Shown: positions 1 to 64,000, numbered from the stretch's first letter. The stretch is 64,000 nt of DNA from Emcibacteraceae bacterium (GCA_905612225.1 CAJQRG010000016.1:62001-126000); one strand, 5' to 3'. Numbers and translations are program-made. Notes: generated by a model not told the origin, from the sequence alone.

Positions 1-1390
1 AAATTGCCTTTCCATTATAATACTTCCTGAAGTTTCCAGGATGCAATTTTTCACCACAAGTTAAGGAATGCTCAATCCGTTCAGGTATGGTCATATTTGA
101 AAGTTCAACACTGCCCCCACCGTATTTGTAATTAGTAAGCATCACATCACCGTCTCCCCCAAAAAGGTTGGATGATGGGTAAGATGTCTGATAGTGACCA
201 TCCATATCTGAATATGAAGCCCCTCCATAAATCATATCATCTTCTTCCCAAAAGCGGCGTGTAAACTGCAGTCCTATTTTAAATGCAGGTGAGCTGGTCG
301 CGGACTTGAGAGCAGTCTTAACATCATTACTAAAATTATTATCAATACCAGCAATCACTGAAAATGGGATAGTTGATATAACGTAGTCACCTTCTATTTT
401 TTTCACTTTTCCAGATTTTGTATTCTTAATTGTAATAACTACATTATTAATGTTATTTTGAATATAAGTTACTTCAGAATTATAGCTAATGGACCTTCGT
501 TTAAGTACCTTCTCCATTGCAAATGGAATTTGATCCATACCTCCCTTGGCTTGGTACATTACGCTAGGGTGATCAGCGGTATTCCAGCGCCTACCTATAT
601 TGATTTTGAGTAATTCAGCTAATTCAAATGGCTCCGATAATTTACCCGCGTCAAGAAGTGTTCCTGGATATTGATCTATTGAGTGGCCCCGACCACGATT
701 TGCTCGGTAATTTAATTTTTTTCTATCTAAAAGCCCCGTTGATGCAAGATATTCTAATAAGCGTTCTTTATCTTCTGTATCTATTTCGTCATCAAGAGAT
801 CCGTTACCTACTGCTTTTGCTAATAGTTCCTGAATACTTCCAGCCCTATCAACATCCAACTCTACTTGTCTAACTCGCCTTCCTTTTAGGGGACCTTCAA
901 TATTTTCACTATAGTAATAAGCGTGAACTGATTTATTAATCATTGGTTCTAGTTCTACTCCAAGTTCGCGACAATAGTGGATTACAGCTTTATGCTCTGC
1001 TGGTATCCGCCATGGTCCAATATTGAGGTATTGGCCATGGTCAAAATCACAAACCTGGCGCTCTCCACCTAATTCGTCAATTACTTTACCTTTTCTAGCC
1101 GTTTGCGCACGTCCACCTGAATGTTCTCGCGCTTCTATGATTTGACATTTATAACCCTTTTTAGAAAGCTCTAGTGCTGTAACTAATCCACTTAGGCCTG
1201 CACCAAGGATTAATACAGTTTTATCTTTTCCTTCCGTTGAAAGAAGTGGCGGCTTATCCTTAGCAGAAGCATGAACCAGATCAAGAGCACTCATTGCGGT
1301 ATAAAGCGCTGTCGAACCTGCAATCATCCCAATTTGTTCTAAAAAATTTCGTTTACTTATATTGTTTATATTATCTAATTTAGGGGACAT
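1..1390 (-). CDS. flavin amine oxidase / L-amino-acid oxidase paralogue, 3' end off the window
   Basis: The ORF track misses this gene because it runs off the left edge. I read an open minus-strand frame from ATG at 1390 to base 1 (about 463 codons). The N-terminus has ISKRNFLEQIG, a KR-type twin-arginine-like leader with a hydrophobic stretch. The FAD-binding LILGAGLSGLVTALELSKKG follows near residue 50, then a long stretch collinear with the neighbour at 1611-3197, including HYLN-like WRIPAEHK and RRFWEEDDMIYGG. About 60 C-terminal residues are missing compared with the neighbour. It is a diverged tandem duplicate, expected to oxidise an amine or amino acid in the periplasm to an imine/aldehyde or keto acid with H2O2. 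Family assignment is firm; substrate is unknown. Confidence 0.85.
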   Translation of the reverse strand, partial: MSPKLDNINNISKRNFLEQIGMIAGSTALYTAMSALDLVHASAKDKPPLLSTEGKDKTVLILGAGLSGLVTALELSKKGYKCQIIEAREHSGGRAQTARKGKVIDELGGERQVCDFDHGQYLNIGPWRIPAEHKAVIHYCRELGVELEPMINKSVHAYYYSENIEGPLKGRRVRQVELDVDRAGSIQELLAKAVGNGSLDDEIDTEDKERLLEYLASTGLLDRKKLNYRANRGRGHSIDQYPGTLLDAGKLSEPFELAELLKINIGRRWNTADHPSVMYQAKGGMDQIPFAMEKVLKRRSISYNSEVTYIQNNINNVVITIKNTKSGKVKKIEGDYVISTIPFSVIAGIDNNFSNDVKTALKSATSSPAFKIGLQFTRRFWEEDDMIYGGASYSDMDGHYQTSYPSSNLFGGDGDVMLTNYKYGGGSVELSNMTIPERIEHSLTCGEKLHPGNFRKYYNGKAI

Positions 1391-1550
1391 ATCGAAACTC
1401 CACATACAACTAATTTCCAAAAGCAAATAGCATATTTGATATGATATAACAACAGAGAAAACCAAATAATATTATGGTATTTAATTTATATATTTTGCAT
1501 ACACTTTTATATCTGAGAATATAAATTTTAATGTAATCTGACCTAATAAT

Positions 1551-1583
1551 ACAAGGGCACGTGGTAATACCACGTACCCTTGT
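1551..1583 (-). terminator. strong hairpin terminator after the amine oxidase gene
   Basis: ACAAGGG-CACGTGG and CCACGTA-CCCTTGT form a nearly perfect hairpin of about 14 pairs with a short TAATA loop. It sits 28 bases past the stop codon of the minus-strand oxidase gene at 1611. A T-rich tract follows on both strands, so it may work in either direction. The rest of the 1391-1610 gap is AT-rich and probably holds the promoter of the left-hand oxidase. Confidence 0.75.
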
Positions 1584-1610
1584 ATTTTCAATCAGTAGAC
1601 AAATTATTTT

Positions 1611-3197
1611 TTAAATTTTAGCCGCACGCTTATCAAGTTCTGCTATTGTAATCCAGGCACCCTCAATAGCACCCGCCATCCAGCCTGAAAGGCGAGGGGC
1701 TATACAATCACCAGAAAATAATACGCGATTTTCACCTTTAAGTATGGTAGGTAATTTTTTTATACTGTCACCACGCCAACTGGACCAACCAGACTTATTA
1801 TACTTTTCATCTTCCCAAATAATACCAGCGGCTTTACCGTTGAAATTTTGTCTGTACTTTTCCGGATGTACATTTTCACCAGTAGACAGTGCATATTCAA
1901 TTTTTTCATCCATGTTCATTCCACTGAATGCTGTAGACCTACCTCCAAAAAGATATGAAGCTAATATTACACCGCCGTTCTGACCATGTAAATCAGCAGA
2001 CGGATATGCAATGGTGCCTGCCATACTGGTGGATGAGTTACCACCATAAATCATATCTTCAACCTCCCAAAAGCGTGTTTTCATCTGAAGGCCAAACTTT
2101 GTAACCTGACTTGGTGCAGGTGTTTTCATTGCATCAATTATGTCTTGGTTGAAATCGTTTTCAATTTCTGTGACTACTGCAAACGGTATGGTAGAAATAA
2201 GATAATCACCGGTTGTAGTTCTTTCGCGACCACTTTTTGTGTCTTTATAATTTATGGAAACACCGTCACTTGTTTGTGATATTTTTGTCACTTCTTTATT
2301 AAGTTTCATTGTGCCTCGGGGAAGGGCATCACGAAGTGCAAAAGATACTGCGTCCATCCCACCTATAGCCTGGAACATACAGGTTGGATGATCAGATGTA
2401 AGTTCTCTAGTTTCAATATTTAAATTGAGAAGTTCACTCAAGTCGTATGGTTCTGATAAGGTTCCATAATTCTCACCTGCCCCTTTATAACTGGAAAACC
2501 CCCGAATTTGATTTGCTTGATACTCAAATGTATCAGCATTAATTAAGCCCATACCTTTCAGGTAAGTAAGTAGTTTTTCTATATCTTCAGGAGATAACGT
2601 GTCGTCAAGTGCTCCACCCGTTGCACATTTGGCGAGTAGTTCAGCAACATGGCCTTTTCTATCAGCTTCCATATGAATACGGCGAACACGTTTATTATTT
2701 AAAGGGCCTTCAATTGAGTCTGAATATACATAACTTTGGCTACTATGGTTTAACATAATTTCTAACGGCACACCAAGTGTTCTACAATAGTGCAGCGTTG
2801 AGTGATGCTGACCTGGAATGCGCCATGCGCCATGATTTAAATATTGCCCATGTTCAAAATCACAAGTTTCAACTGACCCATCAGCTTGTGCCACTTTAGT
2901 TCCTTTGCGAGAGCAACTGGTTCTGCCACCCGCAAAATCACGTGCCTCTAAAAGCTCCACATCATAACCTTTTTTACTGAGTTCAAGAGCGGAAACCATT
3001 CCAGCAAGGCCTGCACCAAGAATAATTACCTTTTGGCCGTTACCAGATGTACTAAGCTTAGGTGGTGCGATCATGTCCGACGCAAAACTATTCTCAAAGC
3101 CACTTAGGGCCGTCATCACAGCTGCAGATCCACCAATCATACCAATGGTTTGTAGAAAATCTCGCTTGGATATAGGTTTATTTATTTGCTTGGACAT
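1611..3197 (-). CDS. Tat-exported flavin monoamine / L-amino-acid oxidase family protein
   Basis: This 528-residue flavoenzyme should oxidise an amine or L-amino acid using O2, giving NH3 and H2O2. The leader (residues 1-40) reads ISKRDFLQTIGM followed by a hydrophobic stretch and an A-S-A-type end, a KR variant of the Tat motif. The FAD dinucleotide motif VIILGAGLAGMVSALELSKK starts near residue 58. GAWRIPGQHH matches the region where L-amino-acid oxidases keep the carboxylate-binding Arg. RFWEVEDMIYGG is the LAAO-like FWE..D.I.GG block, and SGDCIAPRLSGWMAGAIEGA is the C-terminal FAD/active-site motif. Length is normal for the family. It lies beside a diverged paralogue and divergent from the dipeptidase gene. 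Substrate not deducible. Confidence 0.88.
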   Translation of the reverse strand: MSKQINKPISKRDFLQTIGMIGGSAAVMTALSGFENSFASDMIAPPKLSTSGNGQKVIILGAGLAGMVSALELSKKGYDVELLEARDFAGGRTSCSRKGTKVAQADGSVETCDFEHGQYLNHGAWRIPGQHHSTLHYCRTLGVPLEIMLNHSSQSYVYSDSIEGPLNNKRVRRIHMEADRKGHVAELLAKCATGGALDDTLSPEDIEKLLTYLKGMGLINADTFEYQANQIRGFSSYKGAGENYGTLSEPYDLSELLNLNIETRELTSDHPTCMFQAIGGMDAVSFALRDALPRGTMKLNKEVTKISQTSDGVSINYKDTKSGRERTTTGDYLISTIPFAVVTEIENDFNQDIIDAMKTPAPSQVTKFGLQMKTRFWEVEDMIYGGNSSTSMAGTIAYPSADLHGQNGGVILASYLFGGRSTAFSGMNMDEKIEYALSTGENVHPEKYRQNFNGKAAGIIWEDEKYNKSGWSSWRGDSIKKLPTILKGENRVLFSGDCIAPRLSGWMAGAIEGAWITIAELDKRAAKI

Positions 3198-3266
3198 TTA
3201 TATCGCTCCATAAAATTAATTTTGGTGGTTAGAAACTCAGTATTTATATCATATTTATTGGTTATA

Positions 3267-3296
3267 TAATAACAATATACATGCATGCTGTGTCAA
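3267..3296 (-). promoter_or_regulatory. candidate sigma-70 promoter of the amine oxidase gene
   Basis: Read on the minus strand, a perfect TTGACA lies at 3296-3291, followed 17-18 bases later by an AT-rich TTATTATA-like -10 region. It is about 100 bases upstream of the oxidase ATG. The same TTGACA hexamer occurs upstream of both Tat aminotransferase genes. The -10 match is weak. Confidence 0.45.
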
Positions 3297-3379
3297 ATGT
3301 TTTATGAAAATAAAGTTGTTATTCTACTAAACAGGCTGATAATATTAATTTACATAATTTGAAATAATTGGATGTTAAA

Positions 3380-4504
3380 ATGATTGATAGACGAAATTTT
3401 ATATCGGGTGCTTTGGCATTTCCTTTTTTAAGTGGTTTTGGAGGTAAAGTATTTGCGCAGAAGAGTGATCCAAATTTTACGCCAGCAATAATAGGAAAAC
3501 CTTGGGACCCAAAACGAAATGCACTTGTTTTTGATGCCATGGGAGAGATTAGAGACACATTTTCTGATGAATTAATTGAGGAAATGCTTGCCGCTGGTAT
3601 GCGAGGTATAGCGGTTACTTGCGGTAACCCAAGGCAAGATAACTTATCAGTGGAAGGTGGTTTTCAGTCTGCGCTTGAGGAAATGCTTTGGTTTGATAAA
3701 CATATAGAAGATAAATCCCAGTACTATTTAAAAGGAACCAAAGTTTTTGATATTGATAGGGCACGTGAAGAGGGAAAAATAGCAATTTTTTATCTTACGC
3801 AAAACTCAGATCATTTCATGCGTGATCTTGATAACGTTGATGTATTTTACGGGGTGGGACAACGTTCCTGTCAACTTACTTATAATTACCAAAACTATGC
3901 CGGCTCAGGCTGCATGGAACACCATGGTTCAGGCGTTACTGACTTCGGTGGCCGTTTGATTGAAAAATTAAATGATATAGGCATGATGATCGACTTAAGT
4001 CATGCTAATGTCCAAACTACACTTGATGCTGCGGATATTTCATCTCGACCTATCCATATTTCACATACAACATGTGCTAATGTTAATGAAAACCCACGAG
4101 CTATGCCTGACATTGTGTTAAAGGCTGTGGCTGAAAAAGGCGGAGTTGTTGGCATAACCCAGATGCGAACATTTATGACCTTGTCACGTTACGGGATGGT
4201 AGATCTTTATTTTGATCATATAATGCACGCTGTTAATGTTGCAGGTATTGACAATGTTTGTATAGGATCTGATAGGGATCACCGGCGTTTAGTTGTTACT
4301 CCGGAATACCTCGAGGAAATGCAGCGAGAGCAAGGACAGCGTTTTGATGTAAGGCGGGTCCCGCTTTATTTTGAAGAACTAAATTCCCCTCGTCGTATGG
4401 AAGTCATTTGGGATAAGTTAATAAAGCGGGGGCTTTCAGAGGATTCGGTAGAAAAAATTACCGGACTTAATATCTACAATTATTATAAAGAAATTTTAGG
4501 TTAA
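3380..4504 (+). CDS. Tat-exported M19 (membrane dipeptidase-like) protein with altered metal site
   Basis: The family cleaves dipeptides, including Cys-Gly and its S-conjugates, with a binuclear zinc site. I prefer ATG 3380 over the listed TTG 3368 because the leader DRRNFISGALAF...VFAQ then starts in the usual Tat position. M19 features include the block RLIEKLNDIGMMIDLSHAN with its DLSH histidine, the second histidine in IHISHTT, and VCIGSDRDHR near the C-terminus (usually GsDfDG). The early H-x-D metal motif, however, reads FDAMGEI. The place of the bridging Glu (usually EGG) reads YLTQNSD. Two ligand positions therefore look substituted, and activity or substrate may differ from ordinary dipeptidases. 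It is first in a plus-strand block followed 21 bases later by the gamma-glutamyltransferase gene. Confidence 0.82.
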   Translation: MIDRRNFISGALAFPFLSGFGGKVFAQKSDPNFTPAIIGKPWDPKRNALVFDAMGEIRDTFSDELIEEMLAAGMRGIAVTCGNPRQDNLSVEGGFQSALEEMLWFDKHIEDKSQYYLKGTKVFDIDRAREEGKIAIFYLTQNSDHFMRDLDNVDVFYGVGQRSCQLTYNYQNYAGSGCMEHHGSGVTDFGGRLIEKLNDIGMMIDLSHANVQTTLDAADISSRPIHISHTTCANVNENPRAMPDIVLKAVAEKGGVVGITQMRTFMTLSRYGMVDLYFDHIMHAVNVAGIDNVCIGSDRDHRRLVVTPEYLEEMQREQGQRFDVRRVPLYFEELNSPRRMEVIWDKLIKRGLSEDSVEKITGLNIYNYYKEILG

Positions 4505-4525
4505 AATAATTAATAAAGGGTTTTA

Positions 4526-6130
4526 ATGGTCAAAAATAGAACTTATTATCAGGCTATTGGTAAAGAACCTGTTGTGGCAAAAAATGGTATGGCTGCTACC
4601 TCCCACCCCATTGCAACGGAAGTAGCGATAGAAATAATGAAGGCAGGTGGAAATGCAATGGATGCCGCAGTGGCCGCATGCGCTGTTCAATGTGTTGTTG
4701 AGCCGCAATCAACTGGTATTGGTGGTGATTGTTTTGCTATTTTTTCACCTTTAGGTAGCACAAATTATATTGCTTACAACGGTTCTGGGAGAACACCTGC
4801 CGCTGCCGAACCGAGTTGGTATAGGGCCCAGGGAATTACAAATATTACCGAACGAAGTGCTCATGCAGTAACTATACCGGGATCTATTGATGCCTGGGAT
4901 CGCCTTATAAGGGATCATGGGCGCATGAAATTAACTGAAATTTTACAACCAGCAATTAAACTTGCTAAAAGTGGTTATAAAATTTTCAAGAGAGTTGGAA
5001 GGGATTTTAAGCGAGCAAACAACTATATTGATCCTTTATCCAATGCTGGAAAGGTTTTTATGCCAAATGGGGTTTTACCAGAGGTTGGTGAAATTCATCG
5101 ACAACCACTCCTAGCTAATACTTTAGATATGATTGCATCTGTAGGTAGAGAGGGTTTTTATCAAGGAAAAGTTGCAGAAGATTTAGTCACATATTTACGA
5201 AGTTTGGGGGGATTGCACACACTTAAAGATTTTAATAGTGCGTCTGGAAATTATATAACCCCAATATCAGTAGAATTCAAAGGTTATGAAGTTCATCAAT
5301 GTCCACCAAACGGTCAGGGTATTATAGCACTTATGTTACTAAAAATTATGGAACGTTTTAAAAATAATAATATGTCACCATTAGACCCAGAACATGTTCA
5401 TAGAGAAATTGAAGCCTGTAAGCTAGCCTACCACTATAGGGATGCATATCTGGCCGATCCAGATCATACCGAAGTTCCAGTAAATGAAATGCTTTCTGAG
5501 AGTACCATTACCCGTCTTTTCCAAGCTATCGGCGATAAGGCTATAAAATCACTTTCGGAATATGAACTCCCAAACCATCAGGATACAGTTTATATAACCG
5601 TGGTTGATAAGGAAAGAAATTGTGCGAGCTTTATAAACACTCTTTTCATGCCATTTGGCAGTAGTCTTATGGAACCTAATTCTGGAGTGCTTCTTCACAA
5701 TAGGGGATGTGGTTTTTCAATGAAAAGCGGCCACCCAAATGAAATTGCTGGAGGAAAAAGACCGCTACACACAATCATTCCAGCTATGCTTTCAAAAAAT
5801 GGTCAAACAATTATGCCATTTGGTGTGATGGGAGGCGCGTATCAAGCATTTGGGCATTTACAGCTTTTAAGTCGTTTATTTAATTATAATTATGATATCC
5901 AGCAGGCAATGGATATTCCTCGCTTTTTTCCTAATCCCGTGACGGGTGAGATAGAGATAGAAGAGGGATTTAACTCAGAATTGATTAAAAAAATTGAAAT
6001 GAGAGGCCATAAAGTTGTGTTGAGCCCATCACCAATTGGTGGTTCTCAAGCTATTTGGATTGATTATAAGAATGGAACCTTAATTGGCGGTTCTGATCCG
6101 CGCAAGGATGGTTGCGCTCAGGGCTATTAA
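4526..6130 (+). CDS. gamma-glutamyltransferase family protein (Ntn hydrolase, T03)
   Basis: GGTs hydrolyse or transfer the gamma-glutamyl group of glutathione and related compounds. The 534 residues match the family. GGNAMDAAVAACAVQCVVEPQ and GIGGDCF are the N-terminal signature, and PPNGQGIIALMLL is the central block. DTVYITVVD carries the Thr expected to be freed by autocleavage (usually DTTHxSVVD). GGKRPLHTIIPAM and GVMGGAYQ lie in the small subunit. No signal peptide is visible, so unlike many GGTs it looks cytoplasmic and would act after import. It is close behind the dipeptidase gene (21-base gap) and likely cotranscribed. Exact substrate not shown; other acylases of this fold are possible. 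Confidence 0.88.
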   Translation: MVKNRTYYQAIGKEPVVAKNGMAATSHPIATEVAIEIMKAGGNAMDAAVAACAVQCVVEPQSTGIGGDCFAIFSPLGSTNYIAYNGSGRTPAAAEPSWYRAQGITNITERSAHAVTIPGSIDAWDRLIRDHGRMKLTEILQPAIKLAKSGYKIFKRVGRDFKRANNYIDPLSNAGKVFMPNGVLPEVGEIHRQPLLANTLDMIASVGREGFYQGKVAEDLVTYLRSLGGLHTLKDFNSASGNYITPISVEFKGYEVHQCPPNGQGIIALMLLKIMERFKNNNMSPLDPEHVHREIEACKLAYHYRDAYLADPDHTEVPVNEMLSESTITRLFQAIGDKAIKSLSEYELPNHQDTVYITVVDKERNCASFINTLFMPFGSSLMEPNSGVLLHNRGCGFSMKSGHPNEIAGGKRPLHTIIPAMLSKNGQTIMPFGVMGGAYQAFGHLQLLSRLFNYNYDIQQAMDIPRFFPNPVTGEIEIEEGFNSELIKKIEMRGHKVVLSPSPIGGSQAIWIDYKNGTLIGGSDPRKDGCAQGY

Positions 6131-6231
6131 ATTAAACTAAATAAAATTTAAAGATGAGTGATTTAATAAAAAGACTTGTTTAATACTCTTATTACTTATA
6201 ATTTTTGTTCTTACAAAATAGGATCAAATTT

Positions 6232-7509
6232 ATGAGTGAAGATGTGCTAAATAAAGTTTTTAAAATAATTGAAAAATCCGAAGATAACCTAATTAAACTT
6301 TGCCAAGATCTTATTAGATTTCCAACTGTTAATCCACCCGGGAATGACTATAAGGCCTGCGTTGAATATATTGGTAATAGACTTAAAGTTCGTGGTTTTA
6401 AGGTTGAATATATTCGAGCTTTCGGTACACCAGGTGATAGTTCTAAATACCCCCGTTATAATGTAGTAGCTCGTTATGACACAGGAAAGCCTGGTCCTTG
6501 CGTTCATTTTAACAGCCACATTGATGTTGTCGAAACTGGTGATGGCTGGACGAAAGACCCCTTTTCCGCCGACCTTATCGATGGTAGAATTTATGGTCGT
6601 GGAGCATGCGATATGAAAGGAGGTATGGCTTCGTCAATTATTGCTGTTGAAGCTCTTATAGATAGTGGTATTGAGTTAAAAGGGGCCATTGAAATATCTG
6701 GTACGGGAGATGAAGAATCTGGTGGCTTAGGTGGCGTTGCCTTCTTAGCAGAGAAGGGTTATTTTTCAAAAGAACGAGTAGACCACGTTATCATACCTGA
6801 ACCACTTAATGTTGACAGGGTTTGTTTAGGTCATCGGGGCGTTTGGTGGGCGGAAATTGAAACGCATGGTAGAATAGCCCATGGGTCTATGCCATTTTTA
6901 GGTGATTGCGCTGTACGTCATATGGGTGCGGTTGTAGCAGACTTCGAAGATAAGCTTTATCCAGCTATGGCTGCCCGCTATACCTCCATGCCTGTTGTTC
7001 CTGAGGGAGCAAAACAGTCTACCCTTAATATAAATAGTATCCATGGCGGTCAGGCTGAAGGTAATGAAGGTTTGCCAGCACCCTGCGTACCAGATAGTTG
7101 CAGGATGATTATTGATAGACGGTTTTTAGTTGAAGAGGAATTAGAAGAGGTGAAAAGTGAAGTTGTTAGCATTCTTTCTTCTCTTGAAAAGTCTAGGGAA
7201 GGATTTAGCTTTGATATTAGGGATATGCTGGAAGTTATTCCAAGTATGACTGACAGTAATTCACCAGTTGTAAAGGCCACTGTCGCTGCGATTGAAGATG
7301 TTCTTGGTATTACACCAGAATTAATTTGTTCACCGGGAACTTATGATCAAAAACATATAGATAGAATTGGTAATCTAAAAGATTGTATAGCTTATGGACC
7401 CGGAATATTAGAATTAGCTCATCAGCCCGATGAATATGTTGTGGTTGAAGACATGATAAACTCCGCAAAGGTAATGGCGTCTTCTACGTATAAATTGCTT
7501 ACACAGTAG
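6232..7509 (+). CDS. M20 family metallopeptidase (ArgE/DapE/aminoacylase type)
   Basis: M20 enzymes remove acyl or amino-acid groups from small substrates using two zinc ions. I start at ATG 6232 because AGGA sits eight bases upstream; the track start at 6205 is a TTG. Ligand motifs are present in order: HFNSHIDVV, the catalytic YGRGACDMKGG, GDEESGG with the paired Glu, VIIPEPLN, and the C-terminal His in ELAHQPDEYV. At 425 residues it resembles the ArgE/DapE/acetylornithine deacetylase group, but it lies outside any arginine or lysine biosynthesis operon. In this setting it more likely deacylates a catabolic peptide or N-acyl amino acid. No signal peptide, so cytoplasmic. Confidence 0.87.
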   Translation: MSEDVLNKVFKIIEKSEDNLIKLCQDLIRFPTVNPPGNDYKACVEYIGNRLKVRGFKVEYIRAFGTPGDSSKYPRYNVVARYDTGKPGPCVHFNSHIDVVETGDGWTKDPFSADLIDGRIYGRGACDMKGGMASSIIAVEALIDSGIELKGAIEISGTGDEESGGLGGVAFLAEKGYFSKERVDHVIIPEPLNVDRVCLGHRGVWWAEIETHGRIAHGSMPFLGDCAVRHMGAVVADFEDKLYPAMAARYTSMPVVPEGAKQSTLNINSIHGGQAEGNEGLPAPCVPDSCRMIIDRRFLVEEELEEVKSEVVSILSSLEKSREGFSFDIRDMLEVIPSMTDSNSPVVKATVAAIEDVLGITPELICSPGTYDQKHIDRIGNLKDCIAYGPGILELAHQPDEYVVVEDMINSAKVMASSTYKLLTQ

Positions 7510-7572
7510 GTTTATTTAAATATTTTACTTATACTTTTGTAATTATGAATAATAAAAGATTTTTAGGGTAGT

Positions 7573-8082
7573 ATGTTAACTGGTAAATTCCATAATCTAA
7601 CGAGACGCAACTTTACAATAGGTGTGGCAGTCTTTGGTTTTATTTTTGGTTGCCAAGTACCTATTTATTTAAAAAATTCAAAAAAAAGTGACGCCGATGG
7701 TCTTCTGCATATGAGATTAGACGGTAAAGTTGATGTTTATTCTGGTGGCGGCCATCTTGGTATTTATTCAGATTTTGACACTATAAAAATTTTAAAACAA
7801 ACAATGAATTTTAAAAATAGTGATTTTGTTATTATTACTGGTGATAATCCTGATCAACTTCCTGGATTTCTAGGGCAAAGCATACATCATATGAGTTTTA
7901 CAAATGCAAAAACTAACCATAGGGCCGCTTCTATTTTAAAACAAAAACTAAATAATCAACAGGGAGATATTTTTCTTAAGCCTACATATATTATTGATAA
8001 TGGGATTTCTAAAAAAACTCAAAATGTAATTAATAGCCTTAAACCAGAGGGAATTATTGTTGCTGTGGAGCATATTATTTAA
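7573..8082 (+). CDS. small Tat lipoprotein resembling only the N-terminal part of a molybdenum hydroxylase large subunit
   Basis: The leader LTRRNFTIGVAVFGFIFGC has a clear twin-arginine motif, a hydrophobic core and a Cys suited to lipidation. The mature 140 residues align by eye with the start of IorB/aldehyde-oxidase-type molybdopterin subunits. A strand like LHMRLDGKVDVYSGGGHLG matches the usual DG.V.V..g..elG; VIITGDNPDQLPGFLGQS matches gDt..tPd.g.t.GS; HRAASILKQKL and YIIDNGIS follow in the same order. The cofactor-binding remainder (over 500 residues) is absent, and the stop overlaps the next start as TAATG, so the gene is complete as it stands. It could be a domesticated domain or a decayed gene. 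Similarity is judged by eye and function is unknown. Confidence 0.55.
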   Translation: MLTGKFHNLTRRNFTIGVAVFGFIFGCQVPIYLKNSKKSDADGLLHMRLDGKVDVYSGGGHLGIYSDFDTIKILKQTMNFKNSDFVIITGDNPDQLPGFLGQSIHHMSFTNAKTNHRAASILKQKLNNQQGDIFLKPTYIIDNGISKKTQNVINSLKPEGIIVAVEHII

Positions 8083-9557
8083 TGAAAATAATTAACTTAA
8101 TTATTATCTTATTTCTTGGCTGGCCATCCATAGGGTGGCCAATGACTTTAAATGTTGGGTTGCAGCTTGAGCCACCAAATTTGGATCCAACATCTGGAGC
8201 TGCAGCTGCAATTGATGATGTTGTTTATGGCAATATATTTGAGGGACTTGTCAGAATTAATGAATTTGGTGATATTCAGCCAAGTCTTTCCTTATCATGG
8301 GATTTAGTAAATAATGGAAAGTCTTATATTTTTTATCTCGCTAATGATGTTTTGTTTCATAATGGAGATCGCTTTACTGCTGCTGATGTCAAGTTCTCTT
8401 TTGATCGAGCCAAATCTAATGGCTCTACAAATGCTAAAAAGTATATTTTCAAACCAATTGTAGATATCAATATTATTGATCCACATACTATTATGATCAC
8501 TCTTGATCAGGCAAGGCCAGATTTCCTTTTTAACATAGGCCTTGGGGATGCTGTCATTGTAAATGAAGATAGCGCAGATAGAAATTCATTTAATCCCGTG
8601 GGAACTGGCCCATTCAAATTTGTTAAATGGGTAAGGGGAGATAGAGTAGAGTTAGTGCGTTATCGTAAATATTGGGGCCCATCTGTTTTTCTTGAAGGAG
8701 CAAACTTTAAATTTATAACAGACCCTTTATCTGCATACACGGCAATGAAGGCAGGGGATATTGATGCCTTTCCAAATTATCCTGCACCTGAAAATTTATT
8801 TTTATTTAAAAATGATCCTGATTACGAAGTTGTTGTGGGCCTAACGGCCGGTGAGACAATACTTGCTACAAATAATAGAAATCCTCCATTTGATAATCTT
8901 TTGGTAAGAAAGGCTATTGCCCATGCCATAGATCGATCAGAGCTAATAGATGGTGCGATGTTTGGTAACGCAGTGCCCATAGGTAGTCATTTTGCCCCTA
9001 ATCACCCAGATTACATAGACCTGACTGGACTTTTTCCTCATAATTTAGATGAGGCGCATAAACTATTATTATTGGCCGGTTATCCAAATGGGTTTAATGT
9101 TAGTTTAAAGCTTCCCCCCCCTATTTATGCACGAAGAACCGGGGAGCTCATTGCTAGTCAATTAGGGCGTGTTGGCATCAAAGTTAAAATAGAAAATATG
9201 GAATGGGCGCAATGGATTGACCAGGTCCTTATTAACAAAAACTATGACCTATCTATAGTATCACATGTAGAGCCAATGGATATAAATATCTATGCTAACC
9301 CAAATTATTATTTTGGGTATGATAATGATGATTTTAAAAAAATTATTTTTGATATTGAATCTAGTACTGATGCCATAAACTCTAGTCAACTTTACAAACT
9401 TGCTCAGAAAAAAATTGCCGATGATGCTGTTAATGGCTATCTCTACCAACTTGGGAAGTATGGAGTTTGGAAGGCTGGACTAAAAGGGATGTGGGCCAAC
9501 TATCCAATTCGTTCGAATGACCTTCGGGGTGTTTATTTTGTGGGAGGTGAGCAATGA
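8082..9557 (+). CDS. ABC transporter periplasmic substrate-binding protein, family 5 (peptide/glutathione type)
   Basis: This is the secreted binding component of a DppA/OppA/GsiB-type importer. Residues 1-20 are a Sec signal ending around GWPM. The mature start TLNVGLQLEPPNLDPTSGAA is the family hallmark, followed by VYGNIFEGLVRI, NGKSYIFYLANDVLFHNGD, and FTAADVKFSFDRAKS. The length of 491 residues fits the cluster 5 family. It begins in a TAATG overlap with the small Tat lipoprotein and ends in an ATGA overlap with the first permease, so the genes are translationally coupled. No family feature visible here tells peptides, glutathione or other ligands apart. Confidence 0.92.
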   Translation: MKIINLIIILFLGWPSIGWPMTLNVGLQLEPPNLDPTSGAAAAIDDVVYGNIFEGLVRINEFGDIQPSLSLSWDLVNNGKSYIFYLANDVLFHNGDRFTAADVKFSFDRAKSNGSTNAKKYIFKPIVDINIIDPHTIMITLDQARPDFLFNIGLGDAVIVNEDSADRNSFNPVGTGPFKFVKWVRGDRVELVRYRKYWGPSVFLEGANFKFITDPLSAYTAMKAGDIDAFPNYPAPENLFLFKNDPDYEVVVGLTAGETILATNNRNPPFDNLLVRKAIAHAIDRSELIDGAMFGNAVPIGSHFAPNHPDYIDLTGLFPHNLDEAHKLLLLAGYPNGFNVSLKLPPPIYARRTGELIASQLGRVGIKVKIENMEWAQWIDQVLINKNYDLSIVSHVEPMDINIYANPNYYFGYDNDDFKKIIFDIESSTDAINSSQLYKLAQKKIADDAVNGYLYQLGKYGVWKAGLKGMWANYPIRSNDLRGVYFVGGEQ

Positions 9558-10501
9558 GTTCTTTTTTGTTGAAAAAAATTATCTCTTTAATAATTACTCT
9601 TTTTGTGGCAACGGGTGTCATTTTTATTTTGATAGAAGTTGTGCCCGGTGATCCGGTCGCTTTCATGATGGGTCTTTCTGGAAGTACTGAGGCAGCAGAC
9701 GCTCTTAGGATAGAACTTGGTCTCAATGTTGGACCTTGGGCTCGTTATGTTGATTGGGTATGGGGAATGGTAAATGGAAATTTTGGTATAAGTTACACAT
9801 ATAGGGTACCTGTAATTGAATTAATAAGGGAAAGGGCTCTGGTTTCAGTTCCTCTTACGGTCTACGCTCTTTTTCTGTCAACAGCGATAGCAATACCAGC
9901 CGGCTTAATTAGCGCTTCGAGAAGAGGTTCTTTAGTCGATACGTCATTTATGGGCGTTGCCCAATTAGGTGTGGCAATTCCAAATTTTTGGTTTGCTATC
10001 TTACTGGTTCTCTTTTTTTCAACTACTTTAAAGTTGTTTTCGGCTAGTGGATTTCCTGGTTGGGATGCAGGTTTTTTAATCTGTTTGAAGGCTCTTACGT
10101 TGCCTGCAATTTCTTTAGCCCTTCCACAAGCGGCTATTTTATCGCGTGTTATGCGATCATCTGCTCTCGAAGTTATGAATGAGGACTATATTCGTACCGC
10201 AAGAGCTAAAGGGCTAAATAAGAACCAAGCTCTCTTACGCCATGGGCTCCGTAATGCTATGATACCAGTTCTTACAATTTTAGGACTTCAGTTTTCATTT
10301 TTGTTAGCGGGTGGGATAATTATTGAAAGTGTATTCTCATTGCCAGGGTTGGGTCGGCTTGTGTTTCAATCAATAGTACAGCGCGATTTAATAGTTGTTA
10401 AATCCATTGTTACATTATTAGTTTTTTCAGTTGTATTTATAACCTTTATTGTTGACTTACTCTATGCAGCAGTTGACCCAAGACTTCGTGAAGGAAATTA
10501 A
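9554..10501 (+). CDS. ABC transporter permease, DppB/GsiC type
   Basis: An inner-membrane permease of 315 residues. The N-terminal helix IISLIITLFVATGVIFILIEVVPGDPV is typical of DppB-like subunits, with the characteristic PGDP. The EAA loop, which docks to the ATPase, reads EVMNEDYIRTARAKGLNKNQALLRHGLRNA. About six transmembrane segments are apparent. It overlaps the binding-protein gene by ATGA and the next permease by one base (TAATG). Together with its neighbours it forms a heterodimeric import channel. Confidence 0.94.
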   Translation: MSSFLLKKIISLIITLFVATGVIFILIEVVPGDPVAFMMGLSGSTEAADALRIELGLNVGPWARYVDWVWGMVNGNFGISYTYRVPVIELIRERALVSVPLTVYALFLSTAIAIPAGLISASRRGSLVDTSFMGVAQLGVAIPNFWFAILLVLFFSTTLKLFSASGFPGWDAGFLICLKALTLPAISLALPQAAILSRVMRSSALEVMNEDYIRTARAKGLNKNQALLRHGLRNAMIPVLTILGLQFSFLLAGGIIIESVFSLPGLGRLVFQSIVQRDLIVVKSIVTLLVFSVVFITFIVDLLYAAVDPRLREGN

Positions 10502-11361
10502 TGAAACATTTTTCAATTAGTTTTATTGTTGGAGGTGGTCTCACAACTTTGTTTATAATTGCTGCAATACTTTCATTTTTTTGGACCCCGTATGACGTTG
10601 AATTATTAAATATTAAAGGCAAGTTTGCTACCCCTGGCTTTGAACACTTGATGGGCACCGATCATTTTGGCCGTGATATACTGTCAATGGTCATGGTAGG
10701 TACAAGAAATGCTATTGCCGTATCGCTTATAGCAGTAGGTATAGGAGCGGCCATCGGGGTTCCTCTGGGCTTGTGGGCAGCTGCTACCTGTATGAATGGT
10801 TCTCGTATTATTGATGAACTTCTTATGCGTGGAAATGACCTTATATTTGCTTTTCCTTCACTTTTGTTGGCTATTATGATCACGGCAGTGTTTGGGCCCA
10901 GTATTATAAATGCAATCATAGCCATTGGTATTTTTAATATTCCCGTATTTGCTCGAGTTTCACGAGGTGCAGCTTTAAGTATTTGGCCAAAGGAATATAT
11001 TTCTGCAGCTCGGGTAGCAGGCAAAGGTTCAACAAGAATAAGTTATGAACATATTTTACCTAATATTTTGAATTTGTTAATAGTGCAGGCAACAATTCAG
11101 TTTTCAATTGCTATAATTGCAGAGGCAAGTTTATCATATGTAGGTCTCGGTTCTCAACCGCCTGACCCAAGCCTTGGACGTATGCTAAATGAGGCTCAAA
11201 CAATGATATTCTTTGCCCCGTGGCTTGCCTATTTTCCTGGAGGGGCAATAGTTGCCCTGGTACTTGGGTTTAACCTAATGGGTGATGGAATGCGTGATAT
11301 ATTAGACCCAAAACTTCGGCAAAGAAGTGAAACAGGAAAGGCCAGTAATGACGCTTCTTAA
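10501..11361 (+). CDS. ABC transporter permease, DppC/GsiD type
   Basis: Second inner-membrane permease, 286 residues. It has the usual N-terminal helix and the motif HLMGTDHFGRDILSMVMVGTRNA common to DppC-type subunits. The EAA loop is SIWPKEYISAARVAGKGSTRISYEHILPN. The SYVGLGSQPPDPSLGRML block near the C-terminus is also typical. It starts in a TAATG overlap with the DppB-type gene and runs 14 bases into the ATPase gene, fitting tight coupling of all four importer genes. Confidence 0.94.
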   Translation: MKHFSISFIVGGGLTTLFIIAAILSFFWTPYDVELLNIKGKFATPGFEHLMGTDHFGRDILSMVMVGTRNAIAVSLIAVGIGAAIGVPLGLWAAATCMNGSRIIDELLMRGNDLIFAFPSLLLAIMITAVFGPSIINAIIAIGIFNIPVFARVSRGAALSIWPKEYISAARVAGKGSTRISYEHILPNILNLLIVQATIQFSIAIIAEASLSYVGLGSQPPDPSLGRMLNEAQTMIFFAPWLAYFPGGAIVALVLGFNLMGDGMRDILDPKLRQRSETGKASNDAS

Positions 11362-12946
11362 TATAAAGAACTTTTCCCTCGCAATAAATGATAAAAATAT
11401 TCTTCACAATATTAATATTAAGATTAATGCTGGACAAGTGGTAGCCATCGTAGGGGAGAGTGGTTCTGGTAAATCAATGATATCTTCTGCAATTATTAAT
11501 TTATTGCCCCAAGGGGCTGAGCTTTCAGGTGAAATTTTACTTAATAACGATAACCTCTTAGATAAGACCGAACGTGAAATGTGCCTTCATCGTATAAATG
11601 ATTTGGGAATGATTTTTCAAGAACCTATGACTGCATTAAACCCGTTAGAAACTATCGGTGCGCAAATTATGGAAGCCATTAAACTAACTAAACCAAAAAT
11701 TGGGTCCAAGGATCTGCAAAAAGAAGCTGAGTTAATTCTTGAAGCGGTCGAGATGAAAAAAAGTCGTTTTCCATTAAATACATATCCACATAAGCTTTCT
11801 GGCGGTCAGCGTCAGCGGGTGGTTATTGCTATAGCCCTGTCACAGAAGCCCAAACTTTTAATAGCCGATGAACCAACAACTGCACTTGACGTAACTACAC
11901 AAGCAAAAATTATGAAACTTCTTCTGAAATTAGTTAAAGATTACGGGATAGGAATTTTGTTAGTAAGTCATGACTTGGCGGTTGTCGCTGATGTTGCGGA
12001 TCATATAGTTATTATGAAAAATGGGAAGGTCGTTGAACAGCAAAATACAATAACTTTTTTTAAATCTATGAAACATAGTTATTCAAAGCAATTATTTGCT
12101 GCTGCAAAACACAAATTATTTGAAAAAAATGTATCTGTTTGTTCTGAAATAATATTAGAAGTTCAGAGTTTAACAAAAGAATATGACCTAGGTAATAAAA
12201 AAACTCTTAAGGCAGTTAATAATGTTGGCTTTACACTTAAGCGAGGGGAAAACCTAGGTTTGGTTGGGGAAAGTGGTTGTGGAAAATCTACTATTGCTCG
12301 CTGTATACTGGGGCTTGAAAAATTTGGTAAGGGTAAAATTTGGATAGGTGGTGAGCCATTCTATGGGCAAAAGGAATTACGCCACTGTATAAATGTAGTT
12401 TTCCAAGATCCCTTTGGAAGTTTTAATCCTCGGCACACAGTGGAACGTCTAGTAGCAGAACCTTTTTATGTTTTAAAAAAATCTTTAACGAATTTTGAGA
12501 AGAGGGTCAAGGTTGCCCAAATTCTAAAATTAGTGGGGCTGAGCGATGAAGACTTAAAAAAATACCCTCACGAATTTTCAGGAGGAGAACGACAGAGAAT
12601 AGCAATTGCACGTGCCTTGATAACAGAGCCCGATATAATACTTCTAGATGAGTCAACTTCTGCCCTTGATGTTATAATTAGAAACCAAATATTAGACCTT
12701 CTTAAAGACTTATCTATAAAGCTGGGAATTTCCTATTTATTTATTTCACATGACTTAACTACCGTGAAAAATATTACGAATAGAGTTATAGTTATGAAGG
12801 ACGGGGCTATAATTGAAGAGGGTTTAACTGCCGAGGTTTATAAAAATCCAAAACATGAATATACAAAATCGCTAATTGAGGCGAGCCCAGATATTACAAG
12901 GGCTATTAGGAGGAAAGAGGAAAATAATAATGAAAATACCCTTTAA
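11348..12946 (+). CDS. fused double ATP-binding subunit of the ABC importer (GsiA/YejF/DppD-DppF type)
   Basis: This subunit energises the importer and carries two nucleotide-binding domains in one chain of 532 residues. I choose ATG 11348, with AGGAAAGG six bases upstream, rather than the GTG at 11327. Domain 1 has Walker A GESGSGKSM, signature LSGGQRQR and Walker B LLIADEPTTALD. Domain 2, from about residue 270, has GESGCGKST, FSGGERQR and IILLDESTSALD. Each is followed by the oligopeptide-transporter C-terminal extension with HSYSKQL or HEYTKSL. The fused layout resembles the glutathione importer GsiA and the microcin C importer YejF, but it also occurs in other peptide systems. The gene overlaps the aldehyde dehydrogenase gene by 17 bases. 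Confidence 0.93.
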   Translation: MTLLNIKNFSLAINDKNILHNINIKINAGQVVAIVGESGSGKSMISSAIINLLPQGAELSGEILLNNDNLLDKTEREMCLHRINDLGMIFQEPMTALNPLETIGAQIMEAIKLTKPKIGSKDLQKEAELILEAVEMKKSRFPLNTYPHKLSGGQRQRVVIAIALSQKPKLLIADEPTTALDVTTQAKIMKLLLKLVKDYGIGILLVSHDLAVVADVADHIVIMKNGKVVEQQNTITFFKSMKHSYSKQLFAAAKHKLFEKNVSVCSEIILEVQSLTKEYDLGNKKTLKAVNNVGFTLKRGENLGLVGESGCGKSTIARCILGLEKFGKGKIWIGGEPFYGQKELRHCINVVFQDPFGSFNPRHTVERLVAEPFYVLKKSLTNFEKRVKVAQILKLVGLSDEDLKKYPHEFSGGERQRIAIARALITEPDIILLDESTSALDVIIRNQILDLLKDLSIKLGISYLFISHDLTTVKNITNRVIVMKDGAIIEEGLTAEVYKNPKHEYTKSLIEASPDITRAIRRKEENNNENTL

Positions 12947-14381
12947 CAGCGAACAAATTCTCATAAACGGTGAGTGGCGAAATGCTGAAAATAATAAAAC
13001 CTTAGACCTTATTAATCCATCAAATGGAGAACTACTTTGTAAAATTGGCCGCGGATCATTAAATGACGTGGACTGTGCAGTTGTGGCAGCTCAGGATGCA
13101 TTAAATGGAGTTTGGGGTAGTTATTCTGCAATGGAGCGAGGTAGGGTAATTACAAAAATAGGTAAAAAAATATTAGAATATGTGGATGTTCTTACAGAGC
13201 TTGAAAGCCTTGATGTTGGTAAACCTACTAAACAAGCCCGAGTAGATGCAATTGCAATGGCCAGATATATGGAATTCTATGGGGGATCTGCTGATAAGGT
13301 ACATGGTCACACTATTCCTTACTTGGACGGGTATACAGTTTATACATTACGGGAACCACATGGGGTTACAGGACACATAGTTCCCTGGAACTATCCTATG
13401 CAAATTACAGGACGTTGTATTGGCGGTGCATTAGCGATGGGTAATACTTGCGTGTTAAAGCCAGCAGAGGACGCTTGTTTAACTGCCCTCATGTTTGCGC
13501 GAATTGCAGAAGAAGCTGGATTACCAAAGGGTGTTTTGAATGTTGTGACAGGCCTGGGGATTGAGGCTGGGGCTGCACTAAGCAGTCACCCAGGGATCAA
13601 CCACATTAGTTTTACAGGTTCAGTGGGTATTGGAAAACTTATTCAGAAGGCTGCAGGTAATAATATTGTTCCCGTAACACTTGAGTTAGGCGGTAAGTCA
13701 CCACAAATAATTTTTGATGATGCTGACTTAGATGCTGCTTTGCCATTTTTAGTTGCTGGGGGGATACAAAATGCCGGTCAAACCTGCTCGGCGGGAACTA
13801 GGATACTTATCCAGCGTGGCGTTTATGAAAACGTAATTAAAATGATGTGTAATAAAATATCTGCGCTAAAGGTGGGATCAGCTATGGATGATCTTGATCT
13901 TGGGCCACTCATATCATCAAAACAGAAGATGATTGTAGACGGGTATATTGCTCATGGTGTTGAAAGTGGTTTAACAATAGCAGCACAAGGTCAAATCAAT
14001 GATGATTGTCCCTCAACAGGTTGCTATGTTGTCCCCACATTATTTAGGGATGTTCCGCCGAACCATAAACTAGCTCAGGAAGAAATTTTTGGTCCTGTTC
14101 AAGTTGCAATTCCTTTTGATACCGAAGAGGAGGCTATAAAATTAGCCAATGGGACAGAGTTTGGTCTCGTTACGGGTGTTTGGACCCGTGATGGAGGGCG
14201 ACAAATGCGTATGGCTAAAGCAATTAAAGCTGGACAAGTATTCATTAATAATTATGGAGCTGGTGGTGGAGTTGAGTTGCCTTTTGGTGGTATAGGAAAA
14301 TCAGGTTTTGGTCGTGAGAAGGGTTTTGAAGCTCTTTATGGCTTCTCAGTTTTAAAAACAATTGCAACTTACCATGGCTAA
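12930..14381 (+). CDS. NAD(P)-dependent aldehyde dehydrogenase
   Basis: Oxidises an aldehyde to the acid; in this island a likely source is an amine-oxidase product. ATG 12930 is preferred: AGGAAAGAGG lies just upstream, and the 18 residues before it in the track ORF do not look like ALDH. The 483-residue protein starts with the typical ILINGEWRNAENNKTLDLINPS. It has the cofactor block TGHIVPWNYPMQ, GSVGIGKLIQ, the catalytic Glu in LELGGKSPQIIFDDADLD and the nucleophile Cys in GQTCSAGTR. LPFGGIGKSGFGREKG closes the domain. It is closest in feel to betaine/gamma-aminobutyraldehyde-type ALDHs, but specificity cannot be settled. Cytoplasmic. Confidence 0.93.
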   Translation: MKIPFNSEQILINGEWRNAENNKTLDLINPSNGELLCKIGRGSLNDVDCAVVAAQDALNGVWGSYSAMERGRVITKIGKKILEYVDVLTELESLDVGKPTKQARVDAIAMARYMEFYGGSADKVHGHTIPYLDGYTVYTLREPHGVTGHIVPWNYPMQITGRCIGGALAMGNTCVLKPAEDACLTALMFARIAEEAGLPKGVLNVVTGLGIEAGAALSSHPGINHISFTGSVGIGKLIQKAAGNNIVPVTLELGGKSPQIIFDDADLDAALPFLVAGGIQNAGQTCSAGTRILIQRGVYENVIKMMCNKISALKVGSAMDDLDLGPLISSKQKMIVDGYIAHGVESGLTIAAQGQINDDCPSTGCYVVPTLFRDVPPNHKLAQEEIFGPVQVAIPFDTEEEAIKLANGTEFGLVTGVWTRDGGRQMRMAKAIKAGQVFINNYGAGGGVELPFGGIGKSGFGREKGFEALYGFSVLKTIATYHG

Positions 14382-14411
14382 TGTTATAAATAAGAAAGAT
14401 TAGATAATATC

Positions 14412-15158
14412 ATGAAATTAAAGAATAAAATTGCAATAGTAACTGGTGGTGCTTCTGGATTTGGTGCTGGTATTGTACGCAAATTTGTTACTGAAGGTGC
14501 GAAAGTTGTTATTGCTGATATAAACAATTTATTAGCTGGGGACTTAGCTAGAGAACTTGGTGAAGATGTTATCTCCGTCGAGGTGGACGTATCAGATAGT
14601 AGAAGTGTTAAGCACCTGGTAGAGAGGACAATATCAAAATTTGAAACTATTGATATTTTAGTTAATAATGCTGGTGTTGGTCATCAACCTCAAGCACTGG
14701 ATAAACTTTCTGAAAATGATTTTGACCGTGTTTTTAACGTTAATGCCAAATCAGTCTTTTATACGGCTCAACAAGTTGTTCCTATTATGAAAACTGCTAA
14801 GAGTGGGGTAATTTTAAATGTTGCAAGTACTGGAGGAGTTAGTCCAAGACCAAATCTAACGTGGTATAATGCTTCAAAAGGTTGGATGATTACGGCTACT
14901 AAAGCCATGGCGGTAGAGTTAGCTTCATTTGGTATTCGGGTAAATGCTATAAACCCTGTTGCGGGTGAAACGCCGCTCCTAGCAACCTTCATGGGTGAGG
15001 ATACTCCAGAGATACGTGAAAAATTTCTTTCTACAATCCCGATGGGCCGATTTTCCATGCCAGAGGATATGGGAAATACCGCTAGTTTTCTCTGTAGCGA
15101 CGAAGCTAGTATGATTACTGGTGTAGCTTTGAATGTTGATGGCGGACGTTGTATATAG
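14412..15158 (+). CDS. short-chain dehydrogenase/reductase
   Basis: A classical SDR of 248 residues, cytoplasmic. The cofactor motif is TGGASGFGAGI (TGxxxGxG), and Asp in IADI at the end of strand 2 suggests NAD preference. NNAG is present at about residue 88. The catalytic Ser is in LNVASTGG and Tyr-x3-Lys is in TWYNASKGW. ITGVALNVDGG is the normal C-terminal block. It lies 30 bases after the aldehyde dehydrogenase gene and probably handles an alcohol or hydroxy-acid intermediate of the same pathway. FabG-like or glucose-dehydrogenase-like labels would be over-specific. Confidence 0.9.
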   Translation: MKLKNKIAIVTGGASGFGAGIVRKFVTEGAKVVIADINNLLAGDLARELGEDVISVEVDVSDSRSVKHLVERTISKFETIDILVNNAGVGHQPQALDKLSENDFDRVFNVNAKSVFYTAQQVVPIMKTAKSGVILNVASTGGVSPRPNLTWYNASKGWMITATKAMAVELASFGIRVNAINPVAGETPLLATFMGEDTPEIREKFLSTIPMGRFSMPEDMGNTASFLCSDEASMITGVALNVDGGRCI

Positions 15159-15194
15159 ATAATCAATTGTAATTTAATATTAATCGGACATGAT

Positions 15195-16193
15195 ATGTTT
15201 AAACCAGGACCACAAAACTTAATTACTGACGTTGAGGGAATAAGCGTTGGACATGCTGAAGATCAAAAAGTAAGAACCGGGACTACCTTACTTTTTTGTC
15301 CTAGCTCCATTACAGGTGGGGTAGACGTTCGTGGGGGTGGGCCAGGACTTCGCGATGTAGAGGTTCTTGCTCCAGAAAATCTTGTTGGTCGTGCAGATGC
15401 TGTAATCTTATCTGGTGGGAGTGTGTTTGGACTTGCGGCGGGCGATGGGGTTGCAAAAGTTCTATCAAAACAAAATATTGGCCTGAAATTTACAGAAACT
15501 ATGCCAGCAGTCCCTATTGTTGTTGGGGCCATATTATTTGATTTAGTTAATGGTGGAGACAAAAATTGGAATTTAAATACGCCTTATCATGATCTTGGCA
15601 TCGAGGCTCTTTCAGACGCACAAGAACGAAATGGAGCTGCGTTTCCCCTTGGTAATCATGGTGCAGGCCTTGGTGCCCGTGCTGGCAATAAGGAAGGAGG
15701 GCTCGGATCAGCTTCTCTTGATCTGGGTGATGGATTAATCGTTGGAGCTTTAGTCGCTGTAAATAGTGTTGGAAGTGTTTTTATGCCTGATGGTGAGACT
15801 TATTGGGCTCAACCCTTTGCTTATGGTGATGAACTTGGCGGTCAAAAGGCAAATCCTAATCAAGACCCTGCGATGCAACCCATACCGGACGATGCTAAAC
15901 TGAAGGGAATGACCCCAGGGACTAATACCACAATAGGTGTCATTGCTACCTCTGCAAAATTAACTACAGCTGAATGTAAGCGTGTTGCTATGATGGCTCA
16001 CGATGGATTTGCAAGAGCTATTCGTCCCGTTCATACGCCTTCTGATGGGGATACTATATTTTGTATTTCAGGCGGCACTAAAGAAATCCCTAGTGGTCCA
16101 ACAAGAGCTAGTTGGCTAAGTGAAATTGGCTCAGCTGCAGCTGATACTATGACAAGGGCAATTGCACGTGGAGTTTATGAAGCGCAGAATTAA
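15195..16193 (+). CDS. P1 family peptidase (DmpA/BapA-type, S58)
   Basis: The family consists of self-cleaving aminopeptidases that release N-terminal amino acids, D-amino-acid amides or beta-amino acids. The 332 residues show the hallmark start NLITDVEGISVGHAED, then VDVRGGGPGLRDV, ILSGGSVFGLAAGDGV, GAGLGARAGNKEGGLGSAS, and VGALVAVNSVGSV. HTPSDGDTIFCISGG has the DGDT segment that I take to be near the processing site/nucleophile in this branch. I cannot be certain which residue is cleaved. No leader is present. It is the last plus-strand gene of the island and is followed by a strong terminator. Confidence 0.88.
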   Translation: MFKPGPQNLITDVEGISVGHAEDQKVRTGTTLLFCPSSITGGVDVRGGGPGLRDVEVLAPENLVGRADAVILSGGSVFGLAAGDGVAKVLSKQNIGLKFTETMPAVPIVVGAILFDLVNGGDKNWNLNTPYHDLGIEALSDAQERNGAAFPLGNHGAGLGARAGNKEGGLGSASLDLGDGLIVGALVAVNSVGSVFMPDGETYWAQPFAYGDELGGQKANPNQDPAMQPIPDDAKLKGMTPGTNTTIGVIATSAKLTTAECKRVAMMAHDGFARAIRPVHTPSDGDTIFCISGGTKEIPSGPTRASWLSEIGSAAADTMTRAIARGVYEAQN

Positions 16194-16282
16194 GTGACAA
16201 TTTGATTATAAAATGAATAATTAGTGGCCTCAGGATTCATCAAAAAATTATTCTTGTTTATGGCTTATTTTTATAAAAAAAT

Positions 16283-16304
16283 GGCCCCCAATAACTTGGA
16301 GGCC
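16283..16304. terminator. bidirectional terminator between convergent genes
   Basis: GGCCCCCAA-TAAC-TTGGAGGCC forms a nine-pair stem with one mismatch. T-rich sequence follows on both strands (AAATTCTTTT on plus; ATTTTTTTATA on minus). It ends both the P1 peptidase transcript and the convergent aminotransferase transcript. Confidence 0.8.
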
Positions 16305-16322
16305 AAATTCTTTTATTCAAAA

Positions 16323-17666
16323 TCAAATAGCATCAATTGCCATCTTCATGGCGTCTAGGGCACCGCGTAATTTATAATTAGTAGTGGCGAGGTTCATACG
16401 CATGTAACCCTCTCCACCTAGGCCATAGTTTTCGCCTGGGTTTAAATTTACGCCAGCCTTTTCTATAAAGAAATTTTTAAGCATATCGCCAACACGAGCA
16501 CCATCATCAGGCTTTCCTAGCTTTTTAGCAACTGAAGAGCAATCTAGAAAAGCAAGATAAGTACCCTCATGTTTACGGTATTTAACATCTTTCATACTTT
16601 CGTTACAAAAGTCCTCTAGAATATGGCAGTTACCATCTATGTACGATTGCGTATCATCCATATAGCTAGCACCGTGCAGATAGGCGGCATTACACGCTAT
16701 CATTCCGAGGGCATTAAGCGATCCACGTTGATGTCCACTCTTCTTAAGATTATCAATCATTTCCATGTTATCTGAGAAGAGGTAGGCAACATGGTGAGCT
16801 GCTAGATTAAAGGATTTACTGGTTGATTTCAGCGTATAGCTTGACATGGCGTACTTCTCACCCAGGGTTGCATACGGAGTATATGTGGCACCCTTATTAA
16901 CAAAATCACAATGTATTTCATCAGCTACAACCAGCACCCCTTTTTCAATACATAAGTCACCCATGGCTCTCATTTCAGTTGGGCTCCAGCAATTTCCAGT
17001 AGGATTTGCAGGATTGCAGAAAAGAATTATTTTAATATCATCCTTATCTATTTGCTTTGCCATAAGGTCTAGGTCCATTTCCCAGCGTCCATCAATAAGC
17101 CTGAGAGGGTTTTCAACAGAAGAAAATTGAGCATTACGAACAGTCCCAAAGAAACCTGAATATCCTGGGGTTTGAACGAGAACAGGTCCGCCACTAGTAT
17201 TGTGGAGTTTAAGAATGGATAGGCAGCCATCAAGAACGCCGTGCGAATTTAAAATACTACCGGGCTTTATATCTTGATTATATCGTTTTTTATTCCACGC
17301 TATAATATTTTCATAAAAATATGAAGGTGGACCTTGATATCCCCAATTCTGATGCCCCATTCGTTTCATTAGAGCCTCAGTTATATGAGGAAGGGTTCTA
17401 AAATCCATATCAGCAACCCCCATAGGAAAGGGTACATCGTGTGGTCTTGCATTTCTTCTGATACTATCCCACTTGTAGTCACCAGAGCCTATCCTGTTAA
17501 ATTCTTCATCTAGATCATAAGACATGGACATTGAAATATAACCCATTCCCTTGGCATTAACAGCAGATGGGATCGCTAGCCCGCCTCCGATTGCACTACC
17601 GATGAGTGCCGTTGCACTTGCACCTTTCATGAAAAAACGACGATTTAAATTTTTAGTATTTGACAT
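16323..17666 (-). CDS. Tat-exported PLP-dependent aminotransferase/C-S lyase of the MalY/PatB type
   Basis: A fold-type I PLP enzyme of 447 residues with a Tat leader: LNRRFFMKGASATALIGSAIGG, ending near VNAKG. The catalytic body follows MalY/PatB: MGVADMDFRTLPHITEAL, NSHGVLDGCL, CNPANPTGNCW, VVADEIHCDF, and the PLP lysine in KSTSKSFNLAAHH. NLNPGENYGLGGEGYMRMNLA is the C-terminal substrate-binding region. MalY/PatB members cleave C-S bonds of cystathionine or cysteine S-conjugates, or act as aminotransferases. Export by Tat makes sense for a protein that must fold around PLP in the cytoplasm. Its tandem paralogue lies upstream at 17789-19213. Reaction and substrate are unproven. Confidence 0.88.
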   Translation of the reverse strand: MSNTKNLNRRFFMKGASATALIGSAIGGGLAIPSAVNAKGMGYISMSMSYDLDEEFNRIGSGDYKWDSIRRNARPHDVPFPMGVADMDFRTLPHITEALMKRMGHQNWGYQGPPSYFYENIIAWNKKRYNQDIKPGSILNSHGVLDGCLSILKLHNTSGGPVLVQTPGYSGFFGTVRNAQFSSVENPLRLIDGRWEMDLDLMAKQIDKDDIKIILFCNPANPTGNCWSPTEMRAMGDLCIEKGVLVVADEIHCDFVNKGATYTPYATLGEKYAMSSYTLKSTSKSFNLAAHHVAYLFSDNMEMIDNLKKSGHQRGSLNALGMIACNAAYLHGASYMDDTQSYIDGNCHILEDFCNESMKDVKYRKHEGTYLAFLDCSSVAKKLGKPDDGARVGDMLKNFFIEKAGVNLNPGENYGLGGEGYMRMNLATTNYKLRGALDAMKMAIDAI

Positions 17667-17698
17667 TGTATTTTCCTTTTTAAAACATTACTAAATAT

Positions 17699-17727
17699 AG
17701 ATTGCATGAGTATATGCTATCTGTCAA
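17699..17727 (-). promoter_or_regulatory. candidate promoter of the first Tat aminotransferase
   Basis: On the minus strand TTGACA at 17727-17722 is followed after 17-22 bases by CAATCT or TATATT. The spacing to the better -10 is long, so the -35 is the only strong element. It lies about 55 bases before the ATG. Confidence 0.35.
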
Positions 17728-17788
17728 CGCTATGAATTCAAAAAAAAGGCCTCGCCAAATGGCAAAATCATTCTTTTGTTATAGCTAA

Positions 17789-19213
17789 TTATATTGACTT
17801 TATTGCAAACTCAATATTTTCCATTGCTTTGGTCAATGTTGTTCGGTTTGTGGCCAAGTTCATACGCATAAAACCATCACCGCCTTTACCATAATTTTCA
17901 CCCGGATTTATGTCGATTCTAGCGTTATCCAACATCCATTTTTTAAGATAGGATCCGCCGGTATATGTTTTAATACTTGTCACTCCAAAAAAGTCGGTGG
18001 CTGTGACGTTATTAGCATTATTATAAATATTAAGTTCAGACGCCTTTGTTTCGACATCTAACTTTTCAGAAAGTTCTCTGCAGTCAAGCCAAGCAAGATA
18101 AGTACCTTCTTGAACTTGGTACTTAATAATTGGAATACGGTCCGCACAAAATTTTTCAACATATTTTGCATTTTCTGTAAGATACAAGTTTTGTTCATCA
18201 ATATAGTCATCTCCGTGCTTTAGAGCTTCGTTTGATGCAATCATACCCATTATATTAAGGAGTAGGCGTTGATGTCCTCCTTTTAAAACTTTATCAATAT
18301 AAGATCGATTATGAGAAAACATATAGCCTGTTCTGTGTGAGGCTAAATTAAATGACTTACTGGTTGATTTATATGAAATGCTATTTTGAGCATATTCGTC
18401 ACCGAGGGAAGCGTAGGCTACATATTGATTGCCATTTGTGACAAAGTCGCAATGAATTTCATCAGCAATTACAAGACAATCATGGGCGTTGCAAATATCA
18501 CCCATTCTGCGCAGTTCGGCTGCCGTCCAACAATTTCCAGTAGGATTTTGTGGATTACAGAGGATATATAATTTAATACCTGAAGCAATTTGCAATTCAA
18601 AATCATCCCAGTCCACTGCATACCGACCAGTATCATTTCTGATCATTTCACTCTCTGCTTCATGCATATTGGCTTGATGGATAGTACTAAAAAAACTCGA
18701 ATAATTGGGAGTAAGAAGAAGTACACGATCACCATCCTTACCAAAAGCTTTTAGTGTAGAGAGAACTCCGTCCAGAACGCCCACGGAATTTAATATATTT
18801 CCCTTAGGTACATCTGCATCATACCTTCTTTTGTTCCAAGCAACAATATTTGCAGAGTAATCTAGGGGCGGCAATTCATACCCCCAATTTTCTGTTTCGA
18901 GACGTTTTTTTAGTGCTGAAGTCACTTGGGGTAATGTTCGAAAGTCCATATCAGCAATACCCATCCCTACATCAAGCTGGTTATCTGGATTAAACATTTT
19001 GATCATGTCAAATTTAATGCTGTTTGTACCAACACGGTTATAACCAGCATCAAAGTTTACTTTTTCATAAGAAGTTATTTCCTCATCAGTTGCCTGCTTT
19101 GGCTCGGAGCCAGTTTGTTCAGCACACCCTGTTAGGGTTGCAGTTCCGACTAGAGCAGCAACACCAGTTCCTTTAATAAAAAAACGACGATTAATATCTG
19201 TATTGGATTTCAT
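17789..19213 (-). CDS. Tat lipoprotein, PLP-dependent aminotransferase/C-S lyase of the MalY/PatB type
   Basis: Paralogue of the neighbour at 16323-17666, 474 residues. The leader INRRFFIKGTGVAALVGTATLTGC has both a Tat motif and a lipobox, so the enzyme is probably membrane-anchored on the periplasmic side. Conserved blocks are VGMGIADMDFRTLPQV, CNPQNPTGNCW, VIADEIHCDF, the PLP lysine in KSTSKSFNLASHR and DINPGENYGKGGDGFMRMN. Compared with its partner it carries an extra segment of about 25 residues around VETKASELNIYNNANNVTATDF before the C-terminal block. Each gene has its own promoter-like TTGACA. The pair looks like an old tandem duplication with one soluble and one anchored form. Confidence 0.87.
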   Translation of the reverse strand: MKSNTDINRRFFIKGTGVAALVGTATLTGCAEQTGSEPKQATDEEITSYEKVNFDAGYNRVGTNSIKFDMIKMFNPDNQLDVGMGIADMDFRTLPQVTSALKKRLETENWGYELPPLDYSANIVAWNKRRYDADVPKGNILNSVGVLDGVLSTLKAFGKDGDRVLLLTPNYSSFFSTIHQANMHEAESEMIRNDTGRYAVDWDDFELQIASGIKLYILCNPQNPTGNCWTAAELRRMGDICNAHDCLVIADEIHCDFVTNGNQYVAYASLGDEYAQNSISYKSTSKSFNLASHRTGYMFSHNRSYIDKVLKGGHQRLLLNIMGMIASNEALKHGDDYIDEQNLYLTENAKYVEKFCADRIPIIKYQVQEGTYLAWLDCRELSEKLDVETKASELNIYNNANNVTATDFFGVTSIKTYTGGSYLKKWMLDNARIDINPGENYGKGGDGFMRMNLATNRTTLTKAMENIEFAIKSI

Positions 19214-19247
19214 CTTTTATTTCCCTGATTAATTTTGTCCATTTAAT

Positions 19248-19276
19248 TCGTATCATAGTGGTATGAAAAGTGTCAA
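19248..19276 (-). promoter_or_regulatory. candidate promoter of the lipoprotein aminotransferase
   Basis: On the minus strand TTGACA at 19276-19271 is followed after 17 bases by ATACGA, a three-to-four-base match to the -10 consensus. It lies about 60 bases upstream of the ATG. The hexamer is shared with the other two minus-strand Tat genes of the island. Confidence 0.4.
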
Positions 19277-19391
19277 CTTCTCGATTGTTGAAAAAATTTA
19301 TTAATATAATAAAATATTTTTCTATGAAGCATGAGAAGGTGGTTATATATAGGTGTTATAAAAATTTATATGATTTTAGGTCTATTTCAGA

Positions 19392-20558
19392 ATGCATAAC
19401 AGTAAAGTCAATCATAGTTCTGCTGAGAATAACAAGACTACTGCCAGTAGTTTAGGTAAATCAATTCGCGGAAACAAAAAACGGAAAAGAAAAAAGAACC
19501 GAAGTAACGTTTATGGTGTTGTTGATCTAGGTACCAATAACTGTCGGTTGTTGATTGCCATTGCAAAGGGCAACGGTTTTAAGGTTATAGATAGTTTCTC
19601 GCGCATTGTGCGCCTTGGTGAAGGTTTTCAAGAACAAAAAAAGATTTCTGATGAAGCTACGGAACGTACAATATTATCCCTAAAAATTTGTATGGACAAA
19701 ATGAAACGCAAAGGTGTCACCCGGATGTGGAATGTGGCCACACAGGCGTGTCGTGAAGCAGAAAATAGTAATGACTTTGTTAAAATTATTGAAGACAATA
19801 CAAAAATTAAACTAGATATTATTGATCCAAGAGAAGAAGCTCGCCTCGCAGTTCTTAGTTGTAAGGAACTTCTTGATACGAAATATAATAAAGGAATTAT
19901 CTTTGATATTGGGGGTGGCAGCACGGAAGTTATTTGGGTGGAGTTTTGTGAGAAAAAAATTCCTAAAATAATTGATTGGATATCTATACCACTAGGTGTG
20001 GTTAACCTCTCCGAAGAATATGGTACTAAAAAAGCGTTAACTGACAAAAAATATCTAGAAATAAAAAATCGTGTTAAAGAGTATCTAGTTCCTTTTGAGA
20101 AGAAAAATCTTATTAACGTTTCCATAGTTGATAATAACGTTCAACTTATGGGAACCTCTGGTACAGTTACAACCCTAACAAGTATGCTTCTTAAACAAAC
20201 TTTCTACGATCGTTCAAAGGTAGATGGAGCTTGGATGAAATCCAATCATTTAGTTAACTTGTGTAAAGACTTATCAATTATGGATTATGCTGAGCGGCTT
20301 AACCTAAATACACTTTCTAATGATAGGGCTGACCTGGTAGTGTCAGGGTGTGCAATTTTTGAGGCGCTTGCCGATATTTGGCCTATCCAAGATGTGCGGG
20401 TTGCAGATCGAGGCATTAGGGAAGGGATGTTACACCATTTGATAGATAAACAGCGTCGTAAAAATAAAGCAAACCGTCGTAATAAATCTGGAAAACGTAA
20501 AGGCCTGAATAAGAATAAAAATTTAATTATTAATACTCAGCAGATTAACGATGATTAA
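19392..20558 (+). CDS. Ppx/GppA family exopolyphosphatase / pppGpp phosphohydrolase
   Basis: Members hydrolyse polyphosphate or pppGpp. The first 35 residues are a basic tail (KSIRGNKKRKRKKNRSN), followed by the ASKHA phosphate-1 motif VYGVVDLGTNNCRLLIA and the RIVRLGEGF block. FDIGGGSTEVIWVE is the second phosphate motif and MGTSGTVTTLTSML the adenosine-region motif. VADRGIREGMLHHLI is the family C-terminal signature. At 388 residues it is the short single-module form. It also ends in a basic tail (RRKNKANRRNKSGKRKG). The gene overlaps rlmE by eight bases. Ppx or GppA activity cannot be told apart from sequence. Confidence 0.88.
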   Translation: MHNSKVNHSSAENNKTTASSLGKSIRGNKKRKRKKNRSNVYGVVDLGTNNCRLLIAIAKGNGFKVIDSFSRIVRLGEGFQEQKKISDEATERTILSLKICMDKMKRKGVTRMWNVATQACREAENSNDFVKIIEDNTKIKLDIIDPREEARLAVLSCKELLDTKYNKGIIFDIGGGSTEVIWVEFCEKKIPKIIDWISIPLGVVNLSEEYGTKKALTDKKYLEIKNRVKEYLVPFEKKNLINVSIVDNNVQLMGTSGTVTTLTSMLLKQTFYDRSKVDGAWMKSNHLVNLCKDLSIMDYAERLNLNTLSNDRADLVVSGCAIFEALADIWPIQDVRVADRGIREGMLHHLIDKQRRKNKANRRNKSGKRKGLNKNKNLIINTQQINDD

Positions 20559-21264
20559 AAAGCCAAAGCTTAGTAAAACTGGTAAAGAGCGAAAACTTGA
20601 TCCTCGTGGAATTGTTCGAGGTGGAAAAACTCACGTTAAAACAGCTCGCTACAGAAAGTCTTCCTCAACCCGTTGGCTTCAGAGGCAACTTAATGATCCA
20701 TACGTAGCTGCAGCTAAACGTGATGGATACAGAAGTCGGGCTGCATACAAAATTATTGAATTAGATGAGAAATTTAATTTTCTCCATGGGGCTAAGGCCG
20801 TTGTTGATCTTGGAGCAGCTCCTGGTGGCTGGTCCCAAGTTGCCGCCAAGGAATGTGCAGGTAATGTGTCAATTATTGGTATTGATTTACTTGAGGTTGC
20901 CCCCGTGGCCGGTGCAACAATGCTCAAAATGGATTTTTCAACTCCAGAAGCTGAAGAGGCCCTCTTAAAATTAATTGATGGCCCAATTGATTTAGTAATG
21001 TCAGACATGGCTGCATCTACAACCGGTCATCAAAATACAGACTATATTCGTACATTAGGCTTAATGGAACTTGCTTTTGATTTTGCAATAAAAGTTCTTG
21101 GGACGGATGGCACATTTATAGCCAAAGTTTTTGCTGGAGGTACAGATGCAAATATTCTTGCTAACCTTAAAAGCAATTTTACGTCTGTACGCCATTTTAA
21201 ACCCCCAGCAAGCAGATCTGAAAGTAAAGAAACTTATTTAGTAGCTCAGGGTTTTAAGGGCTAG
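20551..21264 (+). CDS. rlmE: 23S rRNA (uridine-2'-O)-methyltransferase RlmE
   Basis: Methylates U2552 in the A-loop of 23S rRNA using SAM. The 237 residues include a basic N-terminal extension (about 35 residues). YRSRAAYKIIELDEKF has the first catalytic Lys, VVDLGAAPGGWSQVA is the SAM motif, IDLVMSDMA has the catalytic Asp, and TFIAKVFAGG and SKETYLVAQGFKG supply the second Lys and the Glu of the K-D-K-E set. It starts inside the 3' end of the Ppx/GppA gene, so the two are coupled. Confidence 0.93.
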   Translation: MIKKPKLSKTGKERKLDPRGIVRGGKTHVKTARYRKSSSTRWLQRQLNDPYVAAAKRDGYRSRAAYKIIELDEKFNFLHGAKAVVDLGAAPGGWSQVAAKECAGNVSIIGIDLLEVAPVAGATMLKMDFSTPEAEEALLKLIDGPIDLVMSDMAASTTGHQNTDYIRTLGLMELAFDFAIKVLGTDGTFIAKVFAGGTDANILANLKSNFTSVRHFKPPASRSESKETYLVAQGFKG

Positions 21265-21378
21265 TTATTACATTTAACGTAATTATTTGTAAATTAGATT
21301 AGACAATAGTAACAAAGTTAATATTTAATAGTAGGACTAGTTAATTCTAATTATACAATTTTTCTCTTTGGAGATTTT

Positions 21379-22938
21379 ATGGAACTAACAATCGATCATT
21401 TATTAGAAAACGGTATTACGGCACATACAGAAGGAAACCTTCAAGAAGCGGAGCGTTTTTATAGAGCTATTTTAAAAATTCACCCCAATAACTCAGATGC
21501 AAATCATAACTTAGGGGTTTTAGCTGTTTATTTAAATCAAACAAATGCTGCCCTACCTTTATTTTTGAAAGCCCTTGAGCATAACTATACTGTAAAACAA
21601 TTTTGGATTAGTTACATAGCTGCACTTATTAAAACAAATCAACTCGAAACTGTTAAAACAGTAATTATTAAGGCAAGGTCTTTTGGTTTTAGATTAAAAA
21701 ATATTCATAAAAAAAATGTTAACCTCACTATCTTATTTGAGGGACATACTAAAGTGAAATTAGTTCCATTGCGGCTTCCTCCCAAGAAAAAAATTGATGG
21801 TATGTTAGCATGTCATCAAAATGGGGAGTATGAAGCAGCAAAAAACTTAGCCTTGTTGATAACTAAAACATTTCCAAATCATCAATTGAGCTGGAAGTTG
21901 CTTGGAGTGATTTACCAACAAAGTGGAAAGCTAAATAAAGCATTAATTGTTAATAAAAAATCTTTGGACCTTAATCCCAAAGACGCTGAAGCTCATAATA
22001 ATTTTGCATCTACATTAACGGATCTGGGTAAAATAACTGAGGCTGAAAATTCTTACAGACAGGCCATAGCTTTAAAAGCAGATTATGTTGAGGCACACTA
22101 CAGTTTAGGTCTGTTATTATTTGAACACAAGCATTATGAAAAAGCGATTGAACACTTTTCGTTCAGTGATCTTGGTAAAAGTAAACTTTACCTACTAAGA
22201 TGTTTTTATTATCTTGATAAAAGATCCCTTTTTTATGATCAATTAGATGACTTTATAAAAGATGGTGTTGTTAATCCCGAGCTTGGCTCCCTTGGTTGCC
22301 GTTCGGCTCTTAGATATGGGGCAGATAAGCTAAATTTATTTTGTAAAGACCCATTAAATTATGTAATGAAGACTGAACTGGGGACTTTATATGACTTTGA
22401 TGAAATTTTTATAAAGACGGCTACCACTATTTTAAATCAAAAAGTAATTCCCAATAGAAGGCAAAGTCTTTTAACGAATGGTTATCAAACTTCAGGCAAT
22501 TTATTTGAGCTAGAACCATTATTAACAAAAGAAATACAAAAAATTATACGTTTGGAAGTTGATAAATACAAAGCTAACTTCGAAAAAAGTAATGAGGGAT
22601 TATTAACTAATTGGCCAACTAACTATAGTCTTTATGGTTGGCTTATTAGTATGAAAAGTGGTGGAGAATTAAAACCCCATATGCATGAAACTGGCTGGAT
22701 TAGCGGAAGTATATATATAAACGTCCCAAAAAAACCCAATATTGACAGTGGAAACCTTGTTGTTTGCATAGAAGAAGATACCTTATCCCCTAACAACATT
22801 TATCAACGAAAAAATATTGGAGTTGTTACAGGTAGTTTATGTCTTTTTCCGGCCTCTTTGCTTCACTATACGATACCATTTGAATCTCAAGAAGAAAGGA
22901 TTGTGTTAGCTTTTGATGTTGTTCATAATAAATTGTAG
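21379..22938 (+). CDS. TPR protein with C-terminal 2OG-Fe(II) oxygenase-like domain
   Basis: The 519 residues fall into two parts. Residues 1-90 and about 140-270 are tetratricopeptide repeats (for example EAERFYRAILKIHPNNSDANHNLGVL, PKDAEAHNNFASTLTDLGK, ADYVEAHYSLGLLL). Residues about 330-519 resemble the 2OG-FeII_Oxy_5 type domain. LKPHMHETGWISGSIYINVP has the H-x-H-type metal site start, and GSLCLFPASLLHYTIPFESQEERIVLAFDV has the distal His and the Arg expected to hold 2-oxoglutarate. Such proteins may hydroxylate a peptide or small molecule; the substrate is unknown. It stands alone, with GGAG close upstream of the ATG. The 209-base gap that follows it holds nothing I recognise. Confidence 0.75.
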   Translation: MELTIDHLLENGITAHTEGNLQEAERFYRAILKIHPNNSDANHNLGVLAVYLNQTNAALPLFLKALEHNYTVKQFWISYIAALIKTNQLETVKTVIIKARSFGFRLKNIHKKNVNLTILFEGHTKVKLVPLRLPPKKKIDGMLACHQNGEYEAAKNLALLITKTFPNHQLSWKLLGVIYQQSGKLNKALIVNKKSLDLNPKDAEAHNNFASTLTDLGKITEAENSYRQAIALKADYVEAHYSLGLLLFEHKHYEKAIEHFSFSDLGKSKLYLLRCFYYLDKRSLFYDQLDDFIKDGVVNPELGSLGCRSALRYGADKLNLFCKDPLNYVMKTELGTLYDFDEIFIKTATTILNQKVIPNRRQSLLTNGYQTSGNLFELEPLLTKEIQKIIRLEVDKYKANFEKSNEGLLTNWPTNYSLYGWLISMKSGGELKPHMHETGWISGSIYINVPKKPNIDSGNLVVCIEEDTLSPNNIYQRKNIGVVTGSLCLFPASLLHYTIPFESQEERIVLAFDVVHNKL

Positions 22939-23147
22939 AGTATTATGTAATAATTTTTTAAAGTGAATTTTAAGCTAATTTGCCCATAATTTAAGTTTTT
23001 ACTCAATATGCGGTAAGGTTAACCTTTGTTAAAATTAATTATGTACCTATAAGAATTATTTTTTTCAAATTTATACATAGCCATTTAATTCTTTTTAATG
23101 TTACAAATATCATCAAACTGCAACTTCACTGTACTGGCTATCCATCG

Positions 23148-24272
23148 ATGGAAATTGAACAAACCTTGCTTCCAAGAAATAATCATAATCTTTCTGGTCA
23201 TGATGCCGCGGAGTTAATATTTTTAAATGCTTTTAATTTGGATAAAGTACACCACGCCTGGATGATTACCGGACCAAAAGGTATAGGAAAAGCTACTCTT
23301 GCTTATAAAATGGCTAGATTTCTTTTAAATAATTTGCCTACTGACACGGTAACTCCAGGATTATTTGGTGATGTTCTAGAAAAAAGGGTAATTACAAGCC
23401 TTGACACAGATCTTGAAACCCAACCTAATTATTTAATATCTGCGGGCAGCAATCCGGATTTAATGGTGGTTGAAAGATCTGAAGATCCCAAAACTGGAAA
23501 GATGCGCAATAACATCCTTATTGAAGATATCCGTAAAGTTAATAGATTTTTTCATAAAACCTCAACTGCAGGTGGGTGGAGGGTTGCAATTGTGGATACT
23601 GCTGATGAAATGAACAGGAATGCTTCAAATGCTATTCTAAAAACACTCGAGGAGCCCCCACAAAACTCAATTTTAATTATACTTGCTAACGCACCTGGAA
23701 AATTATTACCAACAATTAAATCACGCTGTAGAATGTTACCTTTAAAACCACTAAAGTCTGATGCTGTAAAAAGTATACTTCAATCTTTTTTTGCCACTTA
23801 TGAAGATAATGTAATTGATGGTTACGTAGCATTATCCAATGGTAGCCCGGGTTATGCAATTTCATTAATTGAACATGAGGGGCTCAAACTTTATAAAGAA
23901 ATGCTAAGTTTACTCGCTACGATGCCTAATATTAATGTTCCACTTATGCATGAATTTGCAGGATCTATTACGACAAAAAAATCTGGAGACATGTTTTTAC
24001 TATTTTCAGAAATTCTTAGTCATTTTATTAGCCGTATGGTCCGGCACGTTAGTTATAAGGGAACAGTCCATACGCATAATATTAAGGAATCTTTAGAAAG
24101 TGAGTTTGAGTTAATGGAAAAATTAGGAGCCATAATACCACTTGATCAGTGGGCGGAGCTGTGGGAAAAGATATCTTTAAGAATGAAAGAAGCTGATGCA
24201 CTTAATATGGATAGAAAACAAACGGTAATAAACATTTTGATACTTATTAATTCAGCACTGAAAATTAAATAA
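23148..24272 (+). CDS. holB: DNA polymerase III delta' subunit
   Basis: Clamp-loader subunit that helps load the beta clamp. The 374 residues have an AAA+ fold: HHAWMITGPKGIGKATLAYKMAR (degenerate Walker A), ILIEDIRKVNRFFHKT, WRVAIVDTADEMNRNASNAILKTLEEPP, and the SRC motif in TIKSRCRMLPLKPL. The region between Walker A and ILIEDIRK is extended, as in alphaproteobacterial delta'. It starts the holB-metG-tatD-hydrolase group. Thymidylate kinase (tmk), often just upstream, is not here. No convincing Shine-Dalgarno lies before ATG 23148. Confidence 0.9.
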   Translation: MEIEQTLLPRNNHNLSGHDAAELIFLNAFNLDKVHHAWMITGPKGIGKATLAYKMARFLLNNLPTDTVTPGLFGDVLEKRVITSLDTDLETQPNYLISAGSNPDLMVVERSEDPKTGKMRNNILIEDIRKVNRFFHKTSTAGGWRVAIVDTADEMNRNASNAILKTLEEPPQNSILIILANAPGKLLPTIKSRCRMLPLKPLKSDAVKSILQSFFATYEDNVIDGYVALSNGSPGYAISLIEHEGLKLYKEMLSLLATMPNINVPLMHEFAGSITTKKSGDMFLLFSEILSHFISRMVRHVSYKGTVHTHNIKESLESEFELMEKLGAIIPLDQWAELWEKISLRMKEADALNMDRKQTVINILILINSALKIK

Positions 24273-24292
24273 AAAATTGAAAGAACAAGTGA

Positions 24293-25837
24293 ATGTCGGC
24301 TAAGCTATCTTATTATATTACTACTCCTATATATTACGTAAATGATATTCCACATATTGGTCACGCCTATACGACCCTTGCGTGTGATGTTCTCGCACGT
24401 TTCAAACGCCTCGATGGGTTTGAGGTATTGTTTTTAACTGGAACAGATGAACACGGGCAGAAAGTTGAAAAATCAGCTGCTGCAGCCGGAAAAACACCAA
24501 TTGAGTTCTGTGATATAGTTAGTCAACGCTTTCGAGACCTTGCTGAAGTTATGAAATTTTCTAATGATGACTTTATTCGTACAACAGAAGATCGGCATAA
24601 AAAGGCTTGTCAGGTACTGTGGAACAAACTTTTGGATAATGGGCACATTTATCTTGATAAATACGCTGGATGGTATTCCGTACGTGATGAGGCATTCTTT
24701 GGTGAAAATGAGCTTGTTTTGGATAAAGAAAATATAAAAATAGCCCCTACCGGTGCGCCCGTTGAATGGGTTGAAGAAGAGAGTTATTTTTTTAAACTTA
24801 GTGATTTTGAAGATAAACTTCTTTCTTTTTATGAAAAATTACCTGCTACCGTACTTCCTAGCACGAGAAAGAATGAAGTGAAGAGCTTTGTTGAGGGTGG
24901 ACTACGAGATTTATCAATTTCAAGAACCAGTTTTAATTGGGGCGTCCCTGTGCCTGATAATGATAAACATATTATGTATGTTTGGATTGATGCACTAACT
25001 AACTACCTGACAGCCGCTGGTTACCCTGATGTTGATAGTAAAAAATTTAAAACTTTCTGGCCAGCTGATATCCATATGGTAGGTAAGGATATATTGCGCT
25101 TTCACGCTGTTTACTGGCCGGCATTCTTAATGGGGGCTGGCCTAGAGCCTTCTAATCGTATTTTTGCCCATGGGTGGTGGACAAATGATGGTCAAAAAAT
25201 TTCAAAATCACTTGGCAACGTAATAGATCCCTTTGATCTTGTGCATGAGTTTGGGTTAGATCAAGTACGGTATTTTCTAATGAGAGAAGTCTCATTTGGA
25301 AAAGATGGTGATTTTAATCGCCAATCAATGATAAATCGTATTAATAGTGACCTTGCTAATGATTTAGGCAACCTAGCACAACGCTCACTTAGTATGATTG
25401 ATAAAAATTGTGAGGGTGCTATGCCAAGTCCTGATGATTTATCACTCGACGATAAAGCAATACTGGCTATGGTTGATGGCTTGCTTCCCATTGTGCGAGA
25501 CTATATTGACAAGCAGGCCATTAATAAATATCTTGAAGAAATCTGGAAAGTTGTATCCGCTGCAAATGTTTATTTTACGGGTCAAGAACCTTGGTCCCTA
25601 AAGAAGACAGACCCTCCTCGGATGGCTACAGTTCTTTATGTCACTGCAGAAATTATTCGTCAAATTTCTATTTTATCTCAACCAATCATGCCAGATAGCT
25701 CTGCTAAGTTATTAAATATTCTTAATATTCCAAAAAACGAACGTGGTTTTGAATACTTGGGAGGATTGCATAGGATTGCCAGTCAAAATTTCATAGAAAA
25801 ACCCGTAGGCGTTTTTCCAAGGTTTATTGAAACATGA
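24293..25837 (+). CDS. metG: methionyl-tRNA synthetase
   Basis: Charges tRNA-Met. Class I synthetase of 514 residues with PIYYVNDIPHIGHAYTTLACD (HIGH motif), LFLTGTDEHGQKVEKSA, and KISKSLGN (KMSKS loop). The HMVGKDILRFHAVYWPAFLM block is typical. The insert in the connective domain lacks an obvious four-Cys zinc cluster, which fits the shorter bacterial form common in alphaproteobacteria. No C-terminal tRNA-binding extension. Its stop overlaps tatD as ATGA. Confidence 0.96.
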   Translation: MSAKLSYYITTPIYYVNDIPHIGHAYTTLACDVLARFKRLDGFEVLFLTGTDEHGQKVEKSAAAAGKTPIEFCDIVSQRFRDLAEVMKFSNDDFIRTTEDRHKKACQVLWNKLLDNGHIYLDKYAGWYSVRDEAFFGENELVLDKENIKIAPTGAPVEWVEEESYFFKLSDFEDKLLSFYEKLPATVLPSTRKNEVKSFVEGGLRDLSISRTSFNWGVPVPDNDKHIMYVWIDALTNYLTAAGYPDVDSKKFKTFWPADIHMVGKDILRFHAVYWPAFLMGAGLEPSNRIFAHGWWTNDGQKISKSLGNVIDPFDLVHEFGLDQVRYFLMREVSFGKDGDFNRQSMINRINSDLANDLGNLAQRSLSMIDKNCEGAMPSPDDLSLDDKAILAMVDGLLPIVRDYIDKQAINKYLEEIWKVVSAANVYFTGQEPWSLKKTDPPRMATVLYVTAEIIRQISILSQPIMPDSSAKLLNILNIPKNERGFEYLGGLHRIASQNFIEKPVGVFPRFIET

Positions 25838-26628
25838 CTTTTATTGTTGATAGCCATTGTCATTTAAACTACGGCGATTTAGCAAACGATTTAGACGGCG
25901 TACTAAACCGCGCTACTGAAGCTGGCGTTGGAACCATGTTAGCTATTAATGCCAGGCTTTCTGAATTTGATGATGTGCTAAGGATTGCTCAATCTGATGA
26001 TAAAATTTGGTGCACTGTGGGTAGTCACCCACATGACGCTTTAGATGAGTGGGGCATTTCTGCTGATCAATTAATTAAATTAGCAACACATAAAAAGGTA
26101 GTTGGTATTGGTGAAACTGGTTTAGATTATTTTTACGAACATTCGCCGCGTGATAAGCAAAAGGATAATTTCATTGCACACATAGAAGCAAGTCGCGAAA
26201 CTGGTTTACCATTGATCGTGCATGCTCGAGATGCTGACGATGATTGTGCAAAAATAATGGAAGATGAAATGGCAAAGGGTGCATATCCAGCTGTAATACA
26301 TTGCTTTACAGCATCCGAAGAGTTTGCCAAGCGGAGCCTAGACATTGGTTGCTATATATCACTTTCAGGCATCGTTACTTTTAAGTCTGCTAAAGTACTT
26401 CAAGAAACTATAAAAATCATTCCACTTGAAAAGATGTTAATCGAAACCGATGCACCATTTTTATCTCCTGTACCAATGAGAGGTAAACCAAATGAACCCT
26501 CTTACGTAAAGCATACTGCAGAATTTCTTGCTCAGCATTTTGGACTTAGTTACCTAGATTTTGCTAAATTAACGACAGACAATTTTTTTGATCTTTTTAG
26601 TAAAACAGAAAGACCAGAAAAAACATGA
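25834..26628 (+). CDS. tatD: TatD family metal-dependent deoxyribonuclease
   Basis: TatD-type TIM-barrel hydrolase with 3'-5' DNase activity known in the family. Metal motifs are SHCHLNY near the N-terminus, GIGETGLDYFY with the Glu, LPLIVHARDAD, VIHCFTAS and MLIETDAPFLSPVPMRGK with the final Asp. The length, 264 residues, is normal. Coupled by four-base overlaps to metG before it and to the MBL gene after it, a common arrangement. Confidence 0.93.
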   Translation: MTFIVDSHCHLNYGDLANDLDGVLNRATEAGVGTMLAINARLSEFDDVLRIAQSDDKIWCTVGSHPHDALDEWGISADQLIKLATHKKVVGIGETGLDYFYEHSPRDKQKDNFIAHIEASRETGLPLIVHARDADDDCAKIMEDEMAKGAYPAVIHCFTASEEFAKRSLDIGCYISLSGIVTFKSAKVLQETIKIIPLEKMLIETDAPFLSPVPMRGKPNEPSYVKHTAEFLAQHFGLSYLDFAKLTTDNFFDLFSKTERPEKT

Positions 26629-27401
26629 AAATTACTATCTTAGGATGTGGCACATCACAAGGGGTTCCCAGAATTGGTGGTAAGCTAAATAATGGTTGGG
26701 GAAATTGCGATCCCAATGATCTTAAAAATCGCCGTAGCCGGGTATCTATAATGCTAGAGAAAGATGGTACAAGGCTAGTTATTGATACTGGACCTGATTT
26801 TCGTGAGCAAGCCATTTCTTCTGGCTTCTCAGAACTAGATGGCGTTCTTTACACTCATGACCATGCGGACCATACCCATGGTATAGACGATCTTCGCGCT
26901 ATCGCACAAAACATGAAGTCTGAAGTGCAAATTTACTCTAATAAACACACCTTACGAGTTCTAAAAGAGAGGTTTGGGTATATTTTCAAAAACAAACCGG
27001 GATACAATGCAATTTGTAACTCTAATGTAATTGGACTTGTGCCATTTGGAATTGGAAATTTTAAGGATATTCAAGCTATCGAATTAATTCACGGTAATAT
27101 TTTTTCTTACGGTTTTCGATTTGATAATATTTGTTACTGCACTGACTTTAACGAAATACCAAAAAAGTCCTATCAGCATTTGTATAATTTAGACCTTTGG
27201 ATAGTAGACTGTCTTCGCGAAGATCCACACCCCACCCATTCACACCTTGAGCAAACACTAAACTATATTGATGAATTTAAGCCTAAAAGAGCTATTCTTA
27301 CACATATGACAGCTGAACTAAATTACGAAACATTAAAAAAGCAGTTGCCAAAAGGTGTTGAACCCGCTTATGACGGCATGATATTAAATTATTCGAGTTA
27401 A
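26625..27401 (+). CDS. MBL-fold metallohydrolase, PhnP-like
   Basis: A metallo-beta-lactamase-fold phosphodiesterase of 258 residues. GCGTSQGVPRIGG and NRRSRVSIML are hallmarks of the PhnP/phosphoribosyl-cyclic-phosphate branch. The zinc motif is YTHDHADHTHGIDDLR, with further ligands in ELIHGN, YCTDFNEIP and ILTHMTAELNYE. In alphaproteobacteria this gene habitually follows tatD. True substrate in this branch is not settled; PhnP activity is only one possibility. Confidence 0.85.
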   Translation: MKITILGCGTSQGVPRIGGKLNNGWGNCDPNDLKNRRSRVSIMLEKDGTRLVIDTGPDFREQAISSGFSELDGVLYTHDHADHTHGIDDLRAIAQNMKSEVQIYSNKHTLRVLKERFGYIFKNKPGYNAICNSNVIGLVPFGIGNFKDIQAIELIHGNIFSYGFRFDNICYCTDFNEIPKKSYQHLYNLDLWIVDCLREDPHPTHSHLEQTLNYIDEFKPKRAILTHMTAELNYETLKKQLPKGVEPAYDGMILNYSS

Positions 27402-27406
27402 GTTTT

Positions 27407-28609
27407 ATGGACAACGTTAAACGCAATATCTTTTTATTATCCATGGCACAATTTATTCTTCTTGCGTCTGTGGTCACGGTGATTACTTACTCATCTTTAG
27501 TCGCAAAAATTATGACTGGAAGCACCGCCCTTGCAACAATCCCTTCTGCAACTGCATTTATAGCAACGGCTATATTTGCATTCCCTGCATCTATTTTTAT
27601 GAAAAAATTTGGTCGCAAAAAAGGTTTTTTCACTGGAGCTTCTTTTGCTTTTATTGCTGGTTTATGTGCGGTCCTATCTATCTATTTAAATAACTATTAT
27701 TTATTGTGTTTTGCGACATTTTGTCATGGTATTTATCAGTCGTTTGCCAACTATTATCGTTTTACTGCCTTGGAAGTATCTCCCCCTAAGTATCATAAAC
27801 AAGCTGTATCCTACGTAATATTAGGAGGAGTTTTTGCTGGGTTAAGTGCCCCTTCATTGGCATTTTTATTTGAAAGTAATTTTTTTATACCGCTACAATA
27901 TGCTGGAACCTATTGCCTTATCATGGCCCTAAGTGTGGTAGCATTTTTTCTTATTTCTCAAATTAAACTACCACCCAAAAAACAAGGTTTAATGACCGAC
28001 GTTCAATTAAAAAACCCTAAATTGTTAGATGTAATTAAGCGTCCGGCGTTTGTTTGTGCGTCGTTGAGCTCCGCTTGTGCTTATATTTCTATGTCTTTTA
28101 TTATGACTGCAACTCCCCTTGAGGTAGTTGAAGTATGTGGTTTTCTAGTAGCCGATGCTGCAGGAATTATTCAGTGGCATTCTGTATCAATGTTTGCCCC
28201 GGCAATTATTACGGGAACCCTTATTGCAAGGTTTGGATCTGTGAAAATGATTACAATAGGGATGATTTTCATTTTGGGCTCAACAATTACAGCAAAATCA
28301 GGCATAACTTTATATAATTTCTATGTTGCCCTAATATTAATAGGGGTTGGCTGGAATTTTATGTTCACCGCTGGCACTACACTCTTGCAACAAGCTTACA
28401 ATGAAGAGGAAAAAGCTTTTGTTCAGGGTTTAAATGACTTGATAGTTTTTGGTTTGGCTGCGATTGCAACTCTAGCTTCAGGCTTTATGCTATCAAGCGT
28501 AGGTTGGAATATGATGAATAATATGGTTGTAGGTGTTTTAATCGCATTGGTATTTGTCATATTATGGTTCATTCGTATTAAAAAAAACGCTACTAGAATT
28601 ACTATTTAA
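27407..28609 (+). CDS. MFS transporter
   Basis: A 400-residue integral membrane protein with about 12 transmembrane helices. The conserved MFS loop 2-3 motif appears as MKKFGRKKGFFTGASFAFIAGL. The two halves are split by a hydrophilic stretch around KLPPKKQGLMTDVQLKNPKLLDVIKRPAF. It starts five bases after the MBL gene, so it is probably in the same transcript. It resembles unspecialised drug/metabolite exporters; substrate unknown. Confidence 0.85.
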   Translation: MDNVKRNIFLLSMAQFILLASVVTVITYSSLVAKIMTGSTALATIPSATAFIATAIFAFPASIFMKKFGRKKGFFTGASFAFIAGLCAVLSIYLNNYYLLCFATFCHGIYQSFANYYRFTALEVSPPKYHKQAVSYVILGGVFAGLSAPSLAFLFESNFFIPLQYAGTYCLIMALSVVAFFLISQIKLPPKKQGLMTDVQLKNPKLLDVIKRPAFVCASLSSACAYISMSFIMTATPLEVVEVCGFLVADAAGIIQWHSVSMFAPAIITGTLIARFGSVKMITIGMIFILGSTITAKSGITLYNFYVALILIGVGWNFMFTAGTTLLQQAYNEEEKAFVQGLNDLIVFGLAAIATLASGFMLSSVGWNMMNNMVVGVLIALVFVILWFIRIKKNATRITI

Positions 28610-28715
28610 ATTAACTGCATAGGGTAGATAAATTGGTTCATGCGTTATTAAACATTCTTGTTACTTTTACTTTCCACTTTTTGTGGTGCTTAGGTTTAAA
28701 AAGTGAGAATATGAA

Positions 28716-29699
28716 GTGTTAAAGCCTCTTGAAGTATTGATTAGTGTTGATACGTCATTTTCTTTGGGGGAGGGATCTAAAAAACATCTAAAATATAGCC
28801 CCATCGGTGAGCGTTCCATACTCTGTGATGGAAATGGACTTGGGTTTATGCTTGATGCGCTTGATAGGTTTCATATTAATGCTAGTTTTTTTATTGAAAC
28901 TGCAAATGAGTCATACTTTGGTGCAGAGCCAATGGGCAAAATTGTCAAGAAAATTTTACTTTCAGGACAAGATACCCAACTTATGGTCAATCCCAGTTGG
29001 TGTTACTTTGATAAAAGTGCCAAGTATTCCATAAATGATAGCTGTGCTGGTCGTGAATATATAGAACTAAGAACAATACTTGAAAAATCATTAAAAACTT
29101 TTAAAAAATGGTGCAATAAAAAACCTCTAGTTATCAGGGCCGCAAATGGTCAGGTTGATCAGCTATTCTACAAAGTAATTTATGATCTTGGTATTCATAT
29201 GAGCTCAAGTATTGGACTTGAAATGAATATTCCTCATGGTAAAGAAATGTTGTTATATAGTGGACGCTCTAGAATTGCTGATATTATGGAGGTCCCGTTA
29301 TTTACATATCAGGACAAAGATATAATGGGAGGCTATCCATCCAAAACTTGGCAAATAGCGACATCCTCCTGGAAAGAAATGGTATATATTTTAAAAAAAG
29401 CCCGAAAAATGGAAGTTGAGAGTATCGTACTTTTAACTAAACCTTCCGATTATATAAAGAAAAAATCACCGGATTATTCCGAAATTACTCAAAACAGGAT
29501 AAACCAAGAACGCTTACTAAAATTATGTAGTTTTATTAATGAATATGATCAAGATTTTGTAAGTGTTGATTTTTCAACGACAGCCGAGGGCTGGAACAAA
29601 AGCGAGTCCAATAATATTAAAAGATTTAAGGTTCCTACTCGTTTTCGTAATGGTCGAAAAATTGAAAACTTAATCAACAAGATGTTCTGGAATTTTTAA
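28716..29699 (+). CDS. polysaccharide-deacetylase-fold protein with degenerate metal site
   Basis: The 327 residues follow the NodB-fold layout. LEVLISVDTSFSLG is the first strand with one Asp, GFMLDALDRFHINASFFIET is the usual helix-strand pair, and PLVIRAANGQVDQLFYKVIYDLGIHMSSS matches the fRa..g motif 3 region. Where active relatives have a segment like GHDVQLHLHPxW, this protein reads GQDTQLMVNPSW, so both zinc-binding His are replaced. It may be a binding or regulatory pseudo-enzyme. The start is a GTG because ATG 28711 runs into a stop. No signal peptide. Family assignment is by eye. Confidence 0.6.
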   Translation: MLKPLEVLISVDTSFSLGEGSKKHLKYSPIGERSILCDGNGLGFMLDALDRFHINASFFIETANESYFGAEPMGKIVKKILLSGQDTQLMVNPSWCYFDKSAKYSINDSCAGREYIELRTILEKSLKTFKKWCNKKPLVIRAANGQVDQLFYKVIYDLGIHMSSSIGLEMNIPHGKEMLLYSGRSRIADIMEVPLFTYQDKDIMGGYPSKTWQIATSSWKEMVYILKKARKMEVESIVLLTKPSDYIKKKSPDYSEITQNRINQERLLKLCSFINEYDQDFVSVDFSTTAEGWNKSESNNIKRFKVPTRFRNGRKIENLINKMFWNF

Positions 29700-29854
29700 T
29701 AATCTAAAAAAATTTATTTTGGTTTAAGTTGGTTTATAGGGTTCAAACTTATCAATTAAACCCTCCCTAATTTAAATGTAAAATAATTAATCTTATTAAT
29801 GAATATTTTTATCGAAAATCATTGCAAAATGTAGATAATATATGTAAATAAGTG

Positions 29855-29869
29855 TCGCATACTATGCGA
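29855..29869. promoter_or_regulatory. 15-base perfect palindrome upstream of petA
   Basis: TCGCATA-C-TATGCGA lies 100 bases before the petA start in the 269-base gap 29700-29968. A one-base centre does not fold as an RNA hairpin, so it looks like a dimer operator. It does not match the FNR, Irr or RirA consensus as I know them. A shorter repeat, TTCCA-N6-TGGAA, lies nearer petA at about 29906. Confidence 0.4.
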
Positions 29870-29968
29870 TGAGTTACGGCGTTAAGATTAGTTTTTATTT
29901 TATGTTCCAAATAGATGGAATTTCGTGCTTGTTAATTAATTAAAAAGAACCGCTTACGAGGCTTACGA

Positions 29969-30490
29969 ATGACTACAAATAATGACGTTGCTGAAGAAAG
30001 ACGTAATTTTCTTTATATAGCTACCGGAGCCGCCGGAGTAATTGCTGCTGGTGCTGCTGTTTGGCCTCTAATAAATCAAATGAACCCATCAAAAGATGTT
30101 TTAGCACTTTCCTCTATTGAGGTTAACTTAACTAATATTCCTGAGGGACAAAGTGCAGTATTTCTTTGGCGGGGTAATCCCATTTTCGTTCGCCATCGGA
30201 CTGCTTCAGAAATTGCAGAAGCTCAGGCTGCCGATAATGCAGATGACCTAATTGACCCTGAAGTGGATGCTGATCGTGTTCAACGGCCTGAATGGCTTGT
30301 AATGAGTGGTGTTTGTACCCACCTTGGGTGTGTACCCCTTGACCAGCAAGGTGATTTTGGTGGCTGGTTTTGTCCATGCCACGGGTCACATTACGATATC
30401 TCTGGGCGTATACGTAAAGGCCCGGCTCCGCTTAACTTACCGATTGTCGAATATGTTTTCTTAGACAACACAACAATTCGGATAGGATAG
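29969..30490 (+). CDS. petA: ubiquinol-cytochrome c reductase iron-sulfur (Rieske) subunit
   Basis: Carries the 2Fe-2S centre of the bc1 complex and passes electrons from ubiquinol to cytochrome c1. The 173 residues start with a Tat-type anchor [25 protein letters not shown] that stays uncleaved in this family. Cluster ligands are [10 protein letters not shown] and [16 protein letters not shown], both intact, followed by [12 protein letters not shown] lies before the ATG. First gene of petABC, eight bases before petB. Confidence 0.96.
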
Positions 30491-30498
30491 AAAATAAA

Positions 30499-31761
30499 AT
30501 GTCTTCAGATAAAAAATACGTACCGTCCAGCCCAACAGCTAAATGGGTAGAAGATCGGCTACCCCTGATGGGTTTGATATATAGTTCACTTGGTTCCGGA
30601 TTTAGTGCACCTCGTAATCTTAACTACATGTGGAATTTCGGTGTTCTGGCTGGTTTTATGCTTGTAGTACAAATTGTAACTGGCATAGTTTTGGCGATGC
30701 ACTATATTCCCCATATTGATTTTGCTTTTGATAGTGTGCAGCACATAAGACGGGATGTTAACTACGGCTGGTTGCTTCAAGCCATTCACGCAAATGGTGC
30801 ATCAATGTTTTTCATGGTTGTTTATGTTCACATATTAAGGGGCTTTTATTTTGGATCCTACAAGTCACCGCGAGAGATTCTTTGGTTTTTAGGAATTATT
30901 ATTTATCTAATAATGATGGCAACAGGCTTTATGGGTTATGTTCTTCCGTGGGGTCAAATGAGTTTTTGGGGTGCAAAAGTTATTACTAATTTATTTAGTG
31001 CTTTTGACTTTATTCCATTCATTGGTGATGGCATAGTAGAGTGGCTTTGGGGTGGGTTTGCTGTTGGCCAACCGACGTTGAACCGTTTCTACTCACTTCA
31101 TTATCTCTTACCATTTGTGCTTGTTGGTGTTGTAATTCTGCACATATGGGCGCTTCATATTCCAGGATCAACTAACCCGCTTGGTATCGATGCTGACGGC
31201 CCCTACGATAAAATACCTTTTCACCCTTACTACACTGCTAAAGATGCCTTTGGTCTTGGAGTGTTTGTAATTTTCTTTTCAATCTTTGTTTTTTATATGC
31301 CAGATTTTCTTGGGCACCCAGATAACTATATAAAGGCTGATCCGCTCGTAACGCCAGCTCATATTGTTCCCGAATGGTATTACCTTCCATTCTATGCAAT
31401 CCTGCGCGCCATCCCTGATAAACTTCTTGGTGTTGTAGCAATGTTTTCGTCTATTTTGATACTATTTGCGATGCCATGGCTTGATGGAGCACGAGTTAGG
31501 TCCATGAGATTCCGTCCTCTTTCACAGTTTTTCTTCTGGATTTTTGTAGTGAATACTTTATTCTTGGGTTACCTTGGCCAACTATCTCCTGACGATATAC
31601 TAGGTTTCGGCTGGACTGCACTCACTTACGCACAGATTTCAACATTTTTGTACTTTGCACATTTCCTTTTGGTTATGCCGTTGGTTAGTAGAATGGAAAC
31701 AACTAAACCAGTTCCAATCAGTATTGCTGCTGCGGTACTAGATGCAAATAAGAAGGGCTAA
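30499..31761 (+). CDS. petB: cytochrome b of the bc1 complex
   Basis: Membrane core of complex III, 420 residues and about eight helices. Haem-binding and quinol-site motifs are present: [53 protein letters not shown] with the distal His pair, and [13 protein letters not shown] (the Qo-site PEWY). Length fits the bacterial unsplit cytochrome b. Five bases separate it from petC. Confidence 0.97.
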
Positions 31762-31766
31762 CGATA

Positions 31767-32615
31767 ATGATTAATAATATCGCAATTAAAGGCCTTTTGG
31801 CTTCAACGTTAACAGTATTGTTGTTTATCAGTAACGCAAATGCTGCAGGTGAAGCTAAGCACCCTGAGCGCAACACTTACTCTTCTGCAGGTGTTCTTGG
31901 TAAATTTGATATTCCATCGATACAGCGCGGATTACAAGTTTATGTGGAAGTTTGTGCAGCCTGCCATTCTATGGACCTCGTGGCTTTTAGGGCCTTGGAA
32001 GAAATAGGCTATAATGAAGACGAGGTTAAAGCAATAGCTGCAGAATATGAATATGAAGACCTTCTTGACGATGATGGTGAACTTATGTTTCGTTCTGGTA
32101 TTCCGGCTGATTACTTTCCTTCACCTTTTATAAACGATAAACAAGCGCGCTCAGCTAACGGTGGTGCTTTGCCGCCAGACTTCTCCACTCTTGTTAAAGC
32201 CAGAGAACATCTTTCATTTTTACCGTGGGCAAGCACTTACGGAGAGGATTACGTCGTTGCGCTTATGACAGGATATCATGAAGAGGTACCTTCAACTGCA
32301 CCTGAAGGATTTGAACTAGCTAGCGGCCTTTATTATAATGACTATTATGAAGGTAATGCGATTGCTATGGCACCTCCTTTATTTGATGATATGGTTGAAT
32401 ATGCTGACGGTACACCAGCTACCATGCATCAAATGGGATATGATGTAGCTAACTTTATGTCATGGGCATCAGACCCAACTATGCAAGAACGAAAAGAAAT
32501 GGGTCTTGTAGTGATGTTATATATGATAGTTTTTGTAACTCTTCTTTATTTCACAAATAAACGTATTTGGAGAAAAATTAAAAAAGGTGAGGATATTGAT
32601 CCTACTAAACTTTAA
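31767..32615 (+). CDS. petC: cytochrome c1 of the bc1 complex
   Basis: Haem c subunit that accepts electrons from the Rieske protein. The 282 residues begin with a Sec signal ending at NANAAGEA. VEVCAACHSMDLVAFRAL is the CxxCH haem site. The axial Met is likely in GNAIAMAPPLFDD. A C-terminal anchor helix (MGLVVMLYMIVFVTLLYFTNKRIW) is followed by a basic tail. Gene order petABC is the usual alphaproteobacterial operon, and a terminator lies just downstream. Confidence 0.95.
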   Translation: MINNIAIKGLLASTLTVLLFISNANAAGEAKHPERNTYSSAGVLGKFDIPSIQRGLQVYVEVCAACHSMDLVAFRALEEIGYNEDEVKAIAAEYEYEDLLDDDGELMFRSGIPADYFPSPFINDKQARSANGGALPPDFSTLVKAREHLSFLPWASTYGEDYVVALMTGYHEEVPSTAPEGFELASGLYYNDYYEGNAIAMAPPLFDDMVEYADGTPATMHQMGYDVANFMSWASDPTMQERKEMGLVVMLYMIVFVTLLYFTNKRIWRKIKKGEDIDPTKL

Positions 32616-32647
32616 TTATTGTTTTTAAGTTATATATAGTTTTTAAT

Positions 32648-32677
32648 ATAAGGGCTGCCTAGTTAGGCGGCCCTTAT
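32648..32677 (+). terminator. Rho-independent terminator of petABC
   Basis: AGGGCTGCC-TAGTTA-GGCGGCCCT forms a nine-pair stem with one G-U pair, extended by A-T pairs, followed by TTATTTAATTTATT. It lies 33 bases past the petC stop. Confidence 0.85.
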
Positions 32678-32785
32678 TTAATTTATTGCATACTAATAAA
32701 TAGTTTAGAAGCTAAACTAGTAAAAGGTCTCTGATATCTGAGTTGTATAATCAACTTGTTATGGAGTTAAAACTTTGGAGTTCTG

Positions 32786-33661
32786 ATGAAAAAAACTTTA
32801 GGTATTATAGGAGGCAGTGGTATTTATGAAATTAGTGAAATTGAACACGGCCAATGGATTAATATAGAAAGCCCCTTTGGTTTGCCCTCGGACGAACTAT
32901 TTATTGGTGAAGTAGATGGTTTGAAAGTAGTATTTTTACCTCGGCATGCTAGAGACCATTCAATTAGTCCTTCTAGTATTAATTATCGAGCTAATATAGA
33001 CGCGTTAAAAAGGGTTGGTGTTACCGATATAATAAGTATAGGGGCATGTGGAAGTTTAAGGAATGATATAGAACCTGGTGACTTTGTATTAGTTGACCAG
33101 TTTATTGATAGGACTGTTTCCCGTAAAAAAACCTTCTTTGACGATGGGGCTGTTGCACACGTTTCAATTGCAAAACCAACATGCTCAAATTTAGGCGAAA
33201 TAGTTTTAAAAGCAAGTCAAGATGTTGATGTAAAATTTCACAATGGTGGAATCTATCTAGCTATGGAAGGTCCACAATTCTCAACCCTAGCGGAATCTAA
33301 CATCTACAGATCCTGGAGTTGCGATGTAATTGGCATGACTAGCATGCCTGAGGCCAAGCTAGCTAGGGAAGCTGAAATTTGTTATGTTACTGTTTCAATG
33401 GTAACTGATTTTGATAGTTGGCACCCTGAGCACGGTGAGGTGGATGTTAAAAAAATAATAAAAGTTCTTGGCGAAAACTCTTTAAATGGATTTAATCTAA
33501 TTAAGAATATAATACCTCTTTTAAAAAACTCATTAGACCGACATCCGTGTATCCAGGGTTGTGATAGAGCCCTTGAAAACGCTTTAGTCACTAGAGGGGA
33601 CCTCTCTATTTCCACGAAAGAAAAACTATCCGCAGTAGCGGCTAGAATATTAACTAAATGA
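32786..33661 (+). CDS. mtnP: S-methyl-5'-thioadenosine phosphorylase
   Basis: Splits methylthioadenosine into adenine and methylthioribose-1-phosphate. The 291 residues carry LGIIGGSGIYEI with the phosphate loop, FLPRHARDHSISPSSINYRANI (usual form RHGRGH, here with G-to-A and G-to-D changes), ISIGACGSLRNDIEPGDFVLVDQFIDRT, YLAMEGPQFST and GMTSMPEAKLAREAEICY. Its stop overlaps the apt start as ATGA. The product adenine is the apt substrate, so the pair forms an adenine salvage unit. Confidence 0.93.
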   Translation: MKKTLGIIGGSGIYEISEIEHGQWINIESPFGLPSDELFIGEVDGLKVVFLPRHARDHSISPSSINYRANIDALKRVGVTDIISIGACGSLRNDIEPGDFVLVDQFIDRTVSRKKTFFDDGAVAHVSIAKPTCSNLGEIVLKASQDVDVKFHNGGIYLAMEGPQFSTLAESNIYRSWSCDVIGMTSMPEAKLAREAEICYVTVSMVTDFDSWHPEHGEVDVKKIIKVLGENSLNGFNLIKNIIPLLKNSLDRHPCIQGCDRALENALVTRGDLSISTKEKLSAVAARILTK

Positions 33662-34180
33662 GCTGGGTTAAAAATTATATAAGAACAATTCCAGACTTTC
33701 CAAAATCTGGTATTTTATACAGAGATATAACTACTCTTTTTGAAAACGAAATTGCTTTCTCAAAACTGATTGATACTTTTGTTTCTAGATATAGTGATAA
33801 AGGAATTAATAAAGTCGCCTGTATCGAGGCCCGAGGTTTTATTCACGGAGGAGCCTTAGCATACAGGCTTGGGGCCGGGTTTGTAACCCTAAGGAAGCCC
33901 GGCAAACTTCCCTTTCTAAAGGATACCGAAAGTTATGAACTTGAGTATGGTTCGAGTTCCCTAGAATTGCATATAGGGTCTATAAACAAAGGTGACAATG
34001 TCCTTATTGTTGATGACTTGATAGCAACGGGGGGGGACGGCCATAGCTGCTTATAACCTAATTCACAGAGCTGGGGGAAGTCCGAGTGAGAGTTGTTTTA
34101 TAATAGACCTTGCAGAGCTTGGTGGTTCAAAATTATTAGAGGGTAGGGGGTGTAATGTATATGCACTTGCAAAATATTAA
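33658..34180 (+). pseudogene. apt: adenine phosphoribosyltransferase gene with a frameshift in a G8 run
   Basis: Apt turns adenine plus PRPP into AMP. Frame 1 encodes RTIPDFPKSGILYRDITTL, ACIEARGFIHGGALAYRLGAGFVTLRKPGKLP and the PRPP-loop start NVLIVDDLIATGG, then runs off frame and stops at 34056. The next frame continues the family at once with TAIAAYNLIHRAGGSPSESCFIIDLAELGG and ends at TAA 34178-34180. Removing one G from the G8 run (about 34029-34036) restores a 173-residue protein of normal length. The lesion sits inside the ATGGT motif. It could be a real null allele, slippage in a homopolymer or a sequencing error. Confidence 0.85.
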
Positions 34181-34190
34181 CTTTTGAATT

Positions 34191-35294
34191 TTAATTTGCA
34201 AACCGAAAATGTAATATATCTCCGTCAGCAACTACATACTCTTTACCTTCAAGCCGCATTTTACCCACGTCCTTCACTCCTGCCTCACCATTAAACTCCA
34301 CAAATTCATCGTAAGATGTGGTTTCTGCTCGGATAAAGCCAGCCTCAAAGTCTGTATGAATTACACCAGCAGCTTGCGGAGCTTTTGTCTCCTGGGTAAC
34401 AGTCCACGCACGAGCCTCTTTGGGACCCACAGTGAAGTATGTAATTAAGTGAAGCAGGTCATATCCAGCTCTAATTACTCTACCAAGTCCTGTTTCACCA
34501 AGACCCAAGTCAGCTAGAAACTCTTTTTGCTCTTCAGGGTCATCTAGCTGCGCAATTTCTTCCTCTAATGATGCGCAGATAAGCACTATTGGTGCATTTT
34601 CGATAATAGCCTTTTCTTTAACTCTTTTTGTTAGCTCATTTCCATTTACAGTATCTTCTTCGTTGACATTACAAACGTAGAGAACAGGTTTTGTTGTAAT
34701 AAGTTGAAGATTATCAAGGGTACTTTGTTCATCTTCATCTGCAGCCTTAATAGTACGTGCAGGATAACCATCTTCAAGAACCGAAAGACATCGTTCAACC
34801 ATATCTGAAATAACCTTAGCTTCTTTATCTTGACCTCTAATTCTTCGTTCAAGGCCGGCCTTTCTTTTTTCTAGACTTTCTAAGTCTGATAACATTAGTT
34901 CAGTCTCAACTGTTTCAGCATCAGCAATGGGGTCAATTACCCCTTCTACATGAGTAATATCATCGTTAACGAAACACCTAACTACATGGATGATAGCATC
35001 AACTTCACGAATGTTACCAAGGAATTGATTACCAAGACCTTCACCTTTTGAGGCCCCACGTACAAGTCCAGCAATGTCTATAAAAGAGAGTTGTGTGGGA
35101 ATTATTTCTTTGGATCCCGCAATGCTAGCAAGGTTATTTAGGCGAAGGTCAGGTACCGGAACTTGGCCTACATTTGGCTCAATAGTACAAAATGGATAAT
35201 TGGCCGCCGCCGCCTGAGCCGTATTTGTAAGAGCATTAAAAAGGGTCGACTTACCTACATTAGGAAGTCCAACAATACCGCACTTAAAGCCCAT
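34191..35294 (-). CDS. ychF: redox-regulated ATPase YchF (OLA1/Obg-like)
   Basis: A ribosome-associated P-loop NTPase of 367 residues. G1 is VGLPNVGKSTLFNALT, G2/G3 are NYPFCTIEPNVG and FIDIAGLVRGASKGEGLGN. The G4 position reads VCNVNEED, the NxxE form that shifts specificity from GTP to ATP in this family. The C-terminal TGS-like domain has TYFTVGPKEARAWTV and GFIRAETTSYDEFVE. It directly follows pth (shared base), a widely conserved pair. Confidence 0.96.
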   Translation of the reverse strand: MGFKCGIVGLPNVGKSTLFNALTNTAQAAAANYPFCTIEPNVGQVPVPDLRLNNLASIAGSKEIIPTQLSFIDIAGLVRGASKGEGLGNQFLGNIREVDAIIHVVRCFVNDDITHVEGVIDPIADAETVETELMLSDLESLEKRKAGLERRIRGQDKEAKVISDMVERCLSVLEDGYPARTIKAADEDEQSTLDNLQLITTKPVLYVCNVNEEDTVNGNELTKRVKEKAIIENAPIVLICASLEEEIAQLDDPEEQKEFLADLGLGETGLGRVIRAGYDLLHLITYFTVGPKEARAWTVTQETKAPQAAGVIHTDFEAGFIRAETTSYDEFVEFNGEAGVKDVGKMRLEGKEYVVADGDILHFRFAN

Positions 35295-35884
35295 TACTTA
35301 TTTTCCTTTTTCTCATTTGGTTTCAATAGTAGTCCAATTTCATTTAGAAATAGAACACCAGTACCACTAACTAATTTAATAGCTGATTTTCCGACAGCTC
35401 TTAGTAGAGGTTCTAGCCATACTTTATCTTCGTTATTAAAATCACCGAGTACATGGCCGGTCACTTTATGCTTATCTCCGGGATGTCCAATTCCAAATCG
35501 AATTTTATTGTAATTATTATCTATGTATTGATCAATACTGCGTAACCCATTGTGTCCAGCAATGCCACCACCCGTTTTAAATTTTATTTTTCCAACATCA
35601 AGGTCTAGCTCATCATAAAAGACAAACACATTTTCAGAAGGTATTTTAAAAAACCTCGATACTTCTAGAACTGATTTTCCAGATAAATTCATAAACGTTA
35701 AAGGCTTCAAAATGAAGACTTTTTGTTTGTCTATTATACCCTCGTAGAGGGCACCATTAAATTTCATTTTTGGCGCAGAAAAGTTATGGCGGCGGATAAT
35801 CTCATCCACCGCCATAAATCCAATATTATGCCGATTGTTAACGTGTTTAGTACCTGGGTTACCCAGGCCGACGAAAAGCAACAT
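35294..35884 (-). CDS. pth: peptidyl-tRNA hydrolase
   Basis: Recycles peptidyl-tRNA dropped from ribosomes. The 196 residues show LFVGLGNPGTKHVNNRHNIGFMAVDE with the catalytic His and the Asn contacts, KPLTFMNLSGKSV, FYDELDLDVGKIK with the Asp, and GGIAGHNGLRSIDQY. Genes upstream and downstream (rplY, ychF) form a common translation-related cluster, on the minus strand. Confidence 0.96.
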   Translation of the reverse strand: MLLFVGLGNPGTKHVNNRHNIGFMAVDEIIRRHNFSAPKMKFNGALYEGIIDKQKVFILKPLTFMNLSGKSVLEVSRFFKIPSENVFVFYDELDLDVGKIKFKTGGGIAGHNGLRSIDQYIDNNYNKIRFGIGHPGDKHKVTGHVLGDFNNEDKVWLEPLLRAVGKSAIKLVSGTGVLFLNEIGLLLKPNEKKENK

Positions 35885-35908
35885 GCATTATCCTTTTAAT
35901 AGGGCTTC

Positions 35909-36577
35909 TTATTCCTCAGGCTTTTGAGAAGTTGCTTCAACTTCTACACTTTGTTCCTCATCAGTACCCTCAGCATCATCTGCGCCATCTTCATCATCTT
36001 CGTCAGACTTTAGTCCACTTGGTGTTGCTATTGTAGCGATTGTAAAGTCACGATCATCAATTAATGGTGTAACGCCTTTTGGGAGTGTCACATCAGAGAT
36101 ATGAATGCTATCACCCAGCTCAAGTCCCGTAAGGTCAATTTCGATGGCTTCCGGAATATTATTTGCAGGACAATTAAGTTCAAGTTCATAACGCACAGCG
36201 TTAATAATACCGCCTTCTTTTAGTCCTGGACATTCTTCCTCATTTAAGAAATTAATTGAAACATTAATAGCTATTATAGCATCTTGCGCTAAACGAAGAA
36301 AATCAACATGAAGGGGCCAGTCCGTAACAGGATGAAATTGGACATCACGCGGAAGTACCATTTCTCTCTTACCTTCAACTTCAATATCGTAAGTTGTGCT
36401 TAAAAAACTACCTGTGTTCAAAAGTTTCATGATAGAAACATGATCAACAGTAATCATTGTTACATCTTTTTTTGCGCCATATACGACTGCCGGAATAAGG
36501 CCGTCCCTACGTATTGCACGAGAGGACCCCTTACCCGCTTTAGTGCGCATTTCTGCTTTAATAACTGCATTAGCCAT
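35909..36577 (-). CDS. rplY: 50S ribosomal protein L25/general stress protein Ctc
   Basis: Binds 5S rRNA. I choose the second ATG, giving 222 residues: GGAG lies at the right distance before ATG 36577, and this SD falls inside the first codons of the track ORF. The N-terminal L25 domain has KAGKGSSRAIRRDGLIPAVVYG; the C-terminal TL5/Ctc domain has FLNEEECPGLKEGGIINAVRYELEL and GLELGDSIHISDVTLPKG. An acidic low-complexity tail (DEDDEDGADDAEGTDEEQ) ends the protein. A long inverted repeat lies in its leader. Confidence 0.93.
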   Translation of the reverse strand: MANAVIKAEMRTKAGKGSSRAIRRDGLIPAVVYGAKKDVTMITVDHVSIMKLLNTGSFLSTTYDIEVEGKREMVLPRDVQFHPVTDWPLHVDFLRLAQDAIIAINVSINFLNEEECPGLKEGGIINAVRYELELNCPANNIPEAIEIDLTGLELGDSIHISDVTLPKGVTPLIDDRDFTIATIATPSGLKSDEDDEDGADDAEGTDEEQSVEVEATSQKPEE

Positions 36578-36604
36578 TAGTTTATTCTCCATAAATTAAA
36601 TGTA

Positions 36605-36634
36605 TGATATTTACCTCCAGGGGTGTAAATATCA
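36605..36634. promoter_or_regulatory. perfect inverted repeat in the rplY leader
   Basis: TGATATTTAC-CTCCAGGGGT-GTAAATATCA has two perfect 10-base arms and a 10-base loop. It ends about 28 bases before the rplY ATG, in the 137-base gap between prs and rplY. In RNA it would form a stable hairpin just ahead of the ribosome-binding site, so translational or attenuation control is possible; as DNA it could be an operator. I recognise no known class. Confidence 0.5.
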
Positions 36635-36729
36635 AAGAGGCATGCTAGTTAGATGGCATAACCCCTATGAGCTGCGCTTTTAGCGTGTAACTAAATATTA
36701 TTCAATGATTATTTTAACTTTTTGCACAA

Positions 36730-37665
36730 TTATGAAAACAATACAGAAACAGAACTTTCTTCATGTATTCGTCTAATGGCTTTAGCAAAAAGAGGAGCAA
36801 TACTTATCTGAATAATTTTTTCAGAATTCTTTACTGCATCAGTTTCACAAATAGAGTCCGTTGTTACTACATGCTCAAGCGGTGAATCATTAATTCTTTG
36901 TATAGCGGGCCCGGAGAAAACACCATGTGAAACGTAGGCACTTGTAGATTTAGCACCCTGCTTAATAAGCGTTGCTGCTGCGTTACAAAGAGTTCCGGCA
37001 CTATCCACTATATCATCTACAAAGATACAATGATAATCTTTTACATCTCCAATAACATTCATTACTTCAGAGTGACCCGCTTTTTCCCTACGCTTATCTA
37101 TAATAGCTAGGGGGACATCTATTCTGCTGGCATATGCCCTAGCGCGAACAACACCGCCTACATCGGGTGACACAACCATCACTTTTTCATAATTTTTATA
37201 TCTATTTTTAATATCATTAACTAATACGGGGGAAGCAAATAAATTATCAGTAGGAATATCAAAAAATCCCTGAATTTGACCCGCGTGGAGATCCATCGTC
37301 AGAACTTTATCAGCACCTGCTGTAGTTATAAGATTAGCTACCAGCTTAGCAGTAATAGGCGTCCTAGGGCCTGGTTTTCTATCTTGTCTGGCATAACCAA
37401 AGTATGGAATTACAGCAACTATACGTTGAGCTGAAGCACGTTTTAATGCATCAATAACAATAAGGAGTTCCATGACGTTATCGTTGGTTGGATTTGCTGT
37501 AGGTTGAATTACATAAACATCTTCACCACGAACATTTTCTTGAATCTCAACCCAGATTTCCTGGTCTGAAAATCTCTTAATATTTGCCTTGGTGAGCTCC
37601 ATGCCAAGATGGGTGGCAATTGATTCTGCTAATGGAATATTACTATTACCTGAAATAATTTTCAT
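36730..37665 (-). CDS. prs: ribose-phosphate pyrophosphokinase
   Basis: Makes PRPP from ribose-5-phosphate and ATP, feeding purine, pyrimidine, His and Trp synthesis. The 311 residues are collinear with bacterial class [55 protein letters not shown] (ATP loop), [35 protein letters not shown] and the PRPP loop [18 protein letters not shown]. Confidence 0.96.
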
Positions 37666-37752
37666 CTTCTAAATGTCCCCTGACTTAGATTCTTTGCATG
37701 CTTTTTCTTATACAGTTATTTTTTAAAAAAGCGAATATGAATTTAAAAAATA

Positions 37753-38511
37753 TTAAGGTTGTAAAATTATTGATATTTGACGCCCATAATCATTTTCATT
37801 AAGATGAGTTTTTCTTCTATAGCTAAAATAATTGTTTGCCACTGGATATGTATCTATACCTAGTGCCTCAATTTTAGTAATCCCATTTTCAAGAAGTTTA
37901 TTGAAAAGATAACCTTCAAGATCAAAGAAATAATGATTTAATTTTTGACTTTTTTTAAAATAACTATCATTTCTTATTGTGTCATAAAATTCAGGACCCA
38001 CCTCATAACTGAGTTGTGAAATACAGGGACCAATTGCAGCTAATATATTTAATTTTTTAGCTCCAATTTCACACATTCTACTAATAGTGTTTTCAATTAT
38101 TCCATTTTTTGCACCACGCCAACCTGCATGCGCAGCCGCTATAACACCAGCCTTAGGATCAGCAAAAAGTATTGGTGCACAATCAGCTGTGACCACAGAA
38201 AGTGCAATGTTTTTTTTATCAGTAACGATAGCATCGGCCCTAATAATACCTTTATCATGATCATATACCTTAACAATATTGCTGTGTGTCTGCTCAACTT
38301 CAACAAGCTTACTTTCAGATTGTAGTTTATTTAAGGCAATTAAACGATTTTTAAGGACATTTTTTGGATTATCTAAAGATGTAGTCCCACAATTTAAACT
38401 CCCGTAGTTCCCATTAGAAATGCCACCCAAGCGATTAAAAAATCCATGTGCAACGGAACTATATTCTTTAAAAAGTTTGGCTGATGCAAAGTTATTCAAA
38501 TTAAAAACCAA
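37753..38511 (-). CDS. pgeF: peptidoglycan editing factor/polyphenol oxidase family protein (YfiH/PgeF)
   Basis: Copper/zinc-site family (DUF152) linked to clearing misincorporated Ser from peptidoglycan precursors, and to purine nucleoside cleavage. The 252 residues contain VEQTHSNIV, ADAIVTDKKNIALSVVTADCAPIL, AAHAGWRGAKNGIIE and AAIGPCISQLSYEVGPEF, which carry the His-Cys-His metal set. The C-terminal YFSYRRKTHLNENDYGRQISII is normal. Start is a TTG that overlaps the end of the methyltransferase gene by 11 bases, with GAGG close upstream. Confidence 0.88.
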   Translation of the reverse strand: MVFNLNNFASAKLFKEYSSVAHGFFNRLGGISNGNYGSLNCGTTSLDNPKNVLKNRLIALNKLQSESKLVEVEQTHSNIVKVYDHDKGIIRADAIVTDKKNIALSVVTADCAPILFADPKAGVIAAAHAGWRGAKNGIIENTISRMCEIGAKKLNILAAIGPCISQLSYEVGPEFYDTIRNDSYFKKSQKLNHYFFDLEGYLFNKLLENGITKIEALGIDTYPVANNYFSYRRKTHLNENDYGRQISIILQP

Positions 38512-39604
38512 TTACCTCGAGGTTAGGGTCTGAGGTAATACTTAGTACTTTAAATAAAGTTCCCATTTCTTTTGATGAAATCAAACGGTCTACAGAACAT
38601 AATAAATTCTCAATTTGCTCAGGTGTGGCTGTTTTATTCAAACTCCTCACTCGTTCATGAATTCCTAATTTAGTTAAGAATTTTTGTTGGTTTGTAATTG
38701 CATGCACTTTTAATCCAATACTTTTCGATATATCGGTAATTTTGCGAAAATTTACATGAGACGATAAGTCAGCAAATCCTGGGTTTTCTAATAGGTCAAC
38801 ATACTTATGTTTTTGAACTGCCTGTAGGGTATCGCCAGTAAGGTATTCATTATAGCCATAATCAATTAATAGGGCCGCTCCGGAATATTTCTTTAAATGT
38901 TCACTGATTATAACAGTAAGACTATCTGCCATTGGAGATACTTCTATTATACTATGTATGGCTTCTTCTTCTAAATGTTTTGGAATTTTGAAACCTTGAA
39001 CTGGAAAAGGCGAAAGCATATATGTCAGTCCGTCACCTTTTGTATTTAAGTTTACCATCCGTTCATGCCAACCAAGATCACATTTTTGAAATTGACGAAT
39101 AGGAAGAGCATCAAAAAACTCATTTGCAACAACAAATGTAGCTGCATCATTATCTTTTGATCCATTTAGAGCATCACTAACAGTTTCATGCCAAGTTATT
39201 TTACCCTTAAAATTTAATAATGCTTTTTCTTGAATTTTAATTAATTTTGGTGAAGCTTCAACAAGGTGCAGTTCTATGTTATTTTTAAATTTTGGTAAAA
39301 TTGATAGTGCTCGAGTTAAGTCTACCAAAAGAGTTCCATTTCCAGGACCTAATTCAATTAAGTGTATTTTTTTGGGGCAGTCCATTTTTAGCCAAATATC
39401 ACCAAACCACAGGCCAATAAGTTCACCAAAAAGTTGGCTTATTTCTGGTGCAGTTATAAAATCCCCATCATTACCAAATGGATTTTTATTGAGATAATAT
39501 CCATATTTGGGATTTGTCAGCGCTTCAGTCATAAATGTACTAATTGGAATTGGACCATTAAATTTAATAAGTTTGACCAGATGATTTTTGAGATCACTCA
39601 TCAA
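38501..39604 (-). CDS. class I SAM-dependent methyltransferase, MidA/NDUFAF7 family
   Basis: The mitochondrial member methylates an Arg of complex I subunit NDUFS2; bacterial members are likely protein arginine methyltransferases. The 367 residues include ISTFMTEALTNPKYGYYLNKNPFG, GDFITAPEISQLFGELIGLW, LIELGPGNGTLLVDLTRAL (SAM motif), VVANEFFDALPIRQF and ALLIDYGYNEYLTGDTLQAV. It lies between lgt and pgeF in a tight minus-strand run (overlaps of 4 and 11 bases), the usual alphaproteobacterial order. Confidence 0.9.
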   Translation of the reverse strand: MMSDLKNHLVKLIKFNGPIPISTFMTEALTNPKYGYYLNKNPFGNDGDFITAPEISQLFGELIGLWFGDIWLKMDCPKKIHLIELGPGNGTLLVDLTRALSILPKFKNNIELHLVEASPKLIKIQEKALLNFKGKITWHETVSDALNGSKDNDAATFVVANEFFDALPIRQFQKCDLGWHERMVNLNTKGDGLTYMLSPFPVQGFKIPKHLEEEAIHSIIEVSPMADSLTVIISEHLKKYSGAALLIDYGYNEYLTGDTLQAVQKHKYVDLLENPGFADLSSHVNFRKITDISKSIGLKVHAITNQQKFLTKLGIHERVRSLNKTATPEQIENLLCSVDRLISSKEMGTLFKVLSITSDPNLEVIGF

Positions 39605-40416
39605 ATAGACTTTTTTACACGGAAAATTAGATAAAATCCAAATAGCACCATTGGTAAATTAAGAACCTGTCCCATCGTGAGCATATCAGTATTAAATAAA
39701 AAGCCAATATGGCTGTCAGGTTCTCTGAACTGTTCAACGAAGGTCCGTGCTAGTGCGTACCCACTAATAAATACTCCTGTTATAAAACCAGCATAATGTT
39801 TTGCCTTTGTAAAATTATAAAGAATATAAAGCACAATAAAAAGTATTAAGCCCTCCAGTGCTGCCTCATAAAGTTGACTAGGATGACGGGGTTGTGGGCC
39901 TCCATTAGGAAAGACCATCCCAATATCAGCGTCAGTTATACGTCCGTATAGTTCACCATTTATAAAGTTTGCTAGACGACCAAGCATGAGGCCTATTGGG
40001 CTAGCACAGGCAACAATATCAGCAAATTGAAATAGAGGAATTTTGTTATTTTTAGCAAAAAGCCATGTGCTAAAACAAACGCCAAAAAATCCGCCATGGA
40101 AAGACATACCACCGTCCCATACAGCAAATGCATCACCAATATTATGAAAATAATAGTTTGGGTTGTAAAAGAAAACATATCCAAGACGACCACCAATAAT
40201 GATACCCATCATTGCCCAAAATATATAATCACTTAAATGTTCATGTGTGCAGGGTGGCTTCTTTGTAGAAATTAGTCTACCCATATAAAACCATGCAAAA
40301 AAAATTCCACCAAGGTAGGCAAGAGAGTACCAACGAATCGCCAAGGGCCCAAATTCAAAAATAATTGGATCAATATTGGGATAAGTAAGAGCGGAAAATA
40401 ATAAATATTCAGTCAT
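39601..40416 (-). CDS. lgt: prolipoprotein diacylglyceryl transferase
   Basis: Attaches diacylglycerol to the lipobox Cys of prelipoproteins in the inner membrane. The 271 residues have about seven helices. FGPLAIRWYSLAYLGGIFFAW is the N-terminal block, FFNPNYYF-like YNPNYYFHN and GGMSFHGGFFGV carry the conserved His, and GRLANFINGELYGR is the Lgt signature. HPSQLYEAALEG follows. It serves the several lipoproteins in this window. ATG overlaps nothing upstream; the divergent ubiK begins 171 bases away. Confidence 0.96.
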   Translation of the reverse strand: MTEYLLFSALTYPNIDPIIFEFGPLAIRWYSLAYLGGIFFAWFYMGRLISTKKPPCTHEHLSDYIFWAMMGIIIGGRLGYVFFYNPNYYFHNIGDAFAVWDGGMSFHGGFFGVCFSTWLFAKNNKIPLFQFADIVACASPIGLMLGRLANFINGELYGRITDADIGMVFPNGGPQPRHPSQLYEAALEGLILFIVLYILYNFTKAKHYAGFITGVFISGYALARTFVEQFREPDSHIGFLFNTDMLTMGQVLNLPMVLFGFYLIFRVKKSI

Positions 40417-40587
40417 AATTTATACCCATTAACTATTGAAAACCAAACAAAACAGTGCACTACAGCTACTAAAGCTGTTGTCACATATATAATGTAACTT
40501 GGCAACTCATAAATGTTTCGCCATAGTGCGCCAAATTGGTGTTATTATTCTTGTTATTATGTCAATAAACTGCGGAAGGATATGCTC

Positions 40588-40851
40588 ATGCAATCAGACA
40601 ATAAATTTTTAAGCGATCTCGCCAAACTTGGACAGAGTGCAGCAGGTACGCTTCACGGTGTAAAGTCGGAACTTGAGGGTCAGGTAAAAGGTCGGCTCGA
40701 GAGTACTCTAGTAGACATGGATCTTGTGAGAAGAGACGAGTATGAAGTTGTCCGTGAAATGGTAATTGCAGCTCGTGAAGAAAATAAAAATATTTTAGTG
40801 CGCCTCGAAAAACTTGAAAAAAAAATAATCCCTATCAAGAAGAAGAAATAA
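40588..40851 (+). CDS. ubiK: accessory factor UbiK family protein
   Basis: A small membrane-fusogenic protein (BMFP/YqiC) that aids ubiquinone biosynthesis in enterobacteria. I place the start at ATG 40588 (87 residues) because GGAAGG lies eight bases upstream; the 25 residues before it in the track ORF are Cys/Tyr-rich and unlike the family. The body has an amphipathic N-terminal part FLSDLAKLGQSAAGTLHGVKSEL and a C-terminal coiled coil YEVVREMVIAAREENKNILVRLEKLEKKI. Divergent from lgt, and two bases before the YbjN gene. Confidence 0.85.
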   Translation: MQSDNKFLSDLAKLGQSAAGTLHGVKSELEGQVKGRLESTLVDMDLVRRDEYEVVREMVIAAREENKNILVRLEKLEKKIIPIKKKK

Positions 40852-40853
40852 TT

Positions 40854-41354
40854 ATGTTATCGGTCGATGAATTAAGCGGAAGTGTTAATAACCCCCTTGA
40901 TACCCTTGAAGTTCTTATCGGCCAAAATGAATGGCCCTACGAGAGAATGGGTAATGAAGAAATTGTTGCCGCGATAGCTAGCGAATGGTGTGATTTTCAT
41001 ATGCGTTACGTCTGGCTTAATGATAAAAGTATACTTCAGTTCGCCGGTCAATTAGATGTAAGAATACAAGACAATAAAAGGACTGCTGTCCTTGAAGTCA
41101 TAACCCAAATAAATGAACGGCTTGATTTAGGTTTTTTTGCGGTGTGGTCTGATGACGAAACAATTATGTTCCGGCATTCAATTTACTTTCCTTCCAATGG
41201 TGTTGATATGACTACAGTTTGTGAGTTAGCTACCCATTCTATAATTGAAGAAATAAATAGATATTTTCCAGTATTTCAATTTGTAATTTGGGGTGGCAAA
41301 TCACCATCTGACGCAATCGAAGCTGCAATGCTTGAAACATTAGGCAACGCATAA
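40854..41354 (+). CDS. YbjN domain-containing protein
   Basis: A 166-residue protein of the YbjN/DUF1790 fold, related to type III chaperone-like proteins. It has NPLDTLEVLIGQNEWPYERMGNEEIVAAIASEWCDFHMRYVW and later VCELATHSIIEEINRYFPVFQFVIWGGKSP. No catalytic motif. It sits between ubiK and proC, a common alphaproteobacterial neighbourhood. Molecular role is unknown. Confidence 0.85.
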   Translation: MLSVDELSGSVNNPLDTLEVLIGQNEWPYERMGNEEIVAAIASEWCDFHMRYVWLNDKSILQFAGQLDVRIQDNKRTAVLEVITQINERLDLGFFAVWSDDETIMFRHSIYFPSNGVDMTTVCELATHSIIEEINRYFPVFQFVIWGGKSPSDAIEAAMLETLGNA

Positions 41355-41358
41355 AACA

Positions 41359-42204
41359 ATGGTAAATAAAGTATCAACTATAATTTCAAAAAACCCAGTT
41401 TTAATTTTAGGTTGTGGGAGAATTGGAAGTGCAATTCTGTCAGGTTTACTTGATAAGGGCCTTAAAAAAAGTGCTATTTATATCGTTGATCCATTTCTAG
41501 ATTTAATAAAAAGTAACTTTACGGCACTTCCGATAAAGTCATTTAACGAGAGTTTAAGTGATCTAGATAACTCGATGAATCCATCGATTGTAATAATAGC
41601 TGTTAAACCGCAAGTAATGGATAAGACTCTTACTGATCTAAAGGTGCTTAATTTAACGAAAACTGTTATTTTATCTGTTGCAGCTGGTAAAACACTAAAA
41701 TATTTTGAGGATAAACTTGGTTCTGAACAAGCAATTATTCGAGGAATGCCCAATACCCCTATTTCAGTAGGAGAGGGTGTAACTGTATGCTGCCCAAATA
41801 ATCAAATCACACAGAGTCAAAAAAAACTCTGTGATACTCTTCTTGGGACAGTCAGTTCTGTTGAATGGATTATGGATGAAACCCTAATGGACGCAGTCAC
41901 TGCATTAAGTGGTAGCGGTCCCGCGTATTTATTTTATATGGTTGAGGCAATGGCTGCGGCGGGGCAGGCTATGGGGCTTTCTGGTGAACTAAGTGAAAAG
42001 TTAGCGCTAGATACCATATGTGGGGCAGGTATTCTTTTAAAAACATCAAAATTAAGTCCAACTGAACTCCGTAAAGATGTGACCAGTCCAGGTGGTACAA
42101 CTTCTGCGGCATTAGAAATTATGATGGGGGAAGCCGGTTTAGCAAAAATTTTACGGCAAGCAATGCAAAAAGCCAAGGCGCGCTCTAAAGAAATGGCCGA
42201 TTAA
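41359..42204 (+). CDS. proC: pyrroline-5-carboxylate reductase
   Basis: Last step of proline synthesis, reducing P5C with NAD(P)H. The 281 residues have a Rossmann motif NPVLILGCGRIGSAILSGLL, IIAVKPQVMDKTL, IRGMPNTPISVGEGVTV, ALSGSGPAYLFYMVEAMAAAGQAMGLS and LRKDVTSPGGTTSAALE, the ProC signature. Four bases after the YbjN gene and abutting the flavoprotein gene. Confidence 0.95.
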   Translation: MVNKVSTIISKNPVLILGCGRIGSAILSGLLDKGLKKSAIYIVDPFLDLIKSNFTALPIKSFNESLSDLDNSMNPSIVIIAVKPQVMDKTLTDLKVLNLTKTVILSVAAGKTLKYFEDKLGSEQAIIRGMPNTPISVGEGVTVCCPNNQITQSQKKLCDTLLGTVSSVEWIMDETLMDAVTALSGSGPAYLFYMVEAMAAAGQAMGLSGELSEKLALDTICGAGILLKTSKLSPTELRKDVTSPGGTTSAALEIMMGEAGLAKILRQAMQKAKARSKEMAD

Positions 42205-43383
42205 ATGATGACCGATTATGACGTGGCAATAGTCGGCGGTGGCGCTGCCGGTCTTATGTGTGCAATAGAAGCTGGAAAACGGGGTCGCAGAGTTGTTGTA
42301 ATAGAACAGAGTAAATCTGTTGCAGGTAAAATTCGTATATCAGGCGGCGGTCGTTGTAACTTTACTAATATCCATTGTTCTCCAGAAAACTTTCAGTCGG
42401 AAAATAATCATTTTGCCAAGTCTGCTTTAAAACGATACGGGCCACAAGATTTTATTAAGTTAGTAGAAGACCATGATATCACATATCATGAAAAAACTCT
42501 TGGTCAATTATTTTGCGACAATAGTGCCCATGACATAATCGGCATGTTGACTTCTGAATGTGAAAAAGTAGGAGTAAAAATCAAAACCTCAATGATTGTT
42601 GAAAGTGTTAAAAAGGAACATGCCTTTATATTAGTTACTACCGATGGAATAATTTCATCCAATAAACTTGTTGTTGCAACAGGAGGCCCGTCTATTCCAA
42701 AAATGGGAGCATCTGTGTGGGGGTATGAGATAGCACGACAATTTAAGTTAAAAATAGTTGATCCAGTTCCTGCATTAGTTCCACTTACTTTTGGTAAGGA
42801 GTTTATATTTGACTTTAGAAAACTTAGTGGTGTTTCTGCTGATGTTAATATTCTATGTGGTTCCACATCATTCAACGAGGCCCTTCTGTTCACACATCGT
42901 GGCTTGAGTGGCCCTGCAGTATTGCAAATATCATCTTACTGGAGGAGTGGTATGGCTGTAACTATTAACCTTGCCCCTGCAGTAGATGTGCTTAGCGAGC
43001 TTAAAATTATAAAAGAAGCTAATGCCAAGCAAGAAATACACACAACTTTATCGTCGTTCCTGCCTAAAAGGCTCGCTGTATATATTTGTGAGCATACTGG
43101 CGTAACTGGACCTTTAGCAGATTTATCTAATAAAAAGCTACAGATGGTCGCTGAATTGGTAAATAGTTGGAATATTATACCTAATGGTACAGAGGGTTTT
43201 GCAACTGCGGAGGTGACAAGAGGCGGGGTAAGTACATCAGAAATATCCTCAAAAACAATGGAAACAAATAAAATACCTAATCTTTATTTTATTGGTGAAG
43301 TGGTTGATGTTACAGGTCATCTTGGTGGTTTTAATTTTCAGTGGGCCTGGGCATCGGGTCATGCAGCTGGTCAATTTGTATAG
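42205..43383 (+). CDS. BaiN/YhiN (HI0933-like) FAD-dependent oxidoreductase
   Basis: A flavoprotein of 392 residues starting with the dinucleotide motif DYDVAIVGGGAAGLMCAIEAGKRG. IRISGGGRCNFTN is the diagnostic HI0933/BaiN block, followed by LVVATGGPSIPKMGASVWGYEIA, LLFTHRGLSGPAVLQISS, and the end FIGEVVDVTGHLGGFNFQWAWASG. Most family members have no proven reaction. ATG begins right after the proC stop. Confidence 0.9.
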   Translation: MMTDYDVAIVGGGAAGLMCAIEAGKRGRRVVVIEQSKSVAGKIRISGGGRCNFTNIHCSPENFQSENNHFAKSALKRYGPQDFIKLVEDHDITYHEKTLGQLFCDNSAHDIIGMLTSECEKVGVKIKTSMIVESVKKEHAFILVTTDGIISSNKLVVATGGPSIPKMGASVWGYEIARQFKLKIVDPVPALVPLTFGKEFIFDFRKLSGVSADVNILCGSTSFNEALLFTHRGLSGPAVLQISSYWRSGMAVTINLAPAVDVLSELKIIKEANAKQEIHTTLSSFLPKRLAVYICEHTGVTGPLADLSNKKLQMVAELVNSWNIIPNGTEGFATAEVTRGGVSTSEISSKTMETNKIPNLYFIGEVVDVTGHLGGFNFQWAWASGHAAGQFV

Positions 43384-43402
43384 CATTTATTGTTTAATAA
43401 TT

Positions 43403-43891
43403 TTATTTATAAGTTAGATTAATAGTATCTTTTTTATTTTTTTCATTGATAAGTTTACTCAAGACTTTCCAAAAACCCTCTGTAGCGACAGAACCTGCTT
43501 CACTACAAGCCTTAACCATTTGTAATTTTTGGCATTCGGAAACATCAAATAGTAATTTTTCCCCTTTTGCGGTTAAGTTCAATAGCCTCTTTCTACGGTC
43601 TCTAGTTCCAATTTTTTGGCTTATAAACCTTTTATCTAACAAAGTACTTAAAACCCGTGAAAGGCTTTGCTTGGTAATGTTAAGTAATGCCAAAAGTTCC
43701 GCAACTGATATACCAGGGTTCTGGTTTACAAAAAAAATAACTCTATGATGTGCTCTGCCAAAATTATATTTTTTGAGTACTTCATCAGGCCAAGCTATAT
43801 AATCACGATATGCAAAGTATAGTAATTCTGTACTTTTTAAAAATACTTTTTCATCATTCAGATTGTGGTTATCAAAAAATATGTCAGTCAT
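43403..43891 (-). CDS. MarR family transcriptional regulator
   Basis: A winged-helix dimeric regulator, 162 residues from ATG 43891 (the track start at 43927 is a TTG with an unconvincing extension). YNFGRAHHRVIFFVNQNPGISVAELLALLNITKQSLSRVLSTL is the DNA-binding domain and RDRRKRLLNLTAKGEKLL the wing. It is divergent from the branched-chain aminotransferase gene, which it may control along with itself. A palindrome covers its own start codon. Inducer unknown. Confidence 0.88.
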   Translation of the reverse strand: MTDIFFDNHNLNDEKVFLKSTELLYFAYRDYIAWPDEVLKKYNFGRAHHRVIFFVNQNPGISVAELLALLNITKQSLSRVLSTLLDKRFISQKIGTRDRRKRLLNLTAKGEKLLFDVSECQKLQMVKACSEAGSVATEGFWKVLSKLINEKNKKDTINLTYK

Positions 43892-43900
43892 GTTGACATA
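43880..43900. promoter_or_regulatory. candidate MarR operator overlapping the marR start codon
   Basis: TATGTCA-GTCATGT-TGACATA is a perfect inverted repeat of 7-base arms and 7-base spacing. It covers the regulator's ATG and lies 54 bases before the divergent aminotransferase start. Size and symmetry fit MarR-type dimer sites. Confidence 0.5.
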
Positions 43901-43954
43901 TAATAAGGCGAGTGTTAAAAAGTACAAGAAAAAAAATATTTGGATTTATTAATA

Positions 43955-44830
43955 ATGACAGCCCTTAACTTTGAAGATCGAGATGGTTTAATTTGGTATA
44001 ATGGTGAATTAATTGATTGGCGCGATGCAAACTTTCATGTGCTGTCACATGCCTTACATTATGCAAGTAGTGTTTTTGAAGGTCAACGTGCATACGGTGG
44101 TAAAATTTTTAAACTTCATCAACACAGTCAACGGCTTATTAAATCTGGAAAACTATTAGGCTTCGATGTCCCTTATAGTTCCGAAGAGCTGGATGCAGCA
44201 TCTAACGAAGCCGTGGCTGCAAATAATCTCGTTGATGCCTATGTAAGGCCTATTGCTTGGCGGGGTTCTGAAAAAATGGGTGTCGCAACTGCTGGTACAA
44301 AAATTCATGTAGCCGTCGCTGCATGGGAATGGCCCTCATACTTTGGTAAGGAAGCTAAAATTGATGGTCTTAGACTAGAAATAGCACAATGGCGTAGGCC
44401 AGCTCCAGATACTGCTCCAACGGCTTCTAAAGCTGCCGGATTGTACATGATAGCCTCACTTTGCAAAGATGCCTCTGTAGCAAATGGTTACGATGATGCA
44501 CTTATGCTAGATTATAGAGGACAGATTGCAGAAGCTACAGGTGCTAATATATTCTTCTATAAAGATGGCGTTCTCCATACACCAAAACCTGATTGCTTTC
44601 TTGATGGGATTACTAGAAAAACAGCTATTGAGCTAGCAAATAAACGTAATATTGAAGTGATTGAAAGGGCTATAATGCCCGAGGAAATGGCTGATTTTGA
44701 TGAGGCTTTTGTTACTGGTACAGCAGTTGAAATCAATCCTTTATCACAAGTTGGTGACTATACTTTTAAAATCGGAGAAATGTGTAAAAACATGGTTAGT
44801 GATTATGGTAATCTTGTCAAGAATAGATAA
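43955..44830 (+). CDS. ilvE: branched-chain amino acid aminotransferase
   Basis: Fold-type IV PLP aminotransferase, last step of Val/Leu/Ile synthesis. ATG 43955 is used because the track start at 43940 is a TTG. The 291 residues include ALHYASSVFEGQRAYGG, FKLHQHSQRLIKSGKLLGF, AYVRPIAWRGSEKMG, PTASKAAGLYMIASL with the PLP lysine region, DALMLDYRGQIAEATGANIFF and FLDGITRKTAIELA. Transcribed away from the MarR gene. Confidence 0.93.
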   Translation: MTALNFEDRDGLIWYNGELIDWRDANFHVLSHALHYASSVFEGQRAYGGKIFKLHQHSQRLIKSGKLLGFDVPYSSEELDAASNEAVAANNLVDAYVRPIAWRGSEKMGVATAGTKIHVAVAAWEWPSYFGKEAKIDGLRLEIAQWRRPAPDTAPTASKAAGLYMIASLCKDASVANGYDDALMLDYRGQIAEATGANIFFYKDGVLHTPKPDCFLDGITRKTAIELANKRNIEVIERAIMPEEMADFDEAFVTGTAVEINPLSQVGDYTFKIGEMCKNMVSDYGNLVKNR

Positions 44831-44832
44831 AC

Positions 44833-45282
44833 TTATTTCCAACGATCTTTTTTATCATTATCATCCTTATTAGACATTACCCAACGAGAACCGTCTTCTA
44901 GTTCTTCTTTTTTCCAGAAAGGTGCATCCGTTTTCAGCATGTCCATAATAAATTCCGCAGCTTTGAATGCGGCTTCACGATGAAGTGATGTTGTAATTAC
45001 TAATACAATCTGATCTCCCGGAAAAAGTTCACCATAACGGTGAATAATTGTTAACTCTTCTATTGGCCAACGATCTTTTGCCATAACTCCAATTTTATTA
45101 AGTTCTTTAAGAGCCATAATTGGAAAGTGCTCGAGCGTCATTTTTTTAATATTTTTATTATCATGAATATCACGAACTAAACCCGTGAATGTAGCAATAG
45201 CTCCAAGGTCGGTACGGTTTATACGAAGATTATTTATTTCATTTGTTATGTCAAAATCATCTGACTGTACTGATACGCGCAT
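44833..45282 (-). CDS. moaE: molybdopterin synthase catalytic subunit
   Basis: With MoaD it adds the dithiolene sulfurs to precursor Z in molybdenum-cofactor synthesis. The 149 residues have GAIATFTGLVRD, LEHFPIMALKELNKIG, IIHRYGELFPGDQIVLVITTSLHREAAFKAAEFIMDMLK and the catalytic Lys block DAPFWKKEE. It starts two bases after moaD on the minus strand and ends two bases from the convergent ilvE. Confidence 0.95.
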   Translation of the reverse strand: MRVSVQSDDFDITNEINNLRINRTDLGAIATFTGLVRDIHDNKNIKKMTLEHFPIMALKELNKIGVMAKDRWPIEELTIIHRYGELFPGDQIVLVITTSLHREAAFKAAEFIMDMLKTDAPFWKKEELEDGSRWVMSNKDDNDKKDRWK

Positions 45283-45283
45283 A

Positions 45284-45535
45284 TTAACCCCCAGTCATCG
45301 GTGGAAAAAAAGCTATTTCATCAGTTGGGTAAACCTTATGCTCCAACCCAACATATTCATTATTAATAGCCACTCGGACTAAATCAACTTGAGAAAATGC
45401 TATTTTATAATTATTTCCTTTGCTGCTGAGGTAAATAAGAAGCTCGTTCACATTATCAATACCAGCTTGATGGGGAATAGTTTCTGAGGAAACACCAATA
45501 TGTTCACGAATGGAAGCAAAATATAAAATGTTCAT
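45284..45535 (-). CDS. moaD: molybdopterin synthase sulfur carrier subunit
   Basis: Ubiquitin-fold sulfur carrier of 83 residues. It starts MNILYFASIREHIGVSSETI and ends DEIAFFPPMTGG, with the diagnostic C-terminal Gly-Gly that is thiocarboxylated. Six bases after pgsA and directly before moaE. Confidence 0.93.
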   Translation of the reverse strand: MNILYFASIREHIGVSSETIPHQAGIDNVNELLIYLSSKGNNYKIAFSQVDLVRVAINNEYVGLEHKVYPTDEIAFFPPMTGG

Positions 45536-45541
45536 AGATTT

Positions 45542-46087
45542 TCACAAATGCCTAATACCGGAACGAAAATAATCGTAACCAGTATAAAGTGTTAAAAGCG
45601 CTGCTGCACCAAGTAAATAATCACCTATTAGTATAGCTGGAATAATTGCAGGAGAGGCCTCACCAACGAGTAAAAAACCAAGTGCAAAAATTTGGATACC
45701 TGTCTTCCATTTTGCAAGATAGGTAACTGGGACACTAACTTTTAATTCCGCCAGAAATTCTCTAAGTCCGGAAACAGCAAATTCGCGGCAAAGAATAATG
45801 ACGGCGGCGATAATTGAATATCCTTCAATGCGTCCAAAAGCAACCATCATAAGGAGAGCTGTACCAATAAGCAGTTTATCGGCAATAGGATCCATAATTG
45901 TACCAAGTTTTGATGTTTGATTAAACCGCCTAGCAACATAGCCATCAAGAAAATCAGTAATTCCAGCCGTCACAAATATAGAAAAGGTAAGCCAATAGCT
46001 AAAATTTCCATTTAAGTAAAAGGCCGACACCATTAATGGAATCATTAATATTCGAGAAAAAGTTAATATATTTGCAAGATTATTCAT
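45542..46087 (-). CDS. pgsA: CDP-diacylglycerol-glycerol-3-phosphate 3-phosphatidyltransferase
   Basis: Makes phosphatidylglycerol phosphate in the inner membrane. The start at ATG 46087 (181 residues) gives MNNLANILTFSRILMIPLMV, the standard PgsA N-terminus; the extra 29 residues of the track ORF overlap uvrC and do not fit. The CDP-alcohol phosphotransferase motif D-G-x2-A-R-x8-G-x3-D-x3-D is visible as DFLDGYVARRFNQTSKLGTIMDPIADK. Four or five helices. uvrC-pgsA-moaD-moaE is a common alphaproteobacterial order. Confidence 0.95.
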   Translation of the reverse strand: MNNLANILTFSRILMIPLMVSAFYLNGNFSYWLTFSIFVTAGITDFLDGYVARRFNQTSKLGTIMDPIADKLLIGTALLMMVAFGRIEGYSIIAAVIILCREFAVSGLREFLAELKVSVPVTYLAKWKTGIQIFALGFLLVGEASPAIIPAILIGDYLLGAAALLTLYTGYDYFRSGIRHL

Positions 46088-46154
46088 ATTAATACCATAA
46101 TTGTTATAAATCCCGACTTTATGTGATTTTCCACACAAGGCAATAAAATAAACT

Positions 46155-47993
46155 CTAAGGATGAAAATAATCATATATTTGCGTAGCGAGGGAATTTGAA
46201 ATTCCCTTTATTTTATTTAGATCTTTAATCCCCGCATCAGAAACAGCTTTTGCTGACCCAAAATGTAAAAGTAAATATTTTTTGCGAATTAAACCAACAC
46301 CGGGCAGATCATCCAGCAATGATTTATGCATTTTTTTAGCTCGTTTTCTTCTATGTGAACCAATTACAAACCTGTGAGATTCGTCTCTTAGGCGTTGTAA
46401 AAAATATAACACAGGATCATTGGGAGGAAGTTTAAAAGGTTTTTTATTTTCCATATAAAAATCTTCCCGCCCGGCATTTCTATCTGGACCTTTAGCTATG
46501 CAAACAACTGGAATTTCTTTTAGGCCAAGGTCTTCAAGGACGCCGAGTACAGCTGAAAGCTGCCCCTTGCCGCCATCTATAAGCAGAAGGTCAGGCCAAG
46601 TTGGATCACCTCTATCTGGATCCTCTTTAAGTTGTCGCTTAAATCGGCGCGACAAAACCTCACGCATCATCCCAAAATCATCCCCAGGCGAGAGATCCTT
46701 AGATTTAATATTAAATTTTCTATAGGATCCTTTTTCAAACCCTTCTGGGCCTGAAACAATCATTGCGCCTAAAGCACTAGTTCCAGAAATATGACTGTTA
46801 TCATAAACCTCAATGCGAGTAGGGGGTGCCTCAAGTCCAAAAAGTAGTGCAACACCCTCAAGTAGTTTGGCCTGAGAAGAAGTTTCTGCAATCTTTCGCT
46901 CAAGAGCCTCACGAGCATTTTTCTCAACTGTTTGTATAAGCAATAGGTTTGTGCCACGTTGCGGCATGGTTACAGTTACTTTACTCTCAGCTTTTAACGT
47001 TAACGCTTCTTCAAGAAGTTTTTTTTGTTTTATGGAACTATTTATAAAAATATTTTTGGGCAATGGCTTATTATCGTAAAATTGAGAAATGAATGCTGAC
47101 AGTACCTCATCTACATGCTGATCCTTATCATGACGTGGAAAGTAAGCTTTGTTTCCCCAGTTTTGACCAGACCGGTAGAAGAAAACTTGAACACATGTTT
47201 GGCCACCCTTTTTAAAGGCAGCTATTAAATCCGCGGAAATTAGTTTATCATTTGTATGGTCTTGGCGACTTTGAACGGTTGCAAGTGCCTTTAATCTGTC
47301 ACGATAAACTGCTGCCAATTCATATATTTTTTTATCACTGGCATCTTCCATTTTTTTAGTAAAACCAACTTTAATAGCTTCACTTTTCCCACTAAGAAAA
47401 TCATGTGCCTCCTCAACTAATAATTCATAATCGACATCAGAAATTTTTGCCACACAGGGGGCTGAGCATCTTTTTATTTGGTAAAGAAGGCAAGGTCTAG
47501 TTCTGCTTTCAAATACACTATCGGAACAAGTACGAAGGGAAAAAGCCTTCTGGAGTGTATTTAGTGAGATATTAACTGCACTAGCCGATGCAAAGGGTCC
47601 AAAATAATACCCATCCTTTTTCTTAGCACCACGATGTTTGAGTACTCGAGGGTTTTTATGAGTCTTATCAATTAGGATATAGGGAAAAGATTTATCATCT
47701 CTTAATAAAATATTGTAGTGAGGTTTATACCGTTTAATTAAGTTAGCTTCCAGAAGAAGTGCTTCTACCTCCGTGTGGGTAGTAATAAACTCCATGGACT
47801 TTGTAAGCATGACCATCTTAGCTATTCGTACCGAGAGTCCACGCAGGTTAGTATAGTTTTTAACTCGGTTTGAGAGGTTCTTGGCTTTACCCACATAAAG
47901 GACTTTTTCGTTTGCTCCAATCATCCTGTAAACACCTGGTTTTGTGCCAAGGTTTTTTAAGTATGATTTTATTATGTCTACGCCGTTTTCCAT
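46155..47993 (-). CDS. uvrC: excinuclease ABC subunit C
   Basis: Makes both incisions in nucleotide excision repair. The 612 residues have the N-terminal GIY-YIG domain (PGVYRMIGANEKVLYVGKAKNLSNRV), a Cys cluster region (RTCSDSVFESRTRPCLLYQIKRCSAPC), the UVR motif near residue 200, the C-terminal RNase H-like nuclease (IEVYDNSHISGTSALGAMIV, LLIDGGKGQLSA) and the terminal helix-hairpin-helix pair (LLDDLPGVGLIRKKYLLLHFG). A 457-base gap precedes it. Confidence 0.96.
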   Translation of the reverse strand: MENGVDIIKSYLKNLGTKPGVYRMIGANEKVLYVGKAKNLSNRVKNYTNLRGLSVRIAKMVMLTKSMEFITTHTEVEALLLEANLIKRYKPHYNILLRDDKSFPYILIDKTHKNPRVLKHRGAKKKDGYYFGPFASASAVNISLNTLQKAFSLRTCSDSVFESRTRPCLLYQIKRCSAPCVAKISDVDYELLVEEAHDFLSGKSEAIKVGFTKKMEDASDKKIYELAAVYRDRLKALATVQSRQDHTNDKLISADLIAAFKKGGQTCVQVFFYRSGQNWGNKAYFPRHDKDQHVDEVLSAFISQFYDNKPLPKNIFINSSIKQKKLLEEALTLKAESKVTVTMPQRGTNLLLIQTVEKNAREALERKIAETSSQAKLLEGVALLFGLEAPPTRIEVYDNSHISGTSALGAMIVSGPEGFEKGSYRKFNIKSKDLSPGDDFGMMREVLSRRFKRQLKEDPDRGDPTWPDLLLIDGGKGQLSAVLGVLEDLGLKEIPVVCIAKGPDRNAGREDFYMENKKPFKLPPNDPVLYFLQRLRDESHRFVIGSHRRKRAKKMHKSLLDDLPGVGLIRKKYLLLHFGSAKAVSDAGIKDLNKIKGISNSLATQIYDYFHP

Positions 47994-48450
47994 ATAATTA
48001 TTTTATATAGAATCTTAATAAAAAGTCTACGCCATTTTCTTTTACTGTATCCAAATACACCATTTAAATAATAGTAGTAAAACTAAATATGTAGTGAATT
48101 CAATGGTTAATAAGGAACCAACAGATTCGCAAAAAACTTATCCACTTAATATGTTGATAAACTAGTGCATAACTTTTTGAAAGGTTTAAAAGTTGGCAGA
48201 ACCCTTAATGATTCAGCAAATTGCCTATAAATTAGGCAATTGATCTAAGTCATTGAAAATATTATACTAATTCAATGTCAACTAAGATTTAAAATAAATA
48301 TTTAAAATAATTTGTTTCCAGGATATCGTAAATCGTCCAAATGATGGTGCTGTTGACAACTTCAAAAAAAGAACAAAAAAGAACAAAAAAATATATGCTT
48401 ATTTTTCAATGATTTAACTTAATTATAACGATCGCTTATAATAGGTTTTT
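47994..48450. other. 457-base non-coding gap with DnaA-box-like sites and a hairpin
   Basis: The gap between uvrC and folB is very AT-rich. TTATCCACT at 48138-48146 and its near-inverse AGTGCATAA (TTATGCACT on minus) at 48164-48172 match the DnaA box TTATNCAC, and GTTGATAAA between them is a one-mismatch version. A perfect repeat AATTGCCTA-TAAAT-TAGGCAATT lies at 48219-48241. AAAAAAGAACAAAAAAGAACAAAAAAA near 48364 is a short direct repeat. No ORF over 40 codons is convincing. It must hold the uvrC promoter. Confidence 0.5.
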
Positions 48451-48867
48451 TTAATCACGATGGCGTTCAATCTCTACCCCAACACTTGTCGTATTTTCTA
48501 TTGCATCAAGTTTTTCAACGCGGACCCTAACTGAAACTATACGTTTATCAATCATATTGAAATTTGCAATTTTTTCAGCAAGGGTTTCCACTAGCTCAAT
48601 ATGACCCGACGCTACAATACTTTTAATTCCAATTACTACCTTTTCGTAGCAAACTACATTTTCATATTTATCACCTAGAGGGACGTCTTCTTCCTTGACG
48701 CATAAGTCTATGTTTACTCGTATTTGTTGTTTATCAATTTTTTCATGGTCATAAACACCTATAGAACCTTTAATCATTAGGTCACGAACAAAGACATGCC
48801 TTACACCTTTTAATGCATCTGCATATTTGATAGATGCATTATTACTTTTAGGAACGAAAGAAGACAT
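48451..48867 (-). CDS. folB: dihydroneopterin aldolase
   Basis: Folate pathway enzyme (or the related epimerase). I start at ATG 48867 (138 residues), with AAGGA nine bases upstream; the track ORF runs 20 codons further into the exchanger gene. The body has HVFVRDLMIKGSIGVYDHEK, the FolB signature with the catalytic-region Tyr, IRVNIDLCVKEE, and VETLAEKIANFNMIDKRIVSVRVRVEKLDAI with the catalytic Lys. Minus strand, 16 bases after the exchanger gene. Confidence 0.9.
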   Translation of the reverse strand: MSSFVPKSNNASIKYADALKGVRHVFVRDLMIKGSIGVYDHEKIDKQQIRVNIDLCVKEEDVPLGDKYENVVCYEKVVIGIKSIVASGHIELVETLAEKIANFNMIDKRIVSVRVRVEKLDAIENTTSVGVEIERHRD

Positions 48868-48883
48868 AACTGAATTATCCTTA

Positions 48884-49852
48884 CTAACTAATGCTGAGAG
48901 AGAACAGGTATATAATATATCCAGCACTAAAGACTAGCCCAATTATACTATTAAGCCTTACTTTCCATATAACGAAGGGTAAAAGGGCTGCTGATGATAT
49001 AAGCATTACCCAAAGATCTGTGTTTAAAAAAGGCTCAGGGACTGGAACATCAGCTACCAAAGCCGTTCCTCCCATAATAGCAAATAAATTAAAGATATTA
49101 CTTCCTATCACATTACCTAATGCAACCTCACCGTGGTTTTCTTTTAAGGCAATTATAGCCGTTACTAATTCTGGCAAACTTGTACCTACTGCAATAATAG
49201 TAAGGCCTATAATTGCTTCGGATACATTAAAGTCTCGAGCTATTTCAACACCACCACTAACAAGGATATCAGCACCAAAAATAAGCCCTAACAGTCCAAT
49301 AAACACAAGTAAACTTGCCCGAAGTACAGTGAGTGGATTTTCTAATGTTTCCTTAATATTAATTTTTGGAGAACCGTCGACAGGTTTATCAAATTTTAAT
49401 TGAGCAGTAGCATCGCGTGATCGTTTGTATGAATTCAAGAGGTATATTAGTAATAGAGGTATTAGGAGTAACGAATACTTCCAAGTGAATGGCCCATTAA
49501 AACATAATAATATAAACAAAACTGTTCCCGCTAACATTATGACATAATGACGTTTTAGATCAGGATCCTCTAATGCAAATGGATAAAAAATAATAGGAAG
49601 TCCAATTACTAACAATATATTTGCTATATTGCTTCCGACTATATTACCTAAGGCCATTGTAGGAACGCCCGTTAAAGCCGCATTTATCCCAACGACTAAC
49701 TCTGGAAGAGATGTGCCAAATGCTACCACAGTTAAGCCTATTACTAACTTACTCAGCCCAAGGTTTTCGGCAATTGATACGGCACCACGGATCAGTATAT
49801 GTCCAGCAAAAACAAGAAGGATTAGTCCGGTAATGACTAGAATGTATGACAT
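48884..49852 (-). CDS. calcium/sodium antiporter (CaCA family, YrbG type)
   Basis: A 322-residue inner-membrane exchanger with ten or so helices in two inverted repeats. The alpha-1 repeat reads VVAFGTSLPELVVGINAALTG...ALGNIVGSNIANILLVIG and the alpha-2 repeat IIAVGTSLPELVTAIIALKENHGEVALGNVIGSNIFNLFAI, both with the ion-binding Glu. A charged loop (RSRDATAQLKFDKPVDGSPK) separates the halves. Ion preference is not decided by sequence. Confidence 0.93.
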   Translation of the reverse strand: MSYILVITGLILLVFAGHILIRGAVSIAENLGLSKLVIGLTVVAFGTSLPELVVGINAALTGVPTMALGNIVGSNIANILLVIGLPIIFYPFALEDPDLKRHYVIMLAGTVLFILLCFNGPFTWKYSLLLIPLLLIYLLNSYKRSRDATAQLKFDKPVDGSPKINIKETLENPLTVLRASLLVFIGLLGLIFGADILVSGGVEIARDFNVSEAIIGLTIIAVGTSLPELVTAIIALKENHGEVALGNVIGSNIFNLFAIMGGTALVADVPVPEPFLNTDLWVMLISSAALLPFVIWKVRLNSIIGLVFSAGYIIYLFSLSIS

Positions 49853-50097
49853 TAATTATTTATCCATAATTTTAAAATATCGACTATATAAATGCTAAAG
49901 AGCCAGTTGCAAAGAATAATCCTCAATAATATAACTCTATATAATAAAGTAAGCTATCCAATTTAATTATCCAATATAAATAGGGTGTTATTAATTTTTA
50001 AAACAATTATGTTTTCAAAAAATAAACTCCTTGAGTTATTAACTCGTTATTAATAATAATAATAATATCAATACTAACAATTTGAATTAGGTAAATA

Positions 50098-50604
50098 ATG
50101 GCCGAACAATATTCAGAATTTAATATCAACCATCCAAAGGGAAAAATTCAAATAGTACCTTTTGATATAAAATTTAGAGATGATTGGAGACATATCAATC
50201 AACAATGGATTGAAAAATTATTTATTATGGAAGAATTAGATTTCATTCAACTAAATAATCCGGAAAAATTTATTCTTAATAAAGGTGGAGAAATTTACTT
50301 CGCTCTCCTCAATGATTTACCTGTTGGAGCAATCGCCTTAAAATTACATGAGGGAAAACGTTTTGAGTTAAGTAAAATGGGTGTACTCCCAAAAGCTCAA
50401 GGATATGGAATTGGTAAATTACTAGTAGCGAAAGTTCTCGAACAATTTTATTTACGTGGAGGAGACGAACTTTTTCTTGAAACGAATAGTAGTCTTACTC
50501 CCGCAATAACGCTTTACAAAAAAATGGGGTTTAAAAAGGCTGAACCACCAGAAAATACCCCATACAATCGCGCAGATTATTTTATGAAGCTTGTCATGGA
50601 CTAA
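50098..50604 (+). CDS. GNAT family N-acetyltransferase
   Basis: A cytoplasmic acetyl-CoA-dependent acetyltransferase, 168 residues. The acetyl-CoA motif A reads SKMGVLPKAQGYGIGKLLVAKVLEQ (Q/R-x-x-G-x-G/A) and motif B LETNSSLTPAITLYKKMGFKKAE. It stands alone. The 245 bases before it hold a palindrome GAGTTATTAACTC at 50033-50045 and an AAT repeat run, but no gene. Acceptor substrate unknown. Confidence 0.85.
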   Translation: MAEQYSEFNINHPKGKIQIVPFDIKFRDDWRHINQQWIEKLFIMEELDFIQLNNPEKFILNKGGEIYFALLNDLPVGAIALKLHEGKRFELSKMGVLPKAQGYGIGKLLVAKVLEQFYLRGGDELFLETNSSLTPAITLYKKMGFKKAEPPENTPYNRADYFMKLVMD

Positions 50605-50652
50605 CTAGGTCACAATCATCGAATTACTATAAACCTTTTTCCAGTTTAGTTT

Positions 50653-52023
50653 TTATTCGTCGGGCTGACCTCGCTTTGGGTCAATAATATGGTACTGAGT
50701 TTGGCGTCCCGCAATGTACCTAAAGTTTTCTCCATCAAAAAATCCATCTTGTTCCAATTTCATCTTCACGGGCTCCACACTCCAACTATCAGGAACATTT
50801 ACAAGTGCAGTTAATTCAATTGAATAGGCTGTATTTTGGTGCATAGGGTAGTCACCACTACCAGGAACGCCCTCCTGTTTATCCCACATTCCTATGGTTG
50901 TGCCGGCAGCATGGCCATGAAGTCCGATTGGATGAGTATAGATGATTGGACCAATACCATTGGCAATTGATTGTGCTCTTGTCATCTTGAGAATTTCATT
51001 TCCTGTCCTTCCAACTAAAAAATTAGAAGTAAGAATATCCTGTAGTTTATTGCCACCATTTAGGGCAATTTTAAGAGCTTCTGGAACATTTTTCTCTCCA
51101 TCACGGAGAATGTATGCGTTTTGCTGTGTATCTGTTTGGAGATCTAAGTAGGTAATTCCAAAATCAATATGGACATGGTCTCCTTTATATAAAGTTAAAG
51201 GATTTAAGTTATTATTTTTAATATTTTTCTTTGAGGCATCGGAACGTTCAGTTTGAATACTTGGATGGAACCATGTCTGAAGGCCTAAATCATTAATACG
51301 TTGCCTAAACCACCACTCCAAATCATCAACAGTTGTGATGCCTGGAAAAATTATTTTACCACTAAAGCCCTGCTCAATGATCCCATGAGCAATTTCCATT
51401 ACACCTTCATAAAGTTCCATCTCCATAGCTGTTCGCGTTTCAAGCCAGCCAACTGCTACTTTTTCCGCAGAAACAATCCGTTTGCGGAGATGATCGGGAA
51501 TTGCGCGAACAAAGTCCCGTTGTTCGGAGTAGGTGAGGCCGTCTGCATGTCCCCAATCATCGGAATAATTGAGCCCTATTTTTTTGGGATCAAAATTATT
51601 TAGAATTTCAGCTATCCGAAGCCACTGATTAGGTTCTTTATCTGGGTCCCAACTACCTTTGAACACGTCACCAACGTCATAGCGGGCCGCTGCCATACGC
51701 TCAATACCTTTTCCTGGACCATGATCTAGGAATATAAGCACTGTGCGTCTGCGCGCACTAAGCCAGGTTGCAGGTAACATCGTCTTAAGTACTGGATCTT
51801 CGTTATATTCTCTGGATATTATTACCCAAGCATCAAGACCTTCACGACGCATCAGGCTAGGAACAATTGTGTCAAGTCTATTTTTAAGAACTTCATCCAT
51901 GATTGCAGCACGTTCTTTTAAAGGCAAAACCATGTTCTCAAGTATAACATTACCAGTGGGTTCCTGTGAATGGCTATTAAAGGAAGTCATGATCAAGATG
52001 ATCAAAAAAATATGTTTTTTCAT
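50653..52023 (-). CDS. secreted M24 family metallopeptidase (Xaa-Pro aminopeptidase-like)
   Basis: The 456 residues start with a Sec signal (KKHIFLIILIMTSFNSHSQEP), so the enzyme acts in the periplasm. The N-terminal creatinase-like domain has LMRREGLDAWVIISREYNEDP. In the C-terminal pita-bread domain the metal ligands appear as HVHIDFGITYLDLQTDTQQNA (two Asp), HPIGLHGHAAGTT (His), and YSIELTALV (Glu), with a last Glu likely in VKMKLEQDGF. Substrate may be proline-containing peptides, but the family also includes non-peptidases. Single gene, divergent from the oxidoreductase. Confidence 0.85.
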   Translation of the reverse strand: MKKHIFLIILIMTSFNSHSQEPTGNVILENMVLPLKERAAIMDEVLKNRLDTIVPSLMRREGLDAWVIISREYNEDPVLKTMLPATWLSARRRTVLIFLDHGPGKGIERMAAARYDVGDVFKGSWDPDKEPNQWLRIAEILNNFDPKKIGLNYSDDWGHADGLTYSEQRDFVRAIPDHLRKRIVSAEKVAVGWLETRTAMEMELYEGVMEIAHGIIEQGFSGKIIFPGITTVDDLEWWFRQRINDLGLQTWFHPSIQTERSDASKKNIKNNNLNPLTLYKGDHVHIDFGITYLDLQTDTQQNAYILRDGEKNVPEALKIALNGGNKLQDILTSNFLVGRTGNEILKMTRAQSIANGIGPIIYTHPIGLHGHAAGTTIGMWDKQEGVPGSGDYPMHQNTAYSIELTALVNVPDSWSVEPVKMKLEQDGFFDGENFRYIAGRQTQYHIIDPKRGQPDE

Positions 52024-52176
52024 GATAAGCTTTTTCCTGTGTTTACAATTATAGTGACTAATTAAACAGATATTACATTATTAAAAAAGGATTTTTTTAG
52101 AAAATATTAATACTATTAAGTAAAACCTGTTTATAAATGAAATTATATTAAACATATAACTAAATTAAGGACTATC

Positions 52177-53193
52177 ATGAAAGCTATAGGATCATATAAG
52201 GCCCTACCTGTTAATGAAGCGGACGCATTTTTAGATGTTGTCGTTGACAAACCCCAGGCTACAGGCCGCGACATACTAGTAGAAGTAAAGGCAATATCAG
52301 TAAATCCTGTTGATACTAAAATTCGCAAGCGTCCTCATCCAGATGAAACACTCAGAATACTGGGATGGGATGCTGCCGGTACTGTTAAGGAGGTTGGTGA
52401 AGGTGTCACTATGTTTAATGTCGGCGATGATGTTTATTACGCAGGATGTATAACGAAATCAGGTTCAAATGCAGAATATCAGCTAGTTGATGAACGAATT
52501 GCCGCTTTGAAACCAACTTCAATCAGTTTTGGGCAAAGCGCAGCACTTCCACTCACAACAATTACTGCATGGGAAGCCCTTTTTGATCGCTTAGGGATAT
52601 CAACAAATGGTACTGATGCAGGGAAAACTATCTTGATGATTGGTGCGGCTGGGGGTGTTGGTTCAATTGCTATCCAGTTGGCAAGTCGAATTGCTAAGCT
52701 TAATATTATAACAACTGCTTCACGCAAGGAAAGTAGGGATTGGTGTCTGTCAAGAGGCGCAGATAATGTTATAAACCATTATGAAAATATATCCGACCAA
52801 CTTGAAACAATTGGTCACCCTCAGGTTGACTATGTATTATGTCTAACCAACATTTCTGGTTATTGGAAAACCATAACAGACGTTATTAAACCACAGGGTA
52901 AGATTTGCACTATTGTTGATTTTTTCGAAGATGCCAACTTTGATTTACTAAAACTTAAAAGTGCGTCTTTTTCTTTTGAATTTATGTTCACACGATCAAT
53001 GCATCAGACTGAAGATATGAGTGAAATTAACTTTCTTCTTTCTGAAGCGGCGGCAATGATCGATAACGGTGAGCTTATTACAACAGTTAATAAAATTGTT
53101 AGCCCAATCAATGCAGACAACCTCCGCAAGGTACATGCGGCAATCGAAGAGGGGCAGGCTATTGGAAAGTATGTACTAGAGGGATGGGCTTAA
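52177..53193 (+). CDS. zinc-type alcohol dehydrogenase-like / quinone oxidoreductase (MDR superfamily)
   Basis: A medium-chain reductase of 338 residues. GroES-like N-terminal domain: VEVKAISVNPVDTKIRKR, LGWDAAGTVKEVGEGVTMFNVGDDVYYAG. Rossmann motif: ILMIGAAGGVGSIAIQLASRI. The usual structural/catalytic Cys-His zinc ligands are not obvious, so it is more likely a zinc-free NADPH:quinone/enone reductase. ends GQAIGKYVLEGWA, typical of this branch. Monocistronic. Confidence 0.87.
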   Translation: MKAIGSYKALPVNEADAFLDVVVDKPQATGRDILVEVKAISVNPVDTKIRKRPHPDETLRILGWDAAGTVKEVGEGVTMFNVGDDVYYAGCITKSGSNAEYQLVDERIAALKPTSISFGQSAALPLTTITAWEALFDRLGISTNGTDAGKTILMIGAAGGVGSIAIQLASRIAKLNIITTASRKESRDWCLSRGADNVINHYENISDQLETIGHPQVDYVLCLTNISGYWKTITDVIKPQGKICTIVDFFEDANFDLLKLKSASFSFEFMFTRSMHQTEDMSEINFLLSEAAAMIDNGELITTVNKIVSPINADNLRKVHAAIEEGQAIGKYVLEGWA

Positions 53194-53518
53194 CTTTACA
53201 GTTAGACAAAATCTACATATTTTAACCAATAATTCATTTCAATTGGATTAACTAAGCAATTCTTTGGGAAAATTATAATGTTATGAACCTTAACCGAAGA
53301 ATTTAATCCCGAACTTTTGAAAAAAGCATAATTTTATATATACCTTTAATGCATTAGTCACTTGGGCGTGCATTTTATTCTAGAACAATGAGGGGATACT
53401 GTATTTGATTGTGCGCTGTGACGTTTTTTAAATTGTTTGGATTTTATAATAGTATTTATCATGACAAGCCTTGGGACTAAATTTTTATAAACATTAAATA
53501 TAAATCTAATTCATTAAA
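53194..53518. other. 325-base gap without a recognisable gene
   Basis: AT-rich sequence between the oxidoreductase stop and the queE stop. I find no ORF over 30 codons, no strong hairpin and no riboswitch. A TATAAT at about 53445 could belong to a plus-strand promoter, but nothing lies downstream of it on that strand. Confidence 0.4.
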
Positions 53519-54145
53519 TTAAGAGATGTTCATAAGCTTATGTGTTTGAAGGCTTATACTCCATTGAGGATTAGCAAGGCAATACTCAATAGCACTCTTT
53601 ACATGGTTAACTCCTACTTCATCTTTTGGCTGAATAAAATAATGGGTAAATTTAAGATTCTTAAACATTTCTGGGGTAATTAAGTCTTGAGGATATACAA
53701 TTTTTAATTCGTCCCCGGTTAATTGTTTAAGATCATTTATAACTTTAGGGCTAACACAGACCCAATCCAGCTCCTTAGGGGCTATTAGTGTACCGTTAGT
53801 TTCAACAGCAACTTCGAAACCCATTACTTGGAAAGCCTTTATAAGTTCTACGTCAAGCTGAAGTAGTGGCTCCCCACCAGTGCATACAATGTAAGGTTTT
53901 CCGCCTCCTGGCCAAAGACCTACTGCTTTGGTTGCTAGTTCAGTGGGGGTTTTATACTTTCCACCATTTTGGCCATCTGTACCCTTAAAGTCTGTGTCAC
54001 AGAAGTTACACTTTGCAGTATCACGGTCCTTTTCTAATCCCGACCATAAATTACAACCTGAAAATCGACAAAAAACAGCAGGTCTGCCTGCCTGTGCACC
54101 TTCACCTTGCAAAGTATAAAATAATTCTTTAACAGAATAAGTCAT
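53519..54145 (-). CDS. queE: 7-carboxy-7-deazaguanine synthase
   Basis: Radical-SAM enzyme of queuosine (preQ0) synthesis. The 208 residues begin [32 protein letters not shown]. The iron-sulfur Cys lie in [28 protein letters not shown], an expanded spacing found in alpha- and other proteobacterial Que[15 protein letters not shown] and AVETNGT are present. Overlaps queC by four bases. Confidence 0.93.
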
Positions 54146-54831
54146 AATTGATATTTGATTGGGTCAACACACCCAATACCCTCAAACCCCTTAAGCCTAA
54201 TGAGGCAACTATCACATTGACCACAAGCTAAATGATTTTGCCCCGGGTCATAGCAACTGGTAGTTATAGAATAATCAACTCCAAGGCTCATGCCTTTTTT
54301 AATAATTTGAGCCTTTGTCATGTCCATAAGGGGAGTATTAATTTTAACATTATTATTTCCCTCTACACCGATTTTAGTGGCAAGTTGTGCCATTTTTTGA
54401 AAAGCATCAATATACTTAGGCCTACAATCTGGATAACCACTATAATCAAGTGAATTAACACCTATAAAAATATCATTACTGTCAAGTGTTTCTGCAAATG
54501 CAAGGGCAAATGAAAGAAATATAGTATTTCGAGCAGGCACGTAGGTTACCGGAATTTCATGGTCCATATCAACTTCAGATCGTCCTTTTGGAACCTCTAA
54601 ATTACTTGTAAGCGCTGAACCACCGAATGCTCGCAAATCGATATCAATAATAACATGGCGCTTGATGTTGAGGGCTTTTGCAACTGCTTCTGCAGCTTCA
54701 AATTCATGGGTATCTCTCTGCCCATAACGAAAACTTAAGCCATACACATGGAAACCCATGTTTTGAGCTATTGCAACACAGGTTGCACTGTCAAGGCCCC
54801 CACTTAAAAGGACTACTGCTTTTTTGATCAT
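54142..54831 (-). CDS. queC: 7-cyano-7-deazaguanine synthase
   Basis: Makes preQ0 from 7-carboxy-7-deazaguanine with ATP and ammonia. The 229 residues have the PP-loop [47 protein letters not shown] and a zinc site [30 protein letters not shown] precedes the ATG. I saw no preQ1 riboswitch upstream. Confidence 0.95.
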
Positions 54832-54939
54832 ATTTATTCCTCATTTATCCATCAGATACCGCAAAATATGGTTAAATGCCATGACTATTTTAAGATCACG
54901 GTATATAATGGATTAATAATAATTGTACTGGATACAGAA

Positions 54940-55497
54940 ATGCCCCTTTCAAAGCCACAGTCACGAAGACTTATTCACACAAGATCAATTAAACTAGATG
55001 GATATAATCGTGATGATGGATTATGGGATATTGAAGCCCACATGACTGACATCAAAAGCTATGATATTGAAAACAAATGGCGGAATGGTATTGGTGCTGG
55101 AGATCCAATCCATGAGATGTGGATAAGGTTAACTGTTGATGATAATTTTCTTATTATTGCAGTAGAGGCTGTAACAGATAATAGTCCTTTTCAAATGTGC
55201 CCTATAATTACCAAGTCCTATCAGGAATTAGTAGGTATTCGCATTGGAAGAGGGTGGCGGAGGGCCATTAATGAAAAAGTTAAAGGAAGAAACGGGTGTA
55301 CTCATATAACAGAACTCCTACAACCTTTAGCAACAGTATCCTTTCAAACTCTTATGGGAAATATTCAAAATAAAATAAATAAAAAGAATGAACAGGGCCG
55401 TTTTTTAAAACCAATGGTTTTAAATAGTTGTCATGCTTGGGCAGATGATAGTGAGGTGGTTAAAATTCACCTTCCGGATTATTATAAAGGCGTTTAA
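54940..55497 (+). CDS. DUF2889 domain-containing protein
   Basis: 185 residues from ATG 54940; the 24 residues ahead of it in the track ORF look unlike the family. RLIHTRSIKLDGYNRDDGLWDIEAHMTDIKSYD is the DUF2889 start, and CPIITKSYQELVGIRIGRGWRRAINEKVKGRNGCTHITELL is the conserved Cys/His-containing core. No function is established for the domain in general, though some relatives occur near aromatic/steroid degradation genes. Convergent with and overlapping by four bases the next gene. Confidence 0.8.
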   Translation: MPLSKPQSRRLIHTRSIKLDGYNRDDGLWDIEAHMTDIKSYDIENKWRNGIGAGDPIHEMWIRLTVDDNFLIIAVEAVTDNSPFQMCPIITKSYQELVGIRIGRGWRRAINEKVKGRNGCTHITELLQPLATVSFQTLMGNIQNKINKKNEQGRFLKPMVLNSCHAWADDSEVVKIHLPDYYKGV

Positions 55498-55745
55498 TTC
55501 TTTCTTATTATAGCTGTTAAAGAATATAATCCAATAAGTGCCCACATCGTGTTCAAAAATACAAGAGACATGGTTCCGTAATAATAAGTATTAATAATAA
55601 GGCAAAAACTACCAAATATATTGAGGTTTTGATATAATACTGTTTTAGCGGAAACTTTACCACTTGATACAAGTAAATAAGCAATTAAAAGTGTAGCTGC
55701 ACCAGCCCATCCGACTAAATCCATTAATATTTTTTGATCGTTCAT
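55494..55745 (-). CDS. small membrane protein of the CBU_0592 type
   Basis: 83 residues with three likely helices: LVGWAGAATLLIAYLLVSSG, LYQNLNIFGSFCLIINTYYYG and SLVFLNTMWALIGLYSLTAI. The N-helix-helix pattern with YQ.LN..G matches the uncharacterised CBU_0592 family. No known function. Confidence 0.75.
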   Translation of the reverse strand: MNDQKILMDLVGWAGAATLLIAYLLVSSGKVSAKTVLYQNLNIFGSFCLIINTYYYGTMSLVFLNTMWALIGLYSLTAIIRKN

Positions 55746-55896
55746 ACACCGGTTCCTTTAAAACGGGACTTAAGGTCGCTTTTTTTATTAGTATATTGAT
55801 CTATATATAATACACATACAAAAAAGTCTTTAAATCAATAATTATATAGGCTATCGGTATAATTATTAAAAATTAATAACTAATTACGGGTATGAA

Positions 55897-57381
55897 ATGG
55901 ACAAAATTACTGATGTTTTCATCATTGGAGGTGGAATTAATGGATCTGGAATTGCAGCAGATGCTGCGGGTAGGGGACTATCTGTTGTTCTCTCCGAACA
56001 AAATGATCTAGGTAGTGGTACTTCATCAGCTAGCACCAAGCTTGTACATGGCGGTCTTCGATACCTCGAACATTATAAATTTAAGCTAGTACGAAAGGCT
56101 TTACAAGAGCGGGAGATTTTACTTAAAAAGGCTCCCCATATTATTAAACCCATACGTTTTTTATTGCCCCATAATGGTATGCGGCCAGGATGGTTCATTA
56201 GGCTAGGACTTTTTATCTACGATCACTTGGGTGGCCGAAAAATTTTACCTCCAACTAAAACCAGATCCTTAAAGAAGGGAATATTTAGCGGGATACTAGA
56301 AAAAAATTATCATAAAGCTTTCGAATATTCTGATTGCTGGGTTGACGATTCAAGGCTTGTAATTTTAAATGCCTGTTCAGCAAGAGATAGTGGTGCAGAA
56401 GTTCTTTCCAGACATAAATGTATTAGTGCTATTCGCAAAAATGGTGTTTGGGAAATAATACTTGAAAATACGGCAAGTGGTACAAAACGGACCTTGAAAG
56501 CTAAAGTCTTAATAAATGCGGCTGGGCCGTGGCTCGATAAAGTAATTTCAAATGTTTTAAATGAACACAAACCGCCTTTGGTTCGGTTGGTAAAGGGCAG
56601 CCATATAATTGTTAATAAACTTTATAATCATGACCGGTCATACGTTTTTCAAGGAAGTAATGGTCGCATTATTTTTGCTATACCCTATCAAAAAAACTTT
56701 ACTCTTATTGGAACAACAGATCAGGATTTTCAAGGTGATTTGTCAAACGTTCACATAGATGGAACTGAGGTTGAGTATTTGTGTAATGTATCCAATGAGT
56801 ATTTTAAACTTAAAATTTCCACTAAAGATATTATTAGTAAATATGCCGGTGTCCGTCCCCTATATGATGATGGTGCAAGTACTGCCCAGGAAGCTACACG
56901 AGACTTTGTACTCAAGTATGACAAAGATAATTTATTTCTTAATATTATTGGCGGAAAGATAACAACCTATAGAGTTCTTGCCGAACAAACGCTTAACTAT
57001 TTAACTGACATTTTTCCAAACATGAAAAATGATTGGACTAAAGATAGTCCATTACCGGGGGGTAATTTTAATTTTAATGACTTTGATGTTACTCAAAATA
57101 AACTTGTTAGTGAATATCCATTCCTTGAAGAAACATTGTTGCATAGGTATTTTGAAAACTATGGCACCCTTTCATGGGTTTTACTTAAAAATATAAATTC
57201 TATATATGATTTGGGAAATGATTTTGGGCATGGGCTATATGAAAAAGAAGTTGAATATTTATATCTTCATGAATGGGCTAAATGTGCGGAAGACATTTTA
57301 TGGCGCCGGACTAAACTCGGACTACACATGAATGACCAACAGGTCGAAGCAGTCAATAATTGGTTCACAGAAAAGATGTGA
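55897..57381 (+). CDS. glpD: glycerol-3-phosphate dehydrogenase (aerobic, FAD)
   Basis: Membrane-associated flavoenzyme feeding electrons from G3P to ubiquinone and giving DHAP. The 494 residues start VFIIGGGINGSGIAADAAGRGLSVVLSEQNDLGSGTSSASTKLVHGGLRYLE, the full FAD and GlpD signature. VRLVKGSHIIV, FAIPYQKNFTLIGTTDQDF, KYAGVRPLYDD and NIIGGKITTYRVLAEQ follow. Convergent with glpK, 17 bases apart. Confidence 0.96.
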   Translation: MDKITDVFIIGGGINGSGIAADAAGRGLSVVLSEQNDLGSGTSSASTKLVHGGLRYLEHYKFKLVRKALQEREILLKKAPHIIKPIRFLLPHNGMRPGWFIRLGLFIYDHLGGRKILPPTKTRSLKKGIFSGILEKNYHKAFEYSDCWVDDSRLVILNACSARDSGAEVLSRHKCISAIRKNGVWEIILENTASGTKRTLKAKVLINAAGPWLDKVISNVLNEHKPPLVRLVKGSHIIVNKLYNHDRSYVFQGSNGRIIFAIPYQKNFTLIGTTDQDFQGDLSNVHIDGTEVEYLCNVSNEYFKLKISTKDIISKYAGVRPLYDDGASTAQEATRDFVLKYDKDNLFLNIIGGKITTYRVLAEQTLNYLTDIFPNMKNDWTKDSPLPGGNFNFNDFDVTQNKLVSEYPFLEETLLHRYFENYGTLSWVLLKNINSIYDLGNDFGHGLYEKEVEYLYLHEWAKCAEDILWRRTKLGLHMNDQQVEAVNNWFTEKM

Positions 57382-57398
57382 TTTTTGAAATAATAGTT

Positions 57399-58880
57399 TT
57401 ATTTATTTGTTAGTGTTCTATTTACGGCGTTTTCCCAACCTAAACATAGGGTTTGGCGGGTGGATGCATCCATATTTGGCTTGAATTGTCGCTCTAAGGC
57501 CCAAGATTTAGAAAATTCATCTTTATCGGGATAAATACCCGCCTCCATACCTGCAAGCCAGCCAGCCCCCAAAGCTGTAGTTTCTGTTACTACGGGCTTG
57601 TCTATAGGGACATTCATTATGTCACTCAAAAATTGCATGGTCCAGTTAGAAGCAGTCATCCCTCCATCAACACGAAGTGTTGATTCTAAAGAACTAGGTA
57701 TATCTTGTTTCATAGCGTTAATTAAATCACGTGTCTGATACCCAACACTTTCAAGGGCAGCTCTAGTAATTTCAGGTGCACCAGTATTCCTAGTTAAGCC
57801 AAAAAGTGCGCCTCTGCAATCAGGGTCCCAGTAGGGTGAACCAAGTCCAGTAAATGCTGGCACTAGATAAAGCTTGTTAGTCTCATCTGCTAACCTAGCC
57901 AAGTTGTCTGTTTCGTTAGCATGTTTTATAATGCCAAGGCCATCTCGAAGCCATTGCACAGCTGCCCCAGCAATAAAAATAGAGCCCTCAAGTGCAAAGG
58001 CAGTTTTGCCCTTCAGTCGGTAAGCAATAGTACTTAGAAGTCGGTTTTTCGAACATATAAGTTCATTACCGGTATTCAAAAGAGCAAAACAACCAGTTCC
58101 ATATGTTGATTTAATCATCCCTGGTGTAAAACAGGCTTGACCTATGGCAGCTGCCTGTTGATCGCCGGCAACTCCGAGTATGGGTATAGTTCCCCCTAAA
58201 AGGGTTGTTACACCAAAATTATCGGCGCAATCCATAACTTCTGGAAGCATATTCATGGGGATATCAAAAAGCGCACATAATTCAGCGTCCCAACAATCAT
58301 TTTTTATATTATAAAGCATGGTCCTTGAGGCATTAGTTGCATCTGTTTTATGAGATTTACCCTCAGTTAACTTCCATATAAGATAAGTATCAACCGTGCC
58401 AAAAAGTAGTTCACCATTTTTAGCACGCTTTCGAGCACCATCAACATTTTCAAGTATCCAGTGCAATTTACTTGCTGAAAAATAAGGATCGAGTAGGAGA
58501 CCAGTTTTTTCATTTATCTCAGTTTCATGACCCTGTAATTTTAACTTATCACAAAATTCTGAAGTTCGTCGATCCTGCCAAACAATAGCATTATATATAA
58601 GCCCACCAGTTATTTTATCCCAAACCAAAGTCGTTTCTCGTTGATTTGTAATTCCAATCGAAACGACGTCTTTTGATGTAATGGATGCTTTATTAAGGAC
58701 ATCTTTACATGTTGCAATTGTAGTAGACCAAATATCATCTCCACGATGCTCTACCCAACCAGATTTTGGATATATTTGATCAAATTCAATTTGTGATTTA
58801 AGGTGTAGGTTCATTTTTGCGTCAAATAAAATGGCGCGGCTTGAAGTAGTCCCTTGGTCTATTGACAGAATATATTTCAT
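57399..58880 (-). CDS. glpK: glycerol kinase
   Basis: Phosphorylates glycerol to G3P. The 493 residues have [17 protein letters not shown] (phosphate 1), [64 protein letters not shown], and [21 protein letters not shown]. Length and motifs are standard. No aquaporin glpF and no glpR repressor gene lie in this window. Confidence 0.97.
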
Positions 58881-58993
58881 TATACACCATTAAGTTAAAA
58901 AACCAGTTCAAGCAATAAATTATTTGAACATAAAGATTAATATTAGTTTAGATTAATAATGTCTAAGTTTGCACAGAAGTGGGACACAAAGAA

Positions 58994-60004
58994 ATGTTAA
59001 AATATTTTTATTTTTTTATTATTTATACTCTATTCACATTAACTACTTTTGCCAGCGATAAGGTCATCGTAGCGCATCGTGGAGCAAGTGGTTATCTCCC
59101 GGAACATACAATTGCAGCCAAAGCTATGGCCTATGCAATGGGCGTTGATTATATAGAACAAGATGTTGTGATGTCCAAAGATAACCACTTAGTTGTTCTA
59201 CATGATCATTACATAGATAGAGTAACGGATGTTCAGGTTAAGTTTCCTAATAGAGTTAGGGACGATGGCCGATATTATGTAATTGACTTTACGCTTCGTG
59301 AAATTAGAAGTTTGAATGTAACAGAGCGTTATGATTTTGACATAAAAGGAAAAAAAATTGCTGTTTTTAAAGATAGATTTCCACTTTTTAAGTCTTACTT
59401 TAAAATTCATACCCTTGAAGAAGAGATAGAACTAATCCAAGGTTTGAATAAATCTACCGGTGGTGATGTTGGTATTTATACAGAGGCTAAAAGTCCAAGC
59501 TTTCACCTTTCTGAAGGAAAGGACCTGAGCAAAGCTATTCTGGAAACTTTTAAAAAATATGGTTACCAGGACCGAACAAGCAAAGCTTTTTATCAAACTT
59601 TTGAAATTGAAGAATTAAAACGTGTTTATGATAAGGTTTTACCCATGCTAAATATGGATGTTAAATTAATTCAGTTAATGGGTAATAGTAAATATTATTC
59701 AAAAATGATTACAATCAAAGGGCTTAGGAATTTATCCTTATACGCTTATGGTATAGGTCCAAGTTTAAATATGATTATACCTAATAATGAAAAAAATAGT
59801 GAGTTAGGTTTAACTGATTTAGTTACTAATGCCCACAGGGAAGGGATGAAGGTACACCCTTACACATTTAGACGAGAGAGCCATTCATCACTAGCCTATG
59901 CGACGAGTTATGAAAACTTACTCGATATATATTTAAACCAAATAGGTGTAGATGGCGTCTTTACTGACTTTCCTGACCTTACAGTAAAGTTTTTAACGAG
60001 GTAG
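58994..60004 (+). CDS. glpQ: periplasmic glycerophosphodiester phosphodiesterase
   Basis: Releases G3P from glycerophosphodiesters. The start is placed at ATG 58994 (336 residues), giving the Sec signal MLKYFYFFIIYTLFTLTTFAS; the track start is a GTG five codons earlier. IVAHRGASGYLPEHTIAAKAMAYAMGVDYIEQDVVMSKDNHLVVLHDHYID contains the catalytic His pair and metal Glu/Asp. VHPYTFR and GVDGVFTDFPDLT close the barrel. It is followed four bases later by the glpT remnant. Confidence 0.94.
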   Translation: MLKYFYFFIIYTLFTLTTFASDKVIVAHRGASGYLPEHTIAAKAMAYAMGVDYIEQDVVMSKDNHLVVLHDHYIDRVTDVQVKFPNRVRDDGRYYVIDFTLREIRSLNVTERYDFDIKGKKIAVFKDRFPLFKSYFKIHTLEEEIELIQGLNKSTGGDVGIYTEAKSPSFHLSEGKDLSKAILETFKKYGYQDRTSKAFYQTFEIEELKRVYDKVLPMLNMDVKLIQLMGNSKYYSKMITIKGLRNLSLYAYGIGPSLNMIIPNNEKNSELGLTDLVTNAHREGMKVHPYTFRRESHSSLAYATSYENLLDIYLNQIGVDGVFTDFPDLTVKFLTR

Positions 60005-60008
60005 TGTT

Positions 60009-60188
60009 ATGATAGGTTTTTTAAAGCCAGCGGCACATGTTGATCCTATTGATGATAAGCAGGTCGATAAAGAATATAAACGTCTTAGGTTTAAAATATT
60101 TTTAGGTATTTTTGTTGGTTACGCTGGCTATTATTTAGTACGTAAAAATTTTACTCTTGCTATGCCGTCACAATTTTTGGGTTCATAA
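60009..60188 (+). pseudogene. glpT: glpT remnant: N-terminal 59 codons of the G3P permease
   Basis: Too short for the ORF track. The translation begins MIGFLKPAAHVDPIDD and continues YKRLRFKIFLGIFVGYAGYYLVRKNFTLAMPSQF, which matches the first cytoplasmic segment and helix 1 of GlpT/UhpT-type permeases, including the invariant GYAGYYLVRKNF. It then stops after FLGS. A full permease has about 450 residues; nothing like the remainder follows before 60405. The gene therefore looks truncated by deletion, with glpQ-glpT order kept. Confidence 0.8.
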
Positions 60189-60230
60189 TGAAAGCAGAAG
60201 AAAACCATAATATCTAAATGAATTTATATA

Positions 60231-60255
60231 AATACCCTGGGGGGTTATTTTTTTA
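60231..60255 (+). terminator. possible terminator after the glpQ-glpT remnant
   Basis: AATACCC-TGG-GGGTTATT forms a short stem with a bulge, followed by a run of seven T. The rest of the gap up to 60404 is AT-rich and likely holds the promoter of the Sel1 gene. Confidence 0.5.
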
Positions 60256-60404
60256 CTTGTATTTGATGACAAAAACCATAAAAAATACTATATTCTGAGA
60301 TGAGCTTTTGTTGTGATGAAAAAATACTTCCGTAAGTTAAAATGTCTAGTTATTTAATTTTTAATTATATTCATTACATTAAGATCTAATTTTGGAGAAA
60401 TAAA

Positions 60405-61100
60405 ATGTTTAAAGTCATAAAAATCTTAGTCCCTTTTTTTCTTTTTGTAATATCTTTCAATTTTACTGCTTCCGCAGACTTTAAAAAAGGTTTTAAGGCC
60501 TATCAAAATAAAGATTATAGGACTGCTCACCGAGAATTTCTTGAGGACGCTAATAAAGGTGTAGAAGAAGCACAATATAACCTTGGACTATTATATGAAG
60601 GAGGGTTGGGCACACCTCAGGATTATGTTGAAGCATCGAGATGGTTTAGAAAAGCAGCAGATAAAGGCCATATACTGGCTCAGTACAATATGGGCCTTAA
60701 GCACGATCTTGGTAATGGCTTACTTCAGGATTATACAGAAGCGGTAAGATGGTACAACATGGCTGCAGAGCAGGGACACGATCTAGCTCAATATGCCCTA
60801 GGGATCATGTATTTCGAAGGCCTAGGGGTCAACCAGGACTATACAAAAGCACTAAATATGTATCAATCCGCCGCCGAAAAGGGTTACATGGTAGCACAAA
60901 TTGAACTTGCCCAAATGTATTATTTAGGACAGGGAGCCCTCAAGGATACAACCTATGCTCATATGTGGTGGAACATAGCTAGTGCATTTGGTAGTCAAGT
61001 AGGACAAAAAAATAGAAACATAGTAGAAAAAAGTATGTCACCAGCAGAAATATCTTACGCACAGAAATTAGCGCGTGAATGGATGCAGGCCAATCCATAG
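60405..61100 (+). CDS. secreted Sel1-like repeat protein
   Basis: 231 residues with a Sec signal ending near NFTASADFK. Four or more Sel1/TPR-like repeats of 36 residues follow, for example AQYNLGLLYEGGLGTPQDYVEASRWFRKAADKGH, AQYNMGLKHDLGNGLLQDYTEAVRWYNMAAEQGH and AQYALGIMYFEGLGVNQDYTKAL. The end AHMWWNIASAFG is typical. Such proteins mediate protein contacts in the envelope. A strong GGAG precedes the ATG. Confidence 0.9.
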   Translation: MFKVIKILVPFFLFVISFNFTASADFKKGFKAYQNKDYRTAHREFLEDANKGVEEAQYNLGLLYEGGLGTPQDYVEASRWFRKAADKGHILAQYNMGLKHDLGNGLLQDYTEAVRWYNMAAEQGHDLAQYALGIMYFEGLGVNQDYTKALNMYQSAAEKGYMVAQIELAQMYYLGQGALKDTTYAHMWWNIASAFGSQVGQKNRNIVEKSMSPAEISYAQKLAREWMQANP

Positions 61101-61140
61101 CAACAAGTATAAGCACAAATTCTAAATAGGATAATTCAAA

Positions 61141-62610
61141 ATGAAAGATATATTACACAGCTTGACAGTACCGTCGAAGAGACAATTTTTTTGGTTTTCT
61201 CTTCAAATGATGGCTGCATTATTTATACTTATTTTGCTAGTTTCTTCCTTGTTTGCACAGACGACTAATAACCCTTTTAGCAAACCGATTGAAGCAAATG
61301 ATGATATTATTGTCGTCGGTTATAAAGAATTTGCAACATTGCCTAACATAGACGGGGAGGCCGCCTTGGCGATGGACCTGGAAACAGAACCAGGTGGTGA
61401 TCGTTATTTTGTAAATGATCTCCAAGGTATTTTATACACCATTAAAGAAGGTGGCGCAGTAACAGAATTTCTTAACTTAGGTGGTCCCAAGTGGAATGTT
61501 TCCCTTAAATGGACAGTTCTTGAAAGAGGTTTTACAGGATTAGCACTCCATCCGGAATTTAACAATGTTGGAACAACCGGATATGGCAAATTTTATACAT
61601 TATTAGATAGCAACAACACAGAGCCTGAGCCCGGGTTTACACCAGCCGAGGACGGAAATAACGCACATGATACGCTGCTTCTTGAATGGAAAATGAGTGA
61701 TGCTAGCTCCAAAATATACGACGGCGAAGCACCGCGTGTACTCATCCGCATGGAACAACCATACGGTAATCACAACGGAGGACAAATAGCGTTTAATCCC
61801 TTAGCTAGGCCCAGCACACCGGAGTTTGGCAAGCTTTATATAAGCATAGGTGATGGTGGCAGCGGCGGTGATCCCATGAATATGTCACAAAACTTAACGT
61901 CCATTTTTGGAAAAATTTTGCGTATAAACCCGCTTGGCACAAATAGTAGCAACGGGCAGTATGGAATACCGAAAGATAATCCTTTTGTAAACAATCCCGA
62001 CCCCTCTATCCTTCGTGAAATTTATGTTTACGGCACAAGGTCTCCTAATCGTATTGCGTGGGATGCTAATAATGGGCAAATGTATGTGGCAGATATTGGT
62101 CAGAATACAGTTGAAGAAATTAGTCCTGTCAGTGCAGGTGCAAATTTAGGATGGAAAGTCTGGGAAGGTAGTTTTCGTTATGTAAGCCGCAATGGGGTTG
62201 ATATTGGCGACCCGAGAAATGACCCAAAAATGATTTTTCCTGTTGTAGAATGGGATCAGAAAGATCCATTGATGCAGCGAAACTCTGTTGCGTCAAGTGG
62301 GCTTGCTGTATATCGCGGACACGACATCCCACAGTTGCAAAATTTACTTATTTTTGCCGAACTCATAAGTGGTGAAATATTTTATGTTTCTGCTGATGAA
62401 CTGCCGAAAGGAGGGCAGGATGCCATTCGCCGCATCCTTCTAAGAGATAGTGAAGGTAACAAAACACTTTTACAGGTCATACAAGAGAAAAACTTGGAGC
62501 AGGGGCAGGATGAAGCCTACCGTGCAGACGTGCGAATAGCTCATACTACAGATGGAAAATTATTTTTGCTAAATAAACGAGACGGAGTCATCAGGCTCCT
62601 GATCGAGTAA
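61141..62610 (+). CDS. PQQ-dependent sugar dehydrogenase-like beta-propeller protein
   Basis: A 489-residue exported protein with a longer leader/anchor (FFWFSLQMMAALFILILLVSSLFAQ). The GSDH/YliI-type propeller motifs are LAMDLETEPGGDRYFVNDLQG, RGFTGLALHPEFN, PYGNHNGGQIAFNPLA, LYISIGDGGSGGDPMN, GKILRINPLG, YGTRSPNRIAWD and YVADIGQNTVEEI. The NHNGG and IGDGG segments contain the usual PQQ/Ca contacts. It may oxidise soluble aldose sugars; some relatives lack that activity. Confidence 0.87.
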   Translation: MKDILHSLTVPSKRQFFWFSLQMMAALFILILLVSSLFAQTTNNPFSKPIEANDDIIVVGYKEFATLPNIDGEAALAMDLETEPGGDRYFVNDLQGILYTIKEGGAVTEFLNLGGPKWNVSLKWTVLERGFTGLALHPEFNNVGTTGYGKFYTLLDSNNTEPEPGFTPAEDGNNAHDTLLLEWKMSDASSKIYDGEAPRVLIRMEQPYGNHNGGQIAFNPLARPSTPEFGKLYISIGDGGSGGDPMNMSQNLTSIFGKILRINPLGTNSSNGQYGIPKDNPFVNNPDPSILREIYVYGTRSPNRIAWDANNGQMYVADIGQNTVEEISPVSAGANLGWKVWEGSFRYVSRNGVDIGDPRNDPKMIFPVVEWDQKDPLMQRNSVASSGLAVYRGHDIPQLQNLLIFAELISGEIFYVSADELPKGGQDAIRRILLRDSEGNKTLLQVIQEKNLEQGQDEAYRADVRIAHTTDGKLFLLNKRDGVIRLLIE

Positions 62611-62624
62611 ATAATTAATATGCT

Positions 62625-63104
62625 TCAGGGATATTTTGCAGCCATGCTTCGTAAAATAAATGCTGCATTATAAGACAAAATCCCGGCAGGCTTTTGTTTG
62701 TAACAAACAATTGTATTAGACGTAGTGGGTTTAGAAATATTATATGTTTGTCCACCTGATGTGTTTGTATTAGCAGAAAAATAACCGCTATTATCAACAT
62801 TTCCTGTAGTTGTAGAATATTGGGGCGTTGTATATGTACTATTACTTATATCGGTATTTTGGTTGATTATTACGAAATAACTATAACCACTTTCTTGAGT
62901 AAGCTCAGCGCTTCTTCGCAAAGTGAAGTCAGTAGTTTTTTGTGAACTTGTAAAGCCATTTCCTTCAAATGAAACCCTAAATACATTTGTATCTAATTGT
63001 GTTTCTTCATAACCACCAGTGAGGCCTGATGGTTGATAAGTAGTTGAACAGGCAATTATAAATAAACTAAAATATAGTAAGGTTATTAGTTTCAATTTTT
63101 TCAT
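62625..63104 (-). CDS. CC0125/CC1285-type lipoprotein
   Basis: 159 residues. The signal LITLLYFSLFIIACSTTYQ has a lipobox (IIAC). The mature start TTYQPSGLTGGYEETQLDTNVFRVSFEGNGFTS matches the CC0125/CC1285 family (GGY.eTQld...rV.F.GN), followed by LRRSAELTQESGYSYFVI. The middle is Ser/Thr/Asn-rich and ends with NTIVCYKQKPAG. Function unknown. Confidence 0.8.
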   Translation of the reverse strand: MKKLKLITLLYFSLFIIACSTTYQPSGLTGGYEETQLDTNVFRVSFEGNGFTSSQKTTDFTLRRSAELTQESGYSYFVIINQNTDISNSTYTTPQYSTTTGNVDNSGYFSANTNTSGGQTYNISKPTTSNTIVCYKQKPAGILSYNAAFILRSMAAKYP

Positions 63105-63135
63105 TTTAACTCTCCATTATTTTTAGTAGTTAAAT

Positions 63136-63231
63136 CTAAGTCCTCACGCAAGTAGGCAAGTCAAGGTTCTCCTTAGGGCTAACGAGTAAGGCTGTAAAGA
63201 GAAGGCTAATATATTTAAATAGATTTTGCAT
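63136..63231 (-). CDS. possible 31-codon ORF with a signal-like N-terminus
   Basis: An open frame of 31 codons lies in the 228-base gap between the protease and lipoprotein genes. It starts MQNLFKYISLLFTALLVSP and ends CVRT. The hydrophobic start looks like a signal peptide, but no mature protein follows. A GAGG is present only a base or two before the ATG, too close for a good site. It may be chance or a decayed secreted-protein gene. Confidence 0.2.
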   Translation of the reverse strand: MQNLFKYISLLFTALLVSPKENLDLPTCVRT

Positions 63232-63332
63232 ACCTCACTCTACTCAGATACCAGTAAGTGAGTCAAATTGGACTGTGGTCAGGTTTACAGGTGAGGATTT
63301 TATGCGTTGAGAGAGCGGGATATATATAGAAG

Positions 63333-64000
63333 TTAATTTAGATGATTAAAAAATACTTTTTGAGTTTTCAAGCTTTCTATCAAAGCCATAGTCATCCCGC
63401 AAGAGATGTAATATGTTCCAGTGGACACTCTCTTGGCCAGTTCTGGTTTACTAATAGTAGTTTTATTTTCTGATAAAATTTTGATGTTATTACTTTCTAA
63501 AATATTTTTAACAAGATTAATTTTTACACCAAAATTTGTATTTTCTGGAACAGAGCCATAGTTTTCCAGCATATATTTTGCACTTAATTTGGAGACTGCT
63601 ACGCCAACTACATTACCCATTTCATCTACAATCGGTCCGCCACTGTTGCCACCTTGAATTGCAGCGTCTATTTGGACTCTTGAAAAATCATTGTTTGTAC
63701 CCGTTAGGGAACTAATTATTCCTCTAGTAACCTTTATCTGTGAGCTAATATCTAAGCCAAATGGATACCCAGCAACATATATATCTTGCAGTAGTCCTGG
63801 GGAATTATTTGCCAAAGAAAATACTGTTTCAGGTTTGAAATCACCTTTAAGCAATGCAAGGTCATTTTGTTTGTCATAAGTTACAACGGTCGCAGGAATT
63901 TCATTTCCTTGGTAATAGATATTAACTTGCTGACATTTATCTATGACGTGGTTGTTAGTAATTACGTATCCATCAGAAGACACCGCAAATCCAGATCCTG
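63333..64000 (-). CDS. trypsin-like (HtrA/S1C) serine protease, 5' end off the window
   Basis: The GTG start in the track is an artefact: the frame stays open to the right edge, reading GSGFAVSSDGYVITNNHVID. The catalytic His is in NNHVID, the Asp in NDLALLKG and the Ser in GGNSGGPIVDE. VTRGIISSLTG and GNVVGVAVSKLS are also typical. No PDZ domain follows; the C-terminal about 60 residues are short and unlike PDZ. So this looks like the DegS/HtrA protease domain without a PDZ, likely periplasmic. The N-terminal leader and about 80 residues or more are out of view. Confidence 0.85.
   Translation of the reverse strand, partial: GSGFAVSSDGYVITNNHVIDKCQQVNIYYQGNEIPATVVTYDKQNDLALLKGDFKPETVFSLANNSPGLLQDIYVAGYPFGLDISSQIKVTRGIISSLTGTNNDFSRVQIDAAIQGGNSGGPIVDEMGNVVGVAVSKLSAKYMLENYGSVPENTNFGVKINLVKNILESNNIKILSENKTTISKPELAKRVSTGTYYISCGMTMALIESLKTQKVFFNHLN

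Follow-up and report, generated by a model that had tools for sequence, protein, structure and literature searches.

Background

The locus described here raises the question of whether two adjacent genes encode PLP enzymes of the MalY/PatB type that leave the cytoplasm by the Tat route and, if so, which reaction these enzymes might carry out in the periplasm. Both genes lie in a stretch of 64,000 nucleotides, here called the window, from an organism that is a member of a Kordiimonadaceae genus (UBA4441 group). An earlier note on this DNA had called attention to the pair, and its claims are taken up below together with the results that bear on them.

A tandem pair of leader-bearing genes

The two genes, PatB-A and PatB-B, are located on the same strand and separated by 123 bases, with PatB-B, the gene that contains a lipobox, upstream of PatB-A (Table 1). 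Both proteins retain the PLP lysine (K284 in PatB-A, K286 in PatB-B) and the DEIHCDF motif intact, as had been claimed. In most genomes of the genus a PatB-A or PatB-B gene is divergent from the gene that we call Ppx/GppA-like from a reading of its sequence.

Table 1. Positions of the pair, its sequence features and the associated genes (positions without an L prefix are those of the window).
Feature	Position	Strand	Remarks
PatB-A, soluble PatB/MalY-fold PLP enzyme with Tat leader	16323..17666	-	447 aa, intact ORF, ATG start
PatB-A Tat leader, ca. residues 1-39	17550..17666	-	kept in orthologues
PatB-A twin-arginine motif NRRFFMK	17625..17645	-	R9, R10, K14
PatB-A PLP lysine codon K284 (STSKSFN)	16815..16817	-	from alignment
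Shine-Dalgarno-like AAGGAAA, 5' of PatB-A	17672..17678	-	from sequence
PatB-B, PatB/MalY-fold PLP enzyme with Tat leader and predicted lipid anchor	17789..19213	-	474 aa, intact ORF, ATG start
PatB-B Tat leader, residues 1-29	19127..19213	-	
PatB-B twin-arginine motif NRRFFIK	19172..19192	-	
PatB-B lipobox LTGC, predicted lipidation at Cys30	19124..19135	-	from sequence
PatB-B PLP lysine codon K286	18356..18358	-	from alignment
Shine-Dalgarno-like AGGGA, 5' of PatB-B	19222..19226	-	from sequence
Ppx/GppA-like gene	19392..20558	+	divergent neighbour, synteny anchor outside the function
M19 membrane dipeptidase with Tat leader	3368..4504	+	PF01244
PatB-C, third Tat-leader paralogue of this genome	L039:2587-3969	+	
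RidA-type imine deaminase with own Tat leader, beside PatB-C	L039:4392-4937	-	
Human-SQOR-like SQR near a PatB-A-group gene, example	L066:12387-13640		G011
Five tandem Tat-leader PtaA/HisC-like aminotransferases	L040:3102-8980		own contig C65; RREWLAG, RRDWLVG, RRDWLKG, RRDWLKG, RREWLIG

Conservation of the Tat leaders

The leaders of PatB-A and PatB-B contain NRRFFMKG and NRRFFIKG, respectively, each followed by a weakly hydrophobic stretch. The PatB-A leader ends in a signal-peptidase-I-like VNA/K, cleavage at VNA/KGMG being predicted from the conserved xxA-KGMG pattern. Judged by motif inspection, the (S/T)RRxFLK-like twin-arginine motif, the h-region and the cleavage site are those of a Tat substrate. 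Of the 57 ORFs of at least 150 aa in the window, PatB-A and PatB-B alone show RRx[F/L..]xK within 45 residues of the start; the pattern occurred at 0 of 16,342 interior positions of the window proteins. Elsewhere in the window, a flavin amine oxidase (1611-3197, minus strand) has a KR-type, Tat-like leader, and a 169-aa protein (7573-8082, plus strand) with a weak MoCoBD_2 match below the cut-off has a TRRNF leader that ends in FGC, resembling a Tat lipoprotein.

In the 13 genomes of the genus that have such genes, every full-length paralogue (51/51) carries xRRx(F/L)xK near its N-terminus, and R9, R10 and K14 are invariant in an alignment of 21 divergent paralogues. Between orthologues, pN/pS was 0.30 in the leader vs 0.19 in the core for PatB-A, and 0.42 vs 0.21 for PatB-B, rough values with synonymous sites near saturation. 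These ratios indicate that the leader is translated and under selection, although the enzyme itself is more tightly constrained. All 13 genus genomes with a completeness of at least 90% contain TatC; it was not detected in the window's own MAG (54% complete). A binning artefact of this partial MAG was ruled out, since the same families and leaders are found in the single-contig 3.4 Mb genome G013 of the genus.

That the leaders are start-codon artefacts of cytoplasmic enzymes might be argued from the PatB relatives of other Pseudomonadota genera: none of the 37 proteins fetched has a leader, all of them beginning at the core, and in a few GC-rich outgroup loci the frame runs further upstream without a recognisable hydrophobic leader. 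Nevertheless, the conservation of the leader in 51/51 paralogues and the purifying selection on its codons make a misannotated start very unlikely, and ribosome-binding sites at the assigned starts and the invariant R-R and K also speak against it, so that we discarded misannotation and regard cytoplasmic enzymes with artefactual leaders as extremely improbable. The same conservation and selection bear out the claim of clear RRFF(M/I)KG leaders on both proteins, whose predicted export by Tat is strongly supported.

Restricted distribution of the lipobox

The LTGC of PatB-B fits the lipobox [LVI][ASTVI][GAS]C and follows the h-region. Such a lipobox is found in five of the 51 paralogues, every one a PatB-B orthologue (G000, G002, G004, G008 and G013). 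These make up one subclade, of five out of the nine PatB-B clade members in the tree, and the leaders of the remaining PatB-B orthologues end in an ordinary cleavage-site sequence. Since the lipobox is limited to this subclade, the predicted lipid anchor is a local feature, probably owing to a single gain or loss. The proposal that one of the enzymes is a lipoprotein is supported for this genome and fails as a general trait of the orthologues, and a conserved soluble/anchored pair as a functional unit was rejected, the lipobox being present in 5/51 members.

Fold and active site

PF00155 was the sole Pfam match of both proteins, and their best NCBIfam family was TIGR04350 (PatB C-S lyase), with 305.3 bits for PatB-A and 307.8 bits for PatB-B. 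Both scores are under the curated cut-off of 340 bits, so that the two proteins lie outside PatB membership as defined by NCBI; eight further paralogues scored 291-334 bits, which places all ten scored clade members below 340. For comparison, leaderless outgroup members reached 415-418 bits and a Tat-leader protein from locus L043, 424 bits. By sequence, the closest PDB entries were PatB-type C-S lyases in both cases (6qp3, B. subtilis PatB, and 4dgt for PatB-A; 9k71 and 3t32 for PatB-B). An AlphaFold2 model of PatB-A (pLDDT 70, pTM 0.73) was used in a Foldseek search, whose 42 best matches comprised C-S lyases of the family, proteins assigned to it putatively, MalY and OvoB. The top matches had TM (target) values of 0.82-0.86, and the model has the fold of the PatB/MalY group. 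The family scores of 305 and 308 bits, the PDB relatives and the Foldseek matches thus agree with the MalY/PatB-type fold of the earlier note.

Y110, Y169, N221, D249, K284 and R423 are invariant in 49/49 clade members, and the roles tested in PatB are kept, namely the PLP lysine, the Asp at the PLP ring, the Asn of NPxNP, the active-site Tyr and the Arg for the substrate carboxylate. The PLP lysine is also invariant in two further leader-bearing PatB proteins and in the 37 outgroup PatB. On the other hand, the Trp of the PMWVADMDF segment, present in 29/37 outgroup PatB, is replaced in 49/49 clade members (Gly in 47, Thr in two), and a basic residue is found at K+8 in every one of them. We take the loss of the Trp as a sign of a possible change in substrate choice. 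Considering this loss together with the scores below the PatB cut-off, substrate or chemistry may have changed in the clade.

Expansion of leader-bearing PLP enzymes in the genus

Leader-bearing PatB proteins constitute a genus-specific expansion with two to eight copies per genome, which we divided into PatB-A, PatB-A2, PatB-B and PatB-C (names coined here). In a maximum-likelihood tree, 49 members form one clade (100/100) apart from the 37 leaderless outgroup PatB. When a profile was run against 301 genomes from 80 genera of the order, the clade was detected in 13 genomes, all of one genus. The sole genus member without it is G010 (97% complete), which has TatC and in which the PtaA-like cluster and the M19 dipeptidase were not found either. 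The view that an exported pair is unusual was thus supported and, as the pair is part of an expansion of leader-bearing enzymes across the genus, understated.

Two Tat-leader proteins, L043:3421-4767 (G011; 424 bits, above the cut-off) and L044:8204-9538 (G008), fall on the PatB side of the tree. Because of this position, the leader was probably joined to the PatB fold twice, L043 and L044 representing a second, independent acquisition.

Other PLP enzymes of these genomes also bear Tat leaders. PtaA/HisC-like aminotransferases with such leaders are present in 5-9 copies in 12 of the 13 good genus genomes; those of contig C65 score 170-201 bits on NF051461, whose cut-off is 500. Tat leaders were found on 8/13 of the best class-I aminotransferase-fold matches of this partial genome, with similar sets in close relatives.

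Gene neighbourhoods

PatB-C lies within 4 kb of one or more Tat-leader RidA genes in 9/13 genomes. One flank holds, besides a DksA-like gene, one or two RidA-type proteins with Tat leaders, and the other a D-serine-dehydratase/D-threonine-aldolase-like gene and a DAO-fold FAD oxidoreductase. In relatives, the leader of the second RidA copy ends in LAAC, so that this copy is a predicted Tat lipoprotein. For most RidA-type proteins of the bacterial class, the alignment starts at about residue 20-35 of the query, so that the leader is not covered. The Rid domain of the Tat-leader RidA keeps the ARAA...LP segment, which we take to hold the catalytic Arg.

PatB-A-group copies are near, or tail to tail with, a sulfide:quinone oxidoreductase (SQR) gene in six genus genomes. 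The best PDB match of this SQR is human SQOR (E about 1e-91), and KCAGAPQK and SCPL, which presumably contain the two catalytic cysteines, are conserved. SQR was not found in G000 (partial), G002 and G007; being also convergent with PatB and not co-transcribed, it was rejected as an operon partner. Neither RidA nor SQR adjoins the window pair. The genes for RidA, SQR and peptide use are encoded on the other strand from PatB, and so are not in one operon with it.

The peptide-use region, to the left of the pair, comprises the amine oxidase with KR leader, the Tat-leader M19 dipeptidase, a gamma-glutamyltransferase, an M20 hydrolase, a Dpp-like transporter, an ALDH, an SDR and an S58 peptidase. 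Among the genus genomes it adjoins PatB in this one and G002 only. Part of a second copy of the amine oxidase, adjoining a PALP-fold gene that resembles diaminopropionate ammonia-lyase, is located just left of the window. The M19 dipeptidase, found in 11/13 good genus genomes and often as two copies close together, is near PatB genes in G000, G002 and G005 only and elsewhere in most relatives; it is a possible upstream step, weakly linked. A mercapturate-like route, in which gamma-glutamyltransferase, M19 dipeptidase, S58 peptidase and peptide transporter would feed PatB, is plausible from the left flank and was kept as a lead only, given that the cluster is beside PatB in just two genomes, that the gamma-glutamyltransferase and the S58 peptidase are leaderless and that the dipeptidase is mostly elsewhere.

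In G001 and G013, dapA-dapD-dapE is followed on the same strand, after about 140 bases, by PatB-A2 (L062:13977-18358 and L063:6410-10765). Membership of a dap operon was dismissed, as it concerns one paralogue in two genomes.

Possible reactions in the periplasm

The presence of a Tat-leader RidA next to PatB-C, although indirect, is the best functional clue, and lends plausibility to a periplasmic chemistry of amino acids or thiols. Elimination from cysteine-like substrates yields 2-aminoacrylate, so that the pairing of a RidA and a PatB-type enzyme that both carry Tat leaders favours periplasmic beta-elimination; the two genes are convergent, however, and RidA also serves imines from transaminases, oxidases and other sources. 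RidA is described as hydrolysing 2-aminoacrylate, which damages PLP enzymes (PMC5636819, PMC12172467). Our best explanation, about which we are evenly divided, is that the window pair are periplasmic beta-eliminating enzymes of the C-S lyase type. PatB-A and PatB-B would fold and bind their PLP while still in the cytoplasm and then cross the inner membrane via Tat, after which PatB-A would be freed into the periplasm and PatB-B would stay lipid-anchored. Their most likely reaction would be alpha,beta-elimination of amino acids derived from cysteine or of short S-conjugates, giving a thiol or sulfide plus 2-aminoacrylate, and the exported RidA-type imine deaminase, whose link to these enzymes we infer, would convert the latter into pyruvate and ammonia. 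Besides RidA, the conserved leaders, the family and structural matches, the retained catalytic residues and the SQR near PatB-A-group copies were counted in favour of this reading; the scores below the PatB cut-off, the lost Trp, the opposite strands of RidA and SQR and their absence beside the window pair were counted against it.

The main, real rival is a periplasmic aminotransferase, given that Tat-exported transaminases are proven (PtaA) and that PtaA-like proteins abound in these genomes. Such an enzyme would act, like PtaA, on amino acids that are either free or part of peptides, and its PLP would be regenerated on site from PMP. The Gly at the PatB Trp site resembles class-I aminotransferases, and we counted it here together with the loss of the Trp itself, the basic residue at K+8 in all members, the position of PatB-A2 downstream of dapA-dapD-dapE in two genomes, the 5-9 Tat-leader PtaA/HisC-like enzymes in the same genomes and the proven Tat export of the PLP enzymes PtaA and PvdN (PMC6206403). 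Nevertheless, the nearest solved structures and family relatives are C-S lyases, an amino acceptor would be required in the periplasm, and a RidA beside the paralogue better suits an enamine/imine product, so that we regard transamination as rather unlikely.

Racemization of amino acids or another PLP reaction, involving for instance D-amino acids near the peptidoglycan, has a precedent in the MalY of Lactobacillus sakei, an amino acid racemase (PMC5845896), and PatB-C does adjoin the D-serine-dehydratase-like gene and the DAO-fold oxidoreductase; these neighbours are, however, leaderless and presumably cytoplasmic, and the proposal seems improbable to us. We give still less weight to an exported protein that only binds or senses on a PLP fold. 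The clade-specific Trp change would suit it, and E. coli MalY doubles as a regulator of the maltose system, but the active-site lysine, Asp, Asn, Tyr and Arg are all kept in 49/49 members, whereas inactive PLP-fold proteins normally lose some of these residues; a non-catalytic role is very improbable.

Returning to beta-elimination, we advance more tentatively, and with some doubt, the idea that the genus moved a whole PLP amino-acid branch to the periplasm, comprising PatB-like beta-eliminating enzymes, PtaA/HisC-like transaminases and exported RidA guards, both soluble and lipid-anchored. Peptides and sulfur amino acids would be used there, and the toxic enamine removed in place.

Provided that the enzymes are active, an uncultured marine group would carry out elimination and transamination of amino acids in its periplasm, which has a bearing on the site of organic sulfur and nitrogen release in seawater. 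Questions are also raised about PLP loading before Tat export, about PLP upkeep or regeneration in the periplasm and about the need for RidA-type enamine quenching there.

Comparison with known systems

Tat export of PLP enzymes is already known from PvdN and PtaA, and few exported PLP enzymes have, to our knowledge, been established by experiment. Searches of titles and abstracts in one collection of open-access papers gave no report of an exported PatB/MalY-type enzyme, nor of such enzymes being expanded across a genus or having exported RidA partners. The PatB C-S lyases (TIGR04350; 6qp3 from B. subtilis, 6qp1/6qp2 from S. hominis, 4dgt from C. difficile) share with the window proteins the fold, about 30% core-wide identity and the tested catalytic residues, but the window clade has Tat leaders, a score below the cut-off and no PMW Trp, and the 37 relatives fetched are leaderless. 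MalY (E. coli, 1d2f/8bob) and cystalysin (1c7n) belong to the same fold group and have the same DEIHxD and SK(S/T)FN motifs; they are not known to have a Tat leader. OvoB (5z0q), the PLP lyase of ovothiol synthesis, has the fold of the PatB-A model (Foldseek E 3e-28) and is a cytoplasmic, biosynthetic C-S lyase with no known leader.

PvdN and PtaA of pseudomonads both serve pyoverdine. PvdN, which makes succinamide on pyoverdine, belongs to a different PLP-enzyme branch and is a Tat-exported PLP enzyme, as proposed for the window pair. It requires PLP binding before transport, and PtaA is exported folded by Tat and is active in the periplasm (PMC6206403). The PtaA family (NF051461, cut-off 500) is absent from the best 25 families of PatB-A and of PatB-B, for which the highest score is about 305. 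PtaA and the window pair are alike in being PLP fold-type I enzymes with a Tat route, predicted in the case of the pair; PtaA, however, is of the HisC/PRK09105 branch, outside of which the window proteins fall, and the genes of contig C65 (L040) are far more PtaA-like.
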